Shown in pieces: positions 1 through 27,495 of a DNA stretch of 27,495 nt (position 1 is its first letter; the number at the start of each line of letters is the position of its first letter). This DNA is from a virus. The notes beneath the pieces were generated by a model, which made no database searches, had not been told where the DNA came from, and worked only from the letters and a program-made list of their open reading frames with translations. Location of the stretch: positions 1-27,495 of the IMG/VR virus record IMGVR_UViG_3300044630_007768. One strand, given 5' to 3'. Both the position numbers and the translations under genes were made by a program.

Positions 1-324
1 GGTACCCACATTTTATGCCCCCCCCCCCCCCCCCCGCCTCCCCGTCCCTTCGTGCTGGACGACTACCGCACGCAGGCGCGCGCGCCTACGCGAGAGGACC
101 ATCGCGCCCTGCTCGTCGTATTCATGGAGTTCGGGGCCGACATGACCTTCGAGGAGCTAACTGCGGCCGTGCAGACGCTCCGGCTATCCGCCGGTTCTCG
201 CCGAACTGGCCAGCCGGCGTTCAATCATGTCGAGCGCGGCGTCAACGACGATGGCCAGGTGCGGGTCGCCTCGTGCTGCGACGAGAGCGCGGGCGATAAC
301 GGCCGCTCGACCAAGCTCCCCTGA
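1..324 (+). other. Left edge: possible 3' end of a gene cut by the window (doubtful)
   Basis: The frame that contains GTG at 52 is open back to the first base and runs to a stop at 324. The stretch from about residue LDDYRTQ to AAVQTLR (52-180) has protein-like composition. The part after 184 lies antisense to the repressor gene and reads like noise. No ribosome binding site precedes GTG 52, and a run of 18 C (18-35) lies upstream. It could be the tail of a real gene interrupted by a misread homopolymer, or nothing. I do not recognise it. Confidence 0.2.
18..35. repeat. Homopolymer run of 18 C
   Basis: Eighteen consecutive C bases follow ATG at 15-17. Runs this long are exceptional even in a GC-rich phage. 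It may be a sequencing or assembly artefact at a contig end, or a slippage-prone tract. Any frame read across it is unreliable. Confidence 0.8.
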
Positions 325-561
325 GTCCAGTCCGCCGAACACCTCGACAGGGCCGCCAGACACACTGACCGACAGGCGGCCACCGAGCCCATTCGCCATC
401 CGCTCCAGCGTGTCGAGCGTGATGTTCGCGTTCGGGCGGCCCCTCTCGACGGCGTCGATGTAGCCGTGCGACACCCCGATGAGGGTAGCGGCGGCGCGCA
501 GCGTCAGGCCGCGCGCTTTCCGCATGGCCGCGAGCTGGGCCCCAAGGGCGATTCGGTCCAT
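184..561 (-). CDS. XRE-family HTH repressor (CI-like)
   Basis: The 125-residue product starts with a clear helix-turn-helix (residues about 5-60: LGAQLAAMRKARGLTL, then TLIGVSHGYIDAVERGR, then TLDTLERMANGLGG). This is the layout of the XRE/lambda-repressor DNA-binding domain. The C-terminal half is a short helical region with no sign of a LexA/CI self-cleavage peptidase, so induction would need another mechanism. The gene is divergent from a second XRE gene at 655, with 93 bp between the starts, which is the usual arrangement of a lysogeny switch. It probably represses the rightward early operon. The family assignment is secure; the role as lysogeny repressor is inferred from position. Confidence 0.8.
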   Translation of the reverse strand: MDRIALGAQLAAMRKARGLTLRAAATLIGVSHGYIDAVERGRPNANITLDTLERMANGLGGRLSVSVSGGPVEVFGGLDSGELGRAAVIARALVAARGDPHLAIVVDAALDMIERRLASSARTGG

Positions 562-654
562 GACGCTCTGCTATGCCTCGCGTCGTGTATTCGGGCGGTG
601 GACAACGCGAGCCCGGTCCGGTAGGCTTCTGTCAGAATACGAGGGAGCGTTCCG
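562..654. promoter_or_regulatory. Divergent switch region between the two XRE genes
   Basis: This 93-bp gap must hold the leftward and rightward promoters and the operators. It contains an inverted pair of hexamers, GTATTC at 587-592 and GAATAC at 635-640, 48 bp centre to centre, with partly matching flanks. These are candidate operator half-sites. A GAGGGAG ribosome binding site (641-647) precedes ATG 655. CCGGTAGG at 618-625 partly resembles the late-gene element described at 4126 and elsewhere. I cannot assign -35/-10 boxes with confidence. Confidence 0.45.
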
Positions 655-900
655 ATGGAGATTTTGCGCACCATGCGCGAGCGCGCGGGGCTGACCGTAG
701 TGCAGGCGGCCGAGCGCATCGGCGTCCGGCGTTCGACGATCTACGCGTGGGAGGGCGGGGCGAAGATCCCGACGGCCCCCAACCTGCGGACAGCGATGGA
801 CGCGTACGGCGCCTCTGCGGACGAGCGCGATCGGGTGGCGCGGGCGCGCGCCTTTGGGGACGGCTCCTCGATGTGCGGTGAGCAGCGGGCGGACGCGTAG
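655..900 (+). CDS. Small XRE-family HTH protein (Cro-like)
   Basis: This 81-residue protein is essentially one helix-turn-helix domain: MRERAGLTVVQAAERIGVRR, then STIYAWEGGAKIPT (residues about 6-41), then a short helical tail. The ATG at 655 is set by the GAGGGAG ribosome binding site seven bases upstream. It is the first rightward gene opposite the repressor, the position of Cro or of an early activator. The short length leaves no room for an effector domain. The DNA-binding fold is clear; the Cro role is inferred from position. Confidence 0.75.
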   Translation: MEILRTMRERAGLTVVQAAERIGVRRSTIYAWEGGAKIPTAPNLRTAMDAYGASADERDRVARARAFGDGSSMCGEQRADA

Positions 901-962
901 CCGCCGCCCGCGGCCCAGCGTTGTCGATTTAGGCAGGTTCATCCTGGGAGCTTTACACCATT

Positions 963-1304
963 GTGCGCGACATTCAACCTGGATTTTGCATGACCCCTCG
1001 CCGGCTGCGCGTGCTCGTCGCGCTGGACGCGCACATCGTGCGGCACAAGTTCAGCCCCACCATCCGCGAGATCGCGGACGCCGTGGGCATCGCCAGCCTC
1101 AACGGCGTGGCAGACCACCTGGGCCGGCTCATCGACCAGGGCTTCGTCGCGCGCGGCGAGGCGCGGCAGGCCCGCACCCTGACCGTCACGCCCCTCGGGC
1201 GGCGCGCCGTCGACGAGCACCTCCGCGCCGTCGCGGACGGCCTGCCACTCGAGTCCGCGCTGGTGGCGGCGCCGCAGCCGCGCCGCGCGACGAGGGCCTC
1301 GTGA
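963..1304 (+). CDS. LexA-type winged-helix DNA-binding protein without peptidase domain
   Basis: The product is 113 residues from GTG 963, or 104 from ATG 990; neither start has a strong ribosome binding site. Residues about 10-75 match the LexA N-terminal winged helix: FSPTIREIADAVGIAS, then a recognition segment (VADHLGRLIDQGFVAR), then a wing ending in LTVTPLG. The C-terminal serine-lysine peptidase of LexA is absent, and only an Arg/Ala tail follows. The protein would bind DNA but could not self-cleave. The next gene starts at GTG 1301, overlapping this stop, so the two are translationally coupled. Likely an early transcriptional regulator or a DNA-binding replication accessory. Confidence 0.65.
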   Translation: MRDIQPGFCMTPRRLRVLVALDAHIVRHKFSPTIREIADAVGIASLNGVADHLGRLIDQGFVARGEARQARTLTVTPLGRRAVDEHLRAVADGLPLESALVAAPQPRRATRAS

Positions 1305-1849
1305 CGCAGCTCCGCCCCTCCTCGCTACGCGCCCGCGTGCTCCTGCTCGTCGCCGACGATGCCATGGTCGCCGAGGACCTCGCCGCCCACCTGTGCCCAC
1401 CGCCCAAGATGGACGGGCCTCCGGGCTCGGCCGCGGCCTGGCGCGAGCTCGCCCAGGCCCGCGCGGTGTACCGCCGCGAGGCCATCCGCCGCGTGTCTCG
1501 CGCCCTCGAGGCGCTCCACGCCGTCGGCCTCGTTGCGCCGTGCGGCGCCCCCCGCTTGGCCGAGTGGTTCCTCGTCGACTTCGACCGCCGGGGCGTGGCC
1601 GACGCCGTCGCACGCGCCCACCCGGCCTGGCCCGCAGAGCTCCCGGACCTCGCCGCGTACCGGCGGATGGTGGAAGCGTGTGGCCAGGGGCCCGGGTCCA
1701 CGCGCGAGCTGCTCGGGGAGTCCCCGAGCGGCGCCGCGAAGCGGGTGTACCGCGAGCTCGTGGAGTGGGGCGTCATCGTCTCGGCGTCCAGCCGCGTGGC
1801 CACCGAGGCCGGGCGCGCCGAGGCGCTGCGCCTTCGGGAGGCCGCGTGA
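1301..1849 (+). CDS. Probable tandem winged-helix protein, early operon
   Basis: GTG 1301 overlaps the upstream stop (GTGA), giving 182 residues. I place the start here because the open frame further upstream is antisense-like and covers the LexA-like gene. Two segments look like winged helices: residues about 5-70 (RARVLLLVADDAMVAEDLAA, then RRVSRALEALHAVGLVAP) and about 110-170 (YRRMVEACGQGPGSTRELLG, then KRVYRELVEWGVIVS). I do not recognise a named family. Its place between a DNA-binding protein and a resolvase suggests a DNA-binding role in replication or early regulation. It overlaps the next gene by four bases. Confidence 0.6.
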   Translation: MTQLRPSSLRARVLLLVADDAMVAEDLAAHLCPPPKMDGPPGSAAAWRELAQARAVYRREAIRRVSRALEALHAVGLVAPCGAPRLAEWFLVDFDRRGVADAVARAHPAWPAELPDLAAYRRMVEACGQGPGSTRELLGESPSGAAKRVYRELVEWGVIVSASSRVATEAGRAEALRLREAA

Positions 1850-2472
1850 TCTTCGGCATCGGCGCGGACAGCGGGAAGAGCGCGGCCTGGGCGCTCGTGA
1901 GCGTCGAGAAGGGGCGCCTCGCCCAGCTCCACGCGCTCGAGCCCATCTTCGGGGCGCGCATGGAGCTCTGGGCGGAGCGGGCCCGGGAGGGCGCGGAGAA
2001 GGTCCACCGGATGGCGCCCGAGGCGGCGTGGTGGGTCGAGCGCCCGCCGCCGCGCGTGCAGCGCGACTCGCACATGGCGCACCACGCCACGGGCGTGGGC
2101 CTCGGCATCCGCATCGGCGTGCTCGCCACGTGCGCGCACCGCGCCTCGGGCCGCTGGCCGGGGGACTGCGAGCCGGGGCACCTCTCGCCCGAGCAGCTCG
2201 AGCACGACCAGGCCAAGCCCGCGCACCTGCGCCGGGCCTCCGGGCACCCGCACTGGTGGTGGTACCTCGGGCCAAAGCTCCTGTTGCGCCCGAAGACGGA
2301 CAGCGGCGAGGAGCGCATCCGCGAGGCCTCCGTGGCGGTAGTCGGCGCGAAGGAGGCGCTCGCCGCGGTCCCCGAGGGGCGGCGCGTGGACTGCGCCGAG
2401 AGCATCCTCATCGCCACGGCCCGCGCCCTGGCGGCGCTGATCGAGCAGCGCGACGCGGCGAGGCGCGCATGA
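1846..2472 (+). CDS. RuvC-like Holliday junction resolvase
   Basis: The 208-residue product starts at GTG 1846, overlapping the previous stop. It has the RNase H-fold pattern of RuvC: first strand IFGIGADSGKSAAWALV with Asp8, a strand ending in Glu65 (AWWVERPPP), and a final helix with Asp182 and Glu185 (VDCAESILIATA). These fit the acidic residues that bind two metals in RuvC-type crossover junction endonucleases. Phage members resolve branched recombination or replication intermediates before packaging. The insert between residues 95 and 150, rich in His and Trp, is not typical and I cannot explain it. The gene is coupled to the replication initiator downstream (ATGA at 2469). Confidence 0.7.
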   Translation: MIFGIGADSGKSAAWALVSVEKGRLAQLHALEPIFGARMELWAERAREGAEKVHRMAPEAAWWVERPPPRVQRDSHMAHHATGVGLGIRIGVLATCAHRASGRWPGDCEPGHLSPEQLEHDQAKPAHLRRASGHPHWWWYLGPKLLLRPKTDSGEERIREASVAVVGAKEALAAVPEGRRVDCAESILIATARALAALIEQRDAARRA

Positions 2473-3602
2473 GCGAGGAGATCATCCGTCCCTGGTTCCG
2501 CGTGCCCACCTGGTGCGCCCTCGCCGACGACCCTGCCGAGGGCCTCGCCGCGCTCTGGCTCCTCGGGCGGTGGCACGTCGGCCAGGCGCCGTCCGTGCTC
2601 GACCTGAAGAAGCGCACGGGCTGGGGCTACGACCGCGCCGCGCGCTTCCACGATCGCCTCTACGCCTGGGCCGGCGAGCACGACGCCCGGCGCCCCGCGA
2701 CGAGCCGCGAGCGCACCGGCCCGCGCCCGAAGAAGGACACCGGGGAGGAAACGGGGAGCCAGCGGGGAGCCAGCGGGGAGCCAGCGGGGAGCGTCGATGC
2801 GCCTGCCGTCGTCATCGTAGAGGCGGACCGGGGAGCCAGCGGGGAGGAAGCCGGGAGCCAGCCGGGTGTCTCGTACGCGCGCGTCAGATCTTCAGAAGAG
2901 AGAGAGGAGAAGAGAGGAGAAGAAAACACCCCCCTCCCCCTCGGGGCGGGGCCCCCCGGCCCTGTCGGGCCCGGCGAGAGCGTGGACACCCCCACGCTGG
3001 TCGGGCTGGCCAGGGCGTGGCCGGCTGGCGCCCAGCAGGCCTGGGAGGCCTACACGGCGTGGCACCCGATGGCCGGCAAGCCCGGACGGGCGGCGGGGCC
3101 CAACGGGGCCGCGGTGCGGGTGCCCACGGACCGGGACCGTGCCCGGCTGCGCAACGCCGTCGCCGAGCTCGGGGCCGACGTGGTGGTCGATCTGCTGACC
3201 TGGGCGCACGTGTCGCCGCACCCCCGGGCCCGGTGGCTGTGCGGCCGCGTCCGGGCAGGGCAGGGCCCGTTCTTGGGTCTACAGAGCCTGCTCGACCGGG
3301 CCAAGGCCGGGGAGCGCGTGGGGTTCGTCCACGCCTGGCGCGCCGAGGGCCGCCCCGCGGTGGCGGTGGCCGAGCAGGGCGCGCTCCGACCCGGCGAGGT
3401 GCTCGTCGAGGCCCAGGCCCGCCCGAGCCCCGACCGCGCCTGGAAGGGCGCCTACGGCACCCCCGACGACCACTACCGCCAGCTCCTGGACGGCGAGCTC
3501 GACAGCCACCTGACGGACGAGGGCTGGACGCCGCAGATGATCGAGGACGCCAAGGCGGACGCGCGGCGCGCCCTCCGGCCGCCGCTCGTGGGGCTCGGAT
3601 GA
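2469..3602 (+). CDS. Phage replication initiator-like protein with internal repeats
   Basis: The product is 377 residues; ATG 2469 overlaps the upstream stop. Residues 1-65 look like the compact helical N-terminal domain of phage replisome organisers (IIRPWFRVPTWCALADD, then LKKRTGWGYDRAARFHDRLY). Residues about 70-165 form a disordered linker rich in Gly, Ser, Glu and Pro, encoded by 11-bp DNA repeats. The C-terminal part (WEAYTAWHPMAGK, then RDRARLRNAVAELGADVVVDLL, then GPFLGLQSLLDRAKAGERV) resembles the DNA- or helicase-loader-binding domain found in many phage initiation proteins. The probable role is to bind its own iterons and load host helicase. The family call rests on architecture, not on a catalytic motif. 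Confidence 0.65.
   Translation: MSEEIIRPWFRVPTWCALADDPAEGLAALWLLGRWHVGQAPSVLDLKKRTGWGYDRAARFHDRLYAWAGEHDARRPATSRERTGPRPKKDTGEETGSQRGASGEPAGSVDAPAVVIVEADRGASGEEAGSQPGVSYARVRSSEEREEKRGEENTPLPLGAGPPGPVGPGESVDTPTLVGLARAWPAGAQQAWEAYTAWHPMAGKPGRAAGPNGAAVRVPTDRDRARLRNAVAELGADVVVDLLTWAHVSPHPRARWLCGRVRAGQGPFLGLQSLLDRAKAGERVGFVHAWRAEGRPAVAVAEQGALRPGEVLVEAQARPSPDRAWKGAYGTPDDHYRQLLDGELDSHLTDEGWTPQMIEDAKADARRALRPPLVGLG
2742..2792 (+). repeat. Iteron array 1: 11-bp direct repeats, about 4.6 copies
   Basis: GGGGAGGAAAC at 2742 is followed by three perfect GGGGAGCCAGC units at 2753, 2764 and 2775 and a partial unit at 2786. The 11-bp period is not a multiple of three, so the repeat is read in successive frames. 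This suggests selection on the DNA rather than on the peptide. One unit per helical turn is typical of initiator-binding iterons. Confidence 0.8.
2830..2865 (+). repeat. Iteron array 2: 11-bp direct repeats, about 3 copies
   Basis: GGGGAGCCAGC at 2830, GGGGAGGAAGC at 2841 and CGGGAGCCAGC at 2852 continue the same 11-bp unit, followed by a partial CGGG. Two units are diverged by one to three bases. The array lies 37 bp after array 1 and 28 bp before the purine tract. Confidence 0.75.
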
Positions 3603-3625
3603 ACGCGCTGATGAAGGAGCTGCCC

Positions 3626-4006
3626 ATGAGCACGCCGAAGTGGACGCTCCTCGTCCCGCTGCCACCGAACGCCCAGAGCCCGTCGTTCGACGACCCCGAG
3701 GTGTACGAGCTCGTGCGCCGCATCTACTTCGCGCGCTTCTCGCGCCGCCTCGTGGCGGCGGGCATCGACGCGGAGGACGGCCTGCAGGCCTGCCTCCTGC
3801 ACCTCATCACGCGGTCGCGGATGCCGAGCCGCTGGGACCCGACGCGCGGCGGGCTGTCCACGTGGCTGTACGTGGCAATGACGGGCATCGCCATCAACCT
3901 GGTGGACCAGCAGCGCCGAATGCTGCGGAGGTCTGGCTCGGTCGGCCTGGGCGAGGACGTGGCGCTCCACGTTCGGGCGGTCGAGGAGACGGAAGACACG
4001 CCGTGA
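3626..4006 (+). CDS. Sigma-70 region 2-like protein (no region 4)
   Basis: The product is 126 residues from ATG 3626, which has the best ribosome binding site of the operon (AAGGAG at 3614-3619, six bases away). A longer form could start at ATG 3599, which overlaps the previous stop. Residues about 20-100 match sigma region 2: YELVRRIYFARFSRRL, then AGIDAEDGLQACLLHLI, then RWDPTRGGLSTWLYVAMTGI, then AINLVDQQRR, the pattern of ECF sigma core-binding and -10 recognition helices. No region 4 follows; the C-terminus is short and acidic. As the last early gene before the structural genes it may redirect host RNA polymerase to late genes, but it could also be an anti-sigma mimic or inactive. Confidence 0.65.
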   Translation: MSTPKWTLLVPLPPNAQSPSFDDPEVYELVRRIYFARFSRRLVAAGIDAEDGLQACLLHLITRSRMPSRWDPTRGGLSTWLYVAMTGIAINLVDQQRRMLRRSGSVGLGEDVALHVRAVEETEDTP

Positions 4007-4125
4007 CTCGGGCCGGTCAGGCGGCCTCCCCTGCCGTCTGCCCCGTCCCGCCCCGCAGGCCGCTCGCCCCCACGAGAGGGCAGGGCAGGCCCTCCCAGCG
4101 CGCGTAGGGGCGCACGGAGGCCCCC
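4007..4125 (+). other. Structured GC-rich spacer between early and late genes
   Basis: No gene was recognised here. The segment can form several hairpins, for example GAGGGC at 4075-4080 with GCCCTC about 4089-4094, and longer pairing between the CCTGCC/TGCCC stretch near 4028-4042 and the GGGCAGGGCAGG stretch near 4077-4088. There is no T-tract, so an intrinsic terminator is possible but not clear. The spacer ends at the first copy of the conserved CGGTAG element. Confidence 0.35.
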
Positions 4126-4137
4126 TCGGTAGCACGA
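4126..4137 (+). promoter_or_regulatory. CGGTAG element, copy 1 (before terminase small subunit)
   Basis: TCGGTAGCACGA lies 106 bases before ATG 4243. TCG (4126-4128) can pair with CGA (4135-4137) around the hexaloop GTAGCA. A C-run to the left and a G-rich stretch to the right (4139-4144) could extend the stem with bulges. Confidence 0.6.
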
Positions 4138-4242
4138 TGGCGGGTGTGGGTTTCGACCACCCCCCCCCGGGGCTCGTGGACCTCGACTTTCGCGCGCGAG
4201 CTGTCAGAAAAAATCGTGAAAAGTCGAGGATTTCGGCACGGC

Positions 4243-4875
4243 ATGGCACAGCCTCCTCCGCACAAGCGCGTCGCGGCATTGAACGCGAAGAAGCGCCGAG
4301 AGGCGGTCGAGGAAGCCATCCGGGAGAGGGGGTGGAGCGAGTCGGTCGTCGGTGACCTGGTCGCCCAGACCGGGGCGAGCCGCCGCACCCTCTACCGGGA
4401 CCGAGACGAGGTCGCCGAGCTGCTCGCCCAGGAGGAGACCGCCGGGCTTGAGCAGCGGCGCGCCCTCTTCCTGAACGACCTCCGGCGCGTCCGGGACGAG
4501 GCCCGGGTCGGCGGCCAGTACAACCCGGCCGCCCGCCTCCTCGACATGGAGGCCAGGGTCCTCGGCCTCGACCGCGTCCCGCTCCCCGAGGTCGACGAGC
4601 CGGCCGACGAGGTGCTCGACACGTCCCTCGAGGGAGTGCTCCGCGAGGTGCGCAAGCTCCGGCGCCAGGCGCAGGCGGGGCACTCGTACGTAGCGGCGGA
4701 CAAGCTCCTCGCCCGGGAGCAGGAACTCGTCGAGGGCATCCGCAAGCGCGACGAGGCGACGCGCGCGGCCGAGCTCGCCCACCTCGACGAGACCGCCATC
4801 GTCGAGCTGATCATCGAGAACGCGGCGAGCCTCCCGGAGGGTCTCCGCGCCCGGCTGCGCGAGGCGCTCGGATGA
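4243..4875 (+). CDS. Terminase small subunit candidate (HTH protein)
   Basis: I start at ATG 4243 (210 residues), because the upstream open frame from 4144 crosses a C-run and reads as low-complexity sequence. Residues about 15-60 hold a helix-turn-helix (AVEEAIRERGWSESVVGDL, then VAQTGASRRTLYRDRDEV), the DNA-recognition domain expected of a small terminase. A long helical middle (LRRVRDEARVGGQYNPAARL) and an acidic C-terminus follow, suitable for oligomerisation and contact with the large subunit. Its stop overlaps the start of the large terminase (ATGA 4872), which is the main support for the call. Sequence alone does not exclude another DNA-binding role. Confidence 0.65.
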   Translation: MAQPPPHKRVAALNAKKRREAVEEAIRERGWSESVVGDLVAQTGASRRTLYRDRDEVAELLAQEETAGLEQRRALFLNDLRRVRDEARVGGQYNPAARLLDMEARVLGLDRVPLPEVDEPADEVLDTSLEGVLREVRKLRRQAQAGHSYVAADKLLAREQELVEGIRKRDEATRAAELAHLDETAIVELIIENAASLPEGLRARLREALG

Positions 4876-6371
4876 CCGCGCCGCTCGCCGCGGCCTCCCG
4901 CGCCGCGGCTGCGCGCGCTGCCCTCGTCGGCCTGCTCCGCGCAACCGAGCGTCTGAACGACCACGTCGCTCGGCACCCCCTCGACTACGCCAGGTGGACC
5001 GAGCCGCAAGCCGAGTACCTCTCGTCGAGGGCGAACCGGAAGCTGCTCCGCATCGGCAACGGCGGCGGGAAGAGCCGCGTCGCCCTGGCCGACGTGGTCA
5101 TGCGCGCGCGGAAGAGCCACCCGTTCCGGCCCGACTGGAACGCGCGGCGGGGCCCCACGAAGCAGTGGATCACGACGGTCACGTGGTCGCAGGCCGTCCC
5201 CCTGATGCAGATGCTGCGCACGTTCCTCGGCGACGGGGAGCTGGCGAAGGCGCCGAACTGGGACCCGGCGAAGGGGTGGGGGAAGGACGCGCCCGTCCTG
5301 GTGTGGCCGGACGGCTCGACGGTGGGCTGGCGCACGTCGAACCAGGGGCCGCTCGCGCACGCCGGCGCCGAGCTCGATCACATCCTCATCGACGAGCCGG
5401 TGACCGCCGAGACGTACCGGGAGCTCGAGCGGCGCGTGGCTCGCCGTGGCGGTGACCTCTCGCTGGCGATGACGCCGATCAACTGCCCCGGCGACATCGG
5501 GTACCTGCGCGACCTCTGCGCCGACGGCATCGTTGCGGACCTGAACTTCCCGATGAACGAGCGGCTCTTCCGCTTCACCGACGGCGAGATCCGCCGGCTC
5601 CCCGACGGCACCCCGTGCGACGCGGCCTGGATTCAGGAGCAGATCCGGCAGGTGCTCCCGGCGTACCGGGACATCGTGATCCACGGAGGCTGGGACGAGA
5701 TCGTCGTCGACGGCGCGTTCTCCGGCACGTTCTCGCAGACGAAGCACGTCGCGGAGTTCAAACTCGACGGGAAGGAGATCCTCTCGCTCGGCACGGACCA
5801 CGGCTCCAAGGCGTTCACCGAGACGGCGGTGCTCCTCGCGGTGGACGAGCGCCACGAATACCCCCACGTGTACGTGCTCGACTACTACGAGGCCGACAAA
5901 GACAGCCCCGCCGAGCAGGACGCGCGCGCCATCCTCGACATGCTCCGGCGCAACGGGTTCACCTGGTCGAGCCTCAAGCGGGCGACCGGTGACATCGCCC
6001 ACTACGGCGGCCGCGGCCGCATCAACCGGAAGTCGAACCAGGAGCTGGCCTACGAGCTCGCGCGGGAGATGAAGCTCGGCCGCAACCAGGCGCTGGCGCC
6101 GCCCATCCGCACGGCGAAGACCGGCTCGGGAAGCAACCCCCGCGGGTCGACCTACCGCGGCGTCGGCTGGCTCCACCGCGCGCTGCTCCGCGAGGGGCAG
6201 ATCACGATCCACCCGCGGTGCACGGGGCTCATCGCCGCGTTCGAACGCTTCCGAGGGGGCAGCGAGGACGAGTACGGCCACCTCATCGACGCCACCCGCT
6301 ACGCCCTCGACCACTGGATCAACCGGGGCCAGGCCCGGTACGCGGCGCCCGGTACGGTCGTGATCCGGTAG
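4872..6371 (+). CDS. terL: Terminase large subunit (packaging ATPase/nuclease)
   Basis: This 499-residue protein has the two-domain terminase layout. The ATPase has Walker A GNGGGKS at residues 62-68 and Walker B ILIDEP at 171-176 with the catalytic Glu175, plus a coupling-like segment SLAMTPIN near 197. The RNase H-like nuclease begins with the strand LSLGTDHG (Asp309) and ends with YGHLIDATRYALDHW, whose Asp is the usual last metal ligand. It translocates phage DNA into the prohead and cuts the concatemer. It is coupled to the small-subunit gene (ATGA). The stop codon TAG lies inside the second CGGTAG element. Length is normal for the family. Confidence 0.9.
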   Translation: MTAPLAAASRAAAARAALVGLLRATERLNDHVARHPLDYARWTEPQAEYLSSRANRKLLRIGNGGGKSRVALADVVMRARKSHPFRPDWNARRGPTKQWITTVTWSQAVPLMQMLRTFLGDGELAKAPNWDPAKGWGKDAPVLVWPDGSTVGWRTSNQGPLAHAGAELDHILIDEPVTAETYRELERRVARRGGDLSLAMTPINCPGDIGYLRDLCADGIVADLNFPMNERLFRFTDGEIRRLPDGTPCDAAWIQEQIRQVLPAYRDIVIHGGWDEIVVDGAFSGTFSQTKHVAEFKLDGKEILSLGTDHGSKAFTETAVLLAVDERHEYPHVYVLDYYEADKDSPAEQDARAILDMLRRNGFTWSSLKRATGDIAHYGGRGRINRKSNQELAYELAREMKLGRNQALAPPIRTAKTGSGSNPRGSTYRGVGWLHRALLREGQITIHPRCTGLIAAFERFRGGSEDEYGHLIDATRYALDHWINRGQARYAAPGTVVIR

Positions 6372-6376
6372 CACGG
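6365..6376 (+). promoter_or_regulatory. CGGTAG element, copy 2 (before portal)
   Basis: CCGGTAGCACGG contains the terminase stop codon TAG (6369-6371) and lies five bases before ATG 6382. CCG (6365-6367) pairs with CGG (6374-6376) around GTAGCA. GTGAT at 6360-6364 can pair with ATCAC at 6385-6389, so the structure could cover the portal start. Confidence 0.6.
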
Positions 6377-6381
6377 CAGCG

Positions 6382-7749
6382 ATGATCACCATGTCGGCCC
6401 CGCCCCTGCCGTCGGACCCTGTCCAGGCGGCCCGCGTCCAACACACGCGGCTTCGGCGCCGGGTGCTCTACTCCATGCACGAGCCCGACGTGCGCGCGCG
6501 CATCGTCGACGCCGTCGGGCCGACGCGCGCCGCGGCCTGGCACATCGTCGACATGACGGCGAACCCGGGCTGGTACACCTGCTCGCAGCTCGCAGGACTC
6601 TACCGAGAGATCCCCGAGGCCGCTCCGCCGCCCGGCGGCGAGGACGCGGCGGCGGCGCTGGCCGAGTCCGGCTGGTGGCAACTCGCCCAGCGGAACCAGC
6701 GCGACACCATCGGCATGAACGACATGTTCGTGCGCGTCGACATCGACCAGACCACCGGTGCGCCGTCCACGCGGCTCGTTCCCCCCGACCTCGTCGAGCT
6801 CGTGACCTCCCCGCTCGCGCCGAGCCAGCCGCTCGCGGTCGACGAGTGGATTCCAGATCCGGACAACGCCGCCCTCTGGGTACGGCTGCACACGGACCCG
6901 CGCGCCCGCCGGTACCAGGCGTTCGACAAGGACGGCGTCGAGGTGTCGGCGCGCGTGCTCCGCGGCAACTTCACGGGCGACGACTACCCCTTCGTCGTCC
7001 GCGGCAACGCCGTGCTTCCGTACGTGGCGTACCACGCGGCCGAGACCGGCTACGCGCTGGAGCCGTACGGCGGCCGCGAGGTGTTCGAGGGCTCGCTTCA
7101 GCTCGGCGTGTACTACAGCTTTTTTGGCCACATCCTCCGGCAGGCCGCGCACGGACAGAGGTGGGCCATGAACGCCGAGCCCGTTGGCGGCGACCTCGAC
7201 GAGAGCGGGCGGCGCCGGGAGATCATCGCCGACCCCGCGACGATCGCCATCTTCCGCCAGCTCGAGGACGCCGCGGGCCAGGCGCAGATCGGCCAGTTCG
7301 CCCCGCCCGTAGACCCCGAGCGCATCCTCGCCGCGATCGAGCGCTACGAGCGGCGCGTCGTCGAAATGGCGCTCTCGACCGTGGGTGTCTCCCGGCGCGA
7401 GAGCGACGTGCGCTCGGCGATGTCCTTGGCCGTGTCGCGCGAGGCCCAGCGCGAGGCCCAGCGCGCGTACGAGCCGGTCTTCCGTCGCTCGGACGTGAAG
7501 CTCATGTCGCTCGTGTCCGGACTCATGGGCGGGCCGACCGAAGGCTGGCGCATCAACTACCGCTCGCTCCCGCGCGACCCGCACGAGCTCGACAGCGAGC
7601 TCACCCGGATGCAGGGCCAGATCGCCGCGGGCCTGCTCGACCGCGTGACCGCGTACCAGCAGCTTCACCCTGGCCTGCTCCGCGAGGAGGCCGAGTCGGC
7701 CATCCGCGAGATCGCCGAGACCGAGCAGCGCCTCCGCGCTGCCGCCTGA
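6382..7749 (+). CDS. Portal protein
   Basis: The 455-residue product has the features of a phage portal. The N-terminal helical part (residues 1-80) is followed by a beta-rich wing (RLVPPDLVELVTSPLAPSQP to DEWIPDPDNAALWVRLHTD), then a region near residue 215-250 (YVAYHAAETGYALEPYGG, then VFEGSLQLGVYYSFFGHILR) typical of the core. A long helical C-terminus is rich in Arg/Glu/Ala (SLAVSREAQREAQRAYEPVF). It forms the dodecameric ring through which DNA enters the capsid. Its position directly after the large terminase supports the call. ATG 6391 is an alternative start; neither has a strong ribosome binding site, perhaps because the CGGTAG hairpin overlaps the region. Confidence 0.8.
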   Translation: MITMSAPPLPSDPVQAARVQHTRLRRRVLYSMHEPDVRARIVDAVGPTRAAAWHIVDMTANPGWYTCSQLAGLYREIPEAAPPPGGEDAAAALAESGWWQLAQRNQRDTIGMNDMFVRVDIDQTTGAPSTRLVPPDLVELVTSPLAPSQPLAVDEWIPDPDNAALWVRLHTDPRARRYQAFDKDGVEVSARVLRGNFTGDDYPFVVRGNAVLPYVAYHAAETGYALEPYGGREVFEGSLQLGVYYSFFGHILRQAAHGQRWAMNAEPVGGDLDESGRRREIIADPATIAIFRQLEDAAGQAQIGQFAPPVDPERILAAIERYERRVVEMALSTVGVSRRESDVRSAMSLAVSREAQREAQRAYEPVFRRSDVKLMSLVSGLMGGPTEGWRINYRSLPRDPHELDSELTRMQGQIAAGLLDRVTAYQQLHPGLLREEAESAIREIAETEQRLRAAA

Positions 7750-7775
7750 CCGCTCACCGAGAGGACACCACCACC

Positions 7776-8354
7776 ATGGCCGACAATCAGACCGACACCC
7801 GGGAACCCGTACCCTACGATCGCTTCCAGGTGGTCGTCACCGAGAAGCAGGCGCTCGCCGCTGAACGCGACACGCTCAAGGGCGAAGTCCAGAAGCTCAC
7901 GGAGAAGGCCGCGACGGTCGACACCCTGTCCACGGAGGTCAACCGCTGGAAGGCCGAGGCCGAGAAGGCGTCCACGCGCTTTGCGACCTTCACGGAACTC
8001 TCGGGCGTGCTCGGCACGACGAACACCCGCGTCATCGACATCTTCGAAGCCGACTACCAGGCGCTCCCCGAGGCGAACCGCCCGGACCGCAAGGCCTGGG
8101 TCGAGACGCTCAAGGCGAAGCCTGCCGAGGCCGCCGAGCACCAACGGCCGTGGCTTGCCCCGGCTCCTGCCGAGGGCGGCGGCGGGGGCCAGCCGAAGCC
8201 GGCGCCCCGTCCGGTCGGCAGCGGCACGACGCCACCGAACGCCCCAGCGGCGCGCAACCCTGCCGAGGAGCGGAAGCTCCGCGAGCAGTGCCAGAAGTCG
8301 GGCAACTGGGAGCCGTGGAAGGCCTACACGAAGTCCATCGGGCTCCGGAGCTGA
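7776..8354 (+). CDS. Scaffold-like protein
   Basis: ATG 7776 gives 192 residues and is preceded by CCGAGAGGACA (7757-7767), the same 11 bases found before the gene at 9478. Residues about 25-80 form a charged coiled coil (VTEKQALAAERDTLKGEVQK, then LSTEVNRWKAEAEKA). A Pro/Gly-rich linker (about 125-155) and a basic helical end (EERKLREQCQKSGNWEPWKA) follow. A coiled coil with a positively charged C-terminus between portal and major capsid is typical of capsid scaffolds, which guide shell assembly and then leave. No head protease gene was seen. The call rests on position and composition. Confidence 0.65.
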   Translation: MADNQTDTREPVPYDRFQVVVTEKQALAAERDTLKGEVQKLTEKAATVDTLSTEVNRWKAEAEKASTRFATFTELSGVLGTTNTRVIDIFEADYQALPEANRPDRKAWVETLKAKPAEAAEHQRPWLAPAPAEGGGGGQPKPAPRPVGSGTTPPNAPAARNPAEERKLREQCQKSGNWEPWKAYTKSIGLRS

Positions 8355-8357
8355 TCC

Positions 8358-8369
8358 TCGGTAGCACGT
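8358..8369 (+). promoter_or_regulatory. CGGTAG element, copy 3 (before major capsid)
   Basis: TCGGTAGCACGT begins three bases after the scaffold stop and ends 77 bases before ATG 8447. CG/CG can close the GTAGCA hexaloop. A competing 5-bp stem, CCTCG (8356-8360) with CGAGG (8372-8376), also displays GTAGCA in its loop. Confidence 0.6.
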
Positions 8370-8446
8370 AGCGAGGCCCCGGGTCGCTCCCGTCAAAAGC
8401 GTCGGGCTGGCGTGAAAACTCCCCCTTCGATTCTGTGGAGGCCCCC

Positions 8447-9346
8447 ATGGCCGACGAGATGATTCCCTCGAGCATCGACTCCATCGTCGCGGGCGAAGTG
8501 CTCGCCGCCGAGTTCCTCATGACGCTCGCCGACCGCGACGCGTCCGTTCTGGAGCACCCCGCGTTCTTCCACGCGACCGGCCGCCCCGGCTCGAACGTCG
8601 TGCGCGTGCCCGTCCTCGGGTACGGTCACGACACGATGAGCGCGACCTCGCCCGGCAGCGAGACCGCGAACACCCCGTTCACCGACGACGGCATCGACGT
8701 GACCCTGGCGAACTACGTGCTGCGCTACACGGCGCACGACCTCGCCCGGTTCATGGCCGACGGCAAGATCGACCCGGTCCGCTTCGCCCAGTACGCCGGC
8801 GTCAACGTCGCCCAGACCCTCATCGGTCTCGCCGCGAACCTCACCGACGGGTTCAGCAACGTCGCGGGGAGCTCGGGCGTGGACGCCGCCTGGTCGGACA
8901 TCCTCACGGCGAAGGCGTTCCTCTACATCGCCAAGGCCCAGGGAGCGATGCTCGGTCTGCTCCACGGGCGCCAGTGGGCGGACCTCGAGGCGGACGCGCT
9001 CTCGCTCGGCGTGCTCCCCGCGCAGACGAACGCGGCCATCGTGAACAGCGGGCTGGAGTCCTACAAGGGGCGGTACTTCGGTATCGACTTCTTCGTGCAC
9101 TCCGCGGTACCGACCGCCGACGCGGGCGCCAACCGCGCCGGCGCCATCTGGACGCCGGGCGGCCTCGTCTGGGCCGACGCCGAGTACGCCAACGACGGTG
9201 ACCCCAACATCGTGAACCTCGGCCGCGGCCAGTTCGAGCGGGCGCGTCGCGGGACCTACAGCGACACGTCCTACCTGATCCGCGCCGCCATGGGCGTGGC
9301 GCTCGGCATCAACGCCGCGGGCGTGACGGTAAAGACGGACGCCTGA
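8447..9346 (+). CDS. Major capsid protein
   Basis: ATG 8447 is set by TGGAGG five bases upstream and gives 299 residues. The N-terminus (about 1-35) is helical. The body mixes strands and helices (NVVRVPVLGYGHDTM, then LANYVLRYTAHDLARFM, then IDFFVHSAVPTADAG) and ends in a helix-strand segment (YLIRAAMGVALGINAAGVTV). Size, composition and position after portal and scaffold fit an HK97-fold major capsid protein, several hundred copies of which build the shell. I recognise no family-specific motif, so the fold is inferred. The strong ribosome binding site and the two hairpins after the stop fit a highly expressed gene. Confidence 0.75.
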   Translation: MADEMIPSSIDSIVAGEVLAAEFLMTLADRDASVLEHPAFFHATGRPGSNVVRVPVLGYGHDTMSATSPGSETANTPFTDDGIDVTLANYVLRYTAHDLARFMADGKIDPVRFAQYAGVNVAQTLIGLAANLTDGFSNVAGSSGVDAAWSDILTAKAFLYIAKAQGAMLGLLHGRQWADLEADALSLGVLPAQTNAAIVNSGLESYKGRYFGIDFFVHSAVPTADAGANRAGAIWTPGGLVWADAEYANDGDPNIVNLGRGQFERARRGTYSDTSYLIRAAMGVALGINAAGVTVKTDA

Positions 9347-9362
9347 CCCTACGGGGGGCTCG

Positions 9363-9388
9363 CGAGGGGGCACACGGGTGTCCTCTCG
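9363..9388 (+). terminator. Hairpin after the capsid gene
   Basis: Eleven bases (9363-9373) pair with 9378-9388 around the loop ACGG, with two G-T wobbles. No T-run follows directly, so partial termination, attenuation or protection of the capsid mRNA 3' end are all possible. Confidence 0.45.
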
Positions 9389-9417
9389 GCTCCTCCTCTC
9401 GGGCTCTCCGTCTGGCC

Positions 9418-9459
9418 AAGGGGCCGCGTCGGTAGCACGGCGCGGCCCCTTCACGTTTT
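9418..9459 (+). terminator. Strong hairpin with T-rich tail, carrying the CGGTAG element in its tip
   Basis: Bases 9418-9431 pair with 9438-9451 over 14 bp, one of them a T-G wobble, leaving a six-base loop GTAGCA. TTCACGTTTT follows. The eleven outer pairs (9418-9428 with 9441-9451) are perfect. This looks like a rho-independent terminator or attenuator downstream of the capsid gene, and its tip is the conserved element. Confidence 0.6.
9429..9440 (+). promoter_or_regulatory. CGGTAG element, copy 4 (before gene at 9478)
   Basis: TCGGTAGCACGG forms the tip of the 14-bp hairpin at 9418-9451 and ends 37 bases before ATG 9478. It is the clearest case of the element as a stem-loop tip. Confidence 0.65.
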
Positions 9460-9477
9460 CCGAGAGGACAATCCAGC

Positions 9478-10173
9478 ATGGCCGAGCGCACCTCCGAGCC
9501 CACCCCCGCCACCGACGGAGGCCCGAAGCGGGTCACGCCGGCGTTCTTCTCCCGCGACGACGGCACCGGCCTCCCGACCATCGACGCGAGCAAGCCCTAC
9601 ATCCTGGCGCACCACCCGAACCGCTGGATGGTCATGGACGGGCGCCTCGTCCCGTCGCCCTCCGCGTTCCGCCTGGTCGACGGGTGCAACCGCGTCCGGG
9701 TCGCACCGGACGGCCGCGTTCACTTCGCCGACGCCCAGGCCAAGCTGCAGGACGCGGGCTTCCGGCTCATCCCGTACGAACACGGCCCCGGCGGCGAGTC
9801 GTACCTGCAGGAGGTCGACACCCGCCCCGACGGCCGCAGCGCGGTCGTGAAGGCCACGATCTCCGTCTGGGAGACCGCGCACGCCGGCGACTCGAACACC
9901 GAGCTCGACGAGAAGGCCTACGCCGACTGGCTCGAGGAGCTGGTGAAGACGAACCGCATCGCCGCGTGCCAGCCGCACGTCGCGCGCCGGATGCTCGCGT
10001 CTGCCCAGGCGTCGCTGGCGGACGCCGAAGAGAAGAAGGCTGCCGGCAAGCTGACGGACCACGGGCGCATCGACGCGCTCAAGCTCGAGATCCAGGTGCT
10101 TTCCAAGGCGGCGGGCAAGGGTGACAAGGTCAAGGGCACGAAGAGCGCCCCCGACCTCGGCGTGAAGGCGTGA
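9478..10173 (+). CDS. Unknown protein of the head-neck region
   Basis: The 231-residue protein begins at ATG 9478 after CCGAGAGGACA (9460-9470), shared with the scaffold gene. I do not recognise a family. The N-terminus is polar; residues about 40-125 look beta-rich (PYILAHHPNRWMVMDGRLV, then NRVRVAPDGRVHFADAQAKL); the last 90 are helical and charged (AYADWLEELVKTNR, then LASAQASLADAEEKKAAGKL), ending in a Lys-rich tail. Lying between the major capsid and the neck genes, it is probably a structural or assembly protein. It overlaps the next small gene by four bases (GTGA). Confidence 0.6.
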   Translation: MAERTSEPTPATDGGPKRVTPAFFSRDDGTGLPTIDASKPYILAHHPNRWMVMDGRLVPSPSAFRLVDGCNRVRVAPDGRVHFADAQAKLQDAGFRLIPYEHGPGGESYLQEVDTRPDGRSAVVKATISVWETAHAGDSNTELDEKAYADWLEELVKTNRIAACQPHVARRMLASAQASLADAEEKKAAGKLTDHGRIDALKLEIQVLSKAAGKGDKVKGTKSAPDLGVKA

Positions 10174-10337
10174 GCGGCGAGCGCGCGGGCGACCGCGAGG
10201 CCCTCGACAAGCTCACGAAAGATGTGCTCGACACGCCCAGGAAGGGCAAGCCGTTCTCGGAGGCCGAGGCGCGGGAGATGGCCCGGAAGTCGCTCACCGA
10301 GGCGGACCGTCGGCTCCGGGAGCGCGGCGAGAGGTAG
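10170..10337 (+). CDS. Small charged helical protein, 55 residues
   Basis: GTG 10170 overlaps the upstream stop and opens 55 codons ending in TAG 10335-10337. The product is highly charged and helical (DREALDKLTKDVLDTP, then SEAEAREMARKSLTEADRRL). The coupling overlap, the tight packing and the usual third-position G/C bias support a real gene. No function is recognised; in this position it may be a small assembly factor. Confidence 0.55.
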   Translation: MSGERAGDREALDKLTKDVLDTPRKGKPFSEAEAREMARKSLTEADRRLRERGER

Positions 10338-10349
10338 CCCGGGAGGGCA

Positions 10350-10361
10350 TCGGTAGAACGG
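10350..10361 (+). promoter_or_regulatory. CGGTAG element, copy 5 (before gene at 10384)
   Basis: TCGGTAGAACGG lies 22 bases before ATG 10384. Loop variant GTAGAA. GGAGGG (10342-10347) pairs with CCCTCC (10369-10374) as an outer stem. The stretch down to CGAGGTC is shared with copy 6. Confidence 0.6.
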
Positions 10362-10383
10362 GACGCACCCCTCCGAGGTCCTC

Positions 10384-10737
10384 ATGTCCGACTACTTCAA
10401 GACCCCCGGCGCCGGCATCACCGTGCTCGACGTGAAGACCGACACGATCGCCGAGCGCACCGCGGCCGCCGGCGTCACCGTCGACGGCTGCCAAATCAAG
10501 GACGGCCGCGTCGCGGCGCTCGCCACCGCGAGCATGTTCCTCTCCCCGGAGCAGACCGGCACCGGCTCGTCCCAGGACGTGGCGCACCCGTTCGGCGCGG
10601 CGCCCACGCTCGCGTACGCCATCCCGAGCAACCTCACCGGGGGCCCGTACGTCGTGACCTACGGCACGCACGACGCGACCAACGTGAAGTGCACGGTCAC
10701 CACCGGCGAGAAGTTCCGCGTCGTCGCGTTCAAGTAG
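10384..10737 (+). CDS. Small beta-rich virion protein with fibre-type motif
   Basis: This 117-residue protein contains ERTAAAGVTVDGCQIKDGR (residues about 24-42), a pattern I know from phage tail fibres and decoration proteins (AGVTVDGVLIKDG). A beta-rich C-terminal domain follows (SNLTGGPYVVTYGTHDATNV, then CTVTTGEKFRVVAF). It lies between head and neck genes rather than among the fibres, so a capsid decoration protein or head fibre is the best guess. CGAGGT is the likely ribosome binding site. The motif is seen; the location in the virion is inferred. Confidence 0.55.
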   Translation: MSDYFKTPGAGITVLDVKTDTIAERTAAAGVTVDGCQIKDGRVAALATASMFLSPEQTGTGSSQDVAHPFGAAPTLAYAIPSNLTGGPYVVTYGTHDATNVKCTVTTGEKFRVVAFK

Positions 10738-10743
10738 GCCAGC

Positions 10744-11484
10744 GTGAGCGGCTCCTCGACGACGTTCGTGGCCGCGCGGTTCTTGACCCCGGACTACCTG
10801 GTCCGCGGTCGGGACAACGTGATCTCGTGCCCGCTTTGGAGCGGCGCCTCCCTCGTGGCGCCGACCCAGTCGGGGAGCACGGTCTCGGTCTACGACGGCA
10901 ACACCGCCGTGGTCGACGCGGCCGCGGTCACCGTGACCGGCAGCATCGCCACGTACACGGTGCCGGCCTCCGTCCTCTCCGTCGACCGCGCCCTGGCGCG
11001 CGGCTGGCGCGTCGAGTGGTCGCTGGTCCTCTCGGGCGTCGCGCGCCCGTTCAGCAACACCGCGGCGCTGGTCCGGTCCGAGCTCGCGCCGATGATCGCG
11101 GACGCCGACCTCTTCCGCCGCGAGTCCTCCCTGAACCCGTCGGGGTCCGCGCCCATCAGCTCGTTCACCACGTTCCAGGACTTCCGCGACGAGGCCTGGA
11201 TCACGTTGCACGGCCTGCTCGCCGCGAAGGGCTCGCTCGTCCACCTCATCATGGAGCCAAGCGCGCTGCGCGAGCCGATGCTCACGCTGACGCTGGCGCT
11301 CATCTTCGCGGACTTCCGCACCCGCCTCTCCGAGGTGCACGGGGAGAAGGCCCGCGACTACCGCCAGCAGTTCGAGCGGGCGATGGCGGATCTCCGATTC
11401 GAGTACGACTCCGCGCAGAGCGGGCAGGCGGACGCGAAGCGGCGCGGGGCGTCGGCGACCGTCTTCATGTGCGGGCGCGGCTGA
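10744..11484 (+). CDS. Head-tail connector candidate
   Basis: GTG 10744 lies six bases after the previous stop; there is no clear ribosome binding site. The product has 246 residues in two parts. Residues about 15-110 are beta-rich (VSVYDGNTAVVDAAAVTVTG, then YTVPASVLSVDRALARGWRV), like an Ig-type or baseplate-type domain. Residues about 120-230 are helical (TFQDFRDEAWITLHGLLAAK, then LTLALIFADFRTRLSEVHGE, then DYRQQFERAMADLRFEYD), with the density of long helices seen in gp6-type head-tail adaptors. Position between the head genes and the tail terminator candidate supports this. No decisive motif was found. Confidence 0.5.
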   Translation: MSGSSTTFVAARFLTPDYLVRGRDNVISCPLWSGASLVAPTQSGSTVSVYDGNTAVVDAAAVTVTGSIATYTVPASVLSVDRALARGWRVEWSLVLSGVARPFSNTAALVRSELAPMIADADLFRRESSLNPSGSAPISSFTTFQDFRDEAWITLHGLLAAKGSLVHLIMEPSALREPMLTLTLALIFADFRTRLSEVHGEKARDYRQQFERAMADLRFEYDSAQSGQADAKRRGASATVFMCGRG

Positions 11485-11924
11485 TGCCGGCGGCGCCAAG
11501 CGACACCAGCGATCTGCGCGCGACCGTCCTCGCCGCGCTCGAGGCGGTGTCCGGGTGGACCGAGAGCCGGCACGCGCCCGAGCTCTTCGGCCGGGACAGC
11601 GACAACATGATGCACAAGGCGTTCGTCGTGGGCGTCCCCGAGACCGTCCCGCATTCCCGCGAGGGCCGCCAGGTGGCCGCGCAGGGCATGTACGCCGAGT
11701 CCGTGGTCGAGGTCCAGTGGGCGTACCGGCTCCGCGGGGACGCCCAGTCTACGGACTACAGCGCGGCGCTGGACGCCGAGCTCGTCGTCGTTGCCACGGT
11801 GAAGGGCGTCGCCGACGCGAACGTCATGGTCGAGCGGCTCTCCCGGCGCGCCGTCGCGGAGGGATGGGTGCTCGGCGTGAGCCGCTTCCGCGTCCTGCAT
11901 CGGTACCGCCTCACGGTCGTGTGA
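11484..11924 (+). CDS. Tail terminator / tail completion candidate
   Basis: ATG 11484 overlaps the upstream stop (TGATG) and gives 146 residues. An N-terminal helix (DLRATVLAALEAVSGW) is followed by strands (KAFVVGVPETVP, then ESVVEVQWAYRLRGD), a helix-strand pair (ALDAELVVVATVKGVADANV) and a final strand (RFRVLHRYRLTVV). An alpha/beta protein of about 140 residues just before the tail tube gene is the usual place and size of the tail terminator, which caps the tail tube and joins it to the head. No sequence signature confirms it. Confidence 0.5.
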   Translation: MPAAPSDTSDLRATVLAALEAVSGWTESRHAPELFGRDSDNMMHKAFVVGVPETVPHSREGRQVAAQGMYAESVVEVQWAYRLRGDAQSTDYSAALDAELVVVATVKGVADANVMVERLSRRAVAEGWVLGVSRFRVLHRYRLTVV

Positions 11925-11930
11925 GGACCG

Positions 11931-11942
11931 CCGGTAGAACGG
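11931..11942 (+). promoter_or_regulatory. CGGTAG element, copy 6 (before tail tube gene)
   Basis: CCGGTAGAACGG lies 22 bases before ATG 11965. CCG pairs with CGG around GTAGAA, with CC (11928-11929) and GG (11944-11945) able to extend the stem past one mismatch. GCACC and CGAGGTC follow, as after copy 5. Confidence 0.6.
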
Positions 11943-11964
11943 GGGGCACCACGAGGTCAGCCCG

Positions 11965-12471
11965 ATGCCGTTGTTTGATCTGCCCATGGTCCCCAAGAAC
12001 GGCCGGCTGCGGCTCGAGGACGCGACTTCCGGCACCCCGATCGCGATCGAGGTCCAGTACGACGAGGGCAACCTCGAGCACGGCGAGATGGCGGCCGGCT
12101 ACCAGGACACCGAATTCTTCCGTAGCAGGGGCGTGGAGTTCGCGGTCGTCGAGACCGGGGAGCACGAGGGCCTCGAAGCGACGTTCAGCGCGTACGTCAC
12201 GGATTTCGGCGACGCGACCGAGAAAACCCTGATCGACGCGTGCATGAAGACCGGCGCGTTCGCTTCCGGCGTGTCCGTGTTCGGGGCCAACCGGCCCTGG
12301 GGCCTCAAGGCCACGTACACGCAGGAGCAGACGAACTACGGCGCCGGCGCCGACTCGTCGCTGGTCTTCGCGAAGGTTCGCCTGAGCTACTCGTTTGCGG
12401 AGTCGGGCGCGGGCCGCATCGTCATCCGGATGAGGATCTTCAACCCGTCCTCGACGATCACCCGGGCGTAG
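11965..12471 (+). CDS. Major tail tube protein candidate
   Basis: The product is 168 residues, mostly beta (GRLRLEDATSGTPIAIEVQYD, then GVEFAVVETGEHEGLEATFS, then SLVFAKVRLSYSFAESGAG, then RIVIRMRIF) with one helix (TEKTLIDACMKTGAF). Size and strand-helix-strand pattern fit the tube protein that stacks as hexameric rings. It sits directly before the tail assembly chaperone pair, which is its normal place. The ribosome binding site GAGGT at 11953-11957 is shared in form with the gene at 10384. No motif is diagnostic, so the call depends on order and composition. Confidence 0.65.
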   Translation: MPLFDLPMVPKNGRLRLEDATSGTPIAIEVQYDEGNLEHGEMAAGYQDTEFFRSRGVEFAVVETGEHEGLEATFSAYVTDFGDATEKTLIDACMKTGAFASGVSVFGANRPWGLKATYTQEQTNYGAGADSSLVFAKVRLSYSFAESGAGRIVIRMRIFNPSSTITRA

Positions 12472-12480
12472 GGCGCACCC

Positions 12481-12858
12481 ATGAAGGGCACGATCGCATT
12501 CCTCGGGCGAGAGTACAAGGTCAAGAAGCCGCCGCAGTTCGCCGTCAGGGAGGAGCTCGTGATCGCCTACGGCGAGGCCGAGGGCAACACGAGCAGGAAC
12601 CTGCGCGTCTGCGCCGCGGTGCTCGGTATCTGCTCCGAGATCGGACTGGAGGCGAAGGCCGACTACGTGAAGGCGCGGTTCGACGTGCTGGCGTACGGCG
12701 GGGCCGTCTACGGCTACCTCCGGCAGAGCGGCGCGCAGCCGGCCGAGGTCATCGCCGAGGCGACGCAGCTCATCATGGAGCTCACGAACGAGGTGTTCCC
12801 GCGCGAGGGAGAGGTCGCCGCCCGCGCGGGTTTTTCCAGTCCCGCTCCGGCCGAGTAG
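12481..12858 (+). CDS. Tail assembly chaperone, short form (G-like)
   Basis: ATG 12481 follows the tail tube gene by nine bases and gives 125 residues. After a strand segment (TIAFLGREYKVKKP) the protein is helical (QFAVREELVIAYGEAEG, then NLRVCAAVLGICSEIGLEAK, then VIAEATQLIMELTNEVF). In siphophages the gene pair between tail tube and tape measure encodes chaperones (lambda G and GT) that wrap the tape measure during assembly and are not in the virion. The frame holds a canonical slippery heptamer at 12828-12834, eight codons before its stop, and an open -1 frame continues past it. Confidence 0.75.
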   Translation: MKGTIAFLGREYKVKKPPQFAVREELVIAYGEAEGNTSRNLRVCAAVLGICSEIGLEAKADYVKARFDVLAYGGAVYGYLRQSGAQPAEVIAEATQLIMELTNEVFPREGEVAARAGFSSPAPAE

Positions 12859-13034
12859 AGCGGACGGCCCTCGCGGCCTCTCTCCGGTGGGGCGGGGGCA
12901 ACGTCCGATGGTTCCAGGAGCTCTCGCGCGCCGACCAGGTGGATGTGCTCGCGCTCGTCCGGCTCGAGGAGCAGGAAGCAAAGCAGGCCCAGCGCCAGGC
13001 CTCCCAGCGGCTGCGCGCAAGGCGGGGGCGATGA
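12481..13034 (+). CDS. Tail assembly chaperone, frameshifted long form (GT-like)
   Basis: A -1 shift on G GGT TTT (12828-12834) joins the first 118 codons of the short form to the -1 frame, which is open to TGA 13032-13034, for a total of 184 residues. The added part begins at FQSRSGRVE and contains NVRWFQELSRADQVDVLAL and a charged helix rich in Gln/Arg (EEQEAKQAQRQASQRL). The T-type extension has no start codon or ribosome binding site of its own, and the next gene starts at its stop (ATGA 13031). Both points fit expression only by frameshift, as in lambda GT. The shift is inferred; efficiency is unknown. Confidence 0.75.
12828..12878 (+). promoter_or_regulatory. Programmed -1 frameshift site with downstream stem
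   Basis: The slippery heptamer GGGTTTT (12828-12834) is in the correct register. Seven bases after it, CCGCTC (12842-12847) pairs with GAGCGG (12858-12863). The loop holds GGCCG (12849-12853), which could pair with CGGCC at 12874-12878 to form a pseudoknot. Confidence 0.75.
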
Positions 13035-13633
13035 CGACCCGGTACACCAGCGGCGGCGTCACGGTGACGCTCTCAGGCGAGCTCGAAGAGTTCGTCCGGC
13101 GGGCCGTCGACCAGGCCGCCGGGGCAACCGTCCGCGTCATGGAGGCGGCGGCGGAGGAGGTCGCAGCGGACGCCCGGAGCTGGTGGTACGCGAAGGGCAC
13201 GGGCGTCACGCGGCGCACGGGGCGCTCCGGCGACGTGGAGGTCGTGACCACCGTGAGCGACGAGGAGATCCGCGTCACCGTCGCGTCCACCGACACCACC
13301 ACCGTGCGCGACGCGCGGGGGCGGTCCGCGCCCCGGGCGGCGGTCATCTTCCGGCCGGGGGTGTTCTCGACCCGCGCCGTCGAAATCAGCGAGACCGAGT
13401 ACAAGCGGCAGAAGGCGCGCGGCAAGCCGCACTCCGAGCTTGTGTTCCACGCCAAGCGCTCCCGGCCGGCATCCGGCGTAGAGGCTGGCAAATACTACCG
13501 GGAAGAGTCGAACCCGGACGCGAGCGACGGGCGGTACCTCGTGCCCGAGCTGATCCAGAAGCCGATGCGCGTGAAGGTCAAGGTAATCACGCCCGAGCTG
13601 GGCCGGGCCATCGCCGCACGGATGGGGAGGTAG
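13031..13633 (+). CDS. Minor tail component (gp10-like guess)
   Basis: ATG 13031 overlaps the chaperone stop and gives 200 residues. The N-terminus (GELEEFVRRAVDQAAGATVR, then VMEAAAEEVAADARSWW) is a long helical segment of the kind seen in HK97 gp10-like tail proteins. Strands follow (VEVVTTVSDEEIRVTVAS), then a basic, Tyr-rich part (EYKRQKARGKPHSELVFHAK) and a beta end (PMRVKVKVITPEL). Lying between the chaperones and the tape measure, it is probably a tail structural or completion protein. The gp10 resemblance is weak and limited to the helical start. Confidence 0.5.
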   Translation: MTTRYTSGGVTVTLSGELEEFVRRAVDQAAGATVRVMEAAAEEVAADARSWWYAKGTGVTRRTGRSGDVEVVTTVSDEEIRVTVASTDTTTVRDARGRSAPRAAVIFRPGVFSTRAVEISETEYKRQKARGKPHSELVFHAKRSRPASGVEAGKYYREESNPDASDGRYLVPELIQKPMRVKVKVITPELGRAIAARMGR

Positions 13634-13636
13634 GCC

Positions 13637-15550
13637 ATGGCTGGTGAGAACCAGGTGGGCATCGACATCGTCGCGCGGCTCGATCAGTTCCGCGCGGACA
13701 TGGCGAAGATCCCGGACATCGGCGGGCGGGAAGCGAAGGCCCTCGCTGCCCAGCTCTCGAAGGAGATCAAGGCCGCGGAGCGCGCCGCCCGCTCGGCCGC
13801 CCGCGCCTCCCGCGAGTCGGGCGCCGCGGCCGACAAGAGCGGCGGCTCGTTTGTGCGAGCGGGCGAGGCCGCGGAGGCGGCGGGCTCCGGGTTCAGCAAG
13901 GCGGCGCAGGCGCTGGGCGTGCTCCCAGGCCCCGCCGGCGCCGCGATCCAGAGCCTCGCCGACCTGGCCGACGGCGGCGAGCTCGCGCTCCAGGTGGGCG
14001 AGGCGATCGGTCTCTCGTTCGGCGGCGTCGTCGCGGTCTCCGGCGCGCTCGCGGTCGGCCTCGCCGGGGTGACCGCCGGGTACTACGCCGTCGAGGGCGG
14101 AATCGCTCGAGCGAAGGCCGAGCAGGAGGCGTACGCGGGCATCACCGCGTCGCTCGTGCCCACGCTCCGCGCCCTGCAGGATGCGCAGCTCGACCTCGCG
14201 GTGGCCACCGGCCAGATGACCGAAGCCCAGGCGGCGCAGAGCTCGGCCGCGCTCGGCGCCCAGCGCGCCGTGCTCGACTTCGCGGCCGCCCAGGGCGAGC
14301 AGCGGAAGGAGCTCCGCGCGAGCGTCGCCGAGGGCGAGAAGTGGCTCTCGATCGTGCACGCCATCCTCCCCGCCCAGGTGAACCTCGGCGGCGCCGCGGC
14401 CGACGCCGTCTTCGGGTGGTCCGACTCCATCGACAGCGCCACGCGCCAGCTCGCCGCCCTCGACGCGGCCGTGGTCACCGAGAGCGCCAACCAGAAGCGC
14501 CTCAAGGACGTCGTCCAGGACGTCACCCAGGAGACGACCCAGGGCGCCCAGGCCGACAAGGCGGCCGAGGCGGCGAAGAAGGCCATCGCCTCGGCGGCAA
14601 CTCGCGCTGCGGACGCTCTACGGGCCCAGGCCGAGGCGCTCCGGGAGGCGCGGGCGGCGGCGGATGCGGACGGCGCCGCCCAACTTGAGGCTGCGGGCGC
14701 CATCGACGCGCTCCGCGCCGCCGCCGATGCGTCGGCCGACGCGCGCCTTGAGGGGGAGGCGAAGGTGCGCGACGCGCTCGCGGAGACGCTGGCCGCCCTC
14801 CGCGATCAGTACCAAGCCACGCTCGAGCTGACCGCAGCCGGCGTCGCCGGGGACGCCCAGCGCACCGCCGCGACCCAGGCGTACCTCGCGGCGCGGACCG
14901 AGGCCGAGGTCACCGCAGAGCTTGAGATCGACGCGGTGCGGGCGGCGACCGCGAAGGCCGAGGGCGAGCGCCAGGCAAAGCTGCTGGCGGACCGGCAGGC
15001 GGCGAGCGCCGAGTACCTCGCGTCGATGAGCGGGCTGTACGGCGCGATCACCGACATCGCCGCGGCCAGCGGCGAAGCCATCAACGAAGACGACAAGGAG
15101 GCCAAGCTCGCCGCGTTCTACATCGCCCAGGCAGCGGCGGCGGCCCAGGCTGGCATCAACACCTTCCTCGGGATCTCGACGGCGCTCGCGACGGGCAACT
15201 ACGTCGGCGCCGTCACCGCGGGCGTGGCGGGGCTCGCCGCGGAGATCAACATCCTCTCGACCCCGCCCCCGTCGTTCCACCGCGGGTACGCCCCGGACGA
15301 GTACCCGGCGACGCTGAAGAAGGGAGAGGGCGTCCTCTCGACGGCAGGGGTCGCGGCCGCCGGTGGACCCGATGCCGTGCGGGCGATGAATTCCGGCCAC
15401 GCGAGCGGCGGCGGCGCATCCGTGGTGGTCGTCCGCATGAAGCACAAGGTGTTCGACGCCCAGGCCGAGGAGAACGTCCGCGCCGGGGGCGCCATCGCCC
15501 GGACGGTAGCACGGGCCGCCGGCCGTCGAGGTCGTCGTCACAAGGGGTAG
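13637..15550 (+). CDS. Tape measure protein
   Basis: This 637-residue protein is Ala-rich and helical for most of its length (KEIKAAERAARSAARASRE near 45; DKAAEAAKKAIASAATRAAD near 310). A hydrophobic Gly/Ala segment at about 125-155 (SFGGVVAVSGALAVGLAGVT) fits membrane-inserting parts of tape measures. The C-terminus has the familiar ending FHRGYAPDEYPATLKKGEGV then LSTAGVAAAGG. It sets tail length and may help DNA enter the cell. At the usual 0.15 nm per residue the tail would be about 95 nm. The coding end contains a CGGTAG element and overlaps the control region of the next gene. Confidence 0.85.
   Translation: MAGENQVGIDIVARLDQFRADMAKIPDIGGREAKALAAQLSKEIKAAERAARSAARASRESGAAADKSGGSFVRAGEAAEAAGSGFSKAAQALGVLPGPAGAAIQSLADLADGGELALQVGEAIGLSFGGVVAVSGALAVGLAGVTAGYYAVEGGIARAKAEQEAYAGITASLVPTLRALQDAQLDLAVATGQMTEAQAAQSSAALGAQRAVLDFAAAQGEQRKELRASVAEGEKWLSIVHAILPAQVNLGGAAADAVFGWSDSIDSATRQLAALDAAVVTESANQKRLKDVVQDVTQETTQGAQADKAAEAAKKAIASAATRAADALRAQAEALREARAAADADGAAQLEAAGAIDALRAAADASADARLEGEAKVRDALAETLAALRDQYQATLELTAAGVAGDAQRTAATQAYLAARTEAEVTAELEIDAVRAATAKAEGERQAKLLADRQAASAEYLASMSGLYGAITDIAAASGEAINEDDKEAKLAAFYIAQAAAAAQAGINTFLGISTALATGNYVGAVTAGVAGLAAEINILSTPPPSFHRGYAPDEYPATLKKGEGVLSTAGVAAAGGPDAVRAMNSGHASGGGASVVVVRMKHKVFDAQAEENVRAGGAIARTVARAAGRRGRRHKG
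15503..15514 (+). promoter_or_regulatory. CGGTAG element, copy 7 (inside the tape measure 3' end)
   Basis: ACGGTAGCACGG lies within the last 16 codons of the tape measure gene, 39 bases before ATG 15554. GCCCG (15497-15501) can pair with CGGGC (15512-15516), again exposing GTAGCA in the loop. Confidence 0.55.
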
Positions 15551-15553
15551 AGC

Positions 15554-18500
15554 ATGGCCCAGATTGAGCGCGGCATCCTGCGGGGGCTCCTCGTGCCCGA
15601 GCGGCGGATGGAGTGGTGGGACGCCGAGTCGGGCGAGTACAACGCCGGCGGCACCCGCCTGGGCGCGCTCCCGACCGGCGGCGCGCTCCCCGGCCTCCCC
15701 GAGCCGCAGAGCGACACGGACCTCGTGCTCCGGGCGACCGGGACGCAAAGCCGCGGCGGGCGCCGGCGGGTGCGCACGCAGCGCGGCGGGTTCCCTGATC
15801 GCAACGGAGCGACCTTCCTGCATCGCGACGAGGCGTCCCCTGACTGGTTCGGATGGAACACGCCGAACCTGCTCACCGGGTGGGACCCGATCCAGTGGAC
15901 GAGCAGCTCGGGCTCGGCGTGGTACACGCCGCACGCGGTCACGCTCCCGAGCGGGGACATCCTCGGCGTGTGCGTCGAGGGGACGACGACGCCCGAGGTG
16001 CGCTGGTTCCGGCGCGGCGCCGTGCTCGGGACGTGGACGAGCGCCACGCTGATCGCGGTGACCTCCGCCGAGGCCAACCCCTGCCTCTGCCTGCTCCCGA
16101 ACGGCCGCGTGCTCCTGTTCTACTGGAACACCGACGCGACCAGCAACCAGGCCTCGATCGGTATGTACTGCTCCGATGACGAGGGCGCGACGTGGACGGA
16201 GGGCGCGGACGGCGTCATCCCGGAGACCGTGAGCACTGCCTCGGGGTCGAGCGGGTTCATCCTGCAGCGCGTGCGCGCCGCCTACAAGGACGGCCAGATC
16301 CTGCTCGTGGCGTGCGTCCAGTCCCGAAACACCGCGCTCTCGGTCGAGGACCACCTGATCCAGTACGCGTCGAGCGACCTCGGGCACACGTTTGTCGAGG
16401 TCGACCGCACCACGCCGGACAGCACGTTCGACGAGTTCGGCGGCGGCTACCAGGACGTGCTCGTCGCCGACGGCCGTTTCGTGGTCGCCTGGATCTCGCT
16501 CGACGACGACCTCCCGCGCATCGTGCGCCTCGGGTCCGCCTACGCCTCGCTCTTCCAGGAGGACCCGATCCAGCCGTGCGGGCCGGGCACCGACGCGGCG
16601 ACGGAGGTCTGGGCGATGGGGACCGACTTCTTCACGGAGGGCGACCTCTGCCTCTTCGTCGACGAGGCCGAGACCCTCTACATGACTGGCCGCCAGCCGA
16701 GCGTCGGCCAGGAGTGGATCGTCGTGCGCAGCATCGACGGCGGTGTGACCTGGGCGGCGATGGCGCGCTCGACGAGCTCCTCGGGCGTCGGCAAGTGGTG
16801 GGACGCGGGCGACACCGGGACGTACCCGGCCGACGCGTGCGCCGTCTGGCACCGCGGCCGCGCCGTCGTGATCCACGGGCACCAGTCCGCCCCGTCGACC
16901 TACGACTACTCGCTCTCGGCGTCCTACCTGGGCGGCTACTCGACGATCACCATGCCCGGGTACGACGCGTTCCGCGACGACCGGAACCAGGTCACGTACG
17001 GGATCACCTACCTCCCGTTCGATCTCCCCGGCGACTGCGGGTGGACCTCGTCGGGGGCCGGGAGCGAGAGCCTCGCGAGCGGCGTGCTCCGCGTCACCGC
17101 CGGCGCCGGCGTCGTGCGGTGGCATACCCGGGCGCCGTCCGGGAGCGTGGACGACGGGATCATCGCGACCGCCATCGTCGACCCGGTGGCCGGGACGGCG
17201 TACCTGCTCGTGCGCATGGACGACGGCGCCGAGGGGTACGAGGTCGAGGTGCGCGTCACCACCACGGCGATCGAGGTGTACGACGCGGTCGCGGCCACGC
17301 AGATCGGGAGCACGGTCACCCGGACGAGCGGCACCGAAGTCCAGGTGCTCGTCGCCCTGAAAGGCGACTCCGTCGATGTCTGGTACCGGCTGTACGCTAC
17401 CACCACGGACGCGACCTGGATCGCCGCGGCGGGCTCGAGCGCGCTCACAAACAACGCGGGGGCCAGCGGGTCCAACCGCGTGCGGTTTGGCGCGCCCTCG
17501 GCGCTCGTAGACCGCACGCTCGACTGGCGCCTCGTCGCGTACATCGCCGACGAGGGCGGCGACTACGTCGGCAGCAACATCGTCGACTTCGCCAACCCGG
17601 GCGACCTCTTCGGGCGCCCGTACAGCTCCACCGGCACGTACCTCGCCGACGGCGTCACGATCCGCGCGTTCGAGGGGCCGACGCAGAAGGGGGACCAGTG
17701 GAACATCGACACGCGGTTCGACACCCCGCCGGAGAACCTGCTCCCGACGCTGGAGCCGTCGCCGCGTGAGCCGTGGCGGTCCGCGCCCTACGCCGAGTTC
17801 AACGCGTCGACGACCGAGCTGCGGCTGGCCTGGCGCATCGACGGGGACGGCGCCGGCGGGTTCCTCGGCGCAGACTGCGCGCTCGAGAACGACCTCCTCG
17901 GCTTCTGGATCGACGGCAGCAACGCCCCGGCGATCACCATCGACCTATACTACGGCGGCGCCTGGAACGCGGTGGCGGCGACGGAGCTGCACCGCTTCAC
18001 CGGCGTCCGCGAGGGCAACACCCTGCGGCCGGTGGCCTCGTCGGGCGCGGGCCAGAAGTGGCGGCGCGGGGAGGCCGCGGGCTGCGGCGTGGGCTTCTAC
18101 TCCGGCGGCGGCGCCGGGTACGCCAACGCGGACTGGACGGGCGTGATCGAGCGGAACACGGAGGGCAGCACCCTCACGTCGGCCGGGCTCACGAAGCGCC
18201 CGACCTTCACGATTGAGAAGACGAGCGGAGCCTCGACGACGACCCCGAACGTCGCGATCTGGCCGCGGCGCCACCTGGTGGTCGTCCAGGCCTCGGGCTT
18301 CGCGCGCGCGGTCCGCGGCGTCCGCCTGCGCATCGGGCACGGCGGCGCCGGGACTTACCCGGGGCGGCCCGCCCAGGGCTACTACGAGATCGCGAAGTTC
18401 ATGGCCGGCAGCTTCGCCGTGTTCGGGTTCGACTACTCCTGGCAGCGCGACATCGCCCTCGACCCGAACACCGAGCTGACGCTCCTCGACGACGGCCGCG

Positions 18501-18904
18501 CCGTGAGCCGCGTGCGCGGACCCTCCGGCCGGACCGTGAGCGTGAACTGGCAGGACGGCGTCGACCTCACCGGTTGGCGCCTCGACACGGTCCCCGACTA
18601 CGTGAAGAGCTCGGCAAACAGCGGCGCGGACCCCGTGGCGTTCTGGGCGGATCTGCCGTTCTGGCTGCAGGACGTGGTCCGGGAGTTCGAGGGCAGCCAC
18701 CTCCCCGTGGTGTACGCCCCGTACCTGCCGTACGACGCCACCAGCGGGAGTACCGGGAACGCGGTGGTCTACTCGCTCGGATGGGGCGCCGGCGCGATCT
18801 ACGGCCGCGTCGTCTCCCCGGTCCGGATCGAGCAGATCCTGGGCGACGAGGAGGTCGACGACGCGTACCGGGTGACCTCGATCGACATCCGCGAGGAGCG
18901 CTGA
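15554..18904 (+). CDS. Tail-tip receptor-binding protein with Asp-box propeller
   Basis: ATG 15554 has AAGGGG six bases upstream; the product is 1116 residues. Three Asp boxes (S-x-D-x-G-x-T-W/F) are visible: SDDEGATW at 207-214, SSDLGHTF at 273-280 and SIDGGVTW at 393-400. They mark a sialidase/BNR-type beta-propeller from about 100 to 480. Residues about 500-665 look like a LamG-type beta-sandwich (RVTAGAGVVRWHT, then DGAEGYEVEVRVTTTAIEVY, then EVQVLVALKGDSVDVWYRL). The rest is beta-rich, ending in a compact segment near YRVTSIDIREER. Such proteins bind or trim surface glycans. I do not see the full sialidase Arg triad, so glycan binding without cleavage is possible. Confidence 0.7.
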   Translation: MAQIERGILRGLLVPERRMEWWDAESGEYNAGGTRLGALPTGGALPGLPEPQSDTDLVLRATGTQSRGGRRRVRTQRGGFPDRNGATFLHRDEASPDWFGWNTPNLLTGWDPIQWTSSSGSAWYTPHAVTLPSGDILGVCVEGTTTPEVRWFRRGAVLGTWTSATLIAVTSAEANPCLCLLPNGRVLLFYWNTDATSNQASIGMYCSDDEGATWTEGADGVIPETVSTASGSSGFILQRVRAAYKDGQILLVACVQSRNTALSVEDHLIQYASSDLGHTFVEVDRTTPDSTFDEFGGGYQDVLVADGRFVVAWISLDDDLPRIVRLGSAYASLFQEDPIQPCGPGTDAATEVWAMGTDFFTEGDLCLFVDEAETLYMTGRQPSVGQEWIVVRSIDGGVTWAAMARSTSSSGVGKWWDAGDTGTYPADACAVWHRGRAVVIHGHQSAPSTYDYSLSASYLGGYSTITMPGYDAFRDDRNQVTYGITYLPFDLPGDCGWTSSGAGSESLASGVLRVTAGAGVVRWHTRAPSGSVDDGIIATAIVDPVAGTAYLLVRMDDGAEGYEVEVRVTTTAIEVYDAVAATQIGSTVTRTSGTEVQVLVALKGDSVDVWYRLYATTTDATWIAAAGSSALTNNAGASGSNRVRFGAPSALVDRTLDWRLVAYIADEGGDYVGSNIVDFANPGDLFGRPYSSTGTYLADGVTIRAFEGPTQKGDQWNIDTRFDTPPENLLPTLEPSPREPWRSAPYAEFNASTTELRLAWRIDGDGAGGFLGADCALENDLLGFWIDGSNAPAITIDLYYGGAWNAVAATELHRFTGVREGNTLRPVASSGAGQKWRRGEAAGCGVGFYSGGGAGYANADWTGVIERNTEGSTLTSAGLTKRPTFTIEKTSGASTTTPNVAIWPRRHLVVVQASGFARAVRGVRLRIGHGGAGTYPGRPAQGYYEIAKFMAGSFAVFGFDYSWQRDIALDPNTELTLLDDGRAVSRVRGPSGRTVSVNWQDGVDLTGWRLDTVPDYVKSSANSGADPVAFWADLPFWLQDVVREFEGSHLPVVYAPYLPYDATSGSTGNAVVYSLGWGAGAIYGRVVSPVRIEQILGDEEVDDAYRVTSIDIREER

Positions 18905-18905
18905 C

Positions 18906-20540
18906 GTGGCGACGTTCACCAGCGCCTCGCTCGTGTCCGGCCGGCTCGTGGGCCTGCTCGTCATCGACTACGCCGGTCGCTCGTGGCGCTGGAGCACCCG
19001 CCCGGTCGAGGTGTACGACGAGGACGGGGTGGGCCAGCGCTTCACGGGCGGCCTGGGCAACGTCGAGCTCGACGAGGATCTCGACCTGTTCGGCGACTCG
19101 CCCACCATCGACTCCATCCCGTTCGAGCTCGCGTGGCCGGGGGATGTCGCCCGGCTCGTCGCCCTCGGGCACGACCTCGGGGCGGCGGTCGGGGAGTTCT
19201 CGCTCTGGGTCGAGGGCACCGCGTGGGAAGAGCGCGTCGTGCTCGTCGAGGGCGAGGTCACCGACCCGGAGTACGGCGGCGTGGGCGAGCTCGTCTCGTT
19301 CTCGCTCGAGCGCCTCGGCGACGAGGACCGGGGCACGGTGCCGGAGGTCGACGCCGCGGTGAAGGCCGGCGTCACCTGGGACGACTCGCCCGATGACAGC
19401 GAGGGCGTCCCGTACCCGTTCGTGTTCGGCCAGCCCGGCCCCTTCGGCGCGCCCGGCGGCGCCTCCGACGGCAGCGCCAGCCCCGCGATCTACGTCGACG
19501 ACACGCTCGGGAAGATCCTCGTCGCGGGCACGCCCACCGAGACCGGCGCCGCCGGCGGGAACGTGGCGGTGTACAACGAGGACCTCGCCGAGCGCGCCAC
19601 CCTCGCGACGAAGCACGCGCGCGACGGCTTGGGTCGGACGTGCACGATCATCGACACCGGCGTCGGCACCCTCTACGGCCGCGCCACCGACCCGTGGCTC
19701 CCGGGCCACGCGCTCTGGACGGTGTGGACCACCGGCCGGGGCGCGCTCTGCTCGCACCGGAAGGGAGCCATCAGCGGCGCGGGCGACCTCATGATCGCGC
19801 TGCTCGAGCGGTCCACGCGCCCGTTCGACCGCGGCGCCGTCATGGCGGCGCTGCCCTTCCTGAACCGCTTCATCGTGGCCGGCTACGCCGACGACGGGAG
19901 CTCCCCGTACGACTGGATCGCCGAGAACCTCGTTCCGATTCTCCCCGTGTCCATGGCCACTGGGCCGCGCGGCATCTACCCGATCGTGTGGCGGTACGAC
20001 GCGACGCCGGAGATGGCGGTGGCCGAGATCCAGGCAGGCCGCGGCGCGGTGCGCTCCGGGCCCGTGGCCTACGACGCGCGGACGAGCATCGTGAACGAGC
20101 TGACGCTCTCGTACGCGCTCCGGGCCCGCCTGAACGAGTACGCCCGGACGCGCACGCTCACCGGCGACCCGATGCGCGAGGGCGAGGCCGACGTGATCTC
20201 GTCGACCCAGGCCCGGCAGAGCTGGGCGCGGTACGGCCGGCAGGCCGAGAGCATCACCACCGACATCGTGTACGGAACGGACACGGCCGATCTCGTGCTC
20301 GGAACCCAGATGATGCAGCGCGCGTTCCAGCGCCGGGCCGTCGAGTTCCAGGTCGACCACCGTTACGACCGGCTGCGTCGCGGAGATCACGTCCTCGTGA
20401 CGGACGAGGACGTGCACCTTTCGGAGCAGCTCGGGGTCGTGACCGGGCTCGGCCGCGGCTTCGGCGTCCGCCTGGCGCGCGTGACCCTCCTCGAGGACCC
20501 GGTCCGCGACGCCCGGCTCGGCCAGGTCTCGTCGGGCTGA
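18906..20540 (+). CDS. Tail hub / baseplate-like protein
   Basis: GTG 18906 follows the previous stop by one base and gives 544 residues. The first 150 residues are beta-rich and acidic (LVGLLVIDYAGRSWRWSTRP, then GGLGNVELDEDLDLFGD, then FSLWVEGTAWEERVVLVEGE). The middle is mixed (GDLMIALLERSTRPFDRGAV, then PYDWIAENLVPILPVSMATG). The C-terminus (RAVEFQVDHRYDRLRRGDHV, then LVTDEDVHLSEQLGVVTGLG) resembles the end domain of phage hub proteins. Position between the propeller protein and the fibre supports a tail-tip hub. I recognise no catalytic motif. The exact family is uncertain. Confidence 0.55.
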   Translation: MATFTSASLVSGRLVGLLVIDYAGRSWRWSTRPVEVYDEDGVGQRFTGGLGNVELDEDLDLFGDSPTIDSIPFELAWPGDVARLVALGHDLGAAVGEFSLWVEGTAWEERVVLVEGEVTDPEYGGVGELVSFSLERLGDEDRGTVPEVDAAVKAGVTWDDSPDDSEGVPYPFVFGQPGPFGAPGGASDGSASPAIYVDDTLGKILVAGTPTETGAAGGNVAVYNEDLAERATLATKHARDGLGRTCTIIDTGVGTLYGRATDPWLPGHALWTVWTTGRGALCSHRKGAISGAGDLMIALLERSTRPFDRGAVMAALPFLNRFIVAGYADDGSSPYDWIAENLVPILPVSMATGPRGIYPIVWRYDATPEMAVAEIQAGRGAVRSGPVAYDARTSIVNELTLSYALRARLNEYARTRTLTGDPMREGEADVISSTQARQSWARYGRQAESITTDIVYGTDTADLVLGTQMMQRAFQRRAVEFQVDHRYDRLRRGDHVLVTDEDVHLSEQLGVVTGLGRGFGVRLARVTLLEDPVRDARLGQVSSG

Positions 20541-20551
20541 ACGGCGGCGGG

Positions 20552-20578
20552 TCGGTATCTCTGTAGAGAGGGATCTCC
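20552..20578 (+). promoter_or_regulatory. Possible degenerate CGGTAG-like site and RBS
   Basis: TCGGTATCTCTG starts 11 bases after the hub gene stop and shares only TCGGTA with the element. A short TCTCT/AGAGA inverted repeat and the ribosome binding site GAGAGGGA follow before ATG 20579. It is weak as a copy of the element. Confidence 0.25.
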
Positions 20579-20977
20579 ATGGCCTACACCGTGACGGGCA
20601 ACACCACGCCGATCGTGCGCGTCATCGACGGCCGGTCGCACTACGTCTGGGAGATCACCGAGACCGAGGCCGCGGCGGGCTCCGAGTTCACACTGGACGG
20701 GGTGCCGCTCGTCGGCACTCTCGCCGTGTACCAGGTCAAGCTCACCTCGGGCACCGGAACCACGATCCAGCCCGAGCTCGGCAACAGCGCCTCGTGGACC
20801 GACAGCACCATCGCCGAGCAGGGGCGGATCAGCTCCGCCGCGGCGTTCATCAACGACGCCTCGGGCCTCGTCGTCGTCGCGCCGGCGGGAAAGCTGTACG
20901 TCCGGAGCACCCCGAACAACGCGGCAGCCGACCACGCCATCGCGACGCGCATCGTGATCGCGGCGGGGGTGAGCTGA
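20579..20977 (+). CDS. Small tail-tip structural protein
   Basis: This 132-residue beta-rich protein begins after a clear GAGAGGGA site. Segments include TPIVRVIDGRSHYVWEITET, then VYQVKLTSGTGTTIQPELG, then LVVVAPAGKLYVRSTPNN. The style (WEITETEAA, LTSGTGTTIQPELG) resembles small proteins found beside fibres in other siphophages, but I cannot name a family. It overlaps the fibre gene start by one base (TGATG), so it is probably made with the fibre and may link it to the tail. Confidence 0.55.
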   Translation: MAYTVTGNTTPIVRVIDGRSHYVWEITETEAAAGSEFTLDGVPLVGTLAVYQVKLTSGTGTTIQPELGNSASWTDSTIAEQGRISSAAAFINDASGLVVVAPAGKLYVRSTPNNAAADHAIATRIVIAAGVS

Positions 20978-21954
20978 TGGCCTGGTCGCAGACCGGTAGC
21001 GCCTCGGCGCCCGTGACCTCGGTGGCGGGCCGCCAGGGGGCCGTCACGCTGGCGGTTGCAGACCTAGCCGACTACGGCGCGCACCCGTCGTCGATGTTTG
21101 GCCCCGGCAGCGACGGCGCCGCCGACCTCGACGGCACCAACACCGTCGCATGGGCGTCCAAGGCCGGCAACGTCTACACGATGACGCGGTGCGCGTACCT
21201 GACCACGCTGCGTGTGCGCGCGGGATGCACGCTGGTGAAGCGGTTTATTCCGTTCGTGTCCGGCACCCTGACGGTGGATGCCACCGGGGTGGTTGCGGAC
21301 GATGGGAATGATGCCGTGGCCAACACGGCCGGCGGTACAATTTCGACGTTGACGCGCCTCCCCGAGAGCAGCGGCGCCGGCGGCGCGGCCGGACGGAACA
21401 CCACCGGCAATGGGACGTCCGCGTCAAACACTTCAAGCGCCTACGGCGGCGCAGGCGGGGCCGGCGGCATCAGCGGTGGCGGCAACACGGGAGGGGCCGG
21501 CGGAACCTCGACGGAGCCAACGGAGCAGGTCAACACGCTCCGCGGCACCGGGTACATGGGCGGCATCTACCTGCTCGGGACTGGCGCAACGCTGTACCGG
21601 CCCGCGGGAGGGTCTGGCGGCGGCAGCGGCGGCGCCACCCTGGGCACTGGCACGGCCACCTCGGGGGGCGGCGGCAGCGGCGCGGCTATCTCCATGATCT
21701 TCGCGCGTCAGATCGCCAACGCCGGCACCATCCGCTGCAACGGTGGCGCGGGCGGCAACGCAGCGGCGACCGGAAACGGCGCCGCAGGCGGCGGAGGTGG
21801 CGGAGGTGGCGGCTACCTCATCGTCGTCAGCAATACCGCCCTCCCCAACGCCGGCACCATCCAGGCAAACGGTGGCGCGGGCGGCGCGGGCGCGGGCGGT
21901 GGTGCTGCAGGCGCCGCTGGCGCCGCTGGCACGGTCGAGTACCGGGGCCCGTAG
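20977..21954 (+). CDS. Tail fibre/adhesin with polyglycine-rich tip
   Basis: The product is 325 residues. Residues 10-30 (SAPVTSVAGRQGAVTLAVAD) are the collar motif VTSVAGRxGAVTL, common near the N-terminus of tail fibres. Residues about 60-120 are beta-rich. From about 128 to the end the sequence is full of glycine runs (GGAGGAGGISGGGNTGGAGG near 152; AAGGGGGGGGGYLIVVSN near 268) separated by short motifs. Alternating Gly-rich stretches recall the polyglycine-II sandwich of the phage S16 gp38 adhesin, which displays receptor-binding loops. The fibre role is likely; the polyglycine-II fold is inferred from composition. The stop lies three bases from the stop of the convergent lipoprotein gene. 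Confidence 0.7.
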   Translation: MAWSQTGSASAPVTSVAGRQGAVTLAVADLADYGAHPSSMFGPGSDGAADLDGTNTVAWASKAGNVYTMTRCAYLTTLRVRAGCTLVKRFIPFVSGTLTVDATGVVADDGNDAVANTAGGTISTLTRLPESSGAGGAAGRNTTGNGTSASNTSSAYGGAGGAGGISGGGNTGGAGGTSTEPTEQVNTLRGTGYMGGIYLLGTGATLYRPAGGSGGGSGGATLGTGTATSGGGGSGAAISMIFARQIANAGTIRCNGGAGGNAAATGNGAAGGGGGGGGGYLIVVSNTALPNAGTIQANGGAGGAGAGGGAAGAAGAAGTVEYRGP

Positions 21955-21957
21955 GCG

Positions 21958-22260
21958 CTACAGATCGACGTAGACGACCCGCGCTTCCTCGGCGTTGCAG
22001 TCGCACACGACGCTCACGAGCTGGTGATCCTCGCCGTCGACGGCCGTGGTGCCCCACTCGGCCGACACGCACGTCGAACGCTCGGCCTGCTCGCCCTCAT
22101 CAAAACAGCACGAGACCGAGAGCACCTCGACGTCGAGGGGGAACGTGCCGGTCACGTACCCGTCGACGCAGGCACGTTCAACGGTGTGCCAGGTGGACGC
22201 GGCGGCGGTATCGGTGGCGGTACCGGAGCAGGCGAGGAGCGCGAGGAACAGGATGTGCAT
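21958..22260 (-). CDS. Small Cys-rich lipoprotein (moron-like)
   Basis: Read leftward from ATG 22260, with AAAGG upstream, the product is 100 residues: a short hydrophobic signal (MHILFLALLAC), a lipobox LLAC, then a Ser/Thr/Asp linker (SGTATDTAAAS). A longer start at 22314 would add a basic n-region (MLRKRVLRS) and is also possible. The mature part has further cysteines (RACVDGY, SCCFDEG, STCVSAEW, VVCDCN), suggesting disulfides outside the cytoplasm. It is the only leftward gene inside the rightward structural-lysis block, a typical place for a lysogenic-conversion gene. It could block superinfection or alter the surface; no family is recognised. Confidence 0.65.
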   Translation of the reverse strand: MHILFLALLACSGTATDTAAASTWHTVERACVDGYVTGTFPLDVEVLSVSCCFDEGEQAERSTCVSAEWGTTAVDGEDHQLVSVVCDCNAEEARVVYVDL

Positions 22261-22316
22261 GGGGTGCCTTTGCAGGAGCGGTATCACGCTGCGCAGCACC
22301 CGTTTACGGAGCATCG

Positions 22317-22628
22317 ATGCCCGAGCAGTCCCCGGGATGGTACGCCAAGCCCTTCACGCTGTCGTTCCCGGCGGGCATCATGGCCGTCCTCGGCACCGCT
22401 CTCGTCAGCGCAGCCGCCGCAGGCGGGGTGGGGGCGGCGACGCGCGATGGCGACCTCTCGTCCATCGACGAACGGATCGACGCGAAGGTCGGGGCGGCGG
22501 TGGAGCTGCTCCGGCGCGAGGAGCTCTCCTTCCACGCGGCCGCGGACCAGGTGTCGGCGACACGGTACGACGAGATCCTTCGGCGGCTGGACCGCATCGA
22601 ACGGCAGCTCGACGGGGCTGGGCAGTGA
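22317..22628 (+). CDS. One-TM holin-like protein
   Basis: ATG 22317 has GGAG six bases upstream; the product has 103 residues. One hydrophobic segment (about 15-42: FTLSFPAGIMAVLGTALVSA and the following AAAGG) is followed by a charged helix with coiled-coil character (SSIDERIDAKVGAAVELLRR, then RYDEILRRLDRIERQL). A single membrane span with a charged tail directly before a candidate cell-wall hydrolase fits a holin or a membrane anchor of the lysis system. It overlaps the next gene by four bases (GTGA). Other small membrane roles cannot be excluded. Confidence 0.55.
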   Translation: MPEQSPGWYAKPFTLSFPAGIMAVLGTALVSAAAAGGVGAATRDGDLSSIDERIDAKVGAAVELLRREELSFHAAADQVSATRYDEILRRLDRIERQLDGAGQ

Positions 22629-23212
22629 TCACCACCACGATCCCGGAGCTCCGCGCTCGCCTCGCCCGCGAAGGCCACGTCGTGTTCCGCGGCCCGTTCA
22701 ACCTCACCCTGGGCGTGCTCCGGGCGAACCCCGGCACCCTCGACCGGTGCGACGACCTCTTCTACGCCCTGTTCGAGGACGAGGACGCGGCGTGGCAGCT
22801 CCGGACCTGGGCGTGCACCGCGGACCCTGGCCGCCCGGCCGTGACCGCCCCGCGCCGGCGCGACGGCGTCGCGATCATCGCCACGGGGCAGCACCGCGGC
22901 GCCTACAAGCTCGGGTTCCACAAGGGCGACGACGTGGCGCTCGTGCCCACCCGGCCCATCCCGTGCTGGCGGGACGGGAACCGCGACGAGGTGCTCGACT
23001 ACGAGGGCCCCCTCTACAGCTCTTCGCTGCTCCAGATCCACCGCGGCCCCCGCACCGCCGACCGTCCGGTCGGCCCGTGGTCCGAGGGCTGCATCGCCAT
23101 CGTCGGCAAGGGCATCGACGAGCTGTACGACCTCTGCCAGGTCAACATCGGCCGCGGGCACGGGCGGTCGTTCTCGCTGTCCGTGCTCGAGCACCCGGCG
23201 GCCAACCTGTAA
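22625..23212 (+). CDS. L,D-transpeptidase (YkuD)-like protein, candidate endolysin
   Basis: GTG 22625 overlaps the holin-like stop; the product is 195 residues. It contains a stretch I associate with YkuD-fold proteins of phages and bacteria: GVAIIATGQHRGAYKLGFHK, then CWRDGNRDEVLDYEGPLYSS, then LLQIHRG and GPWSEGCIAIVG. The His of IHRG (about residue 140) and Cys of SEGC (about 156) match the H...S-x-G-C catalytic pattern of L,D-transpeptidases, which act on peptidoglycan cross-links. No other lysin gene was seen, so this may be the endolysin, acting as an L,D-peptidase. The fold call is moderately secure; the lysis role is inferred from context. Confidence 0.6.
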   Translation: MITTTIPELRARLAREGHVVFRGPFNLTLGVLRANPGTLDRCDDLFYALFEDEDAAWQLRTWACTADPGRPAVTAPRRRDGVAIIATGQHRGAYKLGFHKGDDVALVPTRPIPCWRDGNRDEVLDYEGPLYSSSLLQIHRGPRTADRPVGPWSEGCIAIVGKGIDELYDLCQVNIGRGHGRSFSLSVLEHPAANL

Positions 23213-23245
23213 GCCCAGCTTTCAAGTTCCATCTGCGGAGAGCGC

Positions 23246-23623
23246 ATGATCCTGAACGAGCAGCTCGACAACTGGTTCACCTACCACCCGGCCACGGACG
23301 AGACGGAGCCGCGGTACGCGGCGATCCGCGAAGCGGAGATCGTGGCCTCGGGCGCCATCGACGCCATTCGGCACGGCGGCGCAACGCATGATGACGTGAA
23401 CGCCGGTTGTCGCGCCTTCGTTGTGGCCATCGACACGAACGCGCCCGACAGCGCGGACAAAGCGGCGGCGGTCCGCTGCGTCCGGCTGGCACGGAACGCG
23501 GCAAACGAGGCGATCGTGACGATCAACCACGAGCTGCGTGAGGTGGCATGCCGCGAAGCCGAGAGCGAGCTGCGTCGCGCGCGCTGGCAGGCCAACAGCG
23601 CCATCGCCTGCGGGGGGCAGTGA
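23246..23623 (+). CDS. Acb2/Tad1-type hairpin protein, candidate anti-CBASS/anti-Thoeris sponge
   Basis: The 125-residue product has the family landmarks in order: FTYHPAT at 11-17, RYAAIREA at 23-30, NAPDSADKAAAVRCVR at 65-80 and RARWQANSAIACGG at 111-124. Known members of this small helical-hairpin family bind cyclic oligonucleotides (Acb2, blocks CBASS) or cyclic ADP-ribose signals (Tad1, blocks Thoeris). Compared with the usual pattern as I recall it, about 24 extra residues follow IREA and about 27 extra residues precede RWQAN, so both arms look lengthened. It follows the lysis genes and is coupled to the next gene (GTGA 23620). Family recognition is fairly secure; the ligand is unknown. 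Confidence 0.65.
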   Translation: MILNEQLDNWFTYHPATDETEPRYAAIREAEIVASGAIDAIRHGGATHDDVNAGCRAFVVAIDTNAPDSADKAAAVRCVRLARNAANEAIVTINHELREVACREAESELRRARWQANSAIACGGQ

Positions 23624-23916
23624 CCGCGGAGACCACGCACGAAGTCCGCCAGCTCGTCGCCGCCCTCGTCGAGCTCGCCGCCGATGGCGTCCGCGCCGGC
23701 GCCGACGGGCAGCTCTCCGCCGACGAGGTCATCGAGCTCTCTCTCGACGTGGTCGCCCTGGGCGACGCGCTGCGCGACCTGGCCACGCCGAGCGACCCGG
23801 AGAAGGCAGCCGCCCGCGCGCGCGCAGCCGAGGCCCGCCTCGCCGCGCACATCGAGCGGCGCCGGACGAAGCGGCGGCGCCGGCTCCGCGAGACCCGGCG
23901 CGTGGTCGTCGGGTAG
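23620..23916 (+). CDS. Small helical protein with basic tail, unknown
   Basis: GTG 23620 overlaps the upstream stop; the product has 98 residues. The first 60 are helical and acidic (THEVRQLVAALVELAADGVR, then ADGQLSADEVIELSLDVVAL), and the end is strongly basic (AHIERRRTKRRRRLRETRRV). No membrane span is seen. The segment DGQLSADEVIEL resembles small proteins found next to phage holins, but I cannot name a family. It is the last rightward gene of the block and is followed by a hairpin. Confidence 0.5.
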   Translation: MTAETTHEVRQLVAALVELAADGVRAGADGQLSADEVIELSLDVVALGDALRDLATPSDPEKAAARARAAEARLAAHIERRRTKRRRRLRETRRVVVG

Positions 23917-23928
23917 GCCGTTCCGCTC

Positions 23929-23948
23929 CGGAGAGAGCCGCCTCTCCG
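23929..23948 (+). terminator. Hairpin at the end of the rightward block
   Basis: CGGAGAG (23929-23935) pairs with CTCTCCG (23942-23948) around a six-base loop, 13 bases after the last rightward stop. There is no T-tract, so termination is possible but unproven. Confidence 0.35.
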
Positions 23949-23958
23949 CGCGTCCGGC

Positions 23959-23978
23959 GTGGCACCGGCGTGGCACGC
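23959..23978 (+). repeat. Candidate integrase arm-type site, left pair
   Basis: GTGGCACCGGCGTGGCACGC: two GTGGCAC units 11 bp apart. It matches 24167-24186 at 19 of 20 bases. Confidence 0.55.
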
Positions 23979-24048
23979 CCGCCGCCAGCCGATGCCCCGG
24001 CGCGCCCCGGCGCGTCCGGGGACCCGAGCAATCTTAGGGGCCTACGTC

Positions 24049-24065
24049 GATGTGCCAGCTACATC
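24049..24065. other. Candidate attP core
   Basis: GATGT (24049-24053) and ACATC (24061-24065) are inverted around the 7-bp GCCAGCT. Seven bases is the overlap length of lambda-type tyrosine recombinases. An outer pair, TACGT (24043) and ACGTA (24073), adds further partial symmetry. Short arms make chance occurrence possible. Confidence 0.35.
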
Positions 24066-24166
24066 CTGGGCCACGTAAACCCGGCATCGCGTCCCATGGC
24101 CTGCCGCCACTCCTCGCGTAAGTGCCCGTAATCACAGGCACACGGCAGAGGCGACGAACGCCGATT

Positions 24167-24186
24167 GTGGCACCCGCGTGGCACGC
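24167..24186 (+). repeat. Candidate integrase arm-type site, right pair
   Basis: GTGGCACCCGCGTGGCACGC repeats the left pair with one change and ends 14 bases before the integrase stop. Confidence 0.55.
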
Positions 24187-24200
24187 TTTGCAGAGGCCAT

Positions 24201-25358
24201 CTACGAGCCCCGGAGCGACAGGACGGGGGCCAGCGGCGGCGGAGTCCGGAGGTCCGGGATGCGGGACACGGCCGCCACAAGCTCGGGCCAGAGCGCGCGC
24301 TCGGCCTCGAGGTAGTGCCGCGCGCCCACCCCGGCCGGCTGGTGGCCGAGCAGGTAGTCGATGACCTCCCTCCGCAGCCCGAGCAGCTCGCCCTCGGTCT
24401 GGATCGTCTTCCGGAACGCGTGGCAGGGCTGGCCGCTCCACTTCTCGGCGGCGACGCCCGCGCGCGTCCAGGCCCGGCGCATGGACCGGTCGACGTGGCC
24501 GCGGCCGTCGCCCTGGGCCGCCTCGCGCTCCTTCTCCGGCGCCGGGATGAGGTAGCGGCCGTCGGCGGGGAGCCGCGCGAGCGCGGCGAGGAGGCCGGGG
24601 GCGAGGGGAATGCGGCGCCCGGAAACCTCCCCCTTGGTGGTCTCCACGCGGATGGCGAGCGTGCCGTCCGGGTGGAGGTCAGCCCGCTCCAGCAGGAGCA
24701 GCTCGCTCCGGCGGAGGCCCGTGTACCGGGCCCAGAGCGCGAACACGTACAGCCACGGGGCGCGCGCGTCGTGCTCGAGGCAGGCGAGCACCGCGGCGTC
24801 GCACTCGGCCCAGGTGGGCGCCACCGGGCGAGGCGGGCGGCGCTTCTTCGTCGCGATCTTGCGGGGCGCCTCCTCGAGCCAGCGCTTGTCCGGGCCCTCG
24901 CGGAGCCACTCCCACGCCAGGCGAAGGGCCTGGGCGCGCTTTGCCACCGTGGTGAGCGTCCGCCCGCCGGCGAGGAGCCAGGCCTGCCATCCGACGATCG
25001 CGTCGCGGTCGAGGGCGGTGACCGGAAGCAGCGCCACGTCCTGGCCACGGACCTCGACGAGGTAGCGGAGGAACAGGGCGCAGGCGTCGCCGTAGCCGCT
25101 GGCCGTCCGCGGCTTCACCGTCAGCGCCAGGGAGTCGAGCCAGGCGTCTAGACGCGTGTGGAGAGCGGGCGGCGCGTCCGGGCGGTCGTCGATGGTGACG
25201 CGCCCGTGGAGGGCGAGGTCGGACTCGACGCGTCGCTTGAGAGCGTCGGCGCTCCGCTTGTCGGGGGCGTTGCGCCAGCACCGCTGGGCGCCGCGCCCTT
25301 CCCCGTTGCGCCAGACGACGCGGTATCCGCCTGCTTTCCTCGATTCGATCCACGCCAC
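24201..25358 (-). CDS. int: Tyrosine-family site-specific integrase
   Basis: GTG 25358 is set by GAGGTGG just upstream; the product is 385 residues. The N-terminus (MAWIESRKAGGYRVVWRNGE) is the arm-binding domain style of phage integrases. Residues about 65-160 are the core-binding SAM-like domain. The catalytic domain shows Arg216 (TGLRRSEL), Lys242 (TTKGE), His313 and Arg316 (HAFR), His339 (LLGHQ) and the nucleophile Tyr349 (ARHYLE). It recombines attP with the host attB. The start lies inside the upstream excisionase-like frame, 211 bases before that frame's stop. All catalytic residues are present, so it should be active. Confidence 0.9.
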   Translation of the reverse strand: MAWIESRKAGGYRVVWRNGEGRGAQRCWRNAPDKRSADALKRRVESDLALHGRVTIDDRPDAPPALHTRLDAWLDSLALTVKPRTASGYGDACALFLRYLVEVRGQDVALLPVTALDRDAIVGWQAWLLAGGRTLTTVAKRAQALRLAWEWLREGPDKRWLEEAPRKIATKKRRPPRPVAPTWAECDAAVLACLEHDARAPWLYVFALWARYTGLRRSELLLLERADLHPDGTLAIRVETTKGEVSGRRIPLAPGLLAALARLPADGRYLIPAPEKEREAAQGDGRGHVDRSMRRAWTRAGVAAEKWSGQPCHAFRKTIQTEGELLGLRREVIDYLLGHQPAGVGARHYLEAERALWPELVAAVSRIPDLRTPPPLAPVLSLRGS

Positions 25359-25582
25359 CGTTCCACCTCTTGGAGCCAGCCGAACAGGGGTTTCAGGTCA
25401 GGATACCAGCGGCGGTGCTCCCGACCGGCCACCGCGGAGATCACGACGAACGGCCGCGCGCACCCCGGGGGCGTATCTCGGAGCAGGCCTCGGAAGATCT
25501 CCTCGCTGACGGAGAGGATCTCGCGGACCTCGGCGTCGTCGAGGAGGCGGGCGGGGCTGGTGATGTGCAGGTCAGCGCCCAT
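25148..25582 (-). CDS. Excisionase-like DNA-binding protein overlapping integrase
   Basis: ATG 25582 opens 144 residues. The first 75 look like an excisionase/HTH-17 domain: SPARLLDDAEVREILSVSEE, then IFRGLLRDTPPG, then ARPFVVISAVAGREHRRWYP. The remaining 69 (after ERWRGSNRG) are Ser/Thr/Pro/Ala-rich and are encoded out of frame within the integrase 5' end, so they look like a by-product of the overlap. Its place just upstream of int and its coupling to it fit an Xis that sets recombination direction. The domain is fairly convincing; the long tail may be tolerated, removed, or reflect a frameshift. Confidence 0.55.
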   Translation of the reverse strand: MGADLHITSPARLLDDAEVREILSVSEEIFRGLLRDTPPGCARPFVVISAVAGREHRRWYPDLKPLFGWLQEVERWRGSNRGKQADTASSGATGKGAAPSGAGATPPTSGAPTLSSDASSPTSPSTGASPSTTARTRRPLSTRV

Positions 25583-25787
25583 CGGAACCCCCGCGCCCGA
25601 GCGCGATCGGCGTCAGCGTGCGACCGGTTCCGTGGCACCAGATGCAGTCCCACACCGACATCCCGTCAAGCCACGGCTCCGAAACGGGCGCGTCTGCCTC
25701 GCCGGTGCCCTCGCACTCCAAACAGGGCGCGGCAGTCGCCTGCGCACGGAGGTCCACGGATCTCCAGTCGGCCGCGTCACTCGCCAT
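25572..25787 (-). CDS. Small zinc-ribbon-like CxxC protein
   Basis: ATG 25787 overlaps the methyltransferase stop (TGATG) and gives 71 residues. It has two DnaJ-type CxxCxGTG motifs: CLECEGTG at about 23-30 and CIWCHGTG at about 50-57. The spacing suggests one bound zinc ion. Small CxxCxG proteins are common in phage accessory operons and are usually of unknown role. It overlaps the excisionase-like gene by 11 bases, so the operon is compact. Confidence 0.6.
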   Translation of the reverse strand: MASDAADWRSVDLRAQATAAPCLECEGTGEADAPVSEPWLDGMSVWDCIWCHGTGRTLTPIALGRGGSDGR

Positions 25788-26470
25788 CACGCCGCCCCCC
25801 GCGCCCGAACCCGCCTCGGCAACCACCCCTCGACCTCCCACCACACCCGCGCGCGCGGTCCCTGGGGCCACCCGCGCACCGGGACGTGCGGCCGGAACAC
25901 GAAGAGCGTGACGCCCCCGGGCGGCTGGCGCCCCGGCGTGCCGTCGGGCCGCGTGAACGGCACCCGAGGGCCGATGCGGACCTCGTCCGCGCGCCGGAAG
26001 GCCCTCTGCCACCAGAGCGTGTCCGTGGCGCTCTCGATCAGCACGCACACGGTGAGGCCCTCGCGGCTCTGGTCCCAGGCGCGGTCCACGAAGGCCCCGG
26101 TGCCCGGGAAGCCCCGGCCGCGGCGACCCCACGGAGGGTTCATGAAGGCCGCGCGCACCTGGCGCCCCCAGCCCTGGACATCCTCCCGCTCGCGGCGGGC
26201 CAGCTTCCAGGGGAGCAGGAGCGCGTCGTCGGCGCGGGGGATGTAGCGGCGGGCGAGGGCGTTCGTCGCGTCCGCGCACGCGTCCAGGTCGAACCGGAAC
26301 TCTTCCATGAGCGGGTCGAAGAGCCAGCGCGGCGTGCGCCACCGCCTCTTTTCGGGCTCGTCGCCGAGCTCGAAGCCACCCGTCACGGTGTCAAGCTCGG
26401 CGACGTGGATTGCCCCGCCCTCGACCCCGAACCGCACGACAGCGGCCTCGGCCGGGTTTACCCGGCTCAC
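25787..26470 (-). CDS. Phage Dam-type adenine-N6 DNA methyltransferase
   Basis: This 227-residue protein matches the phage Dam family: KRRWRTPRWLFDPLMEEFRF leading to DLDACA at 61-66, a YIPRADDALLLPW segment, the catalytic FMNPPWG (NPPW at 111-114), AFVDRAWDQSREG, and DTLWWQRAF then GPRVPFTRPDG near the C-terminus. It transfers a methyl group from S-adenosylmethionine to adenine, probably to evade host restriction or mark phage DNA; the target sequence cannot be read from the protein. Start overlaps the stop of the upstream gene (26467-26470). The catalytic motif is intact. Confidence 0.85.
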   Translation of the reverse strand: MSRVNPAEAAVVRFGVEGGAIHVAELDTVTGGFELGDEPEKRRWRTPRWLFDPLMEEFRFDLDACADATNALARRYIPRADDALLLPWKLARREREDVQGWGRQVRAAFMNPPWGRRGRGFPGTGAFVDRAWDQSREGLTVCVLIESATDTLWWQRAFRRADEVRIGPRVPFTRPDGTPGRQPPGGVTLFVFRPHVPVRGWPQGPRARVWWEVEGWLPRRVRARGAA

Positions 26471-27495
26471 GCGCCCTCCCCGGCAAGGAGATCGTGGCTC
26501 ACCCGCTCGAGGTGCTGCACGATGTCGTTCATCGTGTCCCAGGTGCGGCTGGCGGCCGCCCGGTCGCCGGCGAGCAGATCGGAGGCGTACAGCTCGCCTG
26601 CCGACAGCGCCGCGCCGAGCAGGTAGTACACCGTCCGGTCATGGGCGCGCTCCGGAGCTCGGCCCGGCGTCCACGCACACACGGCCTCGGCGTCGGGAGG
26701 AACGGGCATCCCGTCGAGCACCGAGAGGAGCAGGGCCCGCCCGGCCGCGGCGTGCCCGGCGATGGCGCGGTCGAGGGCCTGCAGGACCACGGCCTCGTCG
26801 GCGATGCCGTCCGCGAGGCGCAGCCGCAGCACCACCTCCTCCAGGAGCTGGGCCTTCTTCCCGAGCACCTCGACCCCCGCCGGCGACACGTCCCCGGCGT
26901 GCCACCGGTGGAGGGCGGCGGCGTAGGCGTCGAGCCGGGCCTGCAGGTCGCCGCCGGTCGCCGCCTTCTCCTCGACGAACGCGCGCACGGTGGCGGCGTG
27001 CGTCTCGACGCCCCAGACCGCCTGCTCGCGGAGGGCGCGGACGGCGGCAGGGAGGAGGCCGTACGCCGCCTCCTTGCGCCCCATCACCTCGTTCAGCTCG
27101 GCCAGGAGCCCGTCGAGCCAGCGCTCGCGCGCGGCGAGGCCCCGCACGACCTCCGCCTCCTCGAGCTTGGCCTGCGGGTCGAGCTTGAGCTCCTCGAGCA
27201 CGGCGTTGACGCCGTTCAGCCGCCGCTCGAAATCGCGGTTGTCGTCGCGCTCGATGCGGGCGGTCCGAACCGCAAGCACGAGGGCCTGGGGCCGCTGCTC
27301 GTTCAGCGTGACCCCGAGCTCGTGGGCGATGGCGCGCAGCGCCGTCCAGGCCTCGACGCCGTCGACCGCAACCTCGGCCACCGCGGCCTGGGTGAGCCCG
27401 CCCCCGCCCTTCTTCCGCTCTTCCCACCTCCTCGCCGCCTCGTCGGGCGCCACGCCCCAATCGAGGCCGAGGGCCTGGTACCGGTAGCGGTCTCG
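26467..27495 (-). CDS. Large helical protein of unknown function, 5' end beyond the window
   Basis: The frame has a possible GTG at 27453 (328 residues), but it is open to the window edge with plausible sequence before it (RDRYRYQALGLDWG). The true start is probably outside. It is mostly helical with many charged residues (AVNGVNAVLEELK-like segments near 85; QLLEEVVLRLRLADGIADEA; DTMNDIVQHLERVSHDLLAG). No catalytic motif or membrane span is visible and no family is recognised. It is the first visible gene of the leftward operon and overlaps the methyltransferase start by four bases. Proteins of this kind beside phage methyltransferases are often host-takeover or accessory proteins, but that is a guess. 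Confidence 0.6.
   Translation of the reverse strand, partial: RDRYRYQALGLDWGVAPDEAARRWEERKKGGGGLTQAAVAEVAVDGVEAWTALRAIAHELGVTLNEQRPQALVLAVRTARIERDDNRDFERRLNGVNAVLEELKLDPQAKLEEAEVVRGLAARERWLDGLLAELNEVMGRKEAAYGLLPAAVRALREQAVWGVETHAATVRAFVEEKAATGGDLQARLDAYAAALHRWHAGDVSPAGVEVLGKKAQLLEEVVLRLRLADGIADEAVVLQALDRAIAGHAAAGRALLLSVLDGMPVPPDAEAVCAWTPGRAPERAHDRTVYYLLGAALSAGELYASDLLAGDRAAASRTWDTMNDIVQHLERVSHDLLAGEGA

Follow-up and report, generated by a model that had tools for sequence, protein, structure and literature searches.

Phage sponges act as symmetric oligomers. The window analysed here, a stretch of 27,495 nucleotides of viral DNA, encodes at 23246–23623 a 125-residue protein (P0001) with the landmarks of the Acb2/Tad1 hairpin proteins and with additional residues in both arms of the hairpin. 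The question raised by this locus is what these additional residues build – a longer hairpin, or a different architecture – and what the resulting protein might do for the phage.

The hairpin gene and its family

As the window has a GC content of 72% and many of its frames are open, we checked the hairpin reading frame by homology. Eleven distinct homologues, originating from viral contigs and one bacterial MAG, align with P0001 over the full length and in the same frame at 36–54% identity: the open reading frame at 23246–23623 (+) is real, and its frame and coordinates are exact. The gene and its immediate surroundings are organised as follows:

23237..23240, + strand: GGAG, likely ribosome-binding site, 5 bases before the ATG at 23246 (sequence inspection)
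23246..23623, + strand: coding sequence of the long-form Acb2/Tad1-hairpin protein P0001, 125 aa (ORF list, family matches, homologues)
23620..23916, + strand: next gene, 98 aa, beginning with a GTG that overlaps the hairpin gene's TGA stop (GTGA; reading frame)

The gene at 23620–23916 is probably translationally coupled to the hairpin gene and is a candidate functional partner of the hairpin protein; a search with its longer, ATG-start reading returned no family match. The phage itself is probably a temperate tailed phage. Elsewhere in the window we found an integrase at 24201–25358 (−) and, near it, a Dam-type N6-adenine methyltransferase at 25787–26470 (−; PF05869, E = 8e-20), and methylation by the phage of its own DNA is possible. 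The protein encoded in the lysis position at 22625–23209 (+) contains a GPWSEGCIAI motif and matches L,D-transpeptidase (YkuD) weakly (E = 8e-4, below cutoff) as well as phrog_3000; a YkuD-like fold as a phage endolysin would be unusual.

The family landmarks FTYH, YAAIREA, PDSADK and RWQANSAIACGG are found in P0001, and the kinship proposed in the sequence-only reading with Acb2/Tad1 was borne out by profile searches. P0001 matches phrog_1454 (E = 1e-8) and the Acb2/Tad1 hairpin model PF24729 (E = 1e-3), the latter with 19.7 bits against a gathering cutoff of 27, the single-copy model being split by the insert; other long forms reach the cutoff or exceed it (L012, L004, L042 and L016 with 31.4, 29.4, 28.2 and 27.0 bits, respectively). 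PF24729 is also matched by all 20 short forms and, at 7e-20, by T4 Acb2 (vs.4). The profiles of the long (A4) and short (A3) forms align with 99.7% probability in hhalign, and phrog_31113 is matched by all five long forms scanned. Comparison of the single T4 Acb2 sequence with the short-form profile by hhalign was uninformative, and the bridge between the two is the Pfam model. Judged by these sequence comparisons, P0001 is a member of the PF24729 hairpin family. NCBIfam yielded nothing, and only chance matches came back when the PDB sequences were searched with P0001 or with the profile of the long forms. A tblastn search of annotated phages produced no convincing long form. A single weak PADLOC match to Csx19 (E = 0.03) was taken as chance.

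Two insertions and a predicted nested hairpin

The closest single-hairpin relatives of P0001 are short phage proteins of ~70 aa (65 distinct cores; phrog_1454) that are ~30–40% identical to it and share its FTYH, IREA, PxSADxTAAIR and ANxAIAC landmarks, but possess one hairpin with no nested copy. Compared to these 70-aa relatives (L005, L018–L040), P0001 is extended by 24 residues in arm 1 after YAAIREA, in agreement with the estimate from the sequence alone, and by 30 residues in arm 2 before ARWQAN, where the addition had been correctly placed but its length put at about 27. Both additions are present in all 11 distinct homologues, and the inserts are therefore not chance. We recovered 79 distinct proteins in total (65 short, 12 long and 2 short forms with an extra tail), and among these there are no one-insert-only or intermediate forms; the two inserts therefore arrive as a unit.

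Other departures from the 70-aa form were also seen: in L041:1520-2119 a short Acb2/Tad1-type hairpin is fused to ~125 residues of unrelated C-terminal sequence, and L045 (Mycobacterium phage ScoobyDoobyDoo) carries a C-terminal extension unlike that of L041. The hairpin tip of T4 Acb2 (vs.4, L046:7079-7345) is longer than that of the 70-aa proteins; even proven sponges thus differ in arm length.

The sequence-only reading had suggested that the two arms may have grown in step, into a longer coiled hairpin or with a new pocket; on this view the pocket would lie midway along the arms. The coupling of the insertions holds; the matching of their lengths does not, since in the 12 long forms – which are mutually related, making counts over them non-independent – the inserts span 20–44 residues in arm 1 and 28–53 in arm 2 with no correlation (r = -0.39), and such unequal lengths are ill suited to a longer paired hairpin. 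The AlphaFold2 model of P0001, run with the 12 long forms (pLDDT 96.2, pTM 0.88), also speaks against it: the chain forms five helices (4–10, 21–41, 48–65, 70–91 and 95–121), with breaks at residues 42–47 and 92–94, and folds back so that the last four helices make up a compact four-helix bundle, in which a second hairpin fills the tip loop of the outer one. Furthermore, the Foldseek and VIA alignments of the model, which extend over 100+ residues, are to compact four-helix bundles, as expected of a bundle and not of a rod. While base and tip residues are conserved on either end of the inserts, as would suit a lengthened hairpin, we consider this explanation highly improbable.

The predicted elements of P0001 map onto the window as follows:

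23255..23287, + strand: N-terminal short helix and FTYH motif, residues 4–14, with Tyr13 (model, alignment, PMC12657230)
23306..23368, + strand: outer hairpin arm 1, helix 21–41 (model, conserved Y24, I27, R28 and E31)
23387..23518, + strand: inner (nested) hairpin copy, helices 48–65 and 70–91 (profile comparisons, model, conserved residues)
23528..23608, + strand: outer hairpin arm 2, helix 95–121, ending in ARWQANSAIA (profile comparisons, model)

The helices of the short form, as modelled by AlphaFold2 (4–10, 21–41 and 46–75), have the same outer boundaries, and the outer helices of P0001 are thus sized as a complete short-form hairpin. The nested double-hairpin architecture is well supported by prediction. 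The same predicted fold is seen in A0A6J5S3V7 (uncultured Caudovirales phage, 128 aa, BFVD; TM 0.76, 32% identity), an unnamed and uncharacterised protein that is a probable long form. The Foldseek and VIA matches to the long model are to generic four-helix bundles (FAT, alpha-catenin and talin), have Z scores of 10–12, as can be expected between unrelated helical bundles, and are without functional meaning; Acb2 is absent from both listings, an outcome that is uninformative. The short model had no significant Foldseek match.

Is the inner hairpin a second copy of the outer one? A 20-sequence short-form profile covers the short forms in one segment only and the long forms in two to three, namely the stretch from the N-terminus to IREA, an entire hairpin (approximately profile positions 23–68) and, in seven long forms, the C-terminal end (53–72); positions 23–32 and 53–68 are covered twice. 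The independently built Pfam model behaves similarly: PF24729 reports two stretches in L001, L002, L012 and L016, and matches the inner hairpin alone (residues 51–94 of L001 to model positions 13–57, 45–93 of L004 to 13–55, and 47–92 of L043 to 11–57). When each insert flank is slid over the whole profile, its best-scoring register is precisely the homologous one. The inner copy begins at or before profile position 27 in all of the real proteins (12/12) as compared to 7.9% of those with shuffled insert residues, and its end reaches position 64 or later in 11/12 as compared to 20.7%. In a stricter column permutation, the arm-1 flank remains distinct (p ~5e-5), and the arm-2 flank, with p of 0.01–0.03, is by this sequence measure the weaker half of the argument for a nested copy. 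These comparisons favour reading the inserts as the two flanks of a second complete hairpin, nested within the tip loop of the outer one.

This modest signal at the C-terminal flank is compatible with a different history, in which the protein is a four-helix bundle of the Acb2/Tad1 family whose two added helices are unrelated to the hairpin and resemble it through a convergent amphipathic pattern, with no duplication. The insert sequences are, in addition, very variable among the long forms, and AlphaFold2 is silent on homology. Given the shared register of both flanks, the excess over shuffled sequences and the Pfam matches to the inner copy, we regard convergence as unlikely. The Acb2/Tad1 hairpin family itself is already known, and the long form would be a nested-duplication variant of it; no such form is described in the literature searched, a limited open-access set that did not contain the original Acb2 and Tad1 descriptions.

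Conserved residues, genome position and possible function

Acb2 and Tad1 sequester signals in pockets shared between protomers, the dinucleotide pockets of Acb2 lying between head-to-head protomers of the hexamer (PMC12043709, PMC10419184). Acb2 (anti-CBASS 2; T4 Vs.4, PDB 7UQ2; Pseudomonas phage p26, PDB 8H2J/8IXZ), which binds cyclic di- and trinucleotides and inhibits CBASS, has the PF24729 domain in common with P0001, as well as a short N-terminal helix followed by an antiparallel helix pair, to which the P0001 model adds the hairpin at 48–91. However, an Acb2 chain of ~90 aa supplies one hairpin to a homo-hexamer, whereas P0001 is predicted to be a one-chain four-helix bundle. Tad1 (Thoeris anti-defence 1; CbTad1, PDB 8KBF), a gcADPR-binding inhibitor of Thoeris, is likewise a helical hairpin under the same Pfam name, to which our short-form model aligns weakly (Z 5.0, 51 residues). 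Unlike Tad1, which has an N-terminal antiparallel beta-sheet (PMC12043709), P0001 is all-helical in the AlphaFold2 model, with no strands.

The Y8A mutant of T4 Acb2 is binding-deficient (PMC12657230), and this ligand residue, Tyr8, aligns with Tyr13 of P0001, which is invariant in 12/12 long and 20/20 short forms; T4 Lys23 aligns with Arg28. Tyr8 is the one pocket residue used here as a test of kinship with Acb2. Of the canonical conserved residues, some are kept in one copy and some in the other. The outer copy retains the FTYH element and the equivalents of Tyr24, Arg28, Ala62 and Ala67; the inner one retains those of Ala35, Arg53, Arg56 and Asn63 (Arg77, Arg80 and Asn87 in P0001) and has Asn52 at the position corresponding to Arg28. 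In sequence terms, such a division is the pattern that a single-chain pseudo-dimer would be expected to show, although part of it, and perhaps much, could also be explained by one hairpin having been split into base and tip. The conserved residues of the inner hairpin – R77, R80, R83, N87 and E88 – share one side of its second helix, opposite an alanine-rich side, and may form a ligand or subunit contact.

Our preferred interpretation, to which we assign a probability of roughly 0.6, is that P0001 is an Acb2-like single-chain pseudo-dimer with a nested hairpin, most likely a counter-defence sponge that sequesters a nucleotide immune signal; the equivalence to the Acb2 assembly, the ligand binding and the counter-defence role are each inferred. 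The first hairpin (21–41 and 95–121) would be complete and would carry a second two-helix hairpin (48–91) in its tip loop, and the chain would fold up-down-up-down into a bundle, perhaps replacing a pair of ordinary sponge subunits. The outer copy would supply the FTYH element and Arg28 and the inner copy the second-arm strip of Arg and Asn residues, so that one asymmetric chain would provide both halves that two identical Acb2 protomers provide. The signal sequestered would be that of a CBASS- or Thoeris-type defence.

The genomic setting of the long forms can be read in two ways. In L002, L004 and L042 the gene lies between portal and head genes; it adjoins an exonuclease gene in L012 and follows a thymidylate-synthase-like gene in L010 and tail genes in L017. 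In the window, it sits behind lysis-like genes, in agreement with the accessory position after the lysis genes originally proposed; a conserved lysis neighbourhood was rejected, as the other long forms sit elsewhere. Such a highly variable position fits an accessory counter-defence gene. At the same time, several copies lie amid late structural or lysis genes (the window, L017, L002, L004 and L042), which is unusual for an anti-signal protein and would rather suit a hairpin scaffold that has no sponge role, such as a late-expressed structural, host-takeover or regulatory small protein. Function is known for a minority of PF24729 family members, and the polar strip of the inner helix could make protein contacts. 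Set against this are the positional variability and the invariance of Tyr13, the counterpart of a proven Acb2 ligand residue, and we rate a non-sponge role as a serious possibility that falls short of even odds.

Returning to the pseudo-dimeric sponge, we more tentatively propose, and hold to be rather doubtful in its full extent, that the nested, non-tandem duplication turned a symmetric oligomeric sponge into a pseudo-dimer with divided ligand residues, and thereby freed an asymmetric site for a different, asymmetric nucleotide signal. An altered ligand or assembly of the long form is plausible.

A single-chain duplicated sponge would show how a symmetric site can turn asymmetric and shift its specificity, and the 12 diverse natural long forms would constitute a set for trial against cyclic nucleotides and gcADPR. 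As the one-domain PF24729 model under-calls the long forms, surveys of anti-defence genes may overlook them.
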